Shown here: piece after piece, positions 1-64,000 of the stretch
Layout of the letters: each line of letters begins with the position of its first letter
How positions within the stretch are numbered: position 1 is the first letter of the stretch
Translations under genes and position numbers: made by a program
Notes under the pieces: model-generated
What the model was told of the DNA's origin: nothing
The model's input: only the letters and a program-made list of their open reading frames with translations
Databases searched by the model: none
Assembly: GCA_001516055.1 (NCBI GenBank)
Contig: LOEZ01000058.1
Coordinates: 62,001 to 126,000 of the forward strand
Source: Gracilibacter sp. BRH_c7a
Lineage (GTDB): Bacteria > Bacillota > Desulfitobacteriia > Desulfitobacteriales > Syntrophobotulaceae
DNA length: 64,000 bases
Direction: 5' to 3'

Positions 1-741
1 AATCCCTTTATCCAAACCGATAAAGCTGGAGAGAAGGTATAAAACCGTTACAACTGCAATGATTATTATGGTGTATTGAACAGAATCTGGTATTCCATAC
101 AGAAGCTGAAGACCGCTCCCAATCTGCAGGGCTCCTAAACCTAAGGATGTAGCTACCCCGAATACAGTAGCGATAACACTCAAAATATTGATTATATGCC
201 CAGGGGTACTATAGATCCTATCCCCTAGAAGAGGATAAAAACACGAACTAATTAAGGGAGGCATATTTCGACGGTAGGTGAAATACGCAAGTGCTAAACT
301 CATTACTATATAAACAGCCCATGGCTGTAACCCCCAGTGGAAGAAACTGTAGCGCATAGCAAAGGCTGCAGATTCGCCGGACCTGGGACTCATATGAGCA
401 GGTGGATTCAGATAGTGAGAAAGTGGTTCGGCTACACCCCAGAAAATCAAACCTATTCCCATCCCTGCTGCAAAAAGCATACTGAACCATCCGAAATAAC
501 TGTATTGAGGTTTCTCATCATCTTTCCCTAACCTTATTTTACCATAGCGTCCAAAAGCAAGAATAATACAGAAAACAAGAAAAAAGAAGGCGGCGAGATG
601 ATATATCCAGCCAAAATTGCTGATGATCTGGATATGAAGAAATAATGAGATTGTATCCAGCAAATCTGGACTGTATAGACCAATTATTACGAACAGCAAG
701 ACTATAGATATGGATATTTTAAAAACAATATTCTTTTTCAT
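1..741 (-). CDS. BCCT-family betaine/choline/carnitine transporter (C-terminus beyond window)
   Basis: The visible 247 residues are the N-terminal half of a BCCT secondary transporter, which imports quaternary ammonium compounds such as glycine betaine, choline or carnitine across the cytoplasmic membrane. Diagnostic stretches are GMGIGLIFWGVAEPLSHY and MRYSFFHWGLQPWAVY, the conserved TM3-TM4 region of the family. At least five membrane segments are visible. The reading frame is open to the window edge, so the gene is truncated by the window, not broken. The ATG start lies just after a short AT-rich leader. Substrate cannot be fixed from this half. In anaerobic Clostridia such transporters often sit with betaine methyltransferases; whether that is so here lies outside the window. 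Confidence 0.9.
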   Translation of the reverse strand, partial: MKKNIVFKISISIVLLFVIIGLYSPDLLDTISLFLHIQIISNFGWIYHLAAFFFLVFCIILAFGRYGKIRLGKDDEKPQYSYFGWFSMLFAAGMGIGLIFWGVAEPLSHYLNPPAHMSPRSGESAAFAMRYSFFHWGLQPWAVYIVMSLALAYFTYRRNMPPLISSCFYPLLGDRIYSTPGHIINILSVIATVFGVATSLGLGALQIGSGLQLLYGIPDSVQYTIIIIAVVTVLYLLSSFIGLDKGI

Positions 742-831
742 TAAGTCTCCCTTCTGTTCCTAATTTTTTTGCTCCTATTCTTTTCCCCTATTCTTTATTC
801 CTAATTTTTACATAATTCCTAGCTCAGACCC

Positions 832-1638
832 CTAAGGTACTATCATAATAGATGATTCAATCGTATTGGCAATCTTCTCTGCAGTCGATCCCAAAATCTT
901 TTTCATTACCCCTGTATTCCCTTTACCTAGTACAAGCAAATCAATTTTATGTTCTTTTGCAGAAGAAGATATTATTCTGGACGGTGTTCCTAAAGAAGAT
1001 ATCATATCTATTTCTGTCCAATAAGGAGTGAGTTGTCTTTTCGTCTCTTCAAGCTTTTGACTCGCAACCTCTTCTCTCCTGTATTCAGCTTGAGGATCAG
1101 CTGCCCTTCTTCCCACATGTTGAATTATAAGTTTAGAACTAATCTTTCCCAGGAAGCCTACATAGTTCAAGGCTTTATCTGCCGCTTCTCCAAAATCAGT
1201 CGCGTACAGAATGGTATTCAAGCTTAGTGAACCTTGCTTATAAATAAGAACAGGTGTATCCGTCATCCTTATCACTTCAGTAGTCGTACTACCAAGCATC
1301 ATGCGCAATAAGAAATTCTTGTTATTTGCCGGAATCATGATAAGATCGAAATATCCTGCCTTTGCCCTTTCTACTATTTCAGTAGCTGCATGACCTTCGG
1401 TAACCTCGTAAGATGCACTGCTATATGTACTTTGCTTAATCAGGGACACTCTACCTTCCAGAATCCTATTTGCTTGTTCTTTATTAGCTAAACCACCGCC
1501 TAATACATGAAGGAGATGGAAGTGTTCCACACCAAGTTTTCCTGGAAACCAAGTGTTATTGATGTTCTGAATAAAATCATTATCAAGGGTTAAAGGCACA
1601 AGTATTTTATTTAACACTCCATCACACTCCATCCCCAT
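832..1638 (-). CDS. Tandem universal stress protein (two UspA domains)
   Basis: A 268-residue cytoplasmic protein made of two UspA-like domains. The first runs from about residue 9 (NKILVPL) to 135 (DTPVLIYKQ). The second starts at LNTILYATDFG and ends in the typical nucleotide-loop and tail, VLGKGNTGVMKKILGSTAEK followed by SSIMIVP. The G-x2-G-x9-G(S/T) ATP-binding pattern is recognisable in the second domain and degenerate in the first. Tandem Usp proteins bind ATP or act in stress and starvation survival; no specific role can be assigned. A GAGGA ribosome site precedes the ATG. It follows the Rossmann-protein gene on the same strand, with a hairpin between them. Confidence 0.88.
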   Translation of the reverse strand: MGMECDGVLNKILVPLTLDNDFIQNINNTWFPGKLGVEHFHLLHVLGGGLANKEQANRILEGRVSLIKQSTYSSASYEVTEGHAATEIVERAKAGYFDLIMIPANNKNFLLRMMLGSTTTEVIRMTDTPVLIYKQGSLSLNTILYATDFGEAADKALNYVGFLGKISSKLIIQHVGRRAADPQAEYRREEVASQKLEETKRQLTPYWTEIDMISSLGTPSRIISSSAKEHKIDLLVLGKGNTGVMKKILGSTAEKIANTIESSIMIVP

Positions 1639-1658
1639 TATTCGTCCTCAGGTCCCTA

Positions 1659-1685
1659 AAAAAGAAATGACCTAAAAAGGTCATT
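1659..1685 (-). terminator. Small intrinsic terminator before the usp gene
   Basis: An 8-bp inverted repeat (AATGACCT, 4-nt loop, AGGTCATT) is followed on the minus strand by a T-rich run. It lies about 100 bp past the stop of the upstream Rossmann-protein gene and just before the usp start, so it could end that transcript or attenuate usp. Confidence 0.5.
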
Positions 1686-1780
1686 GTAGTAAAATCTTAT
1701 TCCAGTTAAAAGGTTACAGACCAAAACTCTATTTGTAAAGAAGAGTTTTCTTAGAATATTAGTACTTTTGTAGAACTAAA

Positions 1781-2440
1781 TTAGGATAAATTAAAGATTT
1801 CATCGGACATGTAAATATAATGTCCATCCCTTTCCTTTTGTGCTGCCCTATACATACCCTTTGCCACTACCTTGGCATCTATAGGTCTATATTTTCTAAG
1901 CGGTCCTCTGAACATAAATAAGAGTAGTTGTGACAGAACTGATGCTGCTGCTTCCCCAGACCTAACCTCTTGTCTTTTTCCAAGGAGAAGAGAAGGACGG
2001 AATATATGTAAAGAATTAAAACCAATCTTTTTGAGACTCTCCTCAACCAAACCTTTCATCTTGGAATAGAAAATAGCTGATCCCTGATTAGCTCCCATAG
2101 AACTGACAATCAAAAACTTCTCAACCTTCATTTCCTTTGCTATTCGAGCAAGACTTAAGACGTAATCGACATCCACTTTTTTAAACCCTTCCTTGGTCTT
2201 GGCCTTCTTAATAGTAGTACCTAGACAGCAAAAAACATCATCTACACTGAAACTTTCTTTATACTCATCTAAATATTCAAAATCAACTATTATCTCTTCT
2301 AACTTGGGATGTGTTATGTTAAGTGGCCGACGTCCTAATACAATCACTTTACTGTACTGCTCACCCTGCAGCAAGAAGTTGAGTAGCTCACCACCAACAA
2401 GACCACTCGCCCCTACTAGTATCGCGCTTTTATCTTCCAA
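1781..2440 (-). CDS. NAD(P)-binding Rossmann protein, HTATIP2/atypical SDR type
   Basis: A 219-residue atypical short-chain dehydrogenase/NmrA-like protein. The N-terminal dinucleotide-binding loop is GASGLVGGELL, followed by VIVLGRRPL at the end of beta-2. FCCLGTTIKKAKTKEGF and the SSMGANQGSAIFYSKMKG active-site stretch (S...YSKMK) match the HTATIP2/Tip30-like group. RPSLLLGKRQEVR marks the C-terminal region. It is probably a cytosolic oxidoreductase or redox-sensing protein; substrate unknown. Translation starts with TTG behind a GGGGGA ribosome site. Neighbours (acyltransferase upstream, Usp downstream) give no pathway. Confidence 0.82.
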   Translation of the reverse strand: MEDKSAILVGASGLVGGELLNFLLQGEQYSKVIVLGRRPLNITHPKLEEIIVDFEYLDEYKESFSVDDVFCCLGTTIKKAKTKEGFKKVDVDYVLSLARIAKEMKVEKFLIVSSMGANQGSAIFYSKMKGLVEESLKKIGFNSLHIFRPSLLLGKRQEVRSGEAAASVLSQLLLFMFRGPLRKYRPIDAKVVAKGMYRAAQKERDGHYIYMSDEIFNLS

Positions 2441-2562
2441 AATTCATCCCCCGTTTTAAATCAACTGAAAAATAGGAACCAATTCAAAAACTCTTTTTGA
2501 GATAAACACACTATTCCCAATATTAATTCTTATCTACTATATGTTCTTTAATCTTTTTAATG

Positions 2563-3354
2563 TTAGTGATTTTCTTTCCACTTATCTAAGTGAGAGCTGA
2601 TAAAATCTACTACCTGTTTATGTTCTTCTTTACCCATACCGTCGATAGAAATAGGCTCCCCAAAAGCTATGTGGATAGGTTTATTTCTGTCAATCGGACC
2701 TAAATCTCTTACATATTTTCCATTCTGCCAGAAATCTGTCTTAACGGCTATTGGCACAACTTGAACATTAGCCTTACTTGCTAATTTCACTCCCAAAGAA
2801 TTTAATTCCTTAGGCCTGAAATCAACCCTCCTTGTGCTCTGAGGAAATACAATAACGGATGTCCCCTCTGCTAATAAAACCTGGCCTTTGTTCATTACCG
2901 TTACTAAGTCTTCTCGGGAGTTAGATCTGCTTACCACGATAGGATCACGCGTCCTTACAATTGGCCCGAAGAAAGGATGAGTTACTAGACTGTCTTTAAT
3001 AATATAAGTTACCTTCATCTGAGGTGCGATAATACAGGGGAAAAGCATGGGCTCCAAAGTACTCATATGATTACTTATAAAGACTACTGGCCCTTGACAT
3101 TTTTGAAGATTGTCCATCCCGGAGATATGAATTCTCCCCCCACATTCTTCAGTAATTTTAAAAATATCATAAGAAGAAGATGCCCAAGCTTCACTATCAT
3201 ACTGGCCCTTCAACGCTAAACTTCGCGATTTTAGAATCACGGTTACGAATTTACTTATAAAGTAGAGCCGACTATTTAACACTAACTTATCCATTAAAGC
3301 ACGTGGATAATTTTCATCTGTATGATAAGAGTCAGATTTAAAAAATGGTTTCAA
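2563..3354 (-). CDS. Lysophospholipid acyltransferase (PlsC/LPLAT family)
   Basis: A membrane-associated acyltransferase of the 1-acyl-glycerol-3-phosphate acyltransferase superfamily, which transfers acyl groups to lysophospholipids. Visible motifs are block I NHMSTLEP, block II-like VRTRDPIVV, block III FPQSTRRVDFRP and block IV VVPIAVK. Block I is unusual: the catalytic HX4D has Glu instead of Asp, and block III has QSTR where EGTR is usual, so activity or substrate may differ. I chose a TTG start because AAAGGAGG lies 8 nt upstream of it; the longer GTG-started frame, 36 nt upstream, has no such site. That gives 263 residues. It is a lone gene between the Rossmann protein and PhzF. Confidence 0.82.
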   Translation of the reverse strand: MKPFFKSDSYHTDENYPRALMDKLVLNSRLYFISKFVTVILKSRSLALKGQYDSEAWASSSYDIFKITEECGGRIHISGMDNLQKCQGPVVFISNHMSTLEPMLFPCIIAPQMKVTYIIKDSLVTHPFFGPIVRTRDPIVVSRSNSREDLVTVMNKGQVLLAEGTSVIVFPQSTRRVDFRPKELNSLGVKLASKANVQVVPIAVKTDFWQNGKYVRDLGPIDRNKPIHIAFGEPISIDGMGKEEHKQVVDFISSHLDKWKENH

Positions 3355-3470
3355 GATGTTTGCCTCCTTTAAGATATAGATCATTCTCACTATCTAAAGA
3401 TTATCATCTTTATTATTCTCATAATCTCTATTAAACGGTAAACTCCATCATCAATATCTTTGCTTAGGTA

Positions 3471-4373
3471 TCAAATTCTCATACTGGTATTAAAAACGAT
3501 AACGGCCTTGCCGCCAATTCTTACTTCTTCGATTTCCTTGTTATTCAATGATACAAATACATCTACAATACCGCTGCGTCCAAGAATATGACCTTGTTCA
3601 CCTTTAAAGCTAAACATCTTCCCCTTGGTTGCAACTAATCCATGTTTAATTAAATACGGTCCTAGTGGAGCATGTGCATTACCGGTTACTGGATCTTCAT
3701 TGATACCGATAGCCGGAGCAAACATTCTCCCGTGAGTCAAGACACCTTCCAGTTGAGACTCTAAAGTAAACACAAAATAGCCGCTGCAGTTAATTAGTTT
3801 GCTGATTTGGGAAAGAGCTTGGGTATCCGGCATAAGGGAATCCAGACTCCCCCTCGACTTAACCCCAATCATAACTTTAGAATTTCCGGTAGAAACGATT
3901 TGGATCGGGCAGCGTGTATCAAGCTCAGTCTTACAAAGCCCCATGGCCTTAATAATTTGTTCTTTATTGCCAAGACTGAGTGGTTCGGAGAACACAACAT
4001 TTCCTTGGGTCATAATTATACCATAGTCATTATCCTGCTTGATTATCTCAACCGGCAGGACCCCTATCCCGATCTTATGCATCACAATCCCAGAGCCCAA
4101 ATCTCTCTCAATAGCTCTAACATAATGAGCAGCTAAAGTAGCATGTCCACATATAGGAACCTCAGACTTGGGAGTGAAGAACCTTATTTTCACCTCGTGA
4201 TCAGGTCCGTCCGGAGATAATACAAAAGCAGTTTCTGAATTATTCAGTTCTCTTGCTATCCAAAGCATTTCCTCATCACTAAGTCCATCCGCATCGAGAA
4301 CAACTCCGGCGGGATTCCCCTTGAACTTTTCAGTAGTAAAGGCGTCCACTTGGTATATCTTCAGAGTTCTCAT
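3471..4373 (-). CDS. PhzF-family isomerase/epimerase
   Basis: A 300-residue member of the PhzF/diaminopimelate-epimerase-fold family. The N-terminus (QVDAFTTEKFKGNPAGVVLD) and the NNSETAFVL segment carry the catalytic glutamate. FTPKSEVPICGHATLAAHYV and EDPVTGNAHAPLGPYL are the two conserved signatures of the two symmetric halves. PhzF acts in phenazine synthesis, but no other phenazine gene is near, so this is one of the many orphan PhzF-like enzymes of unknown substrate. GGAG is correctly spaced 7 nt before the ATG. The gene appears monocistronic and diverges from the ferritin-like gene at 4500. Confidence 0.9.
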   Translation of the reverse strand: MRTLKIYQVDAFTTEKFKGNPAGVVLDADGLSDEEMLWIARELNNSETAFVLSPDGPDHEVKIRFFTPKSEVPICGHATLAAHYVRAIERDLGSGIVMHKIGIGVLPVEIIKQDNDYGIIMTQGNVVFSEPLSLGNKEQIIKAMGLCKTELDTRCPIQIVSTGNSKVMIGVKSRGSLDSLMPDTQALSQISKLINCSGYFVFTLESQLEGVLTHGRMFAPAIGINEDPVTGNAHAPLGPYLIKHGLVATKGKMFSFKGEQGHILGRSGIVDVFVSLNNKEIEEVRIGGKAVIVFNTSMRI

Positions 4374-4499
4374 GGTACCACTCCGTTTATTCTTGGTTTC
4401 TTAATTATACCTTCTGATTGTATTTTTGAATATAACAACATATAAACAACCCCTCCTAAAATATATAGTAGAAAGACTATTTTTAAGGGGGCTACGTTC

Positions 4500-5054
4500 A
4501 TGGGGGAGATTAATTATGAAAGACATAAAAGGAGAGAATACTCTGATCCATCTCCATATCCGCAGATAAAAGTTCTCAGTCCCAATATTCATTACGCCAA
4601 TCTTCTAATGGATGATTACGCTGGAGTAGTAAGTGAGTTTACCGCCATCAATCAGTATCTTTATCACTATTTTTTCTTTAAGGATATTGATGAGAAATTA
4701 GGCACATTACTCGAGAACGTCTCTATCAACGAAATGCTGCATATGGAAATACTAGCAGAGACAATAAAAAAACTTGGGGGTAACCCTATTATCAGAGGTT
4801 CTCATAGCACCCAGGGTAATTACTGGTCAGGGAGATTCGTCTATTATGGTACCCATGTCTGCGATCAATTAAAAGCCGATATTGATGCTGAACATAAAGC
4901 AATTCAGGAATACCGTAAGCACATTCACTACATCCAAGACCCATTCGTCCAAGCTATCTTAGAGAGAGTAATACTTGACGAGATCGTTCATATTCGCCTA
5001 TTTAATCAGGTTCTACTCCAATTCTGCGGCTATGAATATAAACAATATTCTTAA
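4500..5054 (+). CDS. Ferritin-like di-metal protein
   Basis: A 184-residue four-helix-bundle protein of the ferritin/rubrerythrin-like class. The likely metal ligands appear in order as SEFTAINQY (Glu), NEMLHMEIL (Glu-x2-His), DAEHKAIQEYR (Glu-x-x-x) and DEIVHIRLF (Glu-x2-His). The short N-terminal extension is rich in charged residues and tyrosine, as in spore-associated ferritin-like or manganese-catalase-like proteins of Firmicutes. Expected roles are metal storage or peroxide detoxification. The ATG is preceded by a GGGGG site. The following small membrane protein is only 64 nt downstream and may be cotranscribed. Confidence 0.72.
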   Translation: MGEINYERHKRREYSDPSPYPQIKVLSPNIHYANLLMDDYAGVVSEFTAINQYLYHYFFFKDIDEKLGTLLENVSINEMLHMEILAETIKKLGGNPIIRGSHSTQGNYWSGRFVYYGTHVCDQLKADIDAEHKAIQEYRKHIHYIQDPFVQAILERVILDEIVHIRLFNQVLLQFCGYEYKQYS

Positions 5055-5118
5055 TGAATGAAAACCTCTTCTTTGTTAATAATAAACTATCTAAATCCTT
5101 CACTTTGAGGCAATATAG

Positions 5119-5592
5119 ATGGATAATATCATACCTGTTCTATTCTATCCTACTTTTTTAATCGGAACATTCATACTCACACTTATATTTATTCCTAGGA
5201 ATCAATATAAAGATTATTTTATTTACGGTTTATTAATTGGTGGGTTAGGTGATATTATTGCTGTAACATTTATGCAAAATTTGCTAGGCCTCATGTGGTT
5301 TAAAAACCAGGGGATTTTCAATGTTTTTGGCCATATCGCTCTTTCTCCTCTTTCTTGGACTGTGACAGTTATAATCTTTTTATATTTCTTACCAAGGAAA
5401 CGTTGGTTCTTATACCCTTATATACTAACTTGGGCAGCTATAAGTCTGGGTTATGGATATGTTGTTCATAATGTAGGCTTATTTGATTTTGTCAGCTGGC
5501 TATATCCAATCCCTGCCTATTTTATATTTCTAGGTTGGTGGATTTTAGCCGCCTGGCTTTTCCTTAAAACCAGCCCTTTAGCTAGGGAGTAG
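5119..5592 (+). CDS. Small multi-pass membrane protein, unknown function
   Basis: 157 residues with about five hydrophobic segments separated by short charged loops (RNQYKDY, PRKRWF). There is no signal peptide, lipobox or recognised catalytic motif. The size and topology resemble small Clostridia membrane proteins found in spore-former genomes, but I cannot name the family with confidence. It is in the same direction as and close behind the ferritin-like gene, and converges with the patatin gene after an 8-nt gap. Confidence 0.65.
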   Translation: MDNIIPVLFYPTFLIGTFILTLIFIPRNQYKDYFIYGLLIGGLGDIIAVTFMQNLLGLMWFKNQGIFNVFGHIALSPLSWTVTVIIFLYFLPRKRWFLYPYILTWAAISLGYGYVVHNVGLFDFVSWLYPIPAYFIFLGWWILAAWLFLKTSPLARE

Positions 5593-5600
5593 CATGAATA

Positions 5601-6464
5601 TTACCATTGGTTAACGAGATCTCTGCCTGCCTCATATCCAGAACCATAATCTTGCTCTAAAGCAGAACGATCTGTAGTCAATCTCTTGGTGCGAAATGAA
5701 CTGGGTGGGTTCACTTCAAGTATCCGTATCCCTGAAGGTGGGTTACGCATAAAATCAAGTGCCTCTTGATATTTCCTCGGCCTATTCATAATCGCCTCGA
5801 TTAGCCGGGGATATTTTCGCAGATATAGCTTGCTCATAGAATCTTGCCAACCAGCTTTCATAGTATAAGAATGGGGCCGGGAACGAATGACCATAATATT
5901 CACAGCCTTACGGTTATACGCTTCTATCACAGGGATTGGGTCTACCAAGGCACCGTCAACAAAATCAGTTTTTTCTAATTGGACGAATTCCCTATAAAAT
6001 ACTGGAATAGAACTTGAAGCCTTCAACATATCTTCCAGGTTATTTCTTTCAGGTTTCAGATAGAGTGCTTTACCTGAACTCACATCAGTTACACCGATAA
6101 GATATTCTTTATCAGTGTTAATTATTTTATCTAAGTCTAATCTTATTTCTTTGATGGTAATATCCCAAAGCCAATCTAAATCTACTAAGTGGCCGCCTCT
6201 GATGAATTTTCGCCAATTTATAAAATCAGGTCGAACAGAATAGTCCGTATAAACTTTATAGTTCCTCTGGTACATACCTGCCAAATAAGATGCCAGATTA
6301 GAGGCACCGGCCGAAACACCAATACATATATCAAAAGGGTTAAAGTTCTTCTCCAGGAAAGCATCAAGAACACCTGTAGAGAATATACCTCTCATGGCTC
6401 CGCCTTCCACTACCAAAGCATTACGACCATTCTCTCCCACCATTTTTTTCCTCATATCGTTCAT
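5601..6464 (-). CDS. Patatin-like phospholipase (YjjU-type)
   Basis: A Ser-Asp dyad lipid hydrolase. GAMRGIFSTGVLDAF forms the oxyanion hole, GVSAGASN carries the nucleophile elbow (G-x-S-x-G), and VDGALVDPIPV provides the catalytic Asp (DG-A). The C-terminal region with RNPPSGIRILEVNPP matches the DUF6363-type tail of the bacterial YjjU group. At about 287 residues it is the normal length. A TTG 9 nt upstream is an alternative start, but the GAGGT site fits the ATG better. Lipid turnover or detergent-like stress response is plausible; nothing in the context narrows it. Confidence 0.87.
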   Translation of the reverse strand: MNDMRKKMVGENGRNALVVEGGAMRGIFSTGVLDAFLEKNFNPFDICIGVSAGASNLASYLAGMYQRNYKVYTDYSVRPDFINWRKFIRGGHLVDLDWLWDITIKEIRLDLDKIINTDKEYLIGVTDVSSGKALYLKPERNNLEDMLKASSSIPVFYREFVQLEKTDFVDGALVDPIPVIEAYNRKAVNIMVIRSRPHSYTMKAGWQDSMSKLYLRKYPRLIEAIMNRPRKYQEALDFMRNPPSGIRILEVNPPSSFRTKRLTTDRSALEQDYGSGYEAGRDLVNQW

Positions 6465-6718
6465 CGTAACCAATACCTCATATATAAATAGCTAATTTAT
6501 CTAAATTTCCTCGTCATAACTTATAATTCCAGGAAATCAATCCATAATAAAATAATATCACGATTACCTTACAAGTCCCAACCATTTCTATATATGTTTT
6601 CGCAAATACTTCGCTACTGTTCTAAAAGGCTACCTAACAATTTTTGTGTAACAGGCATAGTCTTAACATCAAAATCCAATAATAAAGTTATATCCACATA
6701 CAAGAAAGGAGATTTTAT

Positions 6719-6859
6719 ATGACTGGTAAAGATAAATCACTCAATAATAACACACAAAAACCTGGCAATAAAACCGAGCCTAAAACAACTGGAAAAATGG
6801 ACTCTGACTATATCCCTGCCAAAGATAAAAATCCAGATGATATGGAGATTATCGAATAA
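6719..6859 (+). CDS. Small hydrophilic protein (46 aa)
   Basis: A 46-codon ORF starting with ATG behind a strong GAAAGGAG site at 7-nt spacing, which is what makes it credible. The protein is entirely hydrophilic, rich in Lys, Asn, Thr, Pro and Asp, with no Cys and probably disordered. It sits 29 nt upstream of the 83-aa gene and is probably in the same transcript. No family recognised. Confidence 0.6.
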   Translation: MTGKDKSLNNNTQKPGNKTEPKTTGKMDSDYIPAKDKNPDDMEIIE

Positions 6860-6888
6860 TATAATAAAATCGAAAAGGAGTACCTCCC

Positions 6889-7140
6889 ATGCTGGAATTT
6901 CGTATTAAAGATGATCGTCAACCAGATCAGAACATCAAGAACTTGATCTTCGATAATGTACTTATTGCCTCTGAAATAGGTGTATATTCTATCTTGGATA
7001 AAGCAGCAGGAACCACAATTAATCTTAAAGATTATCTCTTAGATTCCATCGAGCAAATATGGATATGGCTGACAAATCTTAAAGAGCATGGATTCATATC
7101 TATAAATAAAGAGGAAAGTATAATAACGTTAAACAAATAG
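6889..7140 (+). CDS. Small protein, possible winged-helix fold
   Basis: An 83-residue soluble protein with an AAGGAG ribosome site. The pattern of an amphipathic N-terminal half, a central helix (LDSIEQIWIWLTNLKEHG) and a C-terminal hairpin (FISINKEESIITLNK) resembles a small winged helix. I could not tie it to a known family, so DNA binding is only a suggestion from secondary-structure pattern. It is probably cotranscribed with the 46-aa gene upstream. Confidence 0.55.
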   Translation: MLEFRIKDDRQPDQNIKNLIFDNVLIASEIGVYSILDKAAGTTINLKDYLLDSIEQIWIWLTNLKEHGFISINKEESIITLNK

Positions 7141-7157
7141 CATTAAAAAAAAGCTGG

Positions 7158-7200
7158 ACCTAGGAATCTGAATTACGATCACAACCTAGGTTCTCTTATT
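7158..7200 (+). terminator. Weak terminator-like hairpin
   Basis: A 7-bp stem (ACCTAGG paired with CCTAGGT) with a 20-nt loop, followed by a T-rich stretch after the 83-aa gene. The stem is short, so the call is tentative. Confidence 0.35.
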
Positions 7201-7281
7201 ATTCTCCTTTCAAACATCCCAAACAAGATAAAAAAGGAGATATTAACTTAGACGACTACTTAATTTTAAGGAGTGATACTG

Positions 7282-7779
7282 ATGTATATCGATAAAGATG
7301 CTGAGCTCCAAAGAAAAGTACAAGACGCTCTCGCTAATGATCCTGAAAGCAAGCTTTATGATATCAAAGCCGATGTTGTTGAAGGTGATGTTCTATTGAC
7401 TGGAATCGTCGATACTATGGCTGATAGAGAAAGATTATATAAAAATGTTACTCAATTATCCGGAGTTAACCATATTGAACAAGGTATTACTCTTGCCACG
7501 GATGGCGATATAACCGATCGGGGGGTAGAATTTGAGGTTGCAGAAGAATTACACGCAGACCCTAGAGTAGACACCAGACACATTGGAGTCAAGAGCATCA
7601 AGGGCAAGGTATTTCTGGTGGGCAATTCAGATAACCCCGAGGAGATCGAAGCAGCTAAAGAAGCCGCATCTAAAGCCCGAGGGGTAACTGAGGTTATCTC
7701 TCAAGTGAAAACTCATGCCAGGGAACCTAATCTTGAGACCATATTTCACAATCAAGTAAGAAACGATCAGGAAGATTAG
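7282..7779 (+). CDS. BON-domain protein (two BON domains)
   Basis: 165 residues with two BON (OsmY-like) domains: residues about 5-72 (KVQDALANDP...DIKADVVEGDVLLTGIVDT, then GVNHIEQGITL) and about 85-150 (EVAEELHADP...IKGKVFLVGNSDNPEEIEAA, then GVTEVISQVKTH). BON domains bind phospholipid or serve in envelope and osmotic-stress proteins. This one has no signal peptide, so it is probably cytoplasmic or peripheral to the membrane. GGAG lies 8 nt before the chosen ATG; a GTG 9 nt earlier overlaps the ribosome site and is unlikely. Confidence 0.85.
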   Translation: MYIDKDAELQRKVQDALANDPESKLYDIKADVVEGDVLLTGIVDTMADRERLYKNVTQLSGVNHIEQGITLATDGDITDRGVEFEVAEELHADPRVDTRHIGVKSIKGKVFLVGNSDNPEEIEAAKEAASKARGVTEVISQVKTHAREPNLETIFHNQVRNDQED

Positions 7780-7795
7780 CATATATGGAAGAAGT

Positions 7796-7836
7796 TTAAC
7801 CCCTTTGAAATTATTTCAAGGGGGTTAATATATTTT
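7796..7836. terminator. Bidirectional intrinsic terminator
   Basis: The inverted repeat TTAACCCC...GGGGTTAA (stem extended by TTTGAAA/TTCAAG) lies between the convergent BON and DUF6544-like genes. AT-rich tracts flank both sides. Confidence 0.75.
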
Positions 7837-7881
7837 CAAGTATTAAAATTTCATTAGTATACTTAGCTATTTATAAGAGTT

Positions 7882-8736
7882 TTAGTACACTGTCGGGTTG
7901 TTGTATTCTATCTCAGTAATTTCCCACTTCAACCAGGTGAAATCTCCCGCTTCAAGTTCCCACGTGACTTCTCCCTGGGTAGGTATCCTTATACCATCTA
8001 TAACTTTGATTTCTTTGACAGACCCAGACCACGTTTCTAAGGAGAACTGTCCACCGAAATCTCCGTACCTCTTAGCAGAGAAACTAGCTATATCCCCATT
8101 CTCATCAAATAAAAATATTGCCGAAGCCGTTACTCCTTTGTAGCTCATAGTTGCCTTTGCAGACCTCTCATCGACTGCCTCCCACTGGATATAATCATTC
8201 AAGGCTGCGGCCGGAAACCACATCATCTCTGCAAGATAACGCAGCATAGTCCCTTGATCTATTTCTTCACCTGTTGCATCTCCTAAGGTAATCAAGGAAA
8301 GTACCTTGATAAGCATATTGCCCTTACCTTCATCATATTTATCTCTGCCGGAGATATGAAACATCGGCGCAACATTTATCTTAGCCTTCCAGATAAATCC
8401 AGGATTCTCGGTGACAAAATATTGTTCAGCCTTGAAACTCATCCAAGGTTTATCTGGTTCGGTTCTCATCACCCCTGTTTGTTTTAAGCGTACATCACGT
8501 ACAGAATCTTTTCCTACCACCTGAGAATTCTCCAGCCATCTTTGAACTGGGCTAGGCAACTTATCGAGATCTTCTTGTTTAACGATATCATCGTTATCTA
8601 TTCTTTTTGCTAATAGCGCATTAATTTCCCTGTCTACTTTCAGGTTGAATAAAAAATCGGCTAAAAAAGCTACCATAATAAAAGATACAATTAGAAACAG
8701 TATAATACCTACTATTATCACTGCAATTTTAGGCAT
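7882..8736 (-). CDS. Membrane-anchored DUF6544/DUF6920-like protein
   Basis: 284 residues: one N-terminal transmembrane helix (residues about 4-28), then a soluble domain. The signature is LPSPVQRWLENS followed by LKQTGVMRTEPDKPWMSFKA and FIWKAKINVAPM, typical of the DUF6544 (older DUF6920) family, whose function is unknown. It lies directly downstream of the marR gene on the same strand, with a 68-nt gap, so it is the likely target of that repressor together with marR itself. Confidence 0.75.
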   Translation of the reverse strand: MPKIAVIIVGIILFLIVSFIMVAFLADFLFNLKVDREINALLAKRIDNDDIVKQEDLDKLPSPVQRWLENSQVVGKDSVRDVRLKQTGVMRTEPDKPWMSFKAEQYFVTENPGFIWKAKINVAPMFHISGRDKYDEGKGNMLIKVLSLITLGDATGEEIDQGTMLRYLAEMMWFPAAALNDYIQWEAVDERSAKATMSYKGVTASAIFLFDENGDIASFSAKRYGDFGGQFSLETWSGSVKEIKVIDGIRIPTQGEVTWELEAGDFTWLKWEITEIEYNNPTVY

Positions 8737-8804
8737 AGTCCCTACCTCCTATTTCTTGTAAAGATAATCATTACTCCTTTTTACATTCTATCCATTCGAA
8801 ATCC

Positions 8805-9293
8805 TTACCTTCCCAGATCCTCCATTTCTTTCATAGCTATTCTTTCGGTTATTCTATCAGTATTTTTAAGTATCTTAATCAAGGTTGTTGGCAAGGCTGA
8901 AATTTCTTCATCTCCTAAATTCTTGAATATCTCTAACAACAATTCTTCATCCTGACTCTCCCTTTCACGCCAGAATGACACGCACTTTGGGGTTATAGAT
9001 AGACGGGTCACCCGTTTATCCTCTCTATCTTTAACTAAGGATACGAAACCTCTTTTCTCCAGATTAAGCGCAATAGCTTTAATATTCTGATGTGAAGTAG
9101 AAAGCCGCTTAGCTACATCTTGAATAGAAAGGTTTATCGAGGGTGATTTTTCGATAGCCGCTAACACAAGCCATTGTTTGGTCGTAAGATCCCTCTGTGC
9201 AAGCACCTTGTCTAATAAATATTCCAGCCTTCTTTCTAGGAGGAATATCAGACCTAGACTCTTGCTTATATCCTGTAATGATTTATCTTCCAT
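8805..9293 (-). CDS. MarR-family transcriptional regulator
   Basis: 162 residues with the winged-helix core of MarR proteins. The recognition-helix region is IQDVAKRLSTSHQNIKAIALN, and the wing is the diagnostic VSLVKDREDKRVTRLSITPK (D-x-R-D-x-R). MarR dimers bind palindromes and are released by small phenolic or oxidant signals. GGGAGGG is well spaced for the ATG at 9293. Two palindromes immediately upstream suggest autoregulation of the marR-DUF6544 operon. Confidence 0.92.
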   Translation of the reverse strand: MEDKSLQDISKSLGLIFLLERRLEYLLDKVLAQRDLTTKQWLVLAAIEKSPSINLSIQDVAKRLSTSHQNIKAIALNLEKRGFVSLVKDREDKRVTRLSITPKCVSFWRERESQDEELLLEIFKNLGDEEISALPTTLIKILKNTDRITERIAMKEMEDLGR

Positions 9294-9312
9294 CAATGTA
9301 CCCTCCCAATAA

Positions 9313-9348
9313 GTAATGCATTACCTTTATAGGTATTATATTACCTAT
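9313..9348 (-). promoter_or_regulatory. Two palindromic MarR operator candidates
   Basis: GTAATGCATTAC (9313-9324) is a perfect 12-bp palindrome, and ATAGGTATTATATTACCTAT (9329-9348) is a near-perfect 20-bp palindrome. Both sit within 55 bp upstream of the marR start, where autoregulatory MarR sites normally lie. They share the GTAAT/ATTAC half-site idea. Binding is inferred. Confidence 0.7.
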
Positions 9349-9451
9349 TATGCTATCTGTCAATTATCTCTCTATACTTTTTTTACTTAACAAGATAATA
9401 CATTCATAGAAAAAGATAAATTAAACGCCTCATGATAATCATAAGACCTAG

Positions 9452-9568
9452 CAACAGAAACAACAAGCTGATCAACAATTGCGGCAAGCAATCCAGAATG
9501 CGATGAATTCGTTGTCCCAAGCTAACCGACAGCTTCAAGCTCATCAAGTATGTAAAAACAAACAATAG
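9452..9568 (+). pseudogene. Remnant of a small helical, Gln-rich protein gene
   Basis: A 38-codon open stretch without a start codon, bounded by TAG at both ends, reads as a Gln/Ala/Asn-rich amphipathic helix (for example QLRQAIQNAMNSLSQANRQL). Its composition looks coding and resembles the helical proteins of the nearby coat operon, but no ATG or ribosome site remains. The rest of the 9294-9665 gap holds only the MarR operators and the terminator at 9592. Confidence 0.4.
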
Positions 9569-9591
9569 CCAAAAGATATTCTTGGAGCTAT

Positions 9592-9645
9592 TTAATTAAA
9601 AAATAGCAGTTAAATAATTAATATTTACTGCTATTTTTTAATTAA
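9592..9645. terminator. Strong bidirectional terminator
   Basis: A 19-bp perfect stem (left arm 9592-9610, right arm 9627-9645) with A/T runs on both sides. It lies 21 bp past the ychF stop on the minus strand. Confidence 0.85.
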
Positions 9646-9665
9646 AATATATTCCATTCTAATTA

Positions 9666-10754
9666 CTAGACATTAAATCTGAAGTTGATGATATCACCAT
9701 CTTCAACAATATACTCTTTACCTTCCAGCGTTACCAGCCCTTTTTCTTTAGCTTTGGCCATAGATCCAAATTCTTTTAGGTGACGGAATTTACAAACTTC
9801 TGCACGAATAAATCCTTTTTCGATATCCGAATGAATCTTACCCGCTGCCTTACGGGCAGGTGTATTCTTCTTGATGGGCCAAGCCCTAACTTCGTCTGGC
9901 CCTACTGTCAGAAATGAAACTAACCCTAAATAATCATAAGCAGTCTTGGATAATTTATCAATCCCCGATTCTGTGATACCCAAATCCTCCATGAAGACAC
10001 TCCTATCCTCAGGTTCCAATTCATTGATTTCCAGCTCTGTTTTAATACTAAGTTGTATCAATGGCGTATTAACCCCCTGGGCAAAATCCATTAAAGCTTC
10101 CTTAGTGGGATATTCATTCTCCATGAGCTGGTTCTCATCAAGGTTAACCACATAGATCATAGGCTTTTCTGATAGGAAGCCAAAGTTCTTGAGTTGTTCG
10201 TTCTCTTCCTCACTTAAATCTAAATTATGGATTAAAAGTCCGTTTTCCAGACCTTCTTTGCACTTCTTTAAGACTTCAGCTTCTTCCAGATTCTCTTTGG
10301 TAACTTTTTTAGATGAATGAATGCGTTCAATACGATTCTCAATAACGCCTAAGTCTGCAAATAAGAGTTCGAGGTTAACCGTTTCGATATCTCTCATAGG
10401 GTCGATACCGCCTTCATCATGAATAACATTGTCATTCTCAAAGGCTCGCAGCACATGAACCAAAACATCTGCCTTCCTGATATTATCTAGGAATTGGTTA
10501 CCTACACCCTGGCCTTTGCTAGAACCTCTAACAAGACCAGGAACATCTATGACTTCAATAGTTGCATAAGTCGTTTTCTTGGGCTCATACATACCATTCA
10601 GGAACTCAATCCTCTCATCAGGAATTTTGGCTATTCCTTGATTGGCTTCTATTTTCCCTTTGGAGAAACCTGTTATCTCGATATTTGAACCAGTTAACAG
10701 ATTATAAAGGGAAGTTTTACCTACTGATGGCAGACCAATTAAGCCTATTTTCAT
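9666..10754 (-). CDS. ychF: YchF/OLA1 family ATPase
   Basis: A universally conserved Obg-related P-loop NTPase that prefers ATP and associates with ribosomes and oxidative-stress control. The G1 motif is GLPSVGKTS near the N-terminus, DVPGLVRGSSKGQGVGNQFL is G3 and the YchF signature, NLDENQ marks the altered G4 region that gives ATP preference, and the C-terminal TGS-like domain ends in KEYIVEDGDIINFRFNV. The chosen ATG gives 362 residues, the usual length. A TTG 21 nt upstream would add seven atypical residues and has no ribosome site. It appears monocistronic. Confidence 0.95.
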   Translation of the reverse strand: MKIGLIGLPSVGKTSLYNLLTGSNIEITGFSKGKIEANQGIAKIPDERIEFLNGMYEPKKTTYATIEVIDVPGLVRGSSKGQGVGNQFLDNIRKADVLVHVLRAFENDNVIHDEGGIDPMRDIETVNLELLFADLGVIENRIERIHSSKKVTKENLEEAEVLKKCKEGLENGLLIHNLDLSEEENEQLKNFGFLSEKPMIYVVNLDENQLMENEYPTKEALMDFAQGVNTPLIQLSIKTELEINELEPEDRSVFMEDLGITESGIDKLSKTAYDYLGLVSFLTVGPDEVRAWPIKKNTPARKAAGKIHSDIEKGFIRAEVCKFRHLKEFGSMAKAKEKGLVTLEGKEYIVEDGDIINFRFNV

Positions 10755-10913
10755 ATTTAATGCAGGAGCACTCAATGTTTAAGCAGTAAAGTACTTCCTA
10801 CTCTTCACTCCTTTTTCCATAAAATATATTATTATTTTTAAAAAAATACACTGTTCCTATATTAGCACCCCTAAGCAGGTGCGGTCAACTTTTACCATCT
10901 AACCATCGTGCCC

Positions 10914-10955
10914 ATAATAAAGCTATGAGCAATATATTGCTCATAGCTTTATTAT
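10914..10955. terminator. 19-bp hairpin with TATA loop
   Basis: A perfect inverted repeat: left arm 10914-10932, loop TATA, right arm 10937-10955, AT-rich at both ends. It lies downstream of the coat-protein operon on the minus strand and probably ends it. Confidence 0.75.
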
Positions 10956-11047
10956 TAATCATGTTTATTTTATACATATGAACATATGAACTTATGTCTC
11001 AAATAACTTCTAAATACACAACAATTAGTCTTAGTTAATTGGCGGTC

Positions 11048-11305
11048 TCACAATTTCAACTTAACACTTTCATCTTTTCTTATCATCTGCACAGGATCAG
11101 GATTGGAATTATATCGCTTGTTTACTGCTATGTCAGCTAACTTAAAGTGTTCGTCTATGGCGGTATTTAGATGATTTGTCCATATCTCTCTTAATTGAAC
11201 ATTAGTAGTTTCAGCGAGGGCTACAGTCTGACAGTGGAGAGCCGCCTTGGAATCAGCAAGCATCTTCGCAAGTATATCTTGATCGTTAATAACTGCGGTT
11301 TCCAT
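11048..11305 (-). CDS. CotF-like spore coat protein (copy 2)
   Basis: An 85-residue helical protein of the coat F type. ILAKMLADSKAALHCQTVALA and NHLNTAIDEHFKLADIAVNK parallel the product at 11572 (MMKDSKFALSSLILAIS and LNSALQKHFRLADIAVEN). The residues A-x-D/x-HF-LADIAV are shared. CotF-like proteins belong to the spore coat or to a rubrerythrin-like helical fold. It is the last gene of a four-gene operon and follows its small partner after an 18-nt gap. The start has an AAGGAGG site. Confidence 0.78.
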   Translation of the reverse strand: METAVINDQDILAKMLADSKAALHCQTVALAETTNVQLREIWTNHLNTAIDEHFKLADIAVNKRYNSNPDPVQMIRKDESVKLKL

Positions 11306-11323
11306 TTTTAGTCTTCCTCCTTG

Positions 11324-11536
11324 TTATTGCAATATCCCTTTTGCTTTAATAAACTGCTCCAATTCTCCTCTTTGATTCTGTTTGACATTAATAGCATTAG
11401 TTATCAATGATTTGGTCTGCTGCTCCTTCGCTAGCTGAGAATACTGTTGAAGCACCTTAACTTCTGTAGTAAGAGACTTAATTATTTCATGTAATTCCGT
11501 GGTTTCATGCGCAGCCAATTCTGTCTTCTGATCCAA
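11324..11536 (-). CDS. Small helical coat-associated protein (copy 2)
   Basis: 70 residues, all helical. It shares LAAHETTELHEI with LAPHETLELHEI of the 73-aa product at 11872, showing the two are paralogs. It is a TTG start with GGAGG 8 nt upstream. Such proteins precede CotF genes in many spore formers; the exact role is unknown. It forms a unit with the CotF-like gene downstream. Confidence 0.72.
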   Translation of the reverse strand: MDQKTELAAHETTELHEIIKSLTTEVKVLQQYSQLAKEQQTKSLITNAINVKQNQRGELEQFIKAKGILQ

Positions 11537-11571
11537 TTCTAAAACCTCCTTATATCTTAAATAAGGGATTT

Positions 11572-11871
11572 TTATTCCCGTATAATACTCTGGGCATTCT
11601 CATAATCTTCCTTAACCTGTTTATTTGGAACCCAATAAGGATGGTACCAATCGTTTTCCACAGCAATATCCGCTAGTCGAAAATGCTTTTGGAGTGCTGA
11701 ATTTAGCTCTTTCTTTAGAACTTGCCTCATTTGAGGATTACTACTCTCGCTTATTGCTAGGATAAGTGAACTCAAAGCAAATTTGGAGTCTTTCATCATA
11801 TCGTTGACAATATCTTGTTTAGCTAGTTTGCCAATATCTTCTACTCCAAATAAAGTTTCTAAAATACCCAT
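11572..11871 (-). CDS. CotF-like spore coat protein (copy 1)
   Basis: 99 residues. The central CotF-type region is DIVNDMMKDSKFALSSLILAIS with NSALQKHFRLADIAVENDWY; the tail HPYWVPNKQVKEDY is richer in aromatics than copy 2. The ATG directly abuts the stop codon of the gene upstream, so translational coupling is likely. It probably contributes to the spore coat. Confidence 0.8.
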   Translation of the reverse strand: MGILETLFGVEDIGKLAKQDIVNDMMKDSKFALSSLILAISESSNPQMRQVLKKELNSALQKHFRLADIAVENDWYHPYWVPNKQVKEDYENAQSIIRE

Positions 11872-12093
11872 CTAGACCCCCCCTATTTCCATGCTCGATT
11901 TTTCGCTTAATTTACCAAGTTCATTGATAAAGCTCACAGAACTCTCCAGACAATCCTGCATATAAGATCTGAGCTTCTCGTCTTCCACTAAGGCCATATT
12001 CGCTTTAATTTTCTTTATCTCTGTTTGTTTGAAACGTAGAATCTCATGAAGTTCGAGAGTCTCATGAGGCGCTAATGTATCCTGATTCATCAT
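11872..12093 (-). CDS. Small helical coat-associated protein (copy 1)
   Basis: 73 residues, helical, with the LAPHETLELHEILRFKQTEI motif shared with the product at 11324. It is the first gene of the coat operon. The ATG at 12093 has GGAGG at 7-nt spacing, better than the upstream TTG. Zero spacing to the next gene implies a tight pairing of the two products. Confidence 0.72.
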   Translation of the reverse strand: MMNQDTLAPHETLELHEILRFKQTEIKKIKANMALVEDEKLRSYMQDCLESSVSFINELGKLSEKSSMEIGGV

Positions 12094-12263
12094 CAACCTA
12101 CCTCCTTCAGTGATTAAGAGAACATACTAGTTCATATAACCTTTCATATTATTTTGGTTCAATCAAACAATTCTTATCCCTGAAGTCAAAAAAAGATTAA
12201 AGGTCAGATATGATCTTGACCTTTAATCTTCAAACGGGCATCTAAAGTTATACATATTCTACC

Positions 12264-12782
12264 TTAGTTACTGCATACTTTTCCGGAAACATTGGCTATT
12301 TCCTTGATGGACATGGTGGGATTATTGCAATCCACACTTTCCAAAACTTTTTTAATATTGCTGATATCTTTTCTTTTGGCAGTTACCTCGATAACATATC
12401 TCTTATTCCCATGGATTCCATAAGTCACTATAGTATTTACGGAGAAACCAGCTTCTCTCAAATGGTCAGAGATAATAATCATTCTCTCTTTATCACTTAC
12501 CATAATATCAGCCTCGATTAATCCGATCGCAATTCTTTCTTCAACTGCTCCCCCAACAAAAACCCCAAGCATCTTTCCTACCGCAAAAGCCAATATATAT
12601 AGATACTCGCCACCTGAAGTAACTTTAGTAATCACTGACGCAAAAATAATTGCATCAATAAATACGATGATATAAACAGGCTTAAAATATTTTTTCGCTG
12701 TAAAAATAGTCTTCAACGTTCCTATGGCATTACTTATTGTCATGACTAAGACGACCAAAAATAATTCTACAAATAAATTCAT
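12264..12782 (-). CDS. UPF0316/DUF2179 membrane protein
   Basis: 172 residues: three or four N-terminal membrane helices (MNLFVELFLVVLVMTISNAI through VGKMLGVFVGGAVEERIA) and a cytosolic DUF2179 domain (SVNTIVTYGIHGNKRYVIEV, then VLESVDCNNPTMSIKEI). This is the UPF0316 (YebE/YitT-related) arrangement; function unknown. The start was moved to the ATG at 12782 because GGAGG lies 8 nt before it; upstream in-frame codons are leader sequence. Confidence 0.85.
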   Translation of the reverse strand: MNLFVELFLVVLVMTISNAIGTLKTIFTAKKYFKPVYIIVFIDAIIFASVITKVTSGGEYLYILAFAVGKMLGVFVGGAVEERIAIGLIEADIMVSDKERMIIISDHLREAGFSVNTIVTYGIHGNKRYVIEVTAKRKDISNIKKVLESVDCNNPTMSIKEIANVSGKVCSN

Positions 12783-12858
12783 TCTTAACACCTCCTTTCT
12801 AAGGTTTATATATAACATACAACTTTTGCTGTATATTCCAGCTATTTGCACATAAAAA

Positions 12859-12893
12859 GGCCCCTCTTACCAATTAGAAGAGGAGCCACTTTT
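12859..12893. terminator. GC-rich intrinsic terminator
   Basis: GGCCCCTCTT pairs with AAGAGGAGCC (9-nt loop, one mismatch), followed by CTTTTTG on the plus strand and TTTTT on the minus strand. It lies upstream of the UPF0316 gene and downstream of the cphA-side intergenic region. Confidence 0.7.
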
Positions 12894-13009
12894 TGTTAAC
12901 CTATCTTCTTTATTAGATATCTAAATTGCAACGAAACATTATTATATCATAGTTATGTATAATAATAAAGAAGCAATCGTATATTTTATTTTTTACTTCA
13001 TTCTATCGT

Positions 13010-13273
13010 GTCGACACTCTATTACCATATGATAAAAAACCATATTTAGAACGAATTAGTTTTTCTAATCTCTTAAATAATTTATATCCTGAATTAGTTG
13101 CTGAACATCGTAGTACCTTAGATGCTATTATTACTTTACTCAGCCAAAAAACTAATAAAAGGCTAGAAACAGTACTAGATCTGAATCTCTCATTCTACCT
13201 AATACCCTTCAAATCTGTTTCCCTGTGTATTACAAGCAGAAACATACATCATCTTGTAAAATTTCCCATATAA
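13010..13273 (+). pseudogene. Start-less coding remnant in the gap before cphA
   Basis: An 87-codon open frame without a start codon. The first 52 codons look protein-like (PYLERISFSNLLNNLYPELV, then AEHRSTLDAIITLLSQKTNK), the remainder does not. It may be the degraded end of a lost gene. I recognise no family. The rest of the 12894-13500 gap is AT-rich without further structure I can name. Confidence 0.35.
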
Positions 13274-13500
13274 ATTTATACTTTAAACTGCTTTTGGGTT
13301 ATTTTCCAATATATAGTTACAAATAATTCTTTAATTATCCTCTTTGACAAATTTTTTCAATTCTCATTTACCCAAATATGGAATATCAGTTCCTAATAAC
13401 TATCCAAAACTTTTCTGAATATCCAACTAATGTAAAAATAATTGATTTGCTTTTGATAAAGAATAACTTTGACAAAAAGTAATCAGGGAGCTGACTTCTC

Positions 13501-16191
13501 TTGAAACTTCTCGATATTCATACATTCACTTCTCCTAATGTTTACAGTCTGGATCAGGATATCGTATTGATACGAATTAGATTAGATAATTTGAAAGAAA
13601 CAGAGACAAAAGATATACCCGGCTTTAATGAAAACATCATTCATTTGTTTCCAGGACTAGCGAATCATAAATGTACAAAGGGTTATGTAGGCGGTTTTCT
13701 AGATAGATTGGAAGAAGGAACTTATCTGGCCCATGTTATGGAACATCTTTGCCTTGAGATTCAAGGGATGCTAGGAATTGACGTTAAATATGGCAAAGCC
13801 CGTCAAGAATTTGAGGACATCTATAAAATTATCTTTGCTTGCGAGAATACTTCAGTAGGAAAAGCATGTGCTTATTTTATTTATGAGACTGTCTATCGGC
13901 TTGCGAATGATGAGCAGCCACAATTTGAAGAAGGATATAGCCGCTTAAAGCAACTGAATACTGCATACCATACAGGGGCTAGTGCAGGTGCTATTCTTAA
14001 AGAGGCTAAAAGAAGAGGTATTCCTACGAGTGAGATATCTGACAGTGGGCTAATTCGTTTGGGTTATGGAAAATATCAAAGATATATCTCCTCAACCCTC
14101 TTTGAAAATACAAGCAGTATTGCCACAGATATAGCTTGCGATAAAGCCTTAACTAAAGCCTTACTTGATGAGGTCTGTATTCCTGTCCCTGAAGGACAGG
14201 TTTGTTTTACGATTCAGGATGCAGTCAGTTGTGCCCAAAATATTGGGTATCCTGTTGTTGTGAAACCTAAATGTGGTAACAAAGGAAAATATGTAGCTGT
14301 TAACCTTAAAGATGATGTAGAAGTCGAATTAGCTTTTGCAGAAGCTTTAACTCTAGGTCCAGAGGTTATTATTGAAAAGTATATACTCGGTAAAGATTAT
14401 CGAATTCTCGTCGTTCATGGGAAAGTTGTGGCGGTGGCTGAACGAATACCTGCGAAAGTTGTTGGGGATGGGAAGCATACTATTACAGAACTTATTGATT
14501 TAGAAAACTCGAATCCCCTTCGTGGAGAGGATCATGAAAAGCCCCTAACTAAAATAAAAATTGATGATTATGTTATTAGAACACTTTTCAAACAAGGTAT
14601 TGAACTAGAAACAATCCCAAGACCGGCACAGATAATTTATTTAAGGACTAATTCTAATCTGAGTACTGGAGGCACAGCCATAGATTGTACCGATTTGATT
14701 CATCCCCATAATAAAGAGATAGCAGAAATCGCCGTCAAAACAATAAATTTAGATATTGCAGGTATAGATCTGGTTATTCCTGATATATCTCAACCGTTAA
14801 GTAGAGACTTCGGTGCTGTTGTAGAAGTTAATGCTGCACCGGGAATTAGAATGCATCTTAATCCTACTGAAGGGCAAAAAAGAGACGTAGTATCACCAAT
14901 TCTGGATATGATCTATCCTCCTAATCAGAAATCTAGCATTCCTATAATTTCGATTACTGGTACCAACGGAAAAACTACTACGACAAGAATGGTTAATCAC
15001 ATTTTAAAACATAGTGGATATTTTGTAGGAATGACTACGACACATGGGATTTATATTAATGGTCAATGTATCGAAGATGGAGATACCACCGGATATATGA
15101 GTGCTTGTCGAGTACTGAATAATCGTCAGATAGATGTTGCCGTCCTGGAAACTGCCCGCGGGGGAATAATTAAGAATGGTTTGGGATATAGAAAAGCTGA
15201 TGTAGCAGTCTTGACCAATATCTCTAATGATCATCTGGGGGTAGACGGACTCAATACTATGGAAGAATTGTACCATATTAAGTCACTGGTGACTGAAGCA
15301 GTGAAAGAAGATGGTTTTTGTGTGCTGAATGCAGATGATAACTGGGCACTTAAAGCTCGTAACAAGGCAGGGGGACGGATAGTTCTTTTTACCTTCAATA
15401 AAGATAACCCTGAATTTGTATCCCATATCCAAACAGGTGGTTATGGGGTTTTTGTAGATAATAATTCTATTTATGTCAGCAAAAAAGGAAGAATAGATTA
15501 TGTAATAGACATCGAAAGCATCCCCGCAACTCTTGGAGGGATACTTAAACACAATATTTTTAACGCTATGGCGGCAATAGCTGCTTGTCACGCAGTAGGA
15601 ATACCTTTAATAAACATCAACAAAGCAATACGCTTATTTTCTTGTGAACTTGGCATGAATCCTGGACGATTCAATGTGTTTGACTTAAAAGGTGATATTA
15701 AAGTTATCCTTGATTACGGACATAATTATGATGGTTATCGTGTTACTATCGATGGTCTTAAAGGATTAAATCCCGAAAGGCTTGTTGGGGTAATAGGAGT
15801 TCCAGGAGACAGAAGAAACGAAGATATTATTAATATCGGGAACTTAGCAGGAAAATATTTTGACGAGTTAATTATTAAAGAAGACAAAAATCTTAGAGAA
15901 CGTCAACCATTAGCTGTGGCAAGTCTTCTTAAAACTGGAGCACTCGCAGCTGGTCTTGATCATAAGGCTATAAAGATTATACCCCTGGAAGAAGCTGCTC
16001 TAAAATATGCTTTAGCTAATGCTGTTAAAGGGGACGTTATTGTTGTCTTCTTCGAAAAGATGGATCCGCTTCTGAAGGTAATCCAACAATTCAATTCGTC
16101 GAAAACCTATGACCTAATAAGCTACACACCTTTCGCGGAATCAATGAATAAAGAAGTGCGGTATCCGAAGGCCCTTTATCCTGAGCAGTAA
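13501..16191 (+). CDS. cphA: Cyanophycin synthetase
   Basis: An 896-residue enzyme that builds multi-L-arginyl-poly-L-aspartate, a nitrogen store, from Asp, Arg and ATP. Domain order is an N-terminal domain (SPNVYSLDQD...FPGLANHKC...GTYLAHVMEHLCLEIQ), ATP-grasp (about 220-480, with VVVKPKCGNKGKYVA and VEVNAAPGIRMHLNPTEGQ), and a Mur-ligase-like domain from about 485 with P-loop GTNGKTTT and ETARGGI. Length matches the family (about 870-900). The TTG start has GGGAG 10 nt upstream. A RemA-like gene follows after 18 nt. No cyanophycinase is in the window. Confidence 0.95.
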   Translation: MKLLDIHTFTSPNVYSLDQDIVLIRIRLDNLKETETKDIPGFNENIIHLFPGLANHKCTKGYVGGFLDRLEEGTYLAHVMEHLCLEIQGMLGIDVKYGKARQEFEDIYKIIFACENTSVGKACAYFIYETVYRLANDEQPQFEEGYSRLKQLNTAYHTGASAGAILKEAKRRGIPTSEISDSGLIRLGYGKYQRYISSTLFENTSSIATDIACDKALTKALLDEVCIPVPEGQVCFTIQDAVSCAQNIGYPVVVKPKCGNKGKYVAVNLKDDVEVELAFAEALTLGPEVIIEKYILGKDYRILVVHGKVVAVAERIPAKVVGDGKHTITELIDLENSNPLRGEDHEKPLTKIKIDDYVIRTLFKQGIELETIPRPAQIIYLRTNSNLSTGGTAIDCTDLIHPHNKEIAEIAVKTINLDIAGIDLVIPDISQPLSRDFGAVVEVNAAPGIRMHLNPTEGQKRDVVSPILDMIYPPNQKSSIPIISITGTNGKTTTTRMVNHILKHSGYFVGMTTTHGIYINGQCIEDGDTTGYMSACRVLNNRQIDVAVLETARGGIIKNGLGYRKADVAVLTNISNDHLGVDGLNTMEELYHIKSLVTEAVKEDGFCVLNADDNWALKARNKAGGRIVLFTFNKDNPEFVSHIQTGGYGVFVDNNSIYVSKKGRIDYVIDIESIPATLGGILKHNIFNAMAAIAACHAVGIPLININKAIRLFSCELGMNPGRFNVFDLKGDIKVILDYGHNYDGYRVTIDGLKGLNPERLVGVIGVPGDRRNEDIINIGNLAGKYFDELIIKEDKNLRERQPLAVASLLKTGALAAGLDHKAIKIIPLEEAALKYALANAVKGDVIVVFFEKMDPLLKVIQQFNSSKTYDLISYTPFAESMNKEVRYPKALYPEQ

Positions 16192-16209
16192 TATGAAAGG
16201 AAGGTAACG

Positions 16210-16581
16210 ATGGAAATAAGAGAAGATGTGATTATCCCTTTAGGGTATGGAAAATTTGTTCGTTCAGACAAGATTATCGCTTTAGAACCTATCGAGGAAG
16301 ATCGTGGTCCAGGTAGAAGAACTCGTGTATTCGTTGAACAGATGGCTTCTCCTCTGATTGCTTCAAGAACAGAGACATCTGTCTTAACCGATATGGTCGA
16401 AACTCCCAAGGAAATTATTGAGGCTACAGCTTCCTTTGAACTGTTACATGATATCTATGATGATATCAATCAGATTGGCCCGATGCTGAGAAAAAGTATC
16501 AAAAAAGAAGCCCAACTAGACTTAGATAAAATAGAACGGAAAATTGAAGAAATCCTTAAACATGAAATCACTTTTGAATAA
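16210..16581 (+). CDS. RemA/DUF370-like protein in the cphA operon
   Basis: 123 residues. IPLGYGKFVRSDKIIALEP and GRRTRVFVEQMASPLIASR match the RemA (DUF370) pattern, in which a beta-rich core ends in GRRTRAV; the C-terminal 50 residues are an added helical tail (DIYDDINQIGPML to KIERKIEEILKH). RemA binds DNA and activates biofilm genes in Bacillus. Here the 18-nt gap from cphA and GGAAGG site suggest cotranscription with cyanophycin synthesis. A regulatory role is an inference. Confidence 0.68.
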   Translation: MEIREDVIIPLGYGKFVRSDKIIALEPIEEDRGPGRRTRVFVEQMASPLIASRTETSVLTDMVETPKEIIEATASFELLHDIYDDINQIGPMLRKSIKKEAQLDLDKIERKIEEILKHEITFE

Positions 16582-16725
16582 TTCTCCCTCCAAACCCTTC
16601 GTCTACAAACATCGTATCTAAACTTACACCACCAGCGTAAGACTGGACAACATCTGATTAAATCTCTATTCACATAATCCAGCTTGAGATTTTCTAATCT
16701 AATAAAAGTTTAGATATTATAATTG

Positions 16726-17355
16726 TTATTTCCGTACTATCTTATAATCACCATTTGGTCTTCTTTCATATGTGAATTCTGGAGTCAACGTCTCTACAAA
16801 CGCTTTAACCCAAGCTTCCCTTAGATCATAAAAGTGTTGGATATCTCCTTCAACTTCATCCCAAAAAGGTTTATGCAGACATTTTGTTGTTCGCCAGATA
16901 ATGACGTTATCACTACCTGAGAGAATGTCATTTACTCGCTGGTCAGGCATACCTTCTAGAACAAAATCATTAAGGACAATGTATAACTCTTCTGGGGTCC
17001 TAGGCATAACGCCTTTATATTCACGAGCTGCATTTTCACCATGTTTGGCGAAAATTTCCGCAATATTATACTTAAATTCTGGTTCCTTCTTTAAGATAGT
17101 GGTTATAAATGCTGCCTGTCTTAATTCTGTGCTTTGAACCACTTCATAAAGCCAAAGATGGATATTAGATTTAGCAGCTGCTTTCTTTAAAGGAACTGCT
17201 CCCGTAGGTTCACCATAAGACTTTACTATATCCTGCATTAACGTATTGGCAGGGAAGCCTTGGCTATTCGCCCATTGCACGATATCTTCCTCTATTTTCT
17301 CCAGCATTATAATCTTATTATATAGCCACTGATGTATTTCTCGTTGTGCACTCAC
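16726..17355 (-). CDS. Uncharacterised soluble protein (209 aa)
   Basis: A soluble protein without membrane segments, starting with GTG behind AGGAGG. The C-terminal part (KCLHKPFWDEVEGD, then HFYDLREAWVKAF, then PNGDYKIVRK) faintly resembles the L-2-amino-thiazoline-4-carboxylate hydrolase-like family, which has a similarly placed C/H motif and G-D ending, but most of the family's cysteines are absent. I would not assign an activity. It is monocistronic, convergent with the RemA-like gene. Confidence 0.6.
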   Translation of the reverse strand: MSAQREIHQWLYNKIIMLEKIEEDIVQWANSQGFPANTLMQDIVKSYGEPTGAVPLKKAAAKSNIHLWLYEVVQSTELRQAAFITTILKKEPEFKYNIAEIFAKHGENAAREYKGVMPRTPEELYIVLNDFVLEGMPDQRVNDILSGSDNVIIWRTTKCLHKPFWDEVEGDIQHFYDLREAWVKAFVETLTPEFTYERRPNGDYKIVRK

Positions 17356-17438
17356 GTCTTTTGCCTCCTGATTAATATATTCTCAATGCTGTTTTTATTC
17401 TTATACAGTTTAACATACTTTCTTCATATTGTAGAAAC

Positions 17439-17476
17439 TAAGCCCCATAAACAGAATCTTCCGTTTATAGGGCTTA
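17439..17476 (-). terminator. Terminator of the two-domain DUF3231 gene
   Basis: A stem of TAAGCCCCATAAAC with GTTTATAGGGCTTA (one mismatch) about 36 bp past the DUF3231 stop on the minus strand. Confidence 0.65.
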
Positions 17477-17511
17477 ATTAGAACATTAAACATTTACCTA
17501 TTTGTCAAGCA

Positions 17512-18600
17512 TTAATTCAGTTTTATCAGCTCACCACGATCAGCTGTTTCCGGTGGTTTTTCCAGCCAACCTCTTTCTATCATCAAGTCTGTACCATCTT
17601 TGGCAAAATGAATGAGCTCTAGGATAAGGCGACCGAAAGCTGCAGCTACATCTTTTCTGGAGGTATTTGTAAGAGACATACCGTACCCTAAGATACTGTA
17701 GGCTGTAACCACTGTAAGATGGAACATAATCAACTTGTCACTAAAGGGAGATTCTGTTGAGGTGGTGATTTCAAAGTCGGAAGTAGTCGGTACAGGTAAA
17801 TCCTCCTTTTCCAATAGAGAACCAAGGACTTTTACTTGTTTATCGGTAATTTTTTTTCCCCTAGATAGATGTTTCTTGACCTTCTCATCCTTGACTGTTT
17901 GACTTGTCCCCAAGCTTAAGGTCTCCAATATGAGCTTTGATTCCATATTATCAAAGAGATAGCTTATTTCCAGAGCGTTAAGAGGTCTTTTTGTTCCAAC
18001 CAAGGAACCATAATAATTCTTGTCATAAACATACTCTACTCTGTCCGGGATGACAATATTTGGGGTTTTAATCAATAGGCCTTTTGCTAAGAGTACATCC
18101 GTAGATTTTTGAATTATTTCCCGACATGTGGAGATACATTCATAAAACAAATCTCTGATTTGAGGAAGATATGATATCCCATAAGCTTGACTATATTGGT
18201 GAAGAATATACCTATTCGTAAGTCTTGTATAGGTTATTAAGAAACTCTCGGAATAGAGTTCTTTGGCATTGGTTTCTACATCATTTTCACCGAAACCCGC
18301 CGGTAAAGGATGCTTTATGAAGTTGAAGATATCCGCCATAGATCTTAACCGTTTACTTGAGATATCGAGTGCTCTTTGGAAGATGGGTTTGAAATCAGGA
18401 TTTTCTGATTTTGCAACTATATATTTAAGCATACATACAGACATGGTCTCTGCTAAATAACTGGACCAAAGATAGGCAATCTCTGAAGCAGATGGCATAA
18501 TGTTTGAAGGATTATGGTGGACTGTCTCATGTGTTATTGCCCCTAGGTAATCTTGCCCTGTATTTGCTTCTGTTTGGTTTGTTTGTTCTATGTTTTGCAT
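17512..18600 (-). CDS. DUF3231 protein, two tandem domains
   Basis: 362 residues with two DUF3231 helical domains, starting near SEIAYLWSSYLAETMSVCML and LNALEISYLFDNMESKLILE. Each ends in the typical KGLL/RGWLEKPP segment. DUF3231 proteins are common in spore-forming Firmicutes; function unknown, with a ferritin-like helical fold suspected. The start was set at 18600 (GGGAGG 10 nt upstream); the 10 residues before it in frame lie in the leader. Two single-domain paralogs lie at 23305 and 23820. Confidence 0.85.
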   Translation of the reverse strand: MQNIEQTNQTEANTGQDYLGAITHETVHHNPSNIMPSASEIAYLWSSYLAETMSVCMLKYIVAKSENPDFKPIFQRALDISSKRLRSMADIFNFIKHPLPAGFGENDVETNAKELYSESFLITYTRLTNRYILHQYSQAYGISYLPQIRDLFYECISTCREIIQKSTDVLLAKGLLIKTPNIVIPDRVEYVYDKNYYGSLVGTKRPLNALEISYLFDNMESKLILETLSLGTSQTVKDEKVKKHLSRGKKITDKQVKVLGSLLEKEDLPVPTTSDFEITTSTESPFSDKLIMFHLTVVTAYSILGYGMSLTNTSRKDVAAAFGRLILELIHFAKDGTDLMIERGWLEKPPETADRGELIKLN

Positions 18601-18725
18601 ATATTTAGATCGCCTCCCGGAGATTATCATGTGAATAAATCTCTAAGTTGTCATTAACATAGTGTAACAACTATTGAATGATAATATACTTTAGCAATAC
18701 ACCTTATAATGAACGAAATCAACAA

Positions 18726-18753
18726 GACCCAACAAGTTTCTACTTGCTGGGTC
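18726..18753 (-). terminator. Hairpin after the response-regulator gene
   Basis: GACCCAACAAGT pairs with ACTTGCTGGGTC (one mismatch, TTCT loop), 23 bp past the stop of the receiver gene on the minus strand; probably ends the kaiC-like operon. Confidence 0.65.
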
Positions 18754-18775
18754 TACTAATATCGTAATTATCTTA

Positions 18776-19159
18776 TCAGGCTAATTGACTTAAATTCAGC
18801 GTCAAACAGCTTTGCACAGCCTTAACCACATCCAAAATATCAAAGGGCTTACTTAGAAATGCTTGGTAGCTATCTCTGCAGGGAAAATCACTTAAATTAG
18901 GAATCGAACCTGACATAAGGATTTTAGGAATTTCACTTAGTCTATTACTTTCATTCATCTGTTCAATTATCTTTTTTCCATCTAGAGAGGGAAGTCTATA
19001 GTCCAGTAATACTACATCGGGCAAGGGATCTTCCCCAAGCCTCTGAAACCCTAATAATCCGTCATGCATAACAATTACCTCATGCCCGCTTTCGGATAGA
19101 ATCTCTTTCAGAATAAAAGCGATATTCGGTTCATCTTCAATTATAAGAACTCTTGCCAT
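18776..19159 (-). CDS. Stand-alone response-regulator receiver
   Basis: 127 residues, a CheY-like receiver with no output domain. EDEPN supplies the acidic pocket, VVLLDYRLP the phosphoacceptor Asp, and FLSKPFD the conserved Lys. It lies 86 nt downstream of a histidine kinase on the same strand and is its likely partner. Without an output domain it would work by protein-protein contact or a phosphorelay. Confidence 0.92.
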   Translation of the reverse strand: MARVLIIEDEPNIAFILKEILSESGHEVIVMHDGLLGFQRLGEDPLPDVVLLDYRLPSLDGKKIIEQMNESNRLSEIPKILMSGSIPNLSDFPCRDSYQAFLSKPFDILDVVKAVQSCLTLNLSQLA

Positions 19160-19245
19160 ATAAAAACTCCCCCTGATTATTTCCTTTGCCAGATATTAGT
19201 TTAAACCATTAATGCGATGATATTTGTCGTTTGGGGGCGAGCCTA

Positions 19246-21390
19246 TTATTTTTTGTATTTCAACATATTTCTTGTTTCTTTTAATATATATAAAAAGTCT
19301 AAGTTCTCATAGGTTAATTCCCTGTCGCCCTCTCCAAAAGTTTGAGACTGCTCAATTATTAATAATTGAGCAGTCGGCCAAATATTTTTTACAATTACTT
19401 CTGCTTTAGAAGTCGAAACGGGTAATATCACTAGACGGGGTCTATATTTTATCAGTTGTTCCTGTTCATGGTCTTCTATATCTTCTATCGTAAGTACTGT
19501 ATATCCTGTCTGCCTAAGCATTTGCTCAAGGGGAAATCTTCGATATTCGTTTGCCATAATAAGAGCGATATCTACAATCGTTGTAGATGTTCTCTTACTT
19601 ATGGGAAGGCAAACAGCAAAAGCTGCTCCCCCTTGTGGGAGGTTACTGACTTTTATCTTCCCACCATGATTATTGGCGATTGTCTGTACTACCGAAAGCC
19701 CTAATCCAGTGCCGTGAGGCTTGGTGCTAAAGAAGGGATCAAAGATTTGACTCTCTTTATGTGGAGGAATACCAGGGCCATTATCCTCTATTGAAAGTTC
19801 CACCCAATCTCCTATTTGTTTGAGCTTCACGGTCACTTTACCATTGTCGCCCGCAGCCTGGATAGCATTGCGAACCAGATTAAGTGTTACTTGAGTCAGT
19901 TGCCCAGAGTCTCCGTCTATAGGTGAAACTTCATGAAAATCGGCAGTTATTTTGGTGTTATAATGTAAGGCTTCTCCCTCTAATAATGGTAAAAGTTCAT
20001 TCAACAATGATGTTAAATTTAAAGGTTGGGAAGATATTGTTGACGGCTTCCCCAAGAGTAAAAATTCATTTAGGAGGCCTGTTACCCGATCTAATTCTTT
20101 CAGGATTAAATCAGAGTAACCCCTTACTTTTACCGGGTCCTGCTTTCTAGCAAGTAACTGTACCAATCCTTTAGCGGCGCTTAGAGGATTTCGCAGTTCA
20201 TGAGCAAGTGCTCCTACCATGGTAGCTGTTACTCCCAACCTTTCCGCTTGGCGGACTGTAACCTGAAGTTGGTGATTATCGCTCTCATCATCTACTAAGA
20301 GAATCCAACCAGAAAAATCTTCTTTGTCAAATATCGGACAGATTTGCCAGTTAAGCCAATAATCTCTTTCATCATTATGCCAGAAATCCATATGACCTGC
20401 TTCATTTAGTTTGCTCTCCTCGGTAATATAAGAAATCCAGGGGGCATGGATATCTGAGATTGGCATATTCAGAATATCTTTAACCGGTTTATTTATTAGC
20501 TTTGCAAAACTATTATTAACGTAAATTATTGCTTTGTTCTTATTTATTAGTACAACTCCACTTCTTAAACTCCCAAGAACGTTGGCAAACTGTGCTTGAA
20601 CTAGTTCAAACAATCTTTGAATCTCAAATACTATTGTACATTCTTGGGCCATTAAAGGAAGCAAAGACTGAGCTCGTTGCTGATTATTAGGTTCTAATAT
20701 CCCTAGAGAACCAATCTTACTGCCTGTTTGCAGGGGAGCCTCAACTTTTAAGAAGCCTTTGCTCTTCACAGCTTGCCTGACAGCTTGCTCTTCACCCTTA
20801 ATGAGTAAGACTTCGCAATCACCATCTTGATACTCCAACCAACTTCCTTTGGCATCCAATAGAATAACCAGAGCACTTAGCACAAGGTTGAATGCATATG
20901 AGACAGCATTATCTTGTCCTTGAAAGAAGTTAAGTACAATTTGGTTCATCTGTCTTAGTGCGGATAACTCAACAGCTCTTTCCCCCCCGATAGCACCTTC
21001 TAAAAGGGAATTTAGAAAGTCGGAAAGAATCTTACTGGCTATTTCTGCCTTTTCTCGCAAAATTAGTTGATTATTTGATAAACAGTGAGGACAATCTAAC
21101 GCAAAAATGATTATTTCACCTGGAATTTCTACTATAATGCATGTACTCCCATTGTTTGTAACAAACTCTTCTAGGTTAGACATCTTGTCCTGGGCCCTTC
21201 TGATATCGGCAAGGGTCAAGTCGGGATACTCTGTTTTACACCTGGAACAAATTTTAGAGGTTTTAAAATAAAAATTTGATTGGGGGCTGGTAACGGTCAT
21301 ATTCAATTGAAAACCTTGGGCAGTGCTTTCCAAAAAGCTCAACCATCTGTTAGAATTCAATAATCTATTTGGGGTCATTATTAATCCCAT
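19246..21390 (-). CDS. PAS histidine kinase with C-terminal pseudo-receiver
   Basis: 714 residues, soluble. N-terminal part with two CxxC pairs (C48/C51 and C100/C103; metal-binding likely), a helical/GAF-like region, PAS (about 265-370), HisKA with H-box ALAHELRNPLSAAKGL, HATPase with N-box NLVRNAIQAA, DNGPGIP and GTGLGLSVV, then about 110 residues with a receiver-like pattern. In that tail LVILPVS takes the place of the phosphoacceptor D segment, so it is a pseudo-receiver. This order resembles cyanobacterial CikA. It lies 21 nt behind a KaiC-like gene and upstream of a receiver. The ATG has a GGGGA site. Confidence 0.88.
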   Translation of the reverse strand: MGLIMTPNRLLNSNRWLSFLESTAQGFQLNMTVTSPQSNFYFKTSKICSRCKTEYPDLTLADIRRAQDKMSNLEEFVTNNGSTCIIVEIPGEIIIFALDCPHCLSNNQLILREKAEIASKILSDFLNSLLEGAIGGERAVELSALRQMNQIVLNFFQGQDNAVSYAFNLVLSALVILLDAKGSWLEYQDGDCEVLLIKGEEQAVRQAVKSKGFLKVEAPLQTGSKIGSLGILEPNNQQRAQSLLPLMAQECTIVFEIQRLFELVQAQFANVLGSLRSGVVLINKNKAIIYVNNSFAKLINKPVKDILNMPISDIHAPWISYITEESKLNEAGHMDFWHNDERDYWLNWQICPIFDKEDFSGWILLVDDESDNHQLQVTVRQAERLGVTATMVGALAHELRNPLSAAKGLVQLLARKQDPVKVRGYSDLILKELDRVTGLLNEFLLLGKPSTISSQPLNLTSLLNELLPLLEGEALHYNTKITADFHEVSPIDGDSGQLTQVTLNLVRNAIQAAGDNGKVTVKLKQIGDWVELSIEDNGPGIPPHKESQIFDPFFSTKPHGTGLGLSVVQTIANNHGGKIKVSNLPQGGAAFAVCLPISKRTSTTIVDIALIMANEYRRFPLEQMLRQTGYTVLTIEDIEDHEQEQLIKYRPRLVILPVSTSKAEVIVKNIWPTAQLLIIEQSQTFGEGDRELTYENLDFLYILKETRNMLKYKK

Positions 21391-21411
21391 TTATCCATCC
21401 CCTTTCATACG

Positions 21412-22785
21412 TTATTTGAGACTAAATCCATTCTCATCAATCACAACTTCAGTTATTGTATTCGCATGAGAACTCCCACGCATCTTGACTACCCGAAGGT
21501 ATCTCTTCAATTCAAAATCACTCTCAATAAATTTCAAGAGAATTAGGTTATCTGCGACATAGCTTATTCCATGTTTAGTAAGCTCAGAGGCAATTGCTGA
21601 ATTATGTATTTCGTTTGTCAAGCAAACTGTTACTTCTTGAGTTTTGAAATAATCAGTCAATCCAAAAATATAATTCGTGTATTTTATTTTATCCGCCATC
21701 CCCAATTCAAAAGAAGAGATAGAATCAATAACAACCCTCTTGGCTTTATTCTCATGAGCTAGTCTTTGAATATAGTACACATGTTCATCAACATCCAGTT
21801 CAACGGGGGAGAAATGCTCTAAGAATAGTAAGCCCCTGTCAATATAATCTTGTAAATTAATACCCATTTTTAAGCAAGAATGGATTATTTGCCTTGGATT
21901 CTCCTCGAAAGTTATAAAGACAGCTTTCTCTCCCTTTTTCATACCAGCTAAGATAAAATTTAAAGCCAGGATAGTTTTCCCGGTACCGGAAGCCCCGCTT
22001 ACCAGCGTAGCAGTACCGTAAGGAATACCACCCCGCATCATCTCATCGAGTTTAGGCACACCCGTAGATACTTTCTCCGCAAAGTTATAATAGGTTTGTT
22101 TATTAACAGAGGCATTTAATCTTGGGAATATCTCTATTCCGCCACTACCAATAGAGAAGACATTCTCTCCACCTGTGTAAGCAGTGCCGCGCATTTTAAG
22201 GATACGCAGATACCTTTTCTGTCGTATTTTTTCCTCTGTCCCGTATAGCAGGATTATACCATCTGCTATGGCACTCTCCGGTCGTATTTCTATATCCTCT
22301 TCTGAATACTCTCCTAGCAGAATAGCGGTACAACCCCAAGTGGTTAAACGCAGAGAGAGGTCAAGCAAAAACTCTCTATACTCGGTCATACCAGGTATCA
22401 TATCAGCAATAGTTTTTATTGTATCAATAACCATCAACGTTGGCTGATGAGTTTGTATAAGCTCATTTATAACAGCAAGAGATTTACTCGGACCGTATTT
22501 GCGCAGTGTACTGCCAAGGTCCTGATAGATTACAGATTCTTGTACCTTGGTATAATCAAAGAAATCAAATTGCTGTTGAAATTTCATAACTTTTATCTGT
22601 GGCTCCGCTAAAGTGGTAAGATATACGGCTTTTCTCTCTGCAGAGGCGTTGGAGAACATCATCTGATGTGCCAGGATAGTCTTGCCAGTTCCGGGGCGAC
22701 CCGCGATAAGGATAGCAGCACCCTCAGGAAACCCACCAGATAGAATATTATCTAACGATTCTATACCCGTTGATATTCTGTCCAA
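21412..22785 (-). CDS. KaiC-like two-domain RecA-fold ATPase
   Basis: 457 residues in two tandem KaiC/RadA-type domains. Walker A is GRPGTGKT in domain 1 and GASGTGKT in domain 2; Walker B is LMVIDTI and RVVIDSI. Domain 2 has the catalytic FITFEENP glutamate pair, while domain 1 has only TTLAEPQ, so domain 1 may be a weak ATPase. Both domains end in KMRGT/KMRGSS, the KaiC family hallmark. By eye the KaiC S431 T432 site reads Ser-Tyr, so canonical double phosphorylation is not retained. TTG start with GGAGG. Cotranscribed with the kinase. Confidence 0.9.
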   Translation of the reverse strand: MDRISTGIESLDNILSGGFPEGAAILIAGRPGTGKTILAHQMMFSNASAERKAVYLTTLAEPQIKVMKFQQQFDFFDYTKVQESVIYQDLGSTLRKYGPSKSLAVINELIQTHQPTLMVIDTIKTIADMIPGMTEYREFLLDLSLRLTTWGCTAILLGEYSEEDIEIRPESAIADGIILLYGTEEKIRQKRYLRILKMRGTAYTGGENVFSIGSGGIEIFPRLNASVNKQTYYNFAEKVSTGVPKLDEMMRGGIPYGTATLVSGASGTGKTILALNFILAGMKKGEKAVFITFEENPRQIIHSCLKMGINLQDYIDRGLLFLEHFSPVELDVDEHVYYIQRLAHENKAKRVVIDSISSFELGMADKIKYTNYIFGLTDYFKTQEVTVCLTNEIHNSAIASELTKHGISYVADNLILLKFIESDFELKRYLRVVKMRGSSHANTITEVVIDENGFSLK

Positions 22786-22798
22786 GTTCTTCTTCCTC

Positions 22799-23110
22799 CT
22801 AATACTCTAGGTATTTTGTCAATTTGCTTGCTAATTCTTTACCTACAAGCCTTCCCAAGCTAGTTATAATAGTCATTGTAAATTCATGTGCTATTTTCTC
22901 AGCTTGATTAGGGTCTATATCATCCAGCCCATCTAAAGAGATTCCACTCTCCGAAAACTGTATTAAATTCGCTTCCTCATACTTTTCTTTTGTTTTCCAT
23001 TGGGCATGCTCAAGGATTAATATAACAACATGACTACCCAAAGACTTCTCAACCTGGTCAAACATTTCTTTAGTCATCGTCTTATAGGTTGCTAATTTTT
23101 CCGATCCCAT
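22799..23110 (-). CDS. Small protein heading the kaiC-like operon
   Basis: 103 residues, soluble, mostly helical (HVVILILEHAQWKTKEKYEE, then AHEFTMTIITSLGRLVGKEL). GGAGG precedes the ATG, and only 13 nt separate it from the kaiC-like gene, so the two products probably work together. No KaiB (thioredoxin-like) or KaiA pattern is visible. Family unknown. Confidence 0.6.
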   Translation of the reverse strand: MGSEKLATYKTMTKEMFDQVEKSLGSHVVILILEHAQWKTKEKYEEANLIQFSESGISLDGLDDIDPNQAEKIAHEFTMTIITSLGRLVGKELASKLTKYLEY

Positions 23111-23235
23111 TTTACTTTTACACCTCCTCTTTGTTAGGACGGTTTAAACACTTCTTTTTCTGCATATTAAATGTGTATTCTGCATATTCACGCAGAATCC
23201 TCCAAAGTTTACCATATTATTAGAATCATCTACAA

Positions 23236-23271
23236 CAAAGTAATGTGGGTGAATTCACCCACATTACTTTG
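23236..23271. terminator. 36-bp perfect palindrome
   Basis: A perfect, loopless 36-bp palindrome centred on GAATTC, flanked by T-rich DNA (CAACATTTTTT) on the plus strand. It separates the DUF3231 pair from the kaiC-like operon, so its simplest role is a bidirectional terminator; a protein-binding site is the alternative. Confidence 0.6.
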
Positions 23272-23304
23272 CAACATTTTTTAGTGGAACCTTCTTTTTT
23301 TTCG

Positions 23305-23817
23305 CTAGGTAATTTTCATTTGCGGCGGAACCTGTGCCCATCCTTTTTTCTTAGTAATAATACAAAGCTCATCGAACTCATAAATTTTTTCTAATAACAT
23401 ATCGATAAAAATTTCTCGTAACGAATCATTAACAACACTATTCCTTACCGCTGTTGAACAAAGTGAAAGAAAGTCCTGAAAACCTGAAAAAATCCGCCTA
23501 TAAATGAATTCATCTTTCACTACCCCACTATCAGCCTCGAATTGGATTGTTTCCCGAGGGCGGGGGGGCAGTGGCAACTGGTATAACGCAAGCTGCTCTT
23601 CAAGAGTTGCGGATTGTTTTTGTACAAGCTTCATCAGTTTCTGAATTATTTTTTGTAGTTCAGGGTCATGAGCATAATTATAGAACATCTGTAAAGAATC
23701 ATCCCAGTCATATCGTGCTACCAAATTATCCCAGATGGCATACGCTTCTCCTATAGATACTGTTGGTTTCTGGGCTGAATCATATCTTCCTATATGGAAA
23801 TTTCCTATCTGCACCAT
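23305..23817 (-). CDS. Single-domain DUF3231-like protein
   Basis: 170 residues. Shares SIGEAYAIWDNLVARYDWDD, PPRPRETIQFE, IFSGFQDFL and the KKKGWAQVPPQMKI tail with the adjacent gene at 23820 (GEAFLLWDNLVARYD, PDRPPKSVRF, KVKGWLRNPPLMKI). The helical pattern and KGW-x-x-PP ending match DUF3231. It starts 2 nt after the stop of the upstream paralog, so the pair is cotranscribed. Spore association is inferred from the family. Confidence 0.78.
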   Translation of the reverse strand: MVQIGNFHIGRYDSAQKPTVSIGEAYAIWDNLVARYDWDDSLQMFYNYAHDPELQKIIQKLMKLVQKQSATLEEQLALYQLPLPPRPRETIQFEADSGVVKDEFIYRRIFSGFQDFLSLCSTAVRNSVVNDSLREIFIDMLLEKIYEFDELCIITKKKGWAQVPPQMKIT

Positions 23818-23819
23818 AT

Positions 23820-24338
23820 TTATCCTTCACCTATTTTCATTAAAGGGGGATTGCGCAGCCATCCCTTCACTTTTCCATATTTACATATATTATTATAAGC
23901 CCCTAACTCATTTTTAAGAAAACCAATAAAGATTCTTCTCAAATCATCGTTATACACCATGGTCTTTACAGTCCGAATCAAGTTATCTATGAAAGACTGA
24001 ATACCCATAAAGAGTTTGTGAAAGACATATTCATCATTAACTATATTACCTTCTAATTTAAATCTGACACTTTTGGGAGGTCGATCGGGCAAGGGTAAGT
24101 GATACTTATCCATTTCTTTTTCTAGGATATTGACCTGGTTCTCCAGAATATCCATTAACCCCTTTTGCATAATTATTTTAAAATCTACATTGTGGATAGC
24201 ATTAAGGTATATCTGTGTTGTATGAATAATATCATATCGAGCAACAAGGTTATCCCATAGTAGAAATGCCTCACCGCAGTTAATCGCTGGACACTCTGCA
24301 GATTGAGCTAAACCTATATGCCAGTCTTTAATCTGCAT
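23820..24338 (-). CDS. Single-domain DUF3231-like protein (tandem paralog)
   Basis: 172 residues, tandem duplicate of the 23305 gene. I set the start at 24338 (MQIKDWHIG) because it aligns with the partner's MVQIGNFHIG and has GGGGGAA 5 nt upstream; the six preceding in-frame codons contain that site. Both carry WDNLVARYD near residue 30 and end in an aromatic-proline KGW segment. Function unknown. Confidence 0.78.
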   Translation of the reverse strand: MQIKDWHIGLAQSAECPAINCGEAFLLWDNLVARYDIIHTTQIYLNAIHNVDFKIIMQKGLMDILENQVNILEKEMDKYHLPLPDRPPKSVRFKLEGNIVNDEYVFHKLFMGIQSFIDNLIRTVKTMVYNDDLRRIFIGFLKNELGAYNNICKYGKVKGWLRNPPLMKIGEG

Positions 24339-24537
24339 GTATTGTTCCCCCATCAAAGATTCTTTTTTCTAAGAGTGTCCCGATGATTAAATCTTTATCC
24401 ATAATTATTGAATCCTTTTACTCTCAGAGTTTTATTTATTTCGACAAATTAATCGGATTAAATCCAGGAGATAAATAAGATACTAAATATAACCATGATT
24501 AACAGGTAAGCTATAGTGCACTGGAGGTGAATCATAC

Positions 24538-26019
24538 ATGAGTAATCAAAGTTCTTTTTCACTCCCGAAGAAAATTGCAGCTACTACTTCTGCTCTAATC
24601 GCCGCTAGGTACTTAAAAAAACGACAACATGATAATATTAATAAAGAATTAACCAAGAACAGAAAAATTATGATAGGTGGTTTACCCATAGCTTTCTATG
24701 CGGTTAAATCTATTTTCCGTAGAATGACCCAACAAAAAGTAGCTGATTCTATCACTACTCTAACCACCGATGAATACAGTCATAACTTAATTGAGTTATT
24801 GAGTGCTATTAAACGAGCAAGTCTGGAAAACATTATCTTGATTAACATACGGGCTACTCAAGGAACTGTTATAAATAAACCTCTTGGCAGCTCTAAACAG
24901 TTTGACGGTTTTGATAACTTGATGTTTGTCAAACCCCAGCTGGGGAAAATCTCAAAACCCGGAAATTGCAATGTCGATATGGAAGTTACACTTGGCCCTA
25001 AAGCACAAAAACCACTGGTCACAAAAATTCCTTTGCTTATTACCGGAATGGCTTATGGCGTTGCCTTGAGTGAACAAGCCAAAATAGCTCTTGCCAAAGG
25101 AGCTAGAACTATTGGTACCGCAACAAACTCTGGTGAAGGTCCATCTCTGGCTGAGGAACGAAAAAATGCCGGCAGATATATTCTACAGATTGCACGTTTT
25201 CCTTGGGGATTACGCACTAATCAAGAAATTGAATCCGCAGATATGCTGGAAGTGCAAGTATCCCAAGGTGCCCAAAGCGGTACATTTTATTTAACTCCTG
25301 AAGAGATAAAAGGTAAAGCAAGAAAGTTGATGGGGCTATCTCGTAATCAAGGAATAACTAGTTTACCAGCACCTCTTGGTGTAGAAAGTGTAAAAGATTG
25401 GAGGTTATTGGTAGATAATTTGCGTAAAAGGGCTCAGAAAATTCCGATTGGTGTTAAAATGATGGCCACTCATAAACTTGAAGAAGATTTAGAGATAGCT
25501 ATAGATGCAGGTTTTGATGTCATAGCAATCGATGGCGCACAAGGCGGATCATTTATCTCTAATGCAACTATGCAGGATGATTTAGGTATTCCAAGTCTTC
25601 ATGCCTTAGTTCGAGCTGTCCGTTACTTACAACATCGAGGAATTCGCAATCAGATAAGCCTGATTGTGGCCGGTGGCTATTATACACCCGGAAGTTGTCT
25701 GAAAGCCCTAGCTCTGGGTGCTGATGCTATCTATCTTGGTACAGTACCTTTATATGCTCTGGTCAATAAACAACATAAAAAAGTATTGCCTTTGGAACCC
25801 CCTACAACTCTCGTGAGTTACAGTTCTAAATATAAGAACAAATTGGATATCGACTTAGGTGCTGAGAGAGTTGCCAATGTACTTCGATCTATGGTTGTCG
25901 AAATGGAGCAAGTCCTTCGCGCTTTAGGAAAATCATCTATCAAAGACCTTAATCCTGATGATCTAGTAGCTCTTGATAGTATTTCCGCTGAAATAACAGG
26001 AGTACAAAGGGTATACTGA
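24538..26019 (+). CDS. FMN-binding glutamate-synthase-like protein
   Basis: 493 residues with the GltB alpha-subunit FMN/Fe-S (GOGAT central) domain. Signatures are GMAYGVALSEQAKIALAKGA, GTATNSGEGPSLAEER, VIAIDGAQGGSFISN, LIVAGGYYTPGSCLKALALG and ADAIYLGTVPLYAL. The N-terminus has a hydrophobic stretch (about 15-60) that may anchor it. It lacks the amidotransferase half of glutamate synthase and the clear Cys cluster of the 3Fe-4S site, so it is one of the stand-alone GltB-like proteins whose reaction is unsettled. GGAGGTGA precedes the ATG. Monocistronic, with a terminator at 26038. Confidence 0.88.
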   Translation: MSNQSSFSLPKKIAATTSALIAARYLKKRQHDNINKELTKNRKIMIGGLPIAFYAVKSIFRRMTQQKVADSITTLTTDEYSHNLIELLSAIKRASLENIILINIRATQGTVINKPLGSSKQFDGFDNLMFVKPQLGKISKPGNCNVDMEVTLGPKAQKPLVTKIPLLITGMAYGVALSEQAKIALAKGARTIGTATNSGEGPSLAEERKNAGRYILQIARFPWGLRTNQEIESADMLEVQVSQGAQSGTFYLTPEEIKGKARKLMGLSRNQGITSLPAPLGVESVKDWRLLVDNLRKRAQKIPIGVKMMATHKLEEDLEIAIDAGFDVIAIDGAQGGSFISNATMQDDLGIPSLHALVRAVRYLQHRGIRNQISLIVAGGYYTPGSCLKALALGADAIYLGTVPLYALVNKQHKKVLPLEPPTTLVSYSSKYKNKLDIDLGAERVANVLRSMVVEMEQVLRALGKSSIKDLNPDDLVALDSISAEITGVQRVY

Positions 26020-26037
26020 ACGCTGCAACATATAGAA

Positions 26038-26070
26038 CAGGCTGCCTGTGTCAGGCAGCCTGCTTTTATT
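26038..26070 (+). terminator. Intrinsic terminator after the glutamate-synthase-like gene
   Basis: CAGGCTGCCTG, 3-nt loop, CAGGCAGCCTG, then CTTTTATT. It ends the plus-strand gene and may also serve the minus-strand small genes. Confidence 0.85.
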
Positions 26071-26085
26071 CGAAGATCATAAGAT

Positions 26086-26247
26086 TTAGAAGATAACGCC
26101 TAAAGCAATCAGGATTAAAATTGCAATGGCGATGATTCCTGCTCCTACGCCGCCGGCATAACCATAACCGGTAGCAGCAGCACCAGCACCATACTGTGGT
26201 CCATAAGCATTTACTGCGCCTGTATAACCATTTCCATAACCGTACAT
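26086..26247 (-). CDS. Gly/Tyr/Ala-rich small membrane protein (YjcZ-like)
   Basis: 53 residues: a Gly-Tyr-Ala-rich N-terminal half (MYGYGNGYTGAVNAYG) and a single C-terminal membrane helix (AGIIAIAILILIALGVIF). This is the layout of YjcZ/YrzI-type sporulation-associated small proteins. AAGGAG precedes the ATG by 8 nt. It lies downstream of the similar 38-aa gene and probably shares its transcript. Confidence 0.65.
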   Translation of the reverse strand: MYGYGNGYTGAVNAYGPQYGAGAAATGYGYAGGVGAGIIAIAILILIALGVIF

Positions 26248-26284
26248 AAAAACTCTCCTTATTAAATATTTTTGTAGTTGAAAA

Positions 26285-26401
26285 CTAAAAAACGATTCCC
26301 ATTGCAATCAATAAAAGAATGATTACAACTACGATAGCAATACCGCAATAACTGCCAGCCCCAAAGCCTGCAGTACCAATTCCAGCTGCACCTAATGCCA
26401 T
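26285..26401 (-). CDS. YjcZ-like small sporulation protein (38 aa)
   Basis: 38 residues: Gly/Ala-rich start, a lone Tyr-Cys-Gly (YCGIAIVVVIILLLI) entering one membrane helix, typical of the YjcZ family in Bacillales and Clostridia. An AGGAGG site precedes the ATG. It pairs with the 53-aa protein at 26086. Function within spores is not known. Confidence 0.7.
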   Translation of the reverse strand: MALGAAGIGTAGFGAGSYCGIAIVVVIILLLIAMGIVF

Positions 26402-26556
26402 TTGAAAACCTCCTTTGCCTTATTTGTCAATGGCTTACTTTATAAACCATTAATTCAAATTATTACCAATATCATTGTATGATTTTAATTTATTTTCGGT
26501 ACAAAGAATGTAGCTTTAAATAACAAGTTTTTTCAATTTACTTCAAGAAATAAATC

Positions 26557-26585
26557 TTGACCATGTCGATAGGAATTGTTATACT
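26557..26585 (+). promoter_or_regulatory. Sigma-A promoter of the iron transporter operon
   Basis: TTGACC (26557-26562) and TATACT (26580-26585) with exactly 17 bp between them. Transcription would start near 26592, at the edge of the Fur box. Confidence 0.75.
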
Positions 26586-26597
26586 TTCTATAATATT

Positions 26598-26616
26598 GAT
26601 ATTGATTATCATTACC
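26598..26616 (+). promoter_or_regulatory. Fur box
   Basis: GATATTGATTATCATTACC matches 16 of 19 positions of the classical Fur consensus. It sits about 13 bp past the -10 hexamer, a standard repression position, so iron-replete Fur should shut off the Fbp operon. Confidence 0.82.
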
Positions 26617-26702
26617 ATGACCATGACAAAAAGGGGGGGCTCGCTTTCTAGTAACTTTTCCTTATTGTAACCAAATAAAATAATAGGAGTGTATCTAACA
26701 AA

Positions 26703-27770
26703 ATGCTAAACAAACGAAAAATTATAACAATTATATCCATCCTGCTTACTTTGACTTTAATTTTGTCCGCATGCTCAGCACCCCTAAATAGCCCGGGAAA
26801 TAATGATACGAAAGAAAATGGAATGGTAAATCTCTACACTGATCGTCACTACGATACCGATCAAATGCTTTATGACTTATTTACCAGTGAAACCGGAATT
26901 AAGGTAAATGTCGTCAAGGGTGATTCCGATGAATTAATTGAGAGATTGGAAAGAGAAGGTAATGATACCCAAGCCGATGTACTTATAACAGCAGATGCTG
27001 GAAGACTCTATAAAGCTATGGAAAAAGAATTGTTACAACCTGTTGCTAGCCAGATTCTGACAAGCAATATCCCTCCAAACTTACGAGATGAGGACAATAA
27101 CTGGTTTGGTCTAACTGTAAGGGCGAGAGTTCTTGTATATTCGAAAGATAAAACGGATGAATCCGAACTTTCTACCTATGAAGACCTAACCGATCCCAAA
27201 TGGAAAGGTAAAATTCTTGTCCGCTCTTCATCCAATATCTATAACCAATCACTTCTCGCCTCGATGATTGCCATAAATGGTGAAGAAAAAACTAGAGAAT
27301 GGGCAAAAGGAATTGTAGAAAATCTAGCTCGTGAGCCAAAAGGGAACGATAGAGACCAAGCAACTGCAGTAATATCAGGAGAAGGTGATATTGCTATCAT
27401 GAATACTTATTATATTGGAAAAATGCTGACCTCAACAAATCCCGAAGAAATAAAAGTTGCCGAGAATGTAAGTGTTTTCTTCCCCAACCAGGAGACTACC
27501 GGGACCCATATTAATGTAAGCGGCATCGGGCTGACTAAAAGTGCTAAGAATCCTAAAAATGCAATTAAGCTGATGGAATTCCTGGTTAGTGAAAAAGCAC
27601 AGAAGCTATTCGCCGAAGCAAACTTCGAGTATCCTGTTAACCCAGATGTTCAATCCGCAGAAATGTTAAAAGCCTGGGGAAAATTTAAAAGCCAAGATAT
27701 TAATTTATCTCTTTTAGGTAAATACAATAAAAAAGCTACCGAGATTGCGAATGAAGTAGGTTGGAAGTAA
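26703..27770 (+). CDS. Fe(III) ABC transporter, substrate-binding lipoprotein
   Basis: 355 residues. A lipoprotein signal (LTLILSACS, lipid on Cys) is followed by an FbpA/FutA-type ferric-binding protein: NLYTDRHYDTDQMLYDLF, ADVLITADAGRLYKA, and the C-terminal iron-ligand Tyr pair in NTYYIGKML. It captures ferric iron outside the membrane. A Fur box and strong promoter lie upstream. The permease and ATPase follow on the same strand, making a complete FbpABC system. Confidence 0.92.
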   Translation: MLNKRKIITIISILLTLTLILSACSAPLNSPGNNDTKENGMVNLYTDRHYDTDQMLYDLFTSETGIKVNVVKGDSDELIERLEREGNDTQADVLITADAGRLYKAMEKELLQPVASQILTSNIPPNLRDEDNNWFGLTVRARVLVYSKDKTDESELSTYEDLTDPKWKGKILVRSSSNIYNQSLLASMIAINGEEKTREWAKGIVENLAREPKGNDRDQATAVISGEGDIAIMNTYYIGKMLTSTNPEEIKVAENVSVFFPNQETTGTHINVSGIGLTKSAKNPKNAIKLMEFLVSEKAQKLFAEANFEYPVNPDVQSAEMLKAWGKFKSQDINLSLLGKYNKKATEIANEVGWK

Positions 27771-27799
27771 TAACTCCTGATTCTACCCGTAGTTACTAA

Positions 27800-27831
27800 G
27801 AGGAGAAGCAACCTTAAGGTTGTTTCTCCTC
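27800..27831 (+). terminator. Intercistronic hairpin (attenuator or processing site)
   Basis: GAGGAGAAGCAACC pairs with GGTTGTTTCTCCTC (one mismatch, TTAA loop) between the binding-protein and permease genes. There is no U-run, so it more likely stabilises the upstream mRNA than stops transcription fully, keeping the binding protein in excess. Confidence 0.6.
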
Positions 27832-27854
27832 TGTTAGAAGGAGTGGTTATTGTC

Positions 27855-29498
27855 ATGAGATTTATTAAAGTGAATCTTAGATTTCTAAATGTTTGGTCCA
27901 TTTTCAGTTTCTTATTTGTATTAGGGATTATATTTTCTAATCTATTGGTTTTTACTTCATTGTTTCAGGCACCTTCAGAGAATTGGGAACACATTAAGGA
28001 ATATTTATTAGCGGATTATATAAAAAACACTCTGCTTCTAATAACCTTTACTGGTACATTTACATTTTTAATAGGCACTTCCTTAGCCTGGCTCATTTCA
28101 TTCTACGATTTTCCACTAAGAAATTTCTATAAATTGGCCTTTATTCTACCACTTGCCATCCCCACCTATATCGGGGCCTATACTTACACAGGTCTGTTAA
28201 ATTATACAGGTATTGTCCAATCTTCATTGAGGAATTATCTTAACTATCAGGTGAATCCAAAGCTCTTCGATATTATGAATATTGGTGGAGCAGTCTTTAT
28301 TTTTACTTTATTCTTGCTCCCTTATGTATATACAATAGTTTCATCTTTTTTCCAAAATCAGTCTTCTTCCCTAATTGAAACTGCACGCTTACTGGGAAGA
28401 AAACCTTTAAACATATTATTAACTATTTTATTGCCTTTGGCACGCCCTGCAATAATCGGGGGAGTAAGTCTTGTTGTTTTAGAAGTACTAAATGATTATG
28501 GAGTGGTCAAGTATTTTGGGATCACTACTTTTAGTACGGCAATATTCAAAAGCTGGTTTGGTATGGGAGATATTGACTCTGCAATAAGGCTTGCAGCATC
28601 ACTATTAATTATAGTTTTCTTTATCCTTACATTAGAGAAGATGGTGAGAGGCAGAAAAAGGTTTGACTCCTCAACATCTAAATTAAGACCTATCACTCTG
28701 CAAAAGTTAAGTGGCTACAAAGCTCTGCTGGCTTTCACTTATTCATTCCTTATATTTAGTCTCTCATTCTTAATTCCCATTCTTCAACTTCTTTATTGGT
28801 CTTTAATTACCTATAACAACGTTTTAAACAATAAGTTTTGGCAGCTGCTTGTGAATTCTATTTCCGTAGCCTTAGTCGCAACCTGTACCATTGTCTTCGC
28901 CTCTGTAATCGTCGCCAATTTTCAGAGAATTTCGGGAACCAAGTTGTCCAAAGCCTATGCCAAAATCACCACTTTCGGCTATTCTATCCCCGGAGCAGTT
29001 ATTGCCATTGGAGTAATGGTTCTGTTTATTAGCTTAGATCGAAAATTATTCTGGTTCTATAATATTGTCAATCCTGAATCAGCTGAACTAGTACTTAGCA
29101 TGAGTTTAGCCATGCTAATTTTCGCTTATGTAATCCGCTTTCTGGCCATCGGCTTTAATTCAGTACAGACTGGCTTTGAAAAGATAGGAAAAAAATTCTT
29201 TGAGGCTTCAAGAACTCTCGGGATGACAACAACAAAGACTTTCTTCAAAATCGATCTCCCAATGCTCAAACCGGCACTCGTAGGCGGTTTCGTACTGGCT
29301 TTTGTTGATGTTTTGAAGGAATTGCCCTTAACTTTAATCCTTCGCCCATTTAATTTTGATACCCTGGCTACCAAAGTCTATCAATATGCAAGCGACGAGA
29401 TGATTCCAGAGGCTGGAGTCCCTTCTCTGATAATCATCGTAGTTAGTCTTATCTCAATATTCTTGTTAAATAAAATGATTATGAAGGAGGAAGGTTGA
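27855..29498 (+). CDS. Fe(III) ABC transporter permease
   Basis: 547 residues, about twelve membrane helices in two fused permease halves. Two EAA-loop motifs appear: ETARLLGRKPLNILLTILLP (half 1) and EASRTLGMTTTKTFFKIDLP (half 2), which dock the ATPase. This is the FbpB/AfuB/SfuB fused type. A GTG 12 nt upstream is in frame but overlaps the AAGGAG site, so the ATG is preferred. The stop overlaps the ATPase start (TGATG). Confidence 0.93.
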   Translation: MRFIKVNLRFLNVWSIFSFLFVLGIIFSNLLVFTSLFQAPSENWEHIKEYLLADYIKNTLLLITFTGTFTFLIGTSLAWLISFYDFPLRNFYKLAFILPLAIPTYIGAYTYTGLLNYTGIVQSSLRNYLNYQVNPKLFDIMNIGGAVFIFTLFLLPYVYTIVSSFFQNQSSSLIETARLLGRKPLNILLTILLPLARPAIIGGVSLVVLEVLNDYGVVKYFGITTFSTAIFKSWFGMGDIDSAIRLAASLLIIVFFILTLEKMVRGRKRFDSSTSKLRPITLQKLSGYKALLAFTYSFLIFSLSFLIPILQLLYWSLITYNNVLNNKFWQLLVNSISVALVATCTIVFASVIVANFQRISGTKLSKAYAKITTFGYSIPGAVIAIGVMVLFISLDRKLFWFYNIVNPESAELVLSMSLAMLIFAYVIRFLAIGFNSVQTGFEKIGKKFFEASRTLGMTTTKTFFKIDLPMLKPALVGGFVLAFVDVLKELPLTLILRPFNFDTLATKVYQYASDEMIPEAGVPSLIIIVVSLISIFLLNKMIMKEEG

Positions 29499-30169
29499 TG
29501 TATGTCCAAATTCGCGACTTAACTTTCCGTTATAAGAATTCCGATGAAGATATCCTCAAAAATTTAAACCTTGATATTATGCAAGGTGAGGTCATCTCTG
29601 TATTAGGCCAGAGTGGAAGTGGCAAGAGCACCCTCCTTAGAATGATTGCCGGCTTAGAGAAACCCTCCAAAGGTACAATAATAATTGATAATAAGATAAT
29701 GGTCGATCGTGACACTTTTTTGTTTCCTGAAGAGCGCGGGGTTGGCATGGTGTTCCAAGATTATGCCTTGTTCCCCCATCTCAATGTAGAAAAAAATATT
29801 AGGTATGGCTTACACTCGTTCAGTAAAAAAGAGCAATCGAAGCGCCTCCAGGAAGTTTTAGAGTTGGTCAATCTCACAGAGTTCGCAAAGAGATATCCTC
29901 ACGAGCTGAGTGGTGGACAACAACAAAGGGTAGCTCTAGCCAGAGCTCTAGCTCCTAAACCTTCAGTACTACTGCTCGATGAACCTTTCAGTAACCTAGA
30001 TGCTGACTTAAAAGGTAGAATACGCATAGAATTAGGTAGAATAATTAGACAATCAGGTATTACTTCCATCTTTGTAACTCATGATCAGGAAGATTCTAGG
30101 GCGATTGCCGATAGAGTTGTATTTCTTGAGAGTCAAAACCATAAATCCCCTCTTATAAAGTCATTATAG
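29498..30169 (+). CDS. Fe(III) ABC transporter ATP-binding protein
   Basis: 223 residues. Walker A GQSGSGKST, Q-loop VFQDYALFPH, signature LSGGQQQRVALARALAP, Walker B LLLDEPFSNLD, H-loop VTHDQ. It energises the FbpB permease. It is shorter than typical FbpC (about 350) because the C-terminal regulatory/TOBE domain is absent; the ORF ends cleanly at RVVFLES, so it is a natural short form, as in some Clostridia, rather than an obvious frameshift. Confidence 0.93.
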   Translation: MYVQIRDLTFRYKNSDEDILKNLNLDIMQGEVISVLGQSGSGKSTLLRMIAGLEKPSKGTIIIDNKIMVDRDTFLFPEERGVGMVFQDYALFPHLNVEKNIRYGLHSFSKKEQSKRLQEVLELVNLTEFAKRYPHELSGGQQQRVALARALAPKPSVLLLDEPFSNLDADLKGRIRIELGRIIRQSGITSIFVTHDQEDSRAIADRVVFLESQNHKSPLIKSL

Positions 30170-30311
30170 CACTTATTTTATATAGCTATTGAATGGAGTA
30201 TATGAGGGATAAAAGACTGCTATACATATTAATTAGCAGACTTTCTTAAAATTATTTTTCTAGTTATCCTTCCTGAGTACGCTTCTCGTGAGTAGAATCC
30301 ATTGACTGACA

Positions 30312-30357
30312 AACAATAACAGGAGCAGGGATTACCCTGCTCCTGTTATTGTTTTAT
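30312..30357. terminator. Strong bidirectional terminator
   Basis: A 19-bp perfect stem (30312-30330 with 30335-30353, ATTA loop) followed by TTTTATT. It separates the iron operon from the convergent small secreted protein gene. Confidence 0.88.
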
Positions 30358-30377
30358 TATACTTGAATCTAAGATGC

Positions 30378-30731
30378 TTACCAACCCATCATCATTCCAC
30401 CACCATGGTGGCCAAAGCCCATGCCAGAACCCCATTGACCCGATTCAATAGATTGCTGCATTATATTCATTCTTTCTTCCATGAATTCTGCCTGTTCTTG
30501 AGTGAGGTTTCCGTCAGTGACATTTTGTTGCAATACTTCTTTTTTAACATCGAAAATTTGAGCGAACAATGAACTAATCTTTGATTGTTGTTCCTCAGTT
30601 ATTTTTAATTGAGAGGAATTGCCTCCCCAGAATGGACGGTTAAATGTTGAATTCTGAGTAGCTGCCATGGTAAAAGATGAAATCCCAAGAACCAACACCA
30701 ACGCTAGGATAACGATTATCCCTTTTTTCAT
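30378..30731 (-). CDS. Secreted DUF2680-like protein with His/Met-rich tail
   Basis: 117 residues. A Sec signal peptide (MKKGIIVILALVLVLGISSF) with cleavage probably after TMAA, then a helical region (ITEEQQSKISSLFAQIFDVK, then LTQEQAEFMEERMN) and a Gly-His-Met tail (GMGFGHHGGGMMMGW). The layout fits the DUF2680/Spy-like family of Firmicutes. The tail could bind soft metals such as copper; that is an inference. AAGGAG precedes the ATG. Confidence 0.78.
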   Translation of the reverse strand: MKKGIIVILALVLVLGISSFTMAATQNSTFNRPFWGGNSSQLKITEEQQSKISSLFAQIFDVKKEVLQQNVTDGNLTQEQAEFMEERMNIMQQSIESGQWGSGMGFGHHGGGMMMGW

Positions 30732-30804
30732 AAATCTTCACTCCTTTTAAGTAAATTAAAATTTATTTGTTTAAACTATAACCATAAAATATGGCGAAAA
30801 TATG

Positions 30805-30855
30805 ACAGAAAAAATAAGCAATCTAAAGAACTGATATAGGTCTTTCAGATTGCTT
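30805..30855 (-). terminator. Intrinsic terminator of the hydrogenase-like signalling operon
   Basis: AAGCAATCT (30816-30824) pairs with AGATTGCTT (30847-30855), extended by AAAG/CTTT, and is followed on the minus strand by TATTTTTTCTG. It lies 33 bp after the receiver-STAS stop. Confidence 0.82.
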
Positions 30856-30887
30856 AGTCAGATAGATATTTTATTTTTATCTTGTTA

Positions 30888-31679
30888 CTAATTAGATGCT
30901 TCGATAATCTCGGCTAAATTATTAATTCCTCTTTCTTTGACTATTTTTACAAAATTTTTGTTGCTTGAGACTACTTTAATACTGCCCTTGACATTTTTAA
31001 TGGCTTTTACCATATCCTCTGCTTTCGCCAGAAGCGAATCAGGCAAGGTTTCTATAAGGCCAAAGTTCAATACTACTTTTAATGGCTTAACTAGCAATAA
31101 CCCATGCACTGCTTGTGTAAGCGAGGTAAAACTCTCGTCATTGATACTAGGGAAAAGAGTAATGTGAAAGGCGTTATCATTATTTTCAATAGTAAATGGG
31201 TCACTATTCTCAAATTGTGGTGGGTTAGTCTCTGGCTGTTTCTCTTCTGGTAGAGTATCTTCTGGTAGAGTATCTTCTGGTAACTTTTCCTCCCGAGCTT
31301 CCATAGGCTCTGGGATATTGATTCCCAATACTTTATTAACGACCTTAATCACCGTCTCCGAATCGATTGGTTTAATTATATAATGTTTTGCTCCCTCTTT
31401 TAATGCTTCCAAAACCATACTTCGTTGATCAAGGGCACTAACCATTACAATTTTGGCGTCCGGATATTCCTTTCTGATTAACTTAACTGCCTCTATTCCG
31501 TTGACATTAGGCATAGTGATATCCATAGTTACTAAATCAGGGACATGCGTACGATACATGAGTTGGGCCTGTCCCCCATTTATTGCCTCTCCCACCACCG
31601 TGTGACCGGCTTGAACAAGAATAGTTTTTAAGTTTCGCCTCATTATCGTAGAATCATCAACTATAAGAACTCGCGCCAT
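30888..31679 (-). CDS. Receiver-STAS fusion response regulator
   Basis: 263 residues. Residues 1-118 are a CheY-like receiver (VDDS acidic pair, VTMDITMP with phosphoacceptor Asp, IIKPID Lys). A linker (about 125-160) has the repeat LPEDTLPEDTLPEE. Residues 165-263 look like a STAS/anti-sigma-antagonist-like domain (DNAFHITLFPSINDES, then PLKVVLNFG, KGSIKVVSSNKNFVKI). It starts 2 nt after the stop of the hydrogenase-like/CheA fusion, so it is surely its partner. Output through STAS suggests partner-protein switching instead of DNA binding. Confidence 0.82.
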   Translation of the reverse strand: MARVLIVDDSTIMRRNLKTILVQAGHTVVGEAINGGQAQLMYRTHVPDLVTMDITMPNVNGIEAVKLIRKEYPDAKIVMVSALDQRSMVLEALKEGAKHYIIKPIDSETVIKVVNKVLGINIPEPMEAREEKLPEDTLPEDTLPEEKQPETNPPQFENSDPFTIENNDNAFHITLFPSINDESFTSLTQAVHGLLLVKPLKVVLNFGLIETLPDSLLAKAEDMVKAIKNVKGSIKVVSSNKNFVKIVKERGINNLAEIIEASN

Positions 31680-31681
31680 TT

Positions 31682-34600
31682 TTAAAAAGCTCCCTCCTGC
31701 GTAATACTTTCATCTATAAGACGACCGCCAACTGCGCCCTCAGATTCGACCAGCCCTAAGCTAAACCGACCTGCAGACGTTTGTAACTGGCAGCTCCAAA
31801 TCTGCGCTTCTTTGTATCTCATTAAAGCATCATCCGAGGTCAAATCCACTGGACTACCAATTACCAACAATTCTTCCAGACCCGGAAAATGTTTAACAGA
31901 ATTCCCCAAGATTGTATTGGCACTCTCTGCTAAGATATCCTGCATATATTCATCTTCCTCATCTGGTTGAAGGTCATCGATTAAATAATTTCGCACCATT
32001 AATCTTAAAACATCATCATCAACACTTAAGACGAAATAGCATTCGATAGCTCCTCTAATCCCTAATAAAACCGTCTTCTTATTCAGTTCTATGGAGTTAG
32101 GCTGGATAATCGCTGTTTTATCAGCGGGTCTTGATTCCAAGCCAATCTGCTCAGAAAGGAATGATCTAGCTGTCTCCAACAAGGGAGCTAATAAATCACT
32201 AACTGGAACAGTCCATATTTCTTCAGTCTCTAACGGTAGATATAGATAGAATGTGGTACCCTGCCCTAATACAGTTTCTACCTTTGAATAGCCGCCTAAC
32301 TTAGTCAACTCGTTTTTGAGAACAGCTAGCCCCACACCCCTGCCAGATACTTCCGTTACATTTTCCTTAGTAGAAAATCCGTCAACGAAAATAAGTTGGA
32401 GAATTTCTTCGTCACTGGCATCCTGAAGTTGTTCTTCGGGAAGCAACCCTTGAACCAAGGCCTTTCGACGTAAAGCCATTGAATCGATCCCTCGGCCATC
32501 ATCACTTATTGAGATGACAATATATCTATCATTGGTTGAAATATTTATGGCTATCTCGCCGTATTCTTCCTTACCAAGTTCCACCCGATCATCTACGCTC
32601 TCTAATCCGTGATCAACTGCATTACGAAAAACATGCACAAGTGATTTAATAACGCCTTTGTAGGCATCCGGGTCTACTTGGATAGGTTCTGCAGTAAGTT
32701 TGACGGGATAGATACGTTTCTCTAAACGTTCTGCCAACCTGTTTACATAATCGGCAAAAGAGCTAAACAGTTCTGCAAGAGGCTTATAACGAAGCCTGCG
32801 CAGTTCAGGAATCAACAGTTTACACTCCGAGGGTGGCAAGAGGGTTACAATTCGATTCTCAATTTCTATCAGTTTATTTTTACTAATGACCAATTCGTCA
32901 TGCTCGGTTAACAGCTTTTGTCCCAGAATCTCCTCAAGGTAGGCTAGATCTTCCTGTAACCATGTTTCCAGGTCTATCTCGGTAAATAAATGTTTAAGTT
33001 CTCCTTGATCCAATCCCCCTTCATTCTTAAAATCAGTCATTGTTGTTTCTAGTTGGTGTAAGTTCTCAACTATGAAACTCATATCCAATTGACTGAAGTT
33101 ACCCTTAAAGGTATGGAGTTGGCGAAAAATCTCGGCAAACTTTTCCTCATCCTTAGCTGAACTTGCTAAAATTCTTTGTAACCCGGAAGTACTGAACCGG
33201 CGAAAATCATTGACATTTTGGATAAAATCAGTGCGATTAACAATGACTTTAACGACCATTTTTAAAAGGTTTCGTTCTTGTTCCACTTGGCTTTCCAAAA
33301 GCCGATTCTCAGTAACATCACTCAATATTGCCATACAGACTTCTGCATTATCACTCTCTGGATCTTTAATTATTTTATACTCAATATTTATGTATCTGGA
33401 GTTAATTATTACTTCTGAGGGGAGTAAGGGAAGATAAATCTCTCGCACCTCATTATCCTGGTTGTTAAGAATTTCAAAGAAGATAGATTCAACAAAAACT
33501 TGTTGTTCCTGATCCTTTGGGAAGATAAGATTAGCGAATCTGGCACCCGCAATCTGTCCCCCAAAAATTTTTACACACTCATTACTGTACTCTTCACGAA
33601 CTAATAGGTCTGGCCCAAAGGACAAAAACCCTTGCCCAGCACTATTGAGAAGATTACGCAGAGCCATAGTACGATTAGCAACAGTTTGTTCAAGCACTTC
33701 ATTCGAGGCCGCAATTTCATCACGCTGTTCTTCAATCTCCAATGTCTGGGCCTCAACCTGTTGGAGATGTTGCTCATTTTCCTTAAAGAGATAATACTTA
33801 CAGCTCTCTACTGGATTTAGGTCGTTATAAATAGCCAACATCATATCGCGGCAATTACCGTAGCCACACGAAGCACAGTTTATTCCCCGTTCTTCCGGGG
33901 TTAGCTTATGCATAAGTTCCCAAATATTCTCTTCCTCTACCAAGGATGGAGACCGAAGGTAGCGGTTAGCAGATTTATCACTATATGAGCGGGAATATGC
34001 TGTTTGATTATTCTCAAGACCACGGTAAAACTCTTCGAAGATTACCCGCGGATCGCCTTCCATTCTGGGTTGATGCTTCTCAGTTTGTGCAGCCTTTCTT
34101 TTATCAATAATTGAATCAATTTTATACTTCGATAGACTATGACAAACAGCAGGGCCACCATTGCAACCGTAGGAACAGTTAAGGATGTCCACGAGCACAG
34201 GGGCTTGTCCGCACTGGATATCCTCCATTAGCTCTGTCAGGTATTTTCCGTAAACCTCCTCTGGACCCTCTACCCTAGGAATATCAGCTTTTTGAATCGC
34301 AATTCCAAAACGTTTAAATGTATCGGTTAAACCTCCCGGCTGTGAATATCCCACAGCACGCTCAGCCTCTGGGGTATCGAAATTTGATGGCTCTAATTCT
34401 TCTAACCGAATTCCCTGCTGATCCAAATAGTTTGTTAAGGACTTAAACGTCACATTATAGGCCACAGCTCCATGGGTATTCGGGTCGTGGAATTCACGCC
34501 GTTTTGCCAGACAGGGGCCTAAAAAAGCGAGTTTCAGATTTTTAAACTGAGGTTGTGTCTTAAGCCAAATTGCTGCATCTACAGTTGGTGAATGCGTCGG

Positions 34601-35086
34601 AGCCAGGTAAGGAACCAAATCACTTTGGTACGTTTCGATGTAACTCACGACAGCCGGACAAGGCTGAGCAATAATTGGCTTTCTAACATCGGCCTCTAAA
34701 GCTTTAACATATAGATATGTAGTAATTTCCGCACCAAAACTCACATCGAAAACATTATGTACACCAATACGCTTTAAGGCTGTAAGTAATTGTGGAAACC
34801 AGGGATGATAATTAACGGCTGCTGCAGGAGCCACTAAAACACCCAAAGGAACGCCAGCGTTTAAATCTTGCATGAAATCAGTAAAATCATCGACTCCGTA
34901 ACGAGCATAATGACCCTTTTCAGCACAGGCTCTAATACATTCACCACAACCAATGCATAGTTCAGAATTTACGGAGATTCCATCCGGTTCTACCACATTA
35001 CAAAGTTTTACGGGACATACCCGGATACAAGCCAGACAATGCTGACATTTAGTTTTATCAACTCTGATTACTTCTGGTAGGCCCAT
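31682..35086 (-). CDS. [FeFe]-hydrogenase-like sensor fused to CheA-type kinase and CheX
   Basis: 1134 residues. Order: two 4Fe-4S ferredoxin motifs (Cys near 14-24 and 44-54); a hydrogenase-like H-cluster domain (about 75-320) with C143 (QPCP), C192 (GPCLAK), C304 and C308 (NCSYGC); a further Fe-S motif CASCGYGNC plus Cys (about 404-429); coiled coil; PAS (about 480-600); an HPt-like HTFKGN with H658; CheA-like HATPase (VFRNAVDHGLE, DDGRGID, GRGVGLAVL); and a CheX-like tail with the ESANTILGN phosphatase motif. All four H-cluster cysteines remain, but the proton-shuttling Cys of TSCCP is Pro, as expected for a sensor. It should sense H2 or redox state and phosphorylate the adjacent receiver-STAS protein. 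Start chosen from AGGAG spacing. Confidence 0.85.
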   Translation of the reverse strand: MGLPEVIRVDKTKCQHCLACIRVCPVKLCNVVEPDGISVNSELCIGCGECIRACAEKGHYARYGVDDFTDFMQDLNAGVPLGVLVAPAAAVNYHPWFPQLLTALKRIGVHNVFDVSFGAEITTYLYVKALEADVRKPIIAQPCPAVVSYIETYQSDLVPYLAPTHSPTVDAAIWLKTQPQFKNLKLAFLGPCLAKRREFHDPNTHGAVAYNVTFKSLTNYLDQQGIRLEELEPSNFDTPEAERAVGYSQPGGLTDTFKRFGIAIQKADIPRVEGPEEVYGKYLTELMEDIQCGQAPVLVDILNCSYGCNGGPAVCHSLSKYKIDSIIDKRKAAQTEKHQPRMEGDPRVIFEEFYRGLENNQTAYSRSYSDKSANRYLRSPSLVEEENIWELMHKLTPEERGINCASCGYGNCRDMMLAIYNDLNPVESCKYYLFKENEQHLQQVEAQTLEIEEQRDEIAASNEVLEQTVANRTMALRNLLNSAGQGFLSFGPDLLVREEYSNECVKIFGGQIAGARFANLIFPKDQEQQVFVESIFFEILNNQDNEVREIYLPLLPSEVIINSRYINIEYKIIKDPESDNAEVCMAILSDVTENRLLESQVEQERNLLKMVVKVIVNRTDFIQNVNDFRRFSTSGLQRILASSAKDEEKFAEIFRQLHTFKGNFSQLDMSFIVENLHQLETTMTDFKNEGGLDQGELKHLFTEIDLETWLQEDLAYLEEILGQKLLTEHDELVISKNKLIEIENRIVTLLPPSECKLLIPELRRLRYKPLAELFSSFADYVNRLAERLEKRIYPVKLTAEPIQVDPDAYKGVIKSLVHVFRNAVDHGLESVDDRVELGKEEYGEIAINISTNDRYIVISISDDGRGIDSMALRRKALVQGLLPEEQLQDASDEEILQLIFVDGFSTKENVTEVSGRGVGLAVLKNELTKLGGYSKVETVLGQGTTFYLYLPLETEEIWTVPVSDLLAPLLETARSFLSEQIGLESRPADKTAIIQPNSIELNKKTVLLGIRGAIECYFVLSVDDDVLRLMVRNYLIDDLQPDEEDEYMQDILAESANTILGNSVKHFPGLEELLVIGSPVDLTSDDALMRYKEAQIWSCQLQTSAGRFSLGLVESEGAVGGRLIDESITQEGAF

Positions 35087-35211
35087 TCTCATACTCCTCT
35101 CTAAATGCAACCTTATATCTCGCGAATAATCTAAAAATTGACATAATATTCTCTATATACTATATCATCAAATATTTTATCCAGTTGTCGAAATATGTTG
35201 AATTAGAAAAT

Positions 35212-36633
35212 TTAATCTAATATCACTCTGTTCTTTCCTGAATGTTTCCCCACATAAAGTCGTTCATCAGCCAAATGATATAATTTCTCGTAATCATCTG
35301 CTTCCGTGGGATACTCCGCACCCCCAATACTTACACCTAGTCCAAATTCTTGAAGTCCCATTTGTTTTTTAATCCTATTAATGATAAGGGTAGCCTCTGG
35401 GCTTTTTTGCATATCAGCCAGCACAATAATAAATTCATCTCCCCCACTACGAGCAAGAATATCATTTTCTCGGATAGAGGCATTGATGTTCCTAGTAATT
35501 ACGGATAATGCACGGTCACCTGTTGGGTGCCCCTGCGTATCATTAAGTTTCTTAAACCCATCCAAATCAAGTAATAAAAACAGACAGGTAGAACCACGCC
35601 GCAAAGTACTAGCCATCTCTGCCTTAAAGCGCAGGCGAAACCCCTGTCGATTAAATACTCCAGTCAAGGAATCTGTTGTGGCCATCTGCTCTAGTCTCTG
35701 TCGTTGCCGGATAGTTTCTACAGCCACTCCTAAGCTGCGGGCAAAGGCAGCGAATATTTCCTTGCGCATCTCTAATTTAGCATCGATAAAATTAAGCAAC
35801 CAAAACTCTCCAATAATACCGCTATTGGTTTCTATCGGCTGAATTATGAGTTTACCCCAGGGAAAATTTTCTTCTGAACTAGTCCAAGAAGGCGTAAGTA
35901 CATATACATAAGTTGCTTCATGGCCGGAATAATTTTTTGGATCTAACTGAATTTGATTAAAAATCCACTGCTCCCAGCCACTATCGTTTTGCTTTAACCG
36001 GCCAAATGGGGCCTGTACCTTCCAGCCTTCTTCATGGCGCATAAAGAAAAATCCTGCTTCAAGATTTAATACCATAGCCATCTCACCGGCTTCTTCAAGC
36101 AATTCTGTTTCACTCTGGACCTGGACAAGAATCTCTGTTCCCCATAACAATAAATTTAAGTCCTTCTCCCGCTCCGATGCAGCTAAGCACATTTTGTATT
36201 CATTGATTAAAGATGCCGCCAAGGGACCAAGTTGATTAAGCCATAGTGTGGTCTTACCATCAAAGGCACTAGTACCAGAGGTAAATAACCCTAAAACACC
36301 AATTTCCACTCCAAGATGCTGCAGCGGATACCAAAGTACATGTTTGTACTCAGATTTAAATTGATTATATGAAAACTCGTCATTAACACTTAATTCACTT
36401 AAGAACCTTACATCTTGAGGATCTTCCGTGCTTTTGGCAATTAAGCAATGTTTTTCCGAGTGCGTTATCCAAATAGCAGTCAGCTGACAGGCGAACAGCT
36501 TCAAGCAACCTTGGCTAAAAATCTGTAAGGCAGCCTCAGTATTCGTTTGATTATTTACTTCTTGAATTAAGGATGTTACTTCCTCAATTCTACCTAACCA
36601 ATACACGTTATTATTAGAATTTATTGAATTCAA
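35212..36633 (-). CDS. GAF-GGDEF diguanylate cyclase
   Basis: 473 residues, soluble. Two GAF-like domains (about 20-155 and 160-310), then GGDEF from about 330. The active site is intact (RSGGDEFIIV), and an inhibitory I-site RxxD (REND) lies five residues before it, so c-di-GMP synthesis with product feedback is expected. LDLDGFKKLND is the GTP/metal-binding segment. I chose the TTG with GGGAG 5 nt upstream over a GTG inside that site. It lies 125 nt upstream of the hydrogenase-like kinase on the same strand. Confidence 0.9.
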   Translation of the reverse strand: MNSINSNNNVYWLGRIEEVTSLIQEVNNQTNTEAALQIFSQGCLKLFACQLTAIWITHSEKHCLIAKSTEDPQDVRFLSELSVNDEFSYNQFKSEYKHVLWYPLQHLGVEIGVLGLFTSGTSAFDGKTTLWLNQLGPLAASLINEYKMCLAASEREKDLNLLLWGTEILVQVQSETELLEEAGEMAMVLNLEAGFFFMRHEEGWKVQAPFGRLKQNDSGWEQWIFNQIQLDPKNYSGHEATYVYVLTPSWTSSEENFPWGKLIIQPIETNSGIIGEFWLLNFIDAKLEMRKEIFAAFARSLGVAVETIRQRQRLEQMATTDSLTGVFNRQGFRLRFKAEMASTLRRGSTCLFLLLDLDGFKKLNDTQGHPTGDRALSVITRNINASIRENDILARSGGDEFIIVLADMQKSPEATLIINRIKKQMGLQEFGLGVSIGGAEYPTEADDYEKLYHLADERLYVGKHSGKNRVILD

Positions 36634-36714
36634 TGTTTCTCCCACCTAACTTTACACACAAATACAACCCCTACTGAATTTCTTCCATTTAATAATGTTA
36701 TTATAGTTTAGTTT

Positions 36715-38472
36715 CTAGCATATTTCTCCCATCATCTCTGTAAAAACTGATACAAGGCAAGGATCAAATTGCACTCCAGAAAATCTATGTAATTCTTCTA
36801 TTCTTTCGGAATAGTTCATTGCTTTGCGATAAGGCCGATCGTTACTCATACTATCATAAGCATCTGCAATAGAAAGAATTCTGCACTCCAAAGGAATCTC
36901 TTTTCCAACAAGCCCCAAAGGATATCCCTCACCATTCCACCATTCATGGTGTTTTAGAACAAAATCTGAGATATAAGCTAAATCTGGTGATGAATTCGCA
37001 ATCCTAAAACCAATCTCACTGTGTTTTTTCATCTCCTCAAATTCGTCCTTATCAAGTTTTCCCGGTTTAAAAAGGATAGCATCCCGAATCCCAACTTTCC
37101 CAATATCATGAAAACGGGCAAAAAGAATAAGCTTACTTATTTCTGGTTCACTCATTCCAATTCTAACTGCGATTTCCTCTACCATCTTCTGTAACCTATC
37201 AGTATGTCCCTCTGTGATATAATCTCTAGCTTCTAATGTTTTCATAAGAAGATCAACGGTTCTACTTCTCGTACTTTGACTTTGAAGGAGCTTATTAAAA
37301 TACATCTTTTCTTCAGCTTCTTTGAGGGCTTGAGAAATCTTATTAGGATCGCAGGAATGACAATAGGTTATACCTATTGAAATACTTAACGGAATGGGTA
37401 GAGTCTGCCTATTATATTTCTCTACCCTTTTCTGGATGGTGATGTAAACTTGATTAATCTCATCTTCTTTGACATCTTTAAGAATAATCGCGAATTCATC
37501 TCCTCCTATGCGCGCAATGACACTGTTTATCGGACAGGATTTATTAAGAATCTGCGCACATGATATAAGATACTTATCCCCTTCTTGGTGTCCCAAAGTA
37601 TCGTTAACCAATTTAAGTCCATCGACATCACAAACGAGAATCCCAATCGCCTTAGTTTCTTTATTAATCTTTAAAATTTCCTCTTCAAAAAATCTTCTAT
37701 TATATAATCCGGTCACTGCATCATGTTCAGCAAAATATCTTATTTGTTTATCTGCCATATGTTGTTCAGTAATATCCCGTATTACTCCGAGTATCTTTCG
37801 AGGCTTACCCTCAGAATTCTGTTCGAGAATTGCAACCGAATGAATGATTCTCTCAATACCATCAACCTCTCTGTTAATTCTATATATCACATCATACTTT
37901 CCTTCGTGATGGATTAATAGATATAATGCAGAATCCAGCAGTGGTCTATCTTCTTTGTGAACTAGTTCTTGCGGCCTTTCAAGAGGTATATAAGAGGTGT
38001 CCTGTTCAATACCATAAATTTTAAACGCCTCTGTTGAAGCCCACATTGTCTTGTTTTCCAGATCCAGTTCCCAATTACCTACATGGGCCAAGGCTTGTGC
38101 TCGATATGACCTATCTTGATTGATTCTCAACAGATTCATATAAGATTTCAATTCATCGTACTGCTGGCTAATTTCTTCATTCGTTGCCTCAAGCTCCTGA
38201 TGGGCAGCAGTCAACTCTTGATGGTTCTGCAAGATTTGTGCCTCAGCCAATTCTATCTTGCTAAACGATTTTTCTAATAAGTAATACAAAATTAATGCTG
38301 TTATAATAACATAGAACCAACCCTTATATGTACTAATTATGGTTAGTGTTTCTGTATTATCGGATAACAAACCAGCAAGCCTATCGGAAAATAAAATCCA
38401 GATTGACCCAAGAACTAAATAGATTAAACAGATTCTTGTTAATTCGTACTTATATTTATTTTTCATATCCAA
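36715..38472 (-). CDS. Membrane PAS-GGDEF-HD-GYP c-di-GMP protein
   Basis: 585 residues. Two N-terminal membrane helices (about 13-30 and 48-66), a coiled coil (about 75-115), PAS (about 125-240), GGDEF (about 250-400; RIGGDEFAII intact, no RxxD I-site), and HD-GYP (about 400-585) with HDIGK, HHEWWNGEGYP and SIADAYDSM all intact. It can in principle both make and degrade c-di-GMP. The TTG start has GAGGAGG 7 nt upstream. It heads a run of signalling genes on the minus strand and is divergent from the broken HD-GYP gene at 38820. Confidence 0.92.
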   Translation of the reverse strand: MDMKNKYKYELTRICLIYLVLGSIWILFSDRLAGLLSDNTETLTIISTYKGWFYVIITALILYYLLEKSFSKIELAEAQILQNHQELTAAHQELEATNEEISQQYDELKSYMNLLRINQDRSYRAQALAHVGNWELDLENKTMWASTEAFKIYGIEQDTSYIPLERPQELVHKEDRPLLDSALYLLIHHEGKYDVIYRINREVDGIERIIHSVAILEQNSEGKPRKILGVIRDITEQHMADKQIRYFAEHDAVTGLYNRRFFEEEILKINKETKAIGILVCDVDGLKLVNDTLGHQEGDKYLISCAQILNKSCPINSVIARIGGDEFAIILKDVKEDEINQVYITIQKRVEKYNRQTLPIPLSISIGITYCHSCDPNKISQALKEAEEKMYFNKLLQSQSTRSRTVDLLMKTLEARDYITEGHTDRLQKMVEEIAVRIGMSEPEISKLILFARFHDIGKVGIRDAILFKPGKLDKDEFEEMKKHSEIGFRIANSSPDLAYISDFVLKHHEWWNGEGYPLGLVGKEIPLECRILSIADAYDSMSNDRPYRKAMNYSERIEELHRFSGVQFDPCLVSVFTEMMGEIC

Positions 38473-38819
38473 AATAAATCCTCCTCTTCATCAATAGTTG
38501 ACGAAAATCAGACTGTTTCTTTAGTTTCACAACCCTAATTATTCACGGAATTAATATACATTTTTTAGTTAATTTGGAATAATTATAGTTTATTTGGTAT
38601 GGAAAATAAATAGAAATTTCTCTAGTCATTATTCAGTTCATATTTTGATATCTAATTATTGCTTTCTATATTTATCAATTTATATTTATTGTTTTTGATT
38701 CAAGTAGTTTGTCGTTTTCTTTACATCTAGAGTGATATGCTATAAAATTGGCTTGTTAAAAAACAATTATCGGTACTAAGAGAAATCCAACGCTTTATGT
38801 TTCCAGAGGAGGAAGGATA
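38473..38819. other. Divergent intergenic region, no feature recognised
   Basis: An AT-rich 347-bp gap between two divergent c-di-GMP genes. I looked for a GEMM-type c-di-GMP riboswitch and saw no match. The only clear signal is the AGGAGG at 38807-38812 belonging to the gene at 38820. Confidence 0.5.
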
Positions 38820-39952
38820 ATGACTACTAGGCTAGGATATTTTGACGACTATGCTACAGAATAAAGATGATAAAATCCATACCAATAAATCTAGTCATGT
38901 AAAAAAGATGATCAAAGATCTTATTCCAGGAGATATCGTTTTACAGCCCATCTATCGTACGGATGGTCTTATGTTGATTAATAAAAATAAAAAAGTTGTC
39001 ATCTCCTTTAATAGAGATGATTAACAAGCATATTATACCTACTGTCCCAGTGCTTATAGCATCTTCTTCCGACGCAATTTCAGATAATACTCAGAATTAT
39101 TTAACTTCTAATTCTGAACATATATCCCAAGACAATCAGCCTTTTATAAATATTCTATCTAATTATCCTTTATGGATCTCCTTAGAAAGCAAATTGGAAT
39201 CGGAAAACTTGAAGGATAGAGCAAGAGAGGTTAAGCAAGAATTATTAGATTTAATGAACAACAATCCAACCTTTTCTTCTTTAGTTACTAGGATTAAGGA
39301 ATATGATGATGTTTTATTAATCCATAGTATCAATATCACCTGTCTTTCACTTATGATCGGGTTGACCCTAGAATTTGCTATCAGTGACTTATTTGATCTA
39401 GCAATCGCAGCACTGTTTTGTAATATTGGTTTTACCTCAACATCCAAAGATGATTTTAAATATTTTTTAAAACATAAAAAAAATAACCATGAGTTGATAA
39501 AAAATCATATTGAGACTTATTCAGAAATGACTATCGATTCACCCCTCTTACGTAAAAAAAAGATTGTCTATGGTATATTAGACCATCACGAATATTATAA
39601 TGGCACAGGTTCCCCCAGTGGTAAGCAAGGGGAAGAAATAAGTCTTTTTGGCAGGATTCTTTTAATAGCCCACAGCTATGATGAATTAGTAGGAGGATAT
39701 AATTACACAACCGGACTTCATCCTCTAGAGGCCTTAAAAGTAATCTTTGAAAATAAAGATAATCACTTTGATCGAAACATTTTAAATATATTTATGTATC
39801 GCACAACCTATTTCAAGTTAGGTGAAATTATCAATCTTCCCCTTGGTCGAAAGGGTAAAATCGTTGGTTTTGACGATTATATTAAAAACCCTCACCTCCC
39901 TATTATTAAGTTGCAAAGTGGTGCAACTATTAACTTGCGCACATTGGATTAG
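38820..39952 (+). pseudogene. Frameshifted, degenerate HD-GYP gene
   Basis: A single HD-GYP-type gene is spread over three frames. ATG at 38820 has AGGAGG at 7-nt spacing but runs into a stop at 38862. Removing one T from the T-run at 38840-38843 joins it to the frame with IPGDIVLQPIYRTDGLML, and removing one A from the A6 run (38989-38994) joins that to the 39000-39952 frame (LSSPLIEMINKHIIPTVPVL). The downstream domain keeps H-S in LLIHSINITCL and LDHHEYYNGTGSP, but the metal HD reads CNIGF and GYP reads GSP, so it was probably already catalytically dead. Confidence 0.75.
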
Positions 39953-39971
39953 AGAATTGTAAGTACATAAA

Positions 39972-40018
39972 AAAGGAGTATCGCTTGCTACTTAAAAAGT
40001 AGGAAGTGACACTCCTTT
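39972..40018. terminator. Bidirectional terminator
   Basis: AAAGGAGT...CTACTT, AAAA loop, AGTAG...ACTCCTTT (a long stem with a few mismatches) between convergent genes. Confidence 0.78.
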
Positions 40019-40035
40019 GATTTTTTATGTTTATT

Positions 40036-40341
40036 CTAGTAGTTTGATCTTTGTTGTTGGAAACAATCTCTACAATAAACAGGCTTGTCGCCAGAAGGTT
40101 GGAAAGGAACAGTGGCTTCATTACCACATGCAGAACAAGTTACAGTGTACATCTGACGGTCTTGGCTACCATAACCGCCTCTGGAACCGCCTCTGTTCTG
40201 TGCTTTTTTGGCTGCACGACACTCTGGGCATCTGCCAGGTTCATTAGTGAAACCTTTTTCTGCATAGAACTCTTGTTCAGAAGCAGTAAAAGCAAACTCC
40301 ACTCCACAATCTCTACAAGTTAGTGTTTTGTCATTAAACAT
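40036..40341 (-). CDS. Zinc-ribbon protein (two CxxC-type domains)
   Basis: 101 residues. Two zinc ribbons: residues about 9-43 (TCRDCGVEF...RCPECRAAKK) and about 67-93 (TCSACGNEATVPF...YCRDCFQQQR), joined by a Gly/Arg/Gln-rich linker (RGGSRGGYGSQ). The second matches the CxxC-x17-CxxC zinc-ribbon family. Nucleic-acid binding is likely but unproven. GGAGG precedes the ATG. Confidence 0.85.
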   Translation of the reverse strand: MFNDKTLTCRDCGVEFAFTASEQEFYAEKGFTNEPGRCPECRAAKKAQNRGGSRGGYGSQDRQMYTVTCSACGNEATVPFQPSGDKPVYCRDCFQQQRSNY

Positions 40342-40624
40342 AGAAAAAACCTCCGAATTTTTTTTTACCCGTTCCTACGGCACTTCCTAAAACTTCCTGG
40401 ATCGGGAAATCTGAAGGTTTTCGAACATTGACCAGTATAACGAGCTAGTTAAGTATAGCTAATACTAAGAAAAAATGCAAGCTTTATATTCTATGGTCTC
40501 ACTAAGTGAAAGGCTATGTCTATTTCGTGATAACATTTCTAATAACACATAATAATTTTCAGGTACATTTTACCAGAATATATTTATTAATTCGAGGGTA
40601 ATCTATTAAGGATAAAGCTCAAAA
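40342..40624. other. Leader/intergenic DNA without recognised gene
   Basis: Between the zinc-ribbon start and the hairpin at 40625. The 90 bp next to the zinc-ribbon gene are comparatively GC-rich and could form a 5' leader structure, but I could not match a riboswitch class. The rest is AT-rich. Confidence 0.4.
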
Positions 40625-40655
40625 GGGAACCGCCAATCACGGTTCCCCCTGTTTT
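40625..40655. terminator. Terminator after the SASP gene
   Basis: GGGAACCG, 7-nt loop, CGGTTCCC, then CCTGTTTT on the plus strand. It lies 37 bp past the SASP stop on the minus strand. Confidence 0.65.
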
Positions 40656-40683
40656 AAATCAGTTGCTTATAAAGTATGGGTTA

Positions 40684-40830
40684 CTAACGCATACCAAAGC
40701 TTTCAAAAGTCTTCTTCACCATGTATCCACCAACGGAACCATTTTGCCTAGCCGATGTTTCAGGTCCTAAATTTACACCCATCGAACTAGCAGCTTGATT
40801 CTTGTCTACTGGAAGTTTATATTTTGCCAT
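40684..40830 (-). CDS. Alpha/beta-type small acid-soluble spore protein
   Basis: 48 residues. Contains MGVNLGPETSARQNGSVGGY and ends MVKKTFESFGMR, the hallmark C-terminal half of alpha/beta SASPs, which coat spore DNA and protect it. It is shorter than the usual 60-70 residues: the N-terminal helix is cut to MAKYKLPVDKNQAASS. A GGGAGG ribosome site is present. Expected to be forespore-specific. Direct evidence that the organism forms endospores. Confidence 0.88.
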   Translation of the reverse strand: MAKYKLPVDKNQAASSMGVNLGPETSARQNGSVGGYMVKKTFESFGMR

Positions 40831-41045
40831 TTTTAATTCCCTCCTTTCTTTTGGAATGTAAACTTATTATTTCCATATACTACTTTTATACTCTGGGATT
40901 TTATGTAATAAAATGCGAAATAACTATTTTTTTTCATTTCCTAGAAAAGAAAGGGTTATAAACGTTTTAATAGTTTAAAATATAGCCCTTTGGGCAAAGG
41001 ATATAGTAGGTGTGCGTTATTATCTAAAATTTGTTGGAGGTTTGT

Positions 41046-41300
41046 ATGCTTACCGACTCTCAAATTATCGGTATCCATAACCAAGATCCCTTGGCACTGT
41101 TTATTCAGTTCTCAGTTGGCGAACGCTACTATATTTATGAACGAGATTGCGTAACGAGATTCGAATCCGTTAAAGAAGAGCTTTATGAAAAGAAACGTTA
41201 TGGTCGTGTTGATCTTGACCTTAAGGATGAACAAGTCTTGCTCGGAAAGATTATGTTTAATCCCAAAATAAAAAAGGTAATGAAAGATTACCCCTTTTAA
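41046..41300 (+). CDS. Uncharacterised small protein (84 aa)
   Basis: 84 residues, soluble. Features are an N-terminal LTDSQIIGIHNQDPLALFIQ and a charged centre (YYIYERDCVTRFESVKEELY). TGGAGG lies 5 nt before the ATG at 41046; the in-frame TTG 15 nt earlier overlaps that site. No known family recognised. It is followed by a terminator. Confidence 0.62.
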   Translation: MLTDSQIIGIHNQDPLALFIQFSVGERYYIYERDCVTRFESVKEELYEKKRYGRVDLDLKDEQVLLGKIMFNPKIKKVMKDYPF

Positions 41301-41330
41301 TATATATTGGCTCCGAACATGGACATAAGA

Positions 41331-41362
41331 AAAGGCTGCCCCAAATTAAGTGGGCAGCCTTT
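41331..41362. terminator. Bidirectional terminator
   Basis: AAAGGCTGCCC, 10-nt loop, GGGCAGCCTTT, T-rich on both strands, between convergent genes. Confidence 0.85.
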
Positions 41363-41387
41363 TAGATTTGTTGAGACTTACAGTCAA

Positions 41388-41798
41388 TTATGCAACTTTA
41401 ATTATTTGTTTTACCTTATCGAAAACTTGAACAGATAACTGTTTATTGCCTGACATGATCAATCTGCCGTTACATACTACTGCCGGTGATCTTAATGCAA
41501 AGATAGTTTTTAATCCCTGCCCTATTGATACCCTATATCTGAATACATCCTTAATCAACCGGGGAAATAGATACCCTTGATTTCTGGGATCAACGACATC
41601 CACATCGATGGAATCGCCATACTCCTCTTTTAATCTCTGGTAAAACTCTCCGGTAGTACGGATGATTGCGGTGGTCTCCGGGAAGAGGTCTACTTTAGCA
41701 AATTCCCTCACAAATTCTCCGTCAAAGGGCACACAGCAAGAAGCGACTAATTCATCTTGTTCGCGGATGATGATTACCCTATCTTTGATATTATCCAC
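41388..41798 (-). CDS. Small protein coupled to cstA, possible thioredoxin-like fold
   Basis: 136 residues. The pattern beta (VIIIREQDE), vicinal cysteines (ASCC), a helix, then a strand (IDVDVVDPRNQ) and SPAVVCNGRLIMSG resembles a thioredoxin-like or ArsD-like fold, where PAVV-NG is a typical cis-Pro strand. This is by-eye only. Its GTG start directly abuts the cstA stop, so it is translationally coupled to cstA and may modulate or pair with it. Confidence 0.6.
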   Translation of the reverse strand: MDNIKDRVIIIREQDELVASCCVPFDGEFVREFAKVDLFPETTAIIRTTGEFYQRLKEEYGDSIDVDVVDPRNQGYLFPRLIKDVFRYRVSIGQGLKTIFALRSPAVVCNGRLIMSGNKQLSVQVFDKVKQIIKVA

Positions 41799-43424
41799 CT
41801 ACTTAGCTCCAACCCCTGTGTTTGGAGGACCTGATACTTCTTTCAATGTCTTATTGGCAAATACAGCCAGGATAATAGCCAGGATGAATAAGAGAACTGC
41901 TATTACGGCTAATACCCAGTTAGCTGCCAGGAAGTTCTTGTAGCTTAATATCACTAACGAACACAATGTTACAGCGAACATAAAGTACATTGGATATTTG
42001 ACGAATCTATTATCCTTGCCAAGCTTGGCCAGCCATACAGATACTGCCAGGAGGGCAAGTGCAGCCAGTAATTGGTTAGCGGAACCGAATATAGGCCAGA
42101 TTGCAGACCAGCTTGTCAATGCCAACCAACCTGAAATTACGACAGTAACGATAGTAGCAACATATGGATTAGCAGCGATACTTTTGCTTTCACCTTCAGT
42201 TGCGGATACTTTCTCAAAAAATTCCTGGAAGACATAACGTCCCAGACGGGTAGCAGTATCGAGAGTGGTCAAAGCGAATGCTGAAACAACTAAAGAAGCA
42301 AATGTGACACCCAGAGTCAAGGGAACTCCTATCGATCCTAAGAAAGCTCCCACACCTCTTGAGAATACCGCTACCGCTCCGCCATTAGCTAGTTCCCCGG
42401 CATAGTCAGCTACCATAATAGCTGTAATTAATGCCACTACTGCTAAAGTTGACTCGATTAACATACCACCATAACCGATAAACTTGGCATCAGTTTCTTT
42501 ATACATTTGCTTGGCTGTTGTACCGGATGCAACCAGAGAGTGGAAACCCGAGATGGCTCCACAGGCGATAGTAACGAATAGTATCGGGAACAACCAACCT
42601 AAGTTTGTGGTAAAGACAAAGGCCGGGGCATTGATTGTAGGGTTATAGAAGAATACCCCGATAACTGCCAGGCCTATCAAGGCATATAGAAGGAAAGAGT
42701 TCAAGTAGTCCCTGGGCTGTAATAGAATCCAAACGGGAGTTACTGATGCAATTACAATATAAACTAATAAAAGTGCAATCCAAGTAGTTTTGGCTAATAC
42801 TAACGGGAATAAAATCCCTAACCAGATAGCTACAACTAATAGTGCAACACCGGCAATAGTACTGATAGCAAGCGGAAAGTTCCTGCGAAATACCAGGAAA
42901 CCATAAAGAAGTGCAACCCCCATAAATAGTATAGAAGCAGTACCTGCTTGCGGTACAGCAACGAAAGTATTGGCAACTACGTTAATAAATGCAGCTATAA
43001 CTAGAACCAGAGTTAACCAAGCAAAAATACCAAATAACTTTTTACCTGTATCTCCTATAGTGCTTTCGATAACCACTGCGATGGATTTCCCTTTATGCCG
43101 AACCGAAGCAACTAAGGCTGAGAAGTCATGAACTGCCCCAAAGAAAATTCCTCCTAGTACGATCCATAAGAAGGCAGGAATCCATCCAAACACCGCAGCA
43201 CTGACCGGCCCAATAATTGGAGCAGCACCGGCAATAGAAGCAAAGTGATGTCCTAACAGTACCGGAGCCTTGGCAGGAACATAGTCCACACCATCACTCA
43301 TGGTATGAGCAGGAGTAGGATTGGAATCATCTAATTCAAACTTTTTAGCTAAGTAAGTACCATAGAATTTATATGCTAATAAAAAAGCTATAATTGCGCC
43401 TACCAATAACACCAAAGCACTCAT
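41799..43424 (-). CDS. cstA: Carbon starvation protein A-type peptide/pyruvate transporter
   Basis: 541 residues, about sixteen membrane helices. CstA signatures include VDYVPAKAPVLLGHHFASIAG (starting near residue 48), GAAPIIGPVSAAVFGWIPAF, GAVHDFSALVASVRHKGKSI and LTTLDTATRLGRYVFQE. CstA/BtsT proteins import peptides or pyruvate during nutrient limitation. GAGGAGG precedes the ATG. The small gene at 41388 follows without a gap. Confidence 0.94.
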   Translation of the reverse strand: MSALVLLVGAIIAFLLAYKFYGTYLAKKFELDDSNPTPAHTMSDGVDYVPAKAPVLLGHHFASIAGAAPIIGPVSAAVFGWIPAFLWIVLGGIFFGAVHDFSALVASVRHKGKSIAVVIESTIGDTGKKLFGIFAWLTLVLVIAAFINVVANTFVAVPQAGTASILFMGVALLYGFLVFRRNFPLAISTIAGVALLVVAIWLGILFPLVLAKTTWIALLLVYIVIASVTPVWILLQPRDYLNSFLLYALIGLAVIGVFFYNPTINAPAFVFTTNLGWLFPILFVTIACGAISGFHSLVASGTTAKQMYKETDAKFIGYGGMLIESTLAVVALITAIMVADYAGELANGGAVAVFSRGVGAFLGSIGVPLTLGVTFASLVVSAFALTTLDTATRLGRYVFQEFFEKVSATEGESKSIAANPYVATIVTVVISGWLALTSWSAIWPIFGSANQLLAALALLAVSVWLAKLGKDNRFVKYPMYFMFAVTLCSLVILSYKNFLAANWVLAVIAVLLFILAIILAVFANKTLKEVSGPPNTGVGAK

Positions 43425-43528
43425 GAGCTAACCTCCTCTAACTTTTTAATTCTTTTATACCTTTTCTCATCAATTTTTCTTATCTATTATCCTAATTGGC
43501 AGCTAGAAACCCACCCTCCTTTCTTTCT

Positions 43529-44047
43529 CTAAATGCTTTTTTTATCTTCTATCTTAAATGGCAGATAGAAATTCTCTACCTCCTTTCCTTTTCTATTACT
43601 TATCACTCGATTGGAGTGGAGACTGACAGCAAGAAGTCGGACATCTGCCCATCCTTTAAACGAAAATGCATAGGTCTTTCTATGCTTAAATCCTGAAATC
43701 TTTTTCTCTAGGTCTTGAGGAATATCATCAACAACCATAATTCCCGTGATGATACTAGACATATGTTCTGTATGAGGTTTAACTAAATAATCCACAGCTG
43801 ATACTAAGAATTGTTGAAAATCCTCTACATTTTTATCATCCAGAGATTCATAGCATTTAACAAAACAGTATTCATATATTTCCGCACGCCATACCTTGAC
43901 CTTTTTAGAAGCAAAATAACTTTCGTTATGGATTTCAGATTTTGCATACAGCTGCATCTGTTGATCTAGGATTGTTATATCTCTTTCAGTATCAAAGTTT
44001 CTCTGTAACCTGGTATTAATTAAGTCAGTATATTCAGCAAAATTCAT
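43529..44047 (-). CDS. Uncharacterised protein (172 aa)
   Basis: Soluble protein with an N-terminal helical part (FAEYTDLINTRLQRNFDTER), then a Cys-containing segment (YEYCFVKCYESLDD) and a C-terminal beta part (KHRKTYAFSFKGWADVRLLA, SLHSNRVISN). I do not recognise the family. Just past its stop (43490-43525) lies a decayed near-copy of its last coding bases, with the ggcagNtagaaa element repeated, suggesting a small local duplication. Upstream of the CstA gene on the same strand, 104 nt away. Confidence 0.6.
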   Translation of the reverse strand: MNFAEYTDLINTRLQRNFDTERDITILDQQMQLYAKSEIHNESYFASKKVKVWRAEIYEYCFVKCYESLDDKNVEDFQQFLVSAVDYLVKPHTEHMSSIITGIMVVDDIPQDLEKKISGFKHRKTYAFSFKGWADVRLLAVSLHSNRVISNRKGKEVENFYLPFKIEDKKSI

Positions 44048-44379
44048 AGAGTAAAAATGCCCCCTTAAATTTTTATGACCTGTTATTTAATTATGTAAGC
44101 AATTACTTCTTTAGAATAAAGATAGTAAACCCTACTTTTCACATGCCCTAATTTCTCCTATAATTGGTTAATTATTCAATAATGACTATATTATAACTTA
44201 TATTATCTGAAAATAAAATGTATTCTGTTAATAAAAATCGGAAAACCAAATTAATCTGAAATCCAAATTGACACCAATTAATTCCCCTGAAAAATTATAA
44301 TTAGTACTTACACTATTAAGTATTAATCCCATAATATGGTATTAGATTTTTAACTATAAATAATAAGGAAGTGGATTAG
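44048..44379. other. AT-rich intergenic region
   Basis: 332 bp between divergent genes. Very AT-rich, with no hairpin, ORF or clear -10/-35 pair that I would defend. Confidence 0.5.
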
Positions 44380-44526
44380 ATGTACGTCAAAGTTAAAAGA
44401 GGCCAGACCTTATATAAAATTGCTACACATCATCATACAACGATTAATAAATTGTTAGTATTAAATCCTGTGCTTAGAACTCGTCCAGATCTTATCTATG
44501 CCGGAGAATTTATCAGAGTCCATTAA
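44380..44526 (+). CDS. Single LysM-domain mini-protein
   Basis: 48 residues that are one complete LysM domain: YVKVKRGQTLYKIATHHHTT, then INKLLVLNP and LIYAGEFIRVH. LysM binds N-acetylglucosamine polymers such as peptidoglycan. It has no signal peptide, so it may act in the mother cell or at the forespore surface, as SafA-like LysM proteins do (inference). An AAGGAAG site lies upstream and a terminator directly downstream. Confidence 0.8.
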   Translation: MYVKVKRGQTLYKIATHHHTTINKLLVLNPVLRTRPDLIYAGEFIRVH

Positions 44527-44548
44527 CAAGATGTGAAAATTTTCAACT

Positions 44549-44572
44549 AAGAGCTCAGGCTCTTTTTCTTTT
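44549..44572 (+). terminator. Terminator of the LysM gene
   Basis: AAGAGC, TCAG loop, GCTCTT, then TTTCTTTT. Confidence 0.75.
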
Positions 44573-44591
44573 GGAGATTATGTATAAAATA

Positions 44592-44625
44592 GCCGACAAG
44601 GTGAGAATGAACTCACCCAGTCGGC
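44592..44625. terminator. Hairpin before the rhodanese gene end
   Basis: GCCGAC..GGTGAG, loop, CTCACC..GTCGGC. It lies 57 bp past the stop of the minus-strand rhodanese gene and probably ends it. Confidence 0.68.
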
Positions 44626-44681
44626 CATCATTTATCTATTTGATATCTCATTTACTTCATCTTCAGTAAACCATTTTAGTT

Positions 44682-45101
44682 TCAGCTTTTCTTTTCAACT
44701 TCATAAGGCCAATTATTTATTCCACCTAAATTGAACACGTTTTCATATCCTAGCTTAACCAAGATATCGGCTGCAACAGCACTTCTGTTCCCACTCCTAC
44801 AATATACAAAAATAGGCTTCTTTTTATCCTGGATAGTTGCCTCCACTTCTGCCTCTATGGTATTTACAGGAATCAGAATAGAATCTTTGATGTGACCTGC
44901 TTCATATTCTTCCATTGTTCTTACATCCAAAAATACCAAGCCCTCTCCACTATCCAATCTCTGTTTAGCCTCACTAGGAGTAATGCTAGCAACTTTAACT
45001 TCTATGATTGGTGCATTATTACTACATCCGGATATTATGACTCCAATAACTAAAATGCCTGTAAATATAAGTTTATTCAGCACCTTTAATTTCTTAATCA
45101 T
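44682..45101 (-). CDS. Rhodanese-like lipoprotein
   Basis: 139 residues. Lipoprotein signal (ILVIGVIISGC, lipid Cys), then one rhodanese domain with LVFLDVRTMEEYEAGHI and active-site loop VYCRSGNRS (catalytic Cys). It would act as an extracytoplasmic sulfurtransferase or sulfide/cyanide-handling protein. It is divergent from the DUF1847-rhodanese fusion gene, with a hairpin between them, so both rhodaneses may serve the same sulfur chemistry. Confidence 0.9.
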   Translation of the reverse strand: MIKKLKVLNKLIFTGILVIGVIISGCSNNAPIIEVKVASITPSEAKQRLDSGEGLVFLDVRTMEEYEAGHIKDSILIPVNTIEAEVEATIQDKKKPIFVYCRSGNRSAVAADILVKLGYENVFNLGGINNWPYEVEKKS

Positions 45102-45160
45102 TATGAATTACTCCTTATACTCTTTTTCTAAGTCTTTTATAATTGAGAACAAAATGTTAA

Positions 45161-45197
45161 GATTAACACAATACCCTCACGGGGTATTGTGTTAATC
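45161..45197. terminator. 16-bp hairpin in the rhodanese divergent region
   Basis: GATTAACACAATACCC (45161-45176) pairs perfectly with GGGTATTGTGTTAATC (45182-45197), 5-nt loop. It lies in the leader of the DUF1847-rhodanese gene without a clear U-run. An attenuator or a transcription-factor site shared by both divergent genes is possible. Confidence 0.5.
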
Positions 45198-45314
45198 TAC
45201 TATACTTTATGTACTTATGCAACAACTTTTATTTACCAATTTATATTTAAAGAAGTATATTATCAACTCTTCGTATCATGCTATATTTATCATCTATACC
45301 ATAGGGAGGTATTT

Positions 45315-46214
45315 ATGGATTGTACAAAATGTACGTCAAAGGGGTGTCGCCACTCTTCTCCATGCTTAGATCGGAGTAGCGAATATATAGACAATTATTT
45401 TTTAAAAGAAAATCGTCTATACACAAAGTCAGCTTCTATGCTGATTGACAACGGAAGAGCAGGAACGCTTACTCGGTTAGAGGAGATCGTAGAATACTCC
45501 AAAATTCGAGGCTATAAAAATCTGGGGGTTGCTTATTGTTACGGGATGGAAAAGGAAGCCTTGTTACTACGTAAATATCTCGCAGAACATAAATTCAAAC
45601 TCAACATGGTTTCATGTACCGTCGATGGTATAAGAGAAACTCAACTTGATAATAGTAAAACGAAACCAACTGTATCCTGCAATCCTCTTGGACAAGCTCA
45701 TATGCTTAATTCCTCAAGAGTTGAGCTGACGATTTTAATGGGCTTATGTCTTGGTCACGACATTCTCCTTCAGAAGAATCTAACCATGGATTTTACAACT
45801 CTAGTAGTGAAAGATAGAATATTAAATCATAATCCTCTTCTTGGCCTACCCGGAATACAATCACCAGAAGATAAATTTCTTGAAAACTTGCCAGGAAATT
45901 TTAATTTGATTAAGATTGGTGACTTTATATCTAAACTTGAAGTTCAAAAAAGCCCAAAAGACTTATATCTTCTCGACATAAGAAATGCTGACGCCTTTAA
46001 CAAAGATTCCATACCCGGTTCAATAAACTGCTCATTATCAGCTTTAACTACACGCTATAAACAAATAATTCCCGATAAAAAGAAAGAAATTATAGTTTAC
46101 TGCAATGGAGGAATCCAATCAGTATATGCTGTGATGTATCTATCTTTAAAAGGATATAATAAGGTCTTCAGCTTAGCTGGAGGGTTTTCTAAGTTTTTGC
46201 TTTCTCGTCAATAA
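45315..46214 (+). CDS. DUF1847-rhodanese fusion
   Basis: 299 residues. The N-terminus (DCTKCTSKGCRHSSPC) is a cysteine-rich metal-binding patch, followed by a DUF1847 domain (ILMGLCLGHDILLQK, VVKDRILNHNPLLGLPG). From about residue 195 there is a rhodanese domain with LYLLDIRNADAFNKDSIPGS and catalytic VYCNGGIQSV. The start is set at the ATG with GGGAGG, because upstream in-frame sequence includes the hairpin. DUF1847 has no known function; fusion to rhodanese suggests persulfide or metal-sulfur handling. The end overlaps the convergent MFS gene by 26 bp. Confidence 0.83.
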   Translation: MDCTKCTSKGCRHSSPCLDRSSEYIDNYFLKENRLYTKSASMLIDNGRAGTLTRLEEIVEYSKIRGYKNLGVAYCYGMEKEALLLRKYLAEHKFKLNMVSCTVDGIRETQLDNSKTKPTVSCNPLGQAHMLNSSRVELTILMGLCLGHDILLQKNLTMDFTTLVVKDRILNHNPLLGLPGIQSPEDKFLENLPGNFNLIKIGDFISKLEVQKSPKDLYLLDIRNADAFNKDSIPGSINCSLSALTTRYKQIIPDKKKEIIVYCNGGIQSVYAVMYLSLKGYNKVFSLAGGFSKFLLSRQ

Positions 46215-47403
46215 GACTAACGTTTTGTTCTTTCTGATCTAAACCCATAAAATGGCTATAAAGAGTTTTCATAAACATTGCATAAAGAAGTATCAAAAAC
46301 CCAAGAAGACTAAATGCGACGGTAATAGATAGTCCATCAACAAGTAATCCGAACAGGGTAGGCCCGAGTAGAAATGCAACGCCCCAGCCAAGACCTACAA
46401 AGGACATTATAAATCCCCTGTTGGATTCAGCACTGTTACTCACTACCATGACTTGATACGAAACTGCAATAATCCCAGCGAAAAATCCAACCGTCGAGGT
46501 TAAAATAAATACATTTATAGAACCTGTTACTACTGCAACCAATAAAAACCCTGTTCCAACTCCCGCGAAACTTAATTGCAGCAGGAAGGGAAAACGCATT
46601 TTCTCATGCATCTTGGCAAAAAAGCGCCCAGCTAATATGGAGCCAACTGAATATGAAGCGAGTATTATAGATATTATACCTTCTGTATTCCCCAGCTTTT
46701 TCAACCAAATTGGAAAAAACGATTGGGTTAGGGCAACTAATAAACCAGCGCTGAAAGCAGTAATGAATGCAAATTGAAGCGGTGGTATTTTTGCCAAGTC
46801 ATTAAATGATAAACCAATATTTTTTATTTTGGCGCGTTCTCCACTAGCCAGCGGAATACTTTTCATAAACCCAACTATTATCAGTCCAAGAATACCGATC
46901 ACTGCTATGAGACGGAAAGTACCTAGATATCCAATATTAACAATAGCCCAGCCGGCAAACAGAATACCAAAAATTTTCCCCCCTTCATTAAAACTATGGA
47001 ATTTCCCTAATATCGAAGAAGATTCTGCACTCGATATTCGACTCGCATATGATTGTGATGTGGGCCAAAAGATAGCACGAGTAGTTCCGTTGATAATTTG
47101 AAAGAAGGCCAGAGTTAAGAAACCCAAACTGAATGTAAATATAACGCTAGAAAATATAGTGAGACAGTAGGTAAAGGCCAACATCCTCTTTTCTCCAAAA
47201 CGATCTGACAATACCCCGGTAAACATCCTGAGAAATACCTGCAATAAGCCTGGAATCGATAGAAGTAAACCAATCTGAGTAGCTGAATAGCCTGCGTACA
47301 ATCCATATAAAGGTATAATAATTGCAATAAGCGAGAAAATCGTATTAAACAAAAATCCTACAGTATATATTGGAATTACGGTAATTAGTATTTGCTTTTT
47401 CAT
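46189..47403 (-). CDS. MFS transporter
   Basis: 404 residues, twelve helices in two six-helix halves. The loop 2-3 motif reads GVLSDRFGEKRMLAF (G-x3-D-R-x-G-x-[KR]), and FLGPTLFGLLVDGLS is a typical helix 5/11 segment. Substrate unknown; similar transporters export small hydrophobic compounds or drugs. AAGGAG precedes the ATG. Its 3' end overlaps that of the DUF1847-rhodanese gene. Confidence 0.9.
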   Translation of the reverse strand: MKKQILITVIPIYTVGFLFNTIFSLIAIIIPLYGLYAGYSATQIGLLLSIPGLLQVFLRMFTGVLSDRFGEKRMLAFTYCLTIFSSVIFTFSLGFLTLAFFQIINGTTRAIFWPTSQSYASRISSAESSSILGKFHSFNEGGKIFGILFAGWAIVNIGYLGTFRLIAVIGILGLIIVGFMKSIPLASGERAKIKNIGLSFNDLAKIPPLQFAFITAFSAGLLVALTQSFFPIWLKKLGNTEGIISIILASYSVGSILAGRFFAKMHEKMRFPFLLQLSFAGVGTGFLLVAVVTGSINVFILTSTVGFFAGIIAVSYQVMVVSNSAESNRGFIMSFVGLGWGVAFLLGPTLFGLLVDGLSITVAFSLLGFLILLYAMFMKTLYSHFMGLDQKEQNVSLIDEKAKT

Positions 47404-47490
47404 TTATCCGCTCTCCTTAATATCAGGAAACTAATAACTCTATTTATCCTATATTTACTATGAATTGAAAAATTCCTTCCTAGATACAAA

Positions 47491-47536
47491 AAATCCGTGA
47501 AGAAAACAGGATTGTTCCTGATTAACTCACGGATTT
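47491..47536. terminator. Long bidirectional hairpin
   Basis: AAATCCGTGA (47491-47500) pairs with TCACGGATTT (47527-47536), with a smaller internal AACAGGA/TTCCTGA stem. It lies downstream of the TerC gene on the minus strand. Confidence 0.75.
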
Positions 47537-47627
47537 TCGCAATGTTCCAATATACTATCACCTTCCAAAAGGCGAAAGAAGATTAAATAGTCTACACTTC
47601 TAAGTTATTCTAAGATTAAGCTTATTT

Positions 47628-48374
47628 CTATATTTTCTTCTCATTCTTAGCAAAAACGTGTATTAAGTTTTCTTGTAAATGGTGAGATTTCTCCCTCTTT
47701 GATTGATTAACGCTTCTGTATCTGACGTAATTTCCTACTATGATGACTCCTGTTGCAAGCATGAACGGAAAGCTCTTTGCTAAAATATACGAATTCGCAA
47801 ATAATGCAACGGATGTATCATTGAGGATCATCTTACCAGCTGTAAAGCATAGAAGTCCTGCCCCTACAGAAATAAGCCAAGGGAATTTCCTCATGAGGGA
47901 TGACAATAACGTGCTCCCGAAGATGACTATTGGGATACTAATAGCCAGGCCAAGCATCAACAGCTGCATATTGCCTCCCGCCGCTCCGGCTACTGCCAAT
48001 ACATTATCTAAACTCATGAGCAAATCAGCAATGATGATGGTCTTAATTGCATCTTTAAGACTATAAGGAGCGCAGTTTTCTCCTTCAGACGAAGCCTCCT
48101 CTCCTTTCAATAATTTAAAAGCAATGATAAGCAACAAAATTCCGCCTAAAGCTTGAATATATGCCAGAGATAGGAGAAGCGCCGCGATTGCAGTTAATCC
48201 CATCCGCAGAACCACCGCACCAAAAGTTCCCCAGAAGATACCCTTTCTTCTGTCCTTCTCTTTCAGGTGGAGTGTAGCAAGCGCGATAACTACAGCATTA
48301 TCACCACTAAGTATCAGATTAATCAGGAAGATTTCAAAGAGAGAACTCCAAAAAGCTATTGATGTTATGTCCAC
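47628..48374 (-). CDS. TerC/YjbE-family membrane protein
   Basis: 248 residues, seven membrane helices. LILSGDNAVVIALATLHL and ADLLMSLDNVLAVAGAA are the paired TerC signatures with membrane-embedded Asp residues. TerC/Alx proteins export manganese or support tellurite resistance and exoenzyme metalation. GTG start behind GGAGGAGGG. No yybP-ykoY (Mn) riboswitch was seen in the 178 bp between it and ymaF. Confidence 0.92.
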   Translation of the reverse strand: MDITSIAFWSSLFEIFLINLILSGDNAVVIALATLHLKEKDRRKGIFWGTFGAVVLRMGLTAIAALLLSLAYIQALGGILLLIIAFKLLKGEEASSEGENCAPYSLKDAIKTIIIADLLMSLDNVLAVAGAAGGNMQLLMLGLAISIPIVIFGSTLLSSLMRKFPWLISVGAGLLCFTAGKMILNDTSVALFANSYILAKSFPFMLATGVIIVGNYVRYRSVNQSKREKSHHLQENLIHVFAKNEKKI

Positions 48375-48552
48375 TTATATCCCTCCTCCTTCAGATTATT
48401 CACTCGGAGGGATGTAGTGCTTATCTACTTGAATAGTTATTATTGGAAAAAGGTATAAATATTTACCATATTTTGGACAATAATAAATAACTAGCCATAT
48501 ACTAATACACAATCTTATCTTATATTACCTGGAGGTGAGACCGAATTTAAAG

Positions 48553-48867
48553 ATGAATACTCATATCCATCATATTCACCGTTTTCAAAATGCCACTTCT
48601 TTTAACGCTGGTCATATCCATCACATGGTAGGTGAAACAAGCTATGAGATACCGGTAGGTATGTCTCATGTGCATTCTTACCATGGGGTTACCAGTTTGG
48701 ATAATGCCCACGTTCATCATTTTGCTGGTACAACAAGCCCTTCTATTCCATTGCCTGGAGGCGGTCATACCCATAGATATTACGGACCAACCACATTCGA
48801 TCATGGGCATAGGCATATCTATGATGCATTAACCGGCAACGAGCAATCAACACGTCTTTTTGCCTAA
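48553..48867 (+). CDS. YmaF-like His-rich protein
   Basis: About 104 residues with repeated histidine blocks: THIHHIHRF, GHIHHMVGETSYEIPVG, SHVHSYHGVTS, AHVHHFAGTTSPSIP, GGHTHRYYGPTTFDHGHRH. This four-fold repeat is the YmaF pattern of Bacillus and Clostridia; a metal-binding role is likely. The start is uncertain: GGAGGTGA lies 17 nt before this ATG, and an in-frame GTG at 48535 sits inside it. Confidence 0.82.
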   Translation: MNTHIHHIHRFQNATSFNAGHIHHMVGETSYEIPVGMSHVHSYHGVTSLDNAHVHHFAGTTSPSIPLPGGGHTHRYYGPTTFDHGHRHIYDALTGNEQSTRLFA

Positions 48868-48882
48868 AGAAATAATGCAAGA

Positions 48883-48912
48883 CAAAGAAGAGGTAGAAAA
48901 ACCTCTCCTTTG
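48883..48912 (+). terminator. Terminator of ymaF
   Basis: CAAAGAAGAGGT, 6-nt loop, ACCTCTCCTTTG (one mismatch) 15 bp past the stop. Confidence 0.65.
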
Positions 48913-49037
48913 TTGTTTGAAGATTAATTCTATAAGCAATCCTATTCTTTTTAAGGACTTTATCTAGGATAAATTACTGATTATAGGCAAAAAATAAGTC
49001 AGGTTTCATTTATCCGTAGAGAAAGGAATTAATATTT

Positions 49038-50519
49038 ATGGAAATATCCAAACAGAAAAATTTTAATGAACCTCCCCTATCATATTGGATGGACTCTACA
49101 CCGCAGCCTGAGTATCCTATTTTACTTGAGGACATTGAAGTTGATATCGCAATAATTGGAGGAGGATTTGTCGGTATCTCTACCGCTTATCTGCTTAATC
49201 AACAGGGGCTGAAGGTAGCAATATTAGAAGCAGATCATATTCTTCAAGGAACAACAGGTCATACTACAGCAAAAATTACTTCTCAGCACGGCTTAATTTA
49301 CAGTAAAATCAAAAGTCAAATGAGTGAAGAGTTCGCCAGACAATATGCCGATGCCAACGAATCAGCTATCCGGATGATCGAAAAAATAGCGCAAGAAAAT
49401 AATATTGAATGTGATTATGTCCCGCAGTCTGCTTATGACTATACACTTGATGACAATTATGTAGATAAGATCAGTCAAGAAGTGAAGGTAGCGTCATCAC
49501 TTGGGATAAAGGCCACCTACCTGGAAGAAATACCTCTGCCTTTTCCCATTAAAGCTGCTGTACGTTTTGATAATCAAGCTCAATTTCACCCTAGAAAGTT
49601 TCTGCTTCCCCTGGCAGAGAAAATCACCAGTAACGGTGGCAAAATATTTGAACAAAGCAGAATTGTTGATATCGAAGAAGATAGCAAATATCTTTTAATT
49701 ACAAAACACGGAAAGAAAGTGACTGCTGAAAAAGTTATTATTGCTTCACATTATCCGTGCTACAATAAACCCGCTTTATATTTTGCCCGAATATATCCCG
49801 AGAGATCTTATGTCGTTGCAATAAAGGCCAAGGAAACGTATCCGGGTGGTATGTATATAACTGCTGAAGAACCCGGGCGTTCACTTCGAAGCCAAGTTTC
49901 TAATCATGGTGAGTTGATACTGGTTGGGGGTGAACATCATAAAACCGGACAAGGCGAAGATACGGTTAAACATTACGAAGCGCTGATAGACTATGCGAAT
50001 GACACCTTTACCGTAGAAGATATCGTTTACAGATGGTCAACTCAAGACTGCATGACTTTAGATGATCTTCCTTATGTCGGTCATTTCACATCACAAACTC
50101 CTAATATGTATATTGCAACCGGCTTTGGAAAATGGGGAATGACGAGCAGCATCGTTTCAGCGATGTTATTAAAGGATTTGATCGTAAAAGGAGAAAATCC
50201 ATGGCAAGATGTCTATAACCCTTCTCGCAAAACAGTTTTAGCTTCTACAAAGAATTTTGTTGTAGAAAACCTTAATGTTGCCCAAAACCTGATAGAAGGA
50301 AAAACCCAACCCCCGAAGCATAACATTGATGTTAATACAACCTGTACACATATGGGCTGTGAATTAAACTGGAATTCTGCCGAAAAGACATGGGATTGTC
50401 CGTGCCACGGTTCAAGGTTCACTTATGAGGGGGATATTGTTGAAGGTCCAGCTGTTAATCCCTTAAGTGCAGACAATGATGTAAATACGATACAGAAACT
50501 TATTTCGGAAGATTTTTAA
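49038..50519 (+). CDS. FAD-dependent amine/amino-acid oxidase fused to Rieske domain
   Basis: 493 residues. FAD-binding Rossmann fold at the N-terminus (DIAIIGGGFVGISTAYLLNQ), DAO-type catalytic core, and a C-terminal Rieske [2Fe-2S] domain with CTHMGC and CPCHGSRF (C-x-H...C-x2-H). This is the YhfW architecture of Firmicutes. The substrate is unknown; it probably oxidises an amine or amino acid and passes electrons through the Rieske centre instead of oxygen. GAAAGG precedes the ATG. Monocistronic. Confidence 0.93.
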   Translation: MEISKQKNFNEPPLSYWMDSTPQPEYPILLEDIEVDIAIIGGGFVGISTAYLLNQQGLKVAILEADHILQGTTGHTTAKITSQHGLIYSKIKSQMSEEFARQYADANESAIRMIEKIAQENNIECDYVPQSAYDYTLDDNYVDKISQEVKVASSLGIKATYLEEIPLPFPIKAAVRFDNQAQFHPRKFLLPLAEKITSNGGKIFEQSRIVDIEEDSKYLLITKHGKKVTAEKVIIASHYPCYNKPALYFARIYPERSYVVAIKAKETYPGGMYITAEEPGRSLRSQVSNHGELILVGGEHHKTGQGEDTVKHYEALIDYANDTFTVEDIVYRWSTQDCMTLDDLPYVGHFTSQTPNMYIATGFGKWGMTSSIVSAMLLKDLIVKGENPWQDVYNPSRKTVLASTKNFVVENLNVAQNLIEGKTQPPKHNIDVNTTCTHMGCELNWNSAEKTWDCPCHGSRFTYEGDIVEGPAVNPLSADNDVNTIQKLISEDF

Positions 50520-50625
50520 TAAGTTGGAAAAAGATATAGTTCCTCCATCATACTAGTATTCCGCAGGTAATTTTTCTAATTCAGCCAGACTCCAGATTCA
50601 AATTAAGGCCACTCGATAAATTATT

Positions 50626-51204
50626 TTATTTTGAACTCATAATCAGAGAGAAAGCTTCTGCTCTCGTAGCTGAACTGGTTTGAAAAATTCCCCGAACAGC
50701 TGAAGTTACCGTTTTGGAGCCCGGTTTCTTTATCCCTCTGATAGTCATACACATATGCTCAGCTTCAATCACAACCAGCACGCCCCTGGCCTCCAGAATC
50801 TGCTGCACTGTATCTGCAATTTGCCCTGTCAGGCGTTCCTGGAGTTGAGGTCTTTTGGCAAATGCTTCAGCTACTCTTGCCAGTTTTGATAAACCGGTCA
50901 CCTTTTCATGACGGGGAATATAAGCTATATGGGCCTGCCCCACAAACGGAAGCAGATGGTGTTCGCACATAGAATAAATCGGGATATCTTTCACAATTAT
51001 CATTTCTTCATGGTTCTCAGAAAACTGAACCGTAAGATGCCGACTTGGGTCTTCATGGAGACCTACAAAAGCTTCTTGATAAAATCTGGCGACTCTTCTT
51101 GGTGTATCCTTTAAGCCTTCCCTGTCGGGATTCTCCCCCACTGCTTCCAGAATATCCCTTACGGCACTTTCTATCTTGCCTAAATTAATACTGCTTGTCA
51201 ACAT
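50626..51204 (-). CDS. folE: GTP cyclohydrolase I
   Basis: 192 residues. Converts GTP to 7,8-dihydroneopterin triphosphate, the first step of folate and of H4MPT pterin synthesis in bacteria. Zinc and catalytic motifs are CEHHLLPF (Cys-x2-His) and HMCMTIRG (second Cys); [20 protein letters not shown] is the conserved active-site helix. The ATG at 51204 has GAGGT upstream. It lies 30 nt behind pabAB on the same strand, so the two form a pterin/pABA operon next to H4MPT-type genes. Confidence 0.96.
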
Positions 51205-51240
51205 AATCACCTCAAAATTCCTTCTCCTGATTTAAACGGT

Positions 51241-53313
51241 TTATTTAGCTGATGTTTTAACAGACTTTGGTTGGATACTTAAATCAACTCCTAAGACTTC
51301 CAATAACTTACCTGCTTTGTGAATGGTTTCAGCATACTCATCTTCAGGGACGGAATCAGCTACAATCCCTCCCCCAGCGTGAACATGAGCGACGCCGTCT
51401 TTGAGAAGAATGGTTCTGATCACTATATTCAAATCCCAGGCACCGTCAAAGCCGATATAACCAATACTCCCGGTGTATATCCCCCGCTTATAGGGTTCTA
51501 ACTCATCAATTATTTCCATAGCTCTTATCTTGGGAGCACCAGTGATTGAACCACCCGGAAAGATCGCCTTGAGAATTCGACTTGGTTTTAGACCTGCTTT
51601 CATCCTCCCAACTATGGTGGCGACAAGGTGCCAAACAGCAGGATATTTTTCCAGGATAATCAGTTCTTTGGTTTTTACTGATCCATAAGTGCAAATCCTC
51701 CCCAGGTCATTGCGCTCCAGATCCACGATCATAGTCAGTTCCGCTTTATCTTTTTCACTATTCAGAAGTTCAGAGGCCAGTTTTTCATCCTCGGCTTGGG
51801 TCTTACCCCTTGGCCGCGTCCCCTTAATCGGTCTGGTTTCTATGTATCCCTGGGGCGATATCCGGATAAACCGTTCCGGCGAGGTTGAGAGGATCTGATA
51901 TTCAGAATAAGGCAAAAAAGCAGAAAACGGCGCAGAGTTTTCCTGGCGCAATCTGTAATAAAGCTCCCAGGGATCTCCCAAGTAGGGTAAACTGAAGGCT
52001 TGACTGAGGTTAGCCTGATATATATCTCCGTCGTATATATAATTTATTACTCGCTCGAGATCCTTCAGATACTGTTGTTTGGGTACGCTTTTACCAACCA
52101 GTTCAAAAGAAATCCTGTCTGGATCGTGCTCGTCTAGAAGAGGATTCTTATCGCTCCAGCATGCCTCCAAATAATCACGAATAATCTCTTCAAGGTTATC
52201 CAATCTCACCCTGGCAAGTCCTGAATCACATTCCCCGCCCTCTTTCATTCCGCAGGCAGTAAGATAGTATTGTTTAGTTTCATGCTCATAAACCAAAATT
52301 CCGTCATACCAGGCTAAGGTCCACAGGGGTATCCCCAACTCCTCTTTTGATGTTTGAGGCAGATCTTCTATTTCATTTTTCAAATCATAGCTGAAGAACC
52401 CAACCGCCCCTCCGGAGAAAGGAAACGGAGTCGATAAGGGTACCTGGTACTGAGAAAGAAAATCATCCAATATCGAGAGAGCATTTTGATCGTCTGAATA
52501 CTCAATTTGAGTATTGTCGTCACCACCTTTGTCTATTTTCATATACCCTTGATAGGCACTAACCATGAGGAACGGAAAAGCTCCTAGATAAGAATGCTGT
52601 CCCAACTCAACATACTGATTACCACTATCAAGGAAAAACGGTTTATTTGCCTTTCGAAAAGCCTGCACCAGATGATGGGGTGGTAACGAGATAGCAAGTG
52701 GTCGAACTTGCCATACACTTGATCTATTTTGTTTTTCCTTCCAACTGCGAGCAGATTTCACAGCATTTTCCAATAGTTTTAAGCCGCTTTCTGTCAGGAT
52801 GGCCTCAGGATGAAACTGCACTCCCTCTAACGGAAGAGTGGTATGACGTATCCCCATAATTTCTCCGTCGGCGGTCTGGGCGGTAACCGCCAGTTCTGAC
52901 GGAAGACTGGCTCTTTCTAACGCTAATGAATGATAACGTGTAACCTTTAACGGGTTGGCTAAATCCTGAAAAACCCCCTCTCCATCATGAGTGATTAATG
53001 AAAGTTTCCCGTGGACAGGGGTTTTGGCACGGATAACATTTGCCCCAAAAACCTGGCCAACAGCCTGATGCCCCAGACAGATTCCAAGAATCGGCACCTT
53101 TCCTTTGAAATAATCAATAACTTCTAAAGAAAAAGCCGCTTCATTTGGTGAACATGGACCCGGAGAAATCACAATCAGATCAGGGCCTAAGGCACTTATA
53201 TCAGAAATAGTTCCTTCACCTGGACGAAAGACTGTAACTTCTTCCCCCAGTTCTCCAAAATATTGATAAAGATTATATGTGAATGAATCAAAGTTATCGA
53301 GCATGAAAATCAT
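51241..53313 (-). CDS. Fused aminodeoxychorismate synthase (PabA-PabB)
   Basis: 690 residues. N-terminal glutamine amidotransferase (1-195) with DNFDSFTYNLYQYFG, GICLGHQ nucleophile and HPEAI; C-terminal chorismate-using component I with PIKGTRPRGK (catalytic Lys), DLERNDLGRI and FPGGSITGAPKIRAME. It makes 4-amino-4-deoxychorismate, precursor of p-aminobenzoate. pABA is needed both for folate and as the acceptor used by beta-RFAP synthase encoded nearby. The ATG with AGGTGAAC is preferred over an upstream GTG. No separate PabC lyase is in the window. Confidence 0.95.
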   Translation of the reverse strand: MIFMLDNFDSFTYNLYQYFGELGEEVTVFRPGEGTISDISALGPDLIVISPGPCSPNEAAFSLEVIDYFKGKVPILGICLGHQAVGQVFGANVIRAKTPVHGKLSLITHDGEGVFQDLANPLKVTRYHSLALERASLPSELAVTAQTADGEIMGIRHTTLPLEGVQFHPEAILTESGLKLLENAVKSARSWKEKQNRSSVWQVRPLAISLPPHHLVQAFRKANKPFFLDSGNQYVELGQHSYLGAFPFLMVSAYQGYMKIDKGGDDNTQIEYSDDQNALSILDDFLSQYQVPLSTPFPFSGGAVGFFSYDLKNEIEDLPQTSKEELGIPLWTLAWYDGILVYEHETKQYYLTACGMKEGGECDSGLARVRLDNLEEIIRDYLEACWSDKNPLLDEHDPDRISFELVGKSVPKQQYLKDLERVINYIYDGDIYQANLSQAFSLPYLGDPWELYYRLRQENSAPFSAFLPYSEYQILSTSPERFIRISPQGYIETRPIKGTRPRGKTQAEDEKLASELLNSEKDKAELTMIVDLERNDLGRICTYGSVKTKELIILEKYPAVWHLVATIVGRMKAGLKPSRILKAIFPGGSITGAPKIRAMEIIDELEPYKRGIYTGSIGYIGFDGAWDLNIVIRTILLKDGVAHVHAGGGIVADSVPEDEYAETIHKAGKLLEVLGVDLSIQPKSVKTSAK

Positions 53314-53545
53314 ATTGTTCACCTACATCCTTTTGATCTCATTTTTCCCCTCCATAATACTCCTTCCTCTAAAGGGGCGATATCCATCAAGGAAAAATAA
53401 ATCTTGGTATTCAAGGCCCCCTGAATCCCATTGTCATCCAGCCATTTTAAGTCCTGGAATCCTTTTAACCGAAGTCATATTATCCCACTAACTTGTACCA
53501 ATGTTTGTTATAATTAAAATAAAACTCCATGGGGGCAAAAAGTAG

Positions 53546-54199
53546 ATGAAAAGACCAATTATTGTTAAATTCGGCGGAAGCTTGCTTCAGCAGGATAACG
53601 GAGATATCCTCCGCTCCTTAGGTTCCATCCTGACTCAGGCAGCTTCTCCTTTACTGGTCATTCCGGGAGGAGGTCCTTTCGCTGACACAGTCCGTCACTA
53701 CGGCAAACAATTGGATCTTAGTGAAGAAACCTGTCATTTTATGGCCCTCACGGCTATGGATCAATATGCATTTCTGCTTAAAGAATTCATGCCGGGGAGT
53801 GAGATTATAGATCTGGGTAATCCATTCAATCCAGCAGATACACTTAATATCCCAACCACTTCTGCTAATGCAAAAATTCTATTATGTTCCAGGTTCCTCA
53901 GACAATTGCCATCCGATGATCTCCTCCGCTCCTGGGATGTTACCTCTGATTCTATTGCGGCTTATCTAACCCGGAAGATTAATGGTGCAATGCTTGTAAT
54001 CCTGAAAAGTAAAGATATCAATCCTAAACTCCAGGAACCCGATGTCGATCCATTTTTCTGTCGGTTACTCCCCCTGAGAATACCTGTATGGTTTCTAAAT
54101 GGCATGCATCCGCAAAGACTTGCCGAACTTTTACAAATCGGCAGTACTCAGGGAGTTTATCTAGCTCCTGGCCATACCAACGCTCAATTCTCTGTTTAG
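53546..54199 (+). CDS. Amino-acid-kinase-fold enzyme, MfnE-like
   Basis: 217 residues. IIVKFGGSLLQ and LVIPGGGPFADTVRHYGKQL are amino-acid-kinase nucleotide and substrate loops; the MALTAMDQYA helix and SWDVTSDSIAAYLTRKI match the MfnE-type kinases found in H4MPT/methanofuran gene clusters of methanogens and methylotrophs. In methanogens MfnE phosphorylates a furan alcohol precursor of methanofuran. Here the presence beside beta-RFAP synthase and DUF6513 suggests the same C1-cofactor pathway. It is divergent from pabAB and its 3' end overlaps the mtdB/citG-like relic. Confidence 0.82.
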   Translation: MKRPIIVKFGGSLLQQDNGDILRSLGSILTQAASPLLVIPGGGPFADTVRHYGKQLDLSEETCHFMALTAMDQYAFLLKEFMPGSEIIDLGNPFNPADTLNIPTTSANAKILLCSRFLRQLPSDDLLRSWDVTSDSIAAYLTRKINGAMLVILKSKDINPKLQEPDVDPFFCRLLPLRIPVWFLNGMHPQRLAELLQIGSTQGVYLAPGHTNAQFSV

Positions 54200-54434
54200 T
54201 TCCTCAGTATACTGCCTGGCAATTAAATCCCGGTCTGTTGCCTGTTTCATAGCCTCCAGGAGAGTGATGGGCGGGGCTTCTTCTTTATAGACATCATATT
54301 CTTTAACCTGTTACTTCATCCAAACGGACTCCCCCATAAGCCATTACCTGATCCACCCCGGCATCATAAGCGGTAATCTGATCAAAAACACTGGCTTGAG
54401 CATCCGCCTCCAAATGAACCAGAATCTTCTTCAT
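54161..54434 (-). pseudogene. Chimeric relic: MtdA/MtdB N-terminus joined to CitG-like fragment
   Basis: ATG at 54434 with GGAGGA 6 nt upstream begins 43 residues (KKILVHLEADAQASVFDQIT, then AYDAGVDQVMAYGG) that match the start of methylene-H4MPT/H4F dehydrogenase MtdA/MtdB, about 290 residues when complete. A TAA follows at 54303. Directly after, in another frame from 54304, comes KEYDVYKEEAPPITLLEAMK then QATDRDLIARQYTEEL, which matches the TLREAM..DRDLIARQY segment of the CitG-like (triphosphoribosyl-dephospho-CoA synthase-related) proteins of bacterial H4MPT clusters. A deletion of the intervening 1-2 kb is the simplest explanation. Confidence 0.8.
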
Positions 54435-54515
54435 AATGACTCCTCCCTATTCTTTGTTCATCCAGACAAAAGAGCTTGAACTCATATGGCTATATTTCAA
54501 ACATCAATCATAATC

Positions 54516-54568
54516 AGGGATTGAGATACCATGATCTCAAGAAAGAATGGTCTCGATAATCAATCCCT
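54516..54568 (-). terminator. Hairpin after the DUF6513 gene
   Basis: AGGGATTG (54516-54523) pairs with CAATCCCT (54561-54568), with an inner GATACCAT/ATGGTCTC stem, 14 bp past the stop of the DUF6513 gene. Confidence 0.65.
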
Positions 54569-54582
54569 AACCCTCTTTCCAG

Positions 54583-55962
54583 TTAAATCTCTTTGTTAAG
54601 ATAACCCCAACGCAAAGGAGCATCCTGAACGTATTTTTTTCCTAACTGAAGAGCCAGTTCCGCTTTTTCCAGTTCTCGGCCCAGGTAAAAGGCATGTCCG
54701 GTATCCTTAATATTCAATTTATTAAAAAGTTCCGGGGCGGAAGCGCCCTGCCAAAAGCTTTGGGCATTAAAGACATAGATCTGATCACTTACAAAAATAC
54801 GGTAATTCTTATCTCTAATCATCTGGTGCATTTCCCAAAGATCTGTTCTATGGTAAGGATTACCAGTCGGATCTTTAATGGTCAAGAGACTATCGTTCAA
54901 ATGCTTAGGTACTCTTTTTTCTGATATAGCTTGATGAATCAAACGGCGTGCCTGATTGATCTCGCGTACACCCCCCCGTGCTCTGTGGCTTACTTCAGTG
55001 GTGAGGATATAATTAATCTTAAGTTCACCAGCTATACCTATCATAAGGGCATTAATACCTGTGCTGTCAGCATCTGTCAGCTCGGTGACATTGCCTAGCC
55101 CCATCAGTAATTCACAATTAGGGAATTTTTTGTGTACATGAAGATAGCGACAGATTCCTTCCGCCATCCCCATAGTCAAAGGAGGCAGAATGGGATCGAC
55201 TAGATAAGGAATGTTCCATTTGTCCAATTGTTCCATGTTGCGGTATAAAGATTCTAAATCCTCACCGTCGTCGGGAATCACTACCACCTTGCAGGCGAGT
55301 TCTCTGGCAAGCTCCAGGTTTTTGGAAGTGAAGCTCAGGATTAAATCTACTCCGGCTTGGTTGGCATTTAAGATATCATCTTGTTGATGGCTGTCTACAC
55401 TCACTGTGAAGCCTTCGGCTTTAAGCATCTTTATTACTGTCTGTAAACGGGGAAAGGGCTTATCCACATCCCCTCCCAGGTCAATGATATCGGCACCGCT
55501 TTCCCGGTAATAGAAGGCTTTTTGCATAATCTCTTTATCTGACATCCGGGCGGCGTTGACAATCTCGGCTAGGATCTGTATTGGTGACACTTCCATGGTC
55601 AAGCTGTTATGAGTATGATTGGTTTCCTGAGGCCCCTCTTTCTCATCCTGTAAAAAAGCAGGAAGGTCAATTAAATCTTTGGGACCCCTTAACACTTTAC
55701 AACCTGTGGTTTCCTCAATAGGTTGGAGTGCTCCTTCGCATAATCCTGGGATTATGATGGTGTCATCTTTACACAATTCATGTTCATGGGTAAGTTCACG
55801 CTTAAGTTCCCTGGCGATGAATTCTGTTGTCATCAGTGCTGCCACCGTACAATTCAGGGGTTTTATTTCCAGTTCGATGTCATTTATTTTTTGACTTACT
55901 TTGCCTAACGCAGGCCGGGCGATTTGCCCAGTAACAAGGAGATATTTTGTCAGTTTAATCAA
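54583..55962 (-). CDS. Dihydropteroate-synthase-related protein (DUF6513, H4MPT type)
   Basis: 459 residues. N-terminal domain with LLVTGQIARPALGKV, AALMTTEFIARELKREL, IIIPGLCEGAL and GPKDLIDLPAFL, then a dihydropteroate-synthase-like TIM barrel (SGADIIDLGGDVDKPFPRL, TVSVDSHQQDDI, MGLGNVTELTDADSTGINAL). This combination is the methanogen and methylotroph H4MPT-cluster family thought to couple the pterin to beta-RFA-P, not the folate FolP. TTG start. It is 3 nt from a 37-aa gene and belongs to the beta-RFAP synthase operon. Confidence 0.92.
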   Translation of the reverse strand: MIKLTKYLLVTGQIARPALGKVSQKINDIELEIKPLNCTVAALMTTEFIARELKRELTHEHELCKDDTIIIPGLCEGALQPIEETTGCKVLRGPKDLIDLPAFLQDEKEGPQETNHTHNSLTMEVSPIQILAEIVNAARMSDKEIMQKAFYYRESGADIIDLGGDVDKPFPRLQTVIKMLKAEGFTVSVDSHQQDDILNANQAGVDLILSFTSKNLELARELACKVVVIPDDGEDLESLYRNMEQLDKWNIPYLVDPILPPLTMGMAEGICRYLHVHKKFPNCELLMGLGNVTELTDADSTGINALMIGIAGELKINYILTTEVSHRARGGVREINQARRLIHQAISEKRVPKHLNDSLLTIKDPTGNPYHRTDLWEMHQMIRDKNYRIFVSDQIYVFNAQSFWQGASAPELFNKLNIKDTGHAFYLGRELEKAELALQLGKKYVQDAPLRWGYLNKEI

Positions 55963-55965
55963 CCC

Positions 55966-56079
55966 CTAACTTCTGAGATAAACATGATGCAGAAAACCTT
56001 CCAACTCTTTGGGATTATCAATCCCCCAGGCAATTCTCGGCTTATTTTTTTCCATATGGTTTTTATCTCTATCTAACAT
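55966..56079 (-). CDS. 37-aa small protein inside the H4MPT operon
   Basis: A 37-residue ORF with AGGGG at 7-nt spacing, sitting exactly between the beta-RFAP synthase stop (10 nt upstream) and the DUF6513 start (3 nt downstream). It is Lys-rich at the start, then KPRIAWGIDNPKELEGF. The tight packing argues it is translated. No family recognised; the Trp-Gly and Asn-Pro motifs may mark a small binding protein. Confidence 0.55.
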   Translation of the reverse strand: MLDRDKNHMEKNKPRIAWGIDNPKELEGFLHHVYLRS

Positions 56080-56089
56080 GTTTTTACCC

Positions 56090-57058
56090 CTATATCCACC
56101 CAAAACTGGCCCCTTTATTTCTGCCTGAAGCCAACCAAACATAACCTTCGTCTCCGACAAAACCCCTGGTTCTTACCAATAACTCAGCTTTCTTTTCCTC
56201 ATTGGTAAATCCAAAGATAGTTGGTCCCCATGAACTCTGACCTATCCCCACAGCTCCTTGTGACATTAAGAATTCCGCAACCCTTGAGCCTTGGGCTGAT
56301 GCATACTGCCCACCCTGTACAGGTGCAAAATAATCACCTAAATAATTTTGAATATCTGTCACTGCTTCTCCGAAGACTTCCAGGTCTCTCTCTACTAAGC
56401 CGGGAAGTAATTTCATGAGTAGGAGTCTGCAAATTTTGCCGGATATATCTTCCTTCATCGGTAATAGTGAGTTGAAAGCATTCTCTTCTTTGCAGCCGAA
56501 CATTTTTTCTTGCTGATAAGGTAAGACGAGGATAATAGCCCAGTCTTCAGGAAAAGGTATTCTGGCCAGTACAGGTGGTACATCAAATCTATCTTGTGAC
56601 TGAAGCTCACTTTCCTTCTTGCCGCCGTCAATAAGAAATCCACCCCTCTCAAAAGCAGCCACTCCAATTCCGGAACGACTGCTCTCTCTATCTGTAATTG
56701 CAGCAAGTTCCGTTAAAGATGAATGCAGCTCATAGATCTGGGCAATAGCGAAACCCAGTGCTAAAGAAAGCTGTGTCCCTGACCCTAACCCACTATGACT
56801 GGGTAAGGACTGAACCAACTCAATCTTCACACCGGGAAGACTATAATACTCCAGATATTTTTTTACTATTCTTTCCAATCTCTTCTTTTCCCCACATAAA
56901 CTTTGGAGGGAAAGAGAACCTGCTTTTTCTGCTCTGATTTCCAACTGAGGCTGATCTATAGCTAACCCCAGTCCGCCATACAGACGACCTAAAGATCCGT
57001 TTAAATCCAGTTGGCCCAAGTGTAGACGTGCTCCGGTTTTCACCCAAAACTTTTCCAT
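56090..57058 (-). CDS. Beta-ribofuranosylaminobenzene 5'-phosphate synthase-like
   Basis: 322 residues, GHMP-kinase fold. RLHLGQLDLNGSLGRLYGGL, the glycine loop LPSHSGLGSGTQLSLALG, and VAAFERGGFLIDGGKKE with GIGQSSWGPTIFGF are the beta-RFAP synthase pattern. The enzyme condenses PRPP with p-aminobenzoate, releasing CO2, and commits to H4MPT synthesis. pABA is supplied by pabAB 3 kb away. ATG at 57058 (GAGG, 7-nt spacing); an upstream ATG lacks a site. Confidence 0.92.
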   Translation of the reverse strand: MEKFWVKTGARLHLGQLDLNGSLGRLYGGLGLAIDQPQLEIRAEKAGSLSLQSLCGEKKRLERIVKKYLEYYSLPGVKIELVQSLPSHSGLGSGTQLSLALGFAIAQIYELHSSLTELAAITDRESSRSGIGVAAFERGGFLIDGGKKESELQSQDRFDVPPVLARIPFPEDWAIILVLPYQQEKMFGCKEENAFNSLLPMKEDISGKICRLLLMKLLPGLVERDLEVFGEAVTDIQNYLGDYFAPVQGGQYASAQGSRVAEFLMSQGAVGIGQSSWGPTIFGFTNEEKKAELLVRTRGFVGDEGYVWLASGRNKGASFGWI

Positions 57059-57226
57059 TTTCTCACCTCTCCAGTGCACTCAGACTAAGGGTTATTGCGT
57101 AAATAGATAGAATATCGGCGAAAGAATTTTATGGCGGGACAGACTACGCTGGGCAGCCTGCCCCTATATAAAATGCATGGTGCTAACAATAGCTATAGGG
57201 AGAAGGTTTTGTGGGCGAGTATGGGA

Positions 57227-57979
57227 CTACTCCTCTATTTCTTCTTTTACAAAAGCATCATAAACAAATACTGCCAGGATAGCTCCAATTATCGGTGCTA
57301 CAAGGTAAATCCAGTAAATTGACAACCCGTTTGGACCACCTGCAAAAGCATTAACCAACATTGGTCCAAAAGAACGGGCAGGATTGATGCCTTGACCTGA
57401 AATATTACCCATAGTGGTAATCACTCCGGCAACAATCAGACCAATAATCAAACCCGCCCAACCTTGTGGGGCTCTTTTATCGACAGCTATACCCATGATA
57501 GTAAGCATCAGAATGAAAGTCCCAACTACTTCAGCGATAAATACTCCGGACATGGTTATCCCCGGGAAAGCACCGGGAGCACCCAGCCCTCCTACAGTGG
57601 TCCCTTTGGTACCAAGCATGGCCAGCAAAGTAGCCGCACCCAAGATGGCACCGGTAAATTGCGCCACCAGATAAGGGATTAAATCCTTGGTAGGAAAACG
57701 CTTAGTTACCCAAAGGGCAATCGTTACAGCCGGATTGATATGACATCCGGAAACAGGTCCAAATATATATATTGCAGCAGCTATGACAATTCCAAAGGCT
57801 AAACCGATGGCCAACCAGTCTCCCAGACCTCCTAAAGCACCTATACCGATATTGAAAGCGGAAGCTTTATCCGCTCCTTCAGCAATCATTAAAGTTACTG
57901 CAGCAGCACCGGCTCCAACCAACACAAGCATCCAGGTACCAATCAGTTCAGCAACAAATTTCTTGACGATCGAAGGCAT
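57227..57979 (-). CDS. Aquaporin/MIP channel
   Basis: 250 residues, six helices and two half-helices with NPA boxes INPAVTIAL and INPARSFGP. The second box followed by Ser, not Asp, favours the water/small-neutral-solute (AqpM/AqpZ) side over glycerol facilitators. It could pass small polar C1 compounds such as methanol or formaldehyde, but this is an inference. It follows the DUF2193 gene on the same strand after 109 nt, with a hairpin between them, so it may share the sigma-54 transcript. Confidence 0.93.
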   Translation of the reverse strand: MPSIVKKFVAELIGTWMLVLVGAGAAAVTLMIAEGADKASAFNIGIGALGGLGDWLAIGLAFGIVIAAAIYIFGPVSGCHINPAVTIALWVTKRFPTKDLIPYLVAQFTGAILGAATLLAMLGTKGTTVGGLGAPGAFPGITMSGVFIAEVVGTFILMLTIMGIAVDKRAPQGWAGLIIGLIVAGVITTMGNISGQGINPARSFGPMLVNAFAGGPNGLSIYWIYLVAPIIGAILAVFVYDAFVKEEIEE

Positions 57980-58029
57980 TGATATTCTCCCTCCTATCTG
58001 ATATGTTATTGATAGTTACCTATTTTTCT

Positions 58030-58077
58030 GGAAGTGGGAAGGCAGCTAATTTAAGCTACCTTCACCTTCCTTTTTTT
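58030..58077. terminator. Hairpin between DUF2193 and aquaporin genes
   Basis: A stem of GGAAG..GAAGG..AGCT and AGCT..CCTTC..CTTCC ends in TTTTTTT on the plus strand. On the minus strand, in the direction of the genes, there is no U-run after it, so partial read-through or mRNA stabilisation is more likely than full termination. Confidence 0.55.
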
Positions 58078-58088
58078 ATTACGACCCA

Positions 58089-59570
58089 CTATACTGCCGA
58101 GTTCCAGTTGCAATAGTCACAACGCTTGATCAGTCCTGTAACAGCACAATTCTTACATACTCTGGCAGGTGATCCTGGTGATTTGGGATCCAAAGCAATG
58201 ATATTGGTCATGAGGGTTGCTGTAACGGGCTCACTGGTCAGTAAGCATGGGAAGTCAGCCAGTCTCATTAGGGATGAGAACCTTACAGTAATAGCACATG
58301 CTGGATAGGTATAACGCTGTGGATTGGAAATGACCTCATTGGCATCTACTGCACCTAGCTGAACTTTAACTCCTTTAATCTTACCGCCTGCACCCTTCGG
58401 GGCATTATCGATGATCTGGGCACCACGCCAAATCATATCCATGAAATCAACATTGTGTAATTCTGCAGCAGGACCACGGTTGGGGTACTTGCAAACATAG
58501 TTGGTATAGCGCTTACTCAAAAGATCAACTACCATAGGCACGGTAAATCCGTCTTTTTCCAAAATGTAAGCAACAGCTGCAGCGGTGGATCCGGTAGCAA
58601 CACTCAAGACATCATAGACGCTCTTATATCCCTGATCCAAACCGGCCTTTAATGTTTGCTCCATTACATCGGTAGTAGCTTCCATAATCGCCATGGTGAC
58701 ATCATCTTTAGCCATGTTAAACATGGACTGAGCAATATGGTGGGCTACATCTCCTACGCAATAGGCAGGAACTGTCACTATATTTCCGTAATGGACCCCT
58801 GCATCGACGGCAGCCTTGACAGCGGAGCGCATTCTTTCCTTATACATATCCATGTATTTCTTAACATCGAAGGATGTATGTCCATGATCAGTCATCAATT
58901 TGGTCTGAGCTTCGATTGGCTTATCATAAACCAATTGCAGCATCTTGATTTCTTCCTTAACAGCTTGATCTGCTGTCTTGCCTTCTTCAATAGCTCCTGC
59001 AAAAGCCGCACCAATACCATAAGAAGTATTCATGCCCCAGGACTTAGAAGACAGGATGGCCTGTTTATATTTTTTATCAATGGAGAGTCCCTGCAAGATA
59101 GTGTTAACTACGTTACTGGTTGATCCCGGAACAAAAGCAAAGTCAACAACTGCGGTCGGCCCATAAAAACCACCATAACGACGGATTGATTCCTTACCAA
59201 CTAATGACTCATTATCGGCAAGTGCCTTAATGAATTGATCCACTGCCCCCCGGAAAGCAGGATCTAATTCATAAAGTATTTCCATGATGGCAGGAGTCTG
59301 ATAGTGTTCAACAAAAGGATCGTCCTCAGGAGTTACAGTCTCTGTAAGCTTGTCAAAAATCTGGTAATGGGCATTAACAGAATCCACATGTAAGCGAATG
59401 ACTTCCGGGCTTTGTCCTTCCCCTGCAGTCATGCCGTTTACTGCATCCACATAGGGTTTGGCATCAGAGATTTTAAACTTTCCTCCTCTCTTGGCTTTAA
59501 TGACGTTGAGATCTGCTCTTTGGGCTGTGAGTGCTTCTGAGATCATCTTGGCATAGATGGCACTGGACAT
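58089..59570 (-). CDS. DUF2193 protein
   Basis: 493 residues. I recognise the family by AMRIC-like overall size and blocks such as LVGKESIRRYGGFYGPTAVV, FVPGSTSNVVNTILQG, MLQLVYDKPIEAQTKLMTDH and TGSTAAAVAYILEKDGF; DUF2193 is described mainly from methanogens and has no known activity. The C-terminus has a zinc-finger-like CKNC..CDYC pair. GGAGG at 7 nt fixes the ATG at 59570, not the longer frame. A sigma-54 promoter lies 45 bp upstream and an AcoR-type activator gene follows upstream. It is probably a C1 or carbonyl-compound enzyme induced by its substrate. Confidence 0.85.
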   Translation of the reverse strand: MSSAIYAKMISEALTAQRADLNVIKAKRGGKFKISDAKPYVDAVNGMTAGEGQSPEVIRLHVDSVNAHYQIFDKLTETVTPEDDPFVEHYQTPAIMEILYELDPAFRGAVDQFIKALADNESLVGKESIRRYGGFYGPTAVVDFAFVPGSTSNVVNTILQGLSIDKKYKQAILSSKSWGMNTSYGIGAAFAGAIEEGKTADQAVKEEIKMLQLVYDKPIEAQTKLMTDHGHTSFDVKKYMDMYKERMRSAVKAAVDAGVHYGNIVTVPAYCVGDVAHHIAQSMFNMAKDDVTMAIMEATTDVMEQTLKAGLDQGYKSVYDVLSVATGSTAAAVAYILEKDGFTVPMVVDLLSKRYTNYVCKYPNRGPAAELHNVDFMDMIWRGAQIIDNAPKGAGGKIKGVKVQLGAVDANEVISNPQRYTYPACAITVRFSSLMRLADFPCLLTSEPVTATLMTNIIALDPKSPGSPARVCKNCAVTGLIKRCDYCNWNSAV

Positions 59571-59614
59571 AAAAATACCTCCTCTAAAATAAAATAATCC
59601 TGCATCATAATTAC

Positions 59615-59632
59615 TAGCAATTATGATGCCAA
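59615..59632 (-). promoter_or_regulatory. Sigma-54 (-24/-12) promoter of the DUF2193 gene
   Basis: On the minus strand the sequence is TTGGCATCATAATTGCT: GG (59629-59630) and GC (59617-59618) are separated by exactly 10 bp, the invariant spacing of RpoN promoters, and both flanks match TGGCAT-N5-TTGC. It lies 45 bp before the ATG. Confidence 0.85.
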
Positions 59633-59696
59633 CTGTAATATGCCTCACATTATCCCTTATTTGTCAGTATTTTCTGGAAAGTAAGCACGGATAAGA

Positions 59697-59715
59697 TTGT
59701 ACTATTTTTGAGCAA
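59697..59715. promoter_or_regulatory. Upstream activator repeat 1
   Basis: TTGTACTATTTTTGAGCAA: a dyad of TTGTAC and GAGCAA around a 7-bp centre. It matches repeat 2 at 59785 in 16 of 19 positions. About 80 bp upstream of the sigma-54 promoter, a normal enhancer distance. Confidence 0.7.
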
Positions 59716-59735
59716 TGCCCTGCCCCAAAATAAAA

Positions 59736-59757
59736 AAACAAGCTATAAAGCTTGTTT
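59736..59757 (-). terminator. Intrinsic terminator of the sigma-54 activator gene
   Basis: AAACAAGCT and AGCTTGTTT (loop 4 nt), then TTTTTTTATTTT on the minus strand. It separates the activator transcript from the DUF2193 promoter. Confidence 0.85.
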
Positions 59758-59784
59758 AAAGAGGAACTGTAATTAAATCTAACA

Positions 59785-59803
59785 CTGTACCATTTTTGAA
59801 CAA
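59785..59803. promoter_or_regulatory. Upstream activator repeat 2
   Basis: CTGTACCATTTTTGAACAA, the second copy of the 19-bp dyad, 88 bp (about eight helical turns) from copy 1. The pair is the likely binding site of the activator encoded at 59860-61821. Confidence 0.7.
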
Positions 59804-59808
59804 ATCAT

Positions 59809-59835
59809 AATCTGACTCTGCTTAGGAGTCAGATT
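59809..59835. terminator. Hairpin at the end of the activator gene
   Basis: AATCTGACTC, 7-nt loop, GAGTCAGATT, 24 bp past the stop. No U-run follows, so it probably acts with the hairpin at 59736 or protects the mRNA end. Confidence 0.6.
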
Positions 59836-59859
59836 ATTGTACAAATATTCTGATTTTCT

Positions 59860-61821
59860 TTAAGAAAGATTTTGAAAATTCTTAGCGTTAATCCCGTATT
59901 TGTCTATTTTTCTATATAGAGTATTTCGTGCTATCCCTAAAATAACTGAGCCTTTGCTAATATTCCAGTTTACTGATTCTAGAGTATCGATAATTATTTC
60001 CCTTTCAACATTCTCTAAATCTCTGTCTTTATTTTTACCTTTGAATGTGCTCTCCGGTTGTTGCAGATGTACCGGTAAGTGTTCAATTTTAATGGCTTTC
60101 CCTTTAGCCAGATTTACTGCTCTTTCCATGGCATTAGCTAATTCGCGGACATTTCCTGGCCATTGATAGTTTTCCAGACAGTCAGCGGCTTGGGGATCTA
60201 ATTGACTTATCTTATATCCCAGCATGGCGGAAAACTTATTTATATAATAGTTAGCCAAAAGTAATACATCCCCTTCCCTTTTACAAAGAGAAGGTATGAT
60301 AATATTGATGACATTCAAACGATAAAAGAGATCCTCTCGAAAATTACCTTTACGGACTTCATCCTTCAAATCTTTATTGGTAGCAGCGATAACCCGCACA
60401 CTTATAGGTATGGGCTTATAACCACCGATTCTTACCACTTGTTTTTCCTGGAGAACCCGTAATAATGATACTTGGGTATCCAAAGGCATGTCCGCAATTT
60501 CATCCAGGAGAATGGTACCTTCATTAGCAAGTTCAAATTTTCCTGCTCTCCCGCCTCGTCTGGCTCCAGTAAAAGCTCCGTCTTCGTAACCAAAAAGTTC
60601 ACTTTCAATCAAATCCCTGGGTATCGCCCCACAGTTAATAGCGATAAAAGGCCCCTGAGAAAAACTGCTGGCGTTGTGAATGGCTTGGGCGAACATCTCC
60701 TTGCCTGTACCGCTTTCTCCCTGCAAGATCACGGAAGACAAGCTGTCAGCAATATCTTGGGCTATTTCTATACTGTTTTTGAGACACTCACTTTCTCCAA
60801 TTATGTCTTCAAAGGTAAACAAAGCCCTGGCCCCCACCATTTGGTTAATCAGCCTGTGAACATTTTTGATTTCCCTGACAATTGCCACTCCACCACAGAT
60901 TTCCTTAGTGTTGTCGATAATAGGCTGGGCAGAGAATAAAAAACGAACCTGTTTATGATTTCTCTCCAACAGAAATTCGTGATCGTAAATACTGCGGCCA
61001 CTTTTCAAAATGTCGTCAATTACTTCTTCATTCTTAAGAACACTCTTGAGAGATTTTCCCTGGAAAGTAGAGGCATTGATGTTTAGGATGCTTAGGGCAA
61101 CAGGATTCATATTGGTTATGCGGCCACTTTCATCAAAAGAGACAATACCTTCAGAAATAGTTTCTATAATGGCATTGACATTATTGTAGGATTTAACAAT
61201 CTCAGCATTAGCGGCCTTTAACCTTAATTCATTTTCAATAGCTTTTACAGCTGCAACAACCATTCCCAGGGTATGCATATGAACCTTATTGAAATCACCG
61301 GAAACATCCAGGATGCCTATCATCTCCCCATCTGGGGTATAGATTGGGGCTCCCGAACAGGTAATACAGTGATTTGCCAATACATAATGCTCTGTGGCGT
61401 ACACCTGTACCGGTATTTTTTCGATTTTTACTACACCCATAGCATTGGTGCCTTTAGTTTCTTCGTCCCAGATTTCTCCTACCCGAAAATGCCTGAATCT
61501 ATCCAGGATATCCTGGTCTCCCATCACTTCCACGATACAGGCATCTTTATCGAGAAGGACAACCACAAAACCCGAGCCTTTAACGAATCCATATAATTCT
61601 TCTAGAAAGGGTTTAGCTACTTTTATCAGACGGCGGTTAATTTCTTTTCTTCCTTGAACTTCTTCTTCAGGTAAACGAAAAGAGATAGCTTCATCAGAAT
61701 TCTGTTTGCGCTTCTTGCAGCGCTGCCAGGAGGCCATAATAATAGGATCTACTAAGGTTGTCGCTTCGCTTAAAGTTCCTTTTTTTACGAAATCTTCCCA
61801 GGCTTGATATTGAAATTCCAT
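59860..61821 (-). CDS. AcoR-type sigma-54 activator
   Basis: 653 residues. N-terminal GAF (about 60-200; GTNAMGVVKIEKIPVQVYA, GAPIYTPDGEMIGILDVSGD), PAS (about 215-320), AAA+ (about 340-570) with Walker A GESGTGKE, the sigma-54 contact loop GAFTGARRGGRAG and ILLDEIADMPLDTQVSLLR, then Fis-type HTH at the C-terminus (GSVILGIARNTLYRKIDKYG). Proteins of this type sense small carbonyl or alcohol compounds such as acetoin and open RpoN promoters. The adjacent RpoN promoter and paired repeats mark DUF2193 and perhaps the aquaporin as its targets. Confidence 0.94.
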   Translation of the reverse strand: MEFQYQAWEDFVKKGTLSEATTLVDPIIMASWQRCKKRKQNSDEAISFRLPEEEVQGRKEINRRLIKVAKPFLEELYGFVKGSGFVVVLLDKDACIVEVMGDQDILDRFRHFRVGEIWDEETKGTNAMGVVKIEKIPVQVYATEHYVLANHCITCSGAPIYTPDGEMIGILDVSGDFNKVHMHTLGMVVAAVKAIENELRLKAANAEIVKSYNNVNAIIETISEGIVSFDESGRITNMNPVALSILNINASTFQGKSLKSVLKNEEVIDDILKSGRSIYDHEFLLERNHKQVRFLFSAQPIIDNTKEICGGVAIVREIKNVHRLINQMVGARALFTFEDIIGESECLKNSIEIAQDIADSLSSVILQGESGTGKEMFAQAIHNASSFSQGPFIAINCGAIPRDLIESELFGYEDGAFTGARRGGRAGKFELANEGTILLDEIADMPLDTQVSLLRVLQEKQVVRIGGYKPIPISVRVIAATNKDLKDEVRKGNFREDLFYRLNVINIIIPSLCKREGDVLLLANYYINKFSAMLGYKISQLDPQAADCLENYQWPGNVRELANAMERAVNLAKGKAIKIEHLPVHLQQPESTFKGKNKDRDLENVEREIIIDTLESVNWNISKGSVILGIARNTLYRKIDKYGINAKNFQNLS

Positions 61822-62046
61822 GGCCTATCACCTCGTTAAAACTCTGTACGATATAATTAAAATAAGAATCCTTAATAATCATTCAGTGCTGTCATTTACC
61901 ATCTTTTTACTTTTTTGCCTTAAGGATATATTCTATCAGTTTGCATTATTTCCTTTCTGCATAACGATAAAAATAAAAAGTTTATAAGATAAATATTCAT
62001 CTTATAAACATAGATACCTGCATCTATTCAATGAAGAGAATTTTGC
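61822..62046. other. Divergent intergenic region
   Basis: An AT-rich region between the activator and the NapH-like gene. It contains AAGTTTATAAGATAAATATT followed by an imperfect repeat of TTATAA motifs, but nothing I can assign beyond the promoter at 62047. Confidence 0.4.
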
Positions 62047-62075
62047 TTGACAGTATTTTGCTTCCCTAGTATAGT
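62047..62075 (+). promoter_or_regulatory. Sigma-A promoter of the NapH-like gene
   Basis: TTGACA (62047-62052) and TATAGT (62070-62075) with exactly 17 bp between them, 82 bp before the TTG start. Confidence 0.78.
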
Positions 62076-62157
62076 TACACTTGTTATTCTTATCACAAAG
62101 TTTTTTATATTGCATACTTCTTAGTTAAAAGCTATTAAATGATGGAGGAAATCAATC

Positions 62158-63267
62158 TTGTTTAGTAAAATACCATTTAACAAAGCTAAAATCTTTAGTG
62201 TACTAGCATTATTATGGATTGCATCGGGATACTTCCTACCTATTGACATCACAATTAACGGAAGGGAATTTCAAATTAACGCATATCCAGAGTTTTATCT
62301 AATTCCTATTTTTGCAATATGGAGAATAAGAACAGAAAAAGACCCATTCCAGAAAAGAAGAGTGCTTTGGATGATGGGTCTTTTTGCAATCTTTTTTGTG
62401 ACTATGCCCCTATTCATTCGTTCAGTGCCTCTATTAGATGGAAGTAATGCGCCACTTGTTGCTTCTTATCATATGGTTGGTTCTGTTAGCTTTTTTCTTT
62501 TTTTTATAGCTGTTTTTCTGTTTGGGAAAAGAGCTGATTGCGGTTGGAATTGTACATGTGTATTCACCAGAGAAACAGTTGCCTGGGCTTTTAGAGACAA
62601 GACTCGAAAAGGTGCCTTTTGGTGGAACCTCAGGCACCTAAAATGGATTCTATTTCTTACAGTATGGGGATTCTTTATATATATGTTAATCGACCCAATG
62701 AACGCTGGAACTGCTTTTGGTAAACCTATGTATCAAGTTATATACACAATCTACTACTTAAGCATTTTATTGATTCCTTTTACGGGTCATCGGAATTATT
62801 GCCGATGGGGGTGTCCTTGGTCGGCAACGTGGGGTGTATTAAATATACTCGGAACCTTTAGAATAGCAGCAGACACCACAAAGTGCACTAAATGTGGGAT
62901 CTGTGAAAAAGAATGTGATATGGGAGTTCCTATTAGAAACTTGATCTTTGAAACTGGAAGAATAAAAACTGTTGAATGCATGGGTTGCGAACGTTGCGTA
63001 CGTAAATGCCCGAAAGGTGTTCTCACCATCCAAGACTTTAGGGATCAGATACCTGGGTTCGGTTTGTTACCCTTTAGTCGTATGGTAAGGATTGTAATAG
63101 GTCTCCCTTTGATACTGCTTCCTTTTATTTCGAACCATTCAATACTTCTTTTTCTGGCATTGTTAGGAGTACTGCTTGTACTGTCAGGAATATTGGGATA
63201 TTGCCCGATAGAGAACACATTTCTTAAGTGCACTCCAAATGTTTTTAAATGGACAAAACGAACATGA
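62158..63267 (+). CDS. Membrane-bound 4Fe-4S ferredoxin (NapH/CcoG-like)
   Basis: 369 residues. About five membrane helices in the first 210 residues, with Cys-rich loops CGWNCTC and YCRWGCPW, then two 4Fe-4S motifs (CTKCGICEKECDMG and CMGCERCVRKCPKG), and two C-terminal helices. This is the NapH/NosR-C/CcoG type, which moves electrons from the quinone pool or assembles metal enzymes. TTG start with GGAGG. No nap or nos partner is adjacent; the partner is unknown. Confidence 0.9.
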   Translation: MFSKIPFNKAKIFSVLALLWIASGYFLPIDITINGREFQINAYPEFYLIPIFAIWRIRTEKDPFQKRRVLWMMGLFAIFFVTMPLFIRSVPLLDGSNAPLVASYHMVGSVSFFLFFIAVFLFGKRADCGWNCTCVFTRETVAWAFRDKTRKGAFWWNLRHLKWILFLTVWGFFIYMLIDPMNAGTAFGKPMYQVIYTIYYLSILLIPFTGHRNYCRWGCPWSATWGVLNILGTFRIAADTTKCTKCGICEKECDMGVPIRNLIFETGRIKTVECMGCERCVRKCPKGVLTIQDFRDQIPGFGLLPFSRMVRIVIGLPLILLPFISNHSILLFLALLGVLLVLSGILGYCPIENTFLKCTPNVFKWTKRT

Positions 63268-63424
63268 TATAGACAATATCTCAGTACAAACTATTCCCTT
63301 TGGGGGCACCCTGCGTATCAGTCCATGATTGACTTTAATCGCACCTTTCTCGCGCTCCCCGCCACCAGGAATCTAATTCCGCAAAGATCGGAACTTTATT
63401 TCCAATAGTGTGTGATAGCGTTTC
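63268..63424. other. Convergent gap
   Basis: 157 bp between the NapH-like and DUF1847 genes; locally GC-richer than its surroundings around 63330-63370, possibly a decayed gene end. No terminator hairpin that I can defend. Confidence 0.3.
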
Positions 63425-64000
63425 TTATTCAATATCGTTTTCTTCAAGCAATCTCTTATAATAAAAGTTGCTGGTATATAATGCTGCTGCAGGATTATGG
63501 GCAAGTACTCGATCCTTAGTGATAAGAGTTGTCACGGGTGCCTCAGAATATTTAATAAATAACGAGTCATGGCCGACACATAACCCGACTATCACATTTA
63601 GGTCCGTTTTTTCCTCGTTAAGTAACTTTGCTTGCATAACAGGATTACATAAGGATTCATGACAACCCTTTTTGATTTTTAACTCTTCGTCTACTCCAAC
63701 TTCTGTTTTGTCAGTTGAGCCTACTTTGCAGATTACACAATAACTTTCCAACCCTTTTACATTAAGTATTTTTGCAAACGTTTTCGCTTCACTCATCAAC
63801 CCTACACAGGTTGCAATTCCGATTTTTTCTGCTCCAATCTTCTTAGCAAAAAGAATGATCTCTTCGACTCGGGTTATTTTGCCATAATAAGTCCCCTCAA
63901 TTTCTGCTGCCACTTTTGATAGCTTGGAGACGAACTCATCGTTTCGATAAAGCTCATTCACTTCCTCAATCATCTCGTTATCTGTATTCGTCGTAAGGCA
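63425..64000 (-). CDS. DUF1847 protein (N-terminus beyond window)
   Basis: At least 192 residues, with the frame open past the window edge. The preceding codons read CLTTN, resembling the CPTK of the family's N-terminal cysteine patch, so the ATG at 63973 is probably internal. Family blocks are IGIATCVGLMSEAKTFAKIL, CNPVMQAKLLN, NVIVGLCVGHDSLF and LITKDRVLAHNPAAALY. It aligns with the DUF1847 half of the fusion at 45315 (GLCLGHDILLQK, VVKDRILNHNPLLGL). Function unknown; the conserved Cys and His suggest metal binding. Confidence 0.85.
   Translation of the reverse strand, partial: CLTTNTDNEMIEEVNELYRNDEFVSKLSKVAAEIEGTYYGKITRVEEIILFAKKIGAEKIGIATCVGLMSEAKTFAKILNVKGLESYCVICKVGSTDKTEVGVDEELKIKKGCHESLCNPVMQAKLLNEEKTDLNVIVGLCVGHDSLFIKYSEAPVTTLITKDRVLAHNPAAALYTSNFYYKRLLEENDIE

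Follow-up and report, generated by a model that had tools for sequence, protein, structure and literature searches.

H4MPT genes were reported earlier in Firmicutes, among other phyla (PMC5020050), and the bacterial H4MPT/methanofuran C1-transfer clusters described there are among the closest counterparts of the present locus. The genes are the same, namely bRFAPS, a DHPS-like gene, afpA, mtdB, fwd, ftr, mch, and mfn, but the copy in the window (the whole stretch of 64,000 nucleotides analyzed, i.e., positions 62001-126000 of contig LOEZ01000058.1, here C58) consists only of the head of the cluster, genes of the pterin branch, and mfnE, with DUF2193 and an aquaporin at the head. No description of DUF2193 and an aquaporin at the head of H4MPT clusters was found in the literature searched.

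The source assembly, from an anaerobic bacterium, is a 4.1 Mb draft of 98 contigs (95.8% complete, stated contamination 3.09%), and it contains a second operon on contig C19. Operons for comparison were taken from a sister-genus Peptococcaceae MAG of the same family (G012; two copies), Candidatus Formimonas warabiya DCMF, Desulfosporosinus metallidurans, D. lacus (two copies), Moorella sulfitireducens, and another Desulfosporosinus MAG (short contig). Seven of these operons span mtdB to citG; the extra Desulfosporosinus contig stops before citG, yet mtdB is full-length there. G012 has two complete H4MPT operons (L032 + L071 and L052 + L072), D. lacus has two operons as well, and the two-operon state thus seems to recur in these bacteria.

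All seven spanning operons share one gene order: regulator, DUF2193, aquaporin, bRFAPS, afpA, DHPS-like, DUF447, mtdB, ATP-grasp, fwdD, fwdB, fwdA, ftr, fwdC, mch, rimK-like, citG, mfnB. The tail after mfnB, which is variable in the other relatives, reads mfnE (opposite strand), mfnD, hydantoinase-like, hisA-like, a small gene, pabAB, pabC, and folE in both G012 copies. What the window operon keeps of this is, in order, the regulator, DUF2193, aquaporin, bRFAPS, DHPS-like gene, mfnE (in opposite orientation), pabAB, and folE (Table 1). The explanation that we favor, with a probability of roughly 0.92, is that the genome holds two diverged H4MPT/methanofuran operons, that the window copy has been cut by several deletions, and that the interval 54161-54434 is a deletion junction.

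Table 1. Positions of genes and gene remnants in the window operon (window numbering) and on contig C19 (contig numbering).
Feature	Position	Strand	Remarks
folE (GTP cyclohydrolase I)	50626..51210	-	intact; 76% identical to C19 copy, 83-86% to sister operons
pabAB fusion	51241..53322	-	intact; syntenic, 71-73% identical to sister operons
hisA-like/small-gene junction	53334..53468	-	C-terminal hisA-like fragment fused in frame to C-terminal small-gene fragment
mfnE-like kinase	53546..54199	+	matches to AA_kinase and MfnE families; antisense, like the copies in most relatives
citG remnant	54194..54310	-	about 39 mid-gene codons of the CitG-like protein of H4MPT clusters; frame differs from that of the mtdB remnant
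mtdB/citG deletion junction	54305..54310	-	breakpoint within a few bases
mtdB remnant	54309..54434	-	first 42 codons, MtdA/MtdB-family methylene-H4MPT dehydrogenase, with own ribosome-binding site
Probable DUF447 remnant	54504..54563	-	LIIETILS, stop, DHGISIPDYD; resembles two ends of the gene; between DHPS-like gene and mtdB
DHPS-like gene (DUF6513/Pterin_bind, TIGR00284)	54583..55962	-	intact; family matches
afpA (archaeoflavoprotein/dihydromethanopterin reductase-like) remnant	55966..56055	-	29 codons, between bRFAPS and DHPS-like gene
Beta-RFAP synthase	56090..57079	-	intact; TIGR00144 213 bits, cut-off 113.5
Aquaporin-type channel	57227..57979	-	intact; 73-86% identical to relatives, same operon position; type read from sequence
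DUF2193 protein	58089..59576	-	intact; PF09959 819 bits; sole copy in genome; true start probably near 59570-59576 (alignment)
Sigma-54-dependent-type regulator	59860..61821	-	operon head; 61-83% identical at head of related operons; type read from sequence
mfnE fossil, C19	241594-241665		opposite strand, between mfnD and mfnB
citG, C19	242401-243300		intact
fwdB, C19	248575-249888	-	in-frame TGA
mtdB, C19	251497-252360		intact
616-residue protein, C19	255998-257848	-	at operon head, in the place of DUF2193

The mtdB and citG remnants and their junction

The mtdB remnant begins on the minus strand as GGGAGGAG-TCATT-ATG and opens a 43-codon frame (54434-54306) that ends in TAA at 54305-54303. 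That these 43 residues, behind a ribosome site, are an MtdA/MtdB N-terminus had been proposed from the letters of the sequence, and the proposal is borne out. They match Pfam Mpt_N (PF09176) with 30.2 bits (E 5e-7; profile positions 1-28 of 81), above the gathering cut-off of 27 bits; tblastn with the intact MtdB proteins of C19 and the two G012 operons gives E values of 7.7e-20 to 1.5e-18 with 81-86% identity over 42 residues; the solved MtdA structures 1LU9 and 6TGE are matched at E 1.3e-5 to 1.4e-5; and the score is reached by none of 300 dinucleotide shuffles. Chance similarity is ruled out by these four results. Compared with the MtdA/MtdB dehydrogenase (PF09176; 1LU9, 6TGE), the remnant corresponds to the first 42 residues and lacks most of the N-terminal domain and the entire cofactor-binding, i.e., NAD(P)-binding, domain, intact copies having about 287 residues. 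Judged by what is encoded, it cannot be an enzyme. Intact C19 MtdB matches the solved MtdA enzymes over about 284 residues, and the 42 residues of the remnant are too few to decide between MtdA and MtdB.

The second open frame lies at 54310-54161 on the minus strand. The original prediction had the sequence switching, after the stop, to a fragment matching the DRDLIARQY region of a CitG-like protein; tblastn upholds both the switch and its coordinates, with the qualification that CitG homology itself stops near 54194 and the strand from there on runs antisense to the last part of mfnE. With CitG of C19 and of the two G012 operons as queries, E values are 2.5e-11 to 1.8e-9 and identities 51-54%, from 54310 to 54176 or 54194, and none of 300 dinucleotide shuffles reaches the score. 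The match to Pfam CitG (PF01874) is weak, at 16.2 bits against a cut-off of 27, because the fragment is short (36 aligned residues). The window fragment shares about 39 residues, around DRDLIARQY, with the CitG-like protein of bacterial H4MPT clusters, but it is without a start and both of its ends are missing. The last codons of mfnE appear to overlie sequence that reads as citG on the opposite strand.

The two genes had further been taken for collapsed neighbors, and this part of the prediction is refuted. Eight complete genes lie between mtdB and citG in all seven spanning related operons and in C19, and the distance from the end of the mtdB remnant to the start of the citG remnant is 9484, 9532, and 9360 bases in three intact operons. 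The interval 54161-54434 is therefore a deletion junction from which about 9.4-9.5 kb has been removed: against the seven spanning operons, flanking gene order is kept and the intervening genes are absent at one point. Filler sequence was not seen at the breakpoint; with regard to short repeats or microhomology there, the intact reference copies have diverged too far for both parental ends to be rebuilt. It is near certain that the interval is a genuine fossil in which an mtdB fragment is joined to a citG fragment inside an H4MPT cluster, and loss of function in the remnants would make it a non-functional junction.

Other collapsed sites lie in the same operon, and bRFAPS to folE measures 6.45 kb in the window vs. 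22.1 and 23.2 kb in G012. In the afpA remnant, 12 N-terminal codons run on in frame into about 17 whose translation is like the C-terminal ends in relatives; the N-terminal part, PRIAWGI, has a score that 0/300 shuffles reach. The small gene in the hisA-like fusion is the one that stands before pabAB in related operons (tblastn E 1e-4 and 4.7e-9; 0/300 shuffles for each part). DUF447 is called from position and reading by eye, its similarity alone not being significant (78/300 shuffles), and no trace of mfnB was found beside the citG fragment (176/300 shuffles). Several separate deletions have thus affected one operon (53334-54563 and 55966-56055, minus strand), and no point lesion was noticed in the remaining genes or remnants.

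No other gene of these operons comes near DUF2193 in conservation: it is 93-95% identical to the sister genus, while its neighbors are at about 57-86%. Its C-terminus is cysteine-rich. To our knowledge, DUF2193 is known from methanogens and has no function assigned. A search for relatives in the PDB found none, and the structure prediction (mean pLDDT 38) was not used. It is a candidate enzyme for the supply of C1 units to this pathway or for metal handling within it, and the reduced cluster points to a DUF2193-headed form of H4MPT operons.

The second operon on contig C19 and the two mfnE loci

Whole-genome searches, which included the suggested search for a second mtdB, located both intact mtdB and intact citG on C19. 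The cluster there reads bRFAPS, AfpA, DHPS-like, DUF447, mtdB, ATP-grasp, fwdD, fwdB, fwdA, ftr, fwdC, mch, rimK-like, citG, mfnB, mfnD, hydantoinase-like, hisA-like, folE, and is without the DUF2193/aquaporin/regulator head. Family searches back the identities of mch, ftr, fwdA, fwdB, AfpA-like, Mpt_N, and CitG, the AfpA match being below its equivalog cut-off. The original prediction that an H4MPT-linked dehydrogenase once stood at the window locus is thus right, and its corollary, that the lineage has lost or moved it, does not hold in view of the separate C19 operon. With mtdB and citG intact on C19, only one of the two operons has lost the dehydrogenase, and the organism retains it.

Between mfnD and mfnB, C19 carries an mfnE fossil, ERLILLLQTGLIEGVYLPPGNTMA, which corresponds to the MfnE C-terminus (24 residues, 54-58% identity; 58% to window MfnE) with a score reached by 0/300 shuffles. 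Four of the five operons checked have mfnE at exactly this place, namely both G012 copies, D. metallidurans, and one D. lacus copy. A search of the genome itself found intact mfnE in the window only, where the MfnE match of 79 bits is under the NCBIfam equivalog cut-off of 300. MfnE is the kinase of methanofuran synthesis; as it is intact only in the window, C19 probably draws on the window mfnE.

Each operon thus has something that the other lacks: the C1 core, including mtdB, is intact only in C19, and mfnE is intact only in C58 and a fossil in C19. Reciprocal loss of different parts between two redundant operons is likely, and mutual dependence of the two would follow. We lean, by a narrow balance, toward two once self-sufficient operons becoming interdependent, with the window copy recently pared down to a pterin-synthesis/DUF2193/mfnE module and C19 borrowing its mfnE. 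Loss of pabAB from C19 was considered as a further reciprocal loss and is not claimed, because one D. lacus operon is also without pabAB and a stand-alone pabAB-pabC stands on contig C32.

Two other features of C19 should be mentioned. In fwdB, the motif N-P-(S/A)-S-Y-U-HGPG contains an in-frame TGA, and a conserved GC-rich hairpin comes after it; the same arrangement occurs in loci L032, L033, L034, L036, L037, and L038, with the result that ORF finders split the gene in two; the G012 copy L052 has a 433-residue fwdB frame without the split. This gene probably encodes a selenocysteine formylmethanofuran dehydrogenase subunit B in these Firmicutes. The 616-residue protein at the operon head adjoins larB/larC-like genes (nickel-pincer cofactor synthesis, as read from the sequence); searches gave no Pfam, NCBIfam, or convincing PDB match for it, and no homologue in 80 relatives.

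Origin, age, and alternative explanations

In a concatenated tree, the C58 operon falls with the G012 copies, apart from C19 (UFBoot 95), and this grouping persists in a tree with more genes (SH-aLRT 96/UFBoot 92). The genome's two operons are therefore not recent duplicates. The placement of C19 is unstable between the two trees; its pairing with a D. lacus copy in the first (UFBoot 90) was lost with more genes and is not claimed. As for age, the 42 + 39 remnant codons show 28 nonsynonymous differences to the sister copy vs. about 31 between intact copies, and the 95% upper bound on a neutral excess is about 0.04 per site, with synonymous sites near saturation. As the remnants show no excess of amino-acid change, the mtdB-citG deletion is young relative to the age of the operon, and, the deletion being young, the intactness of the remaining window genes is no sign of selection keeping them. 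No intermediate was seen because the sole genus-mate genome compared (G001, 84% complete) holds no trace of either operon.

These results bear directly on other ways of reading the interval. Decay in place of mtdB and an adjacent citG, with the lineage losing or moving its H4MPT dehydrogenase, would account for both fragments being real, but it is the least probable reading of all: the eight genes that separate mtdB from citG in seven of seven spanning operons and in C19 speak against it, as do the intact mtdB and citG in the same genome and the absence of a sister relationship between the C58 and C19 copies. In particular, C19 as simply a moved copy of the window mtdB is rejected, the C19 operon having diverged separately while C58 groups with the sister genus. 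Alternatively, the short frames might be small genes with a function of their own, such as leader peptides or frames whose coupling sustains translation of the operon. This idea draws on the good ribosome site and open 43-codon frame, on the afpA remnant and the hisA-like/small-gene fusion remaining in frame, and on the lack of any excess of amino-acid change in the remnants. However, constraint equal to that of full genes is just as compatible with recent loss, the citG fragment lacks its own start and is read in a different frame, and the relatives, which had been named as the place to look for the same short frames, have none in any operon and a full-length mtdB in all. We regard this idea as very unlikely.

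An artefact of assembly or binning, either a misjoined junction or C19 and C58 coming from two organisms, is also unlikely. It could be argued from a draft in 98 contigs with 3% contamination and from several junctions in one region, all of them fresh. Against this, the collapsed sites lie at separate places, each in its correct syntenic position, C19 resembles the window in tetranucleotide make-up (r 0.95), and C19 is without exactly the mfnE that C58 has.

The preferred reading, two diverged operons of which the window copy was cut by deletions, suggests the following history, in an order of events that we infer. The genome would have carried two anciently diverged H4MPT/methanofuran operons. 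One deletion, from mtdB codon 42 to the middle of citG, would have removed the C1-transfer core from C58, taking with it the remainder of mtdB, the ATP-grasp gene, fwdDBA, ftr, fwdC, mch, the rimK-like gene, and the front half of citG. Through other deletions the operon would have lost pabC, the block from mfnD through the hydantoinase gene to hisA, what was left of citG together with mfnB, the greater part of both afpA and the small gene, and probably DUF447. The survivors in C58 would be the regulator, DUF2193, aquaporin, bRFAPS, DHPS-like gene, pabAB, folE, and the sole intact mfnE, while C19 would have kept the whole C1 core and lost mfnE. C1 flux would then pass through the MtdB of C19, and methanofuran synthesis would need the mfnE of the window.

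Comparison with known kinds of operon loss

Anaerobic Firmicutes can have their H4MPT clusters divided between two loci, and one reduced cluster in a draft genome is therefore not to be read as loss of the pathway. In the literature searched, no paper was found that joins mtdB, pseudogene, and methanopterin. The locus offers a fresh example of a large two-copy metabolic operon in the course of resolving, with whole blocks deleted, remnants that can still be recognized, and a corresponding fossil in the second copy. Finally, the deletion scar and the complementary loss are both known kinds of event, and the present instance is a clean one with its counterpart in the same genome. As in complementary (reciprocal) loss between redundant copies elsewhere, each operon has lost what the other keeps, and both losses have left fossils; the difference is that here the copies are anciently diverged operons in one bacterium, reduced by large deletions, with no recent duplication behind them.
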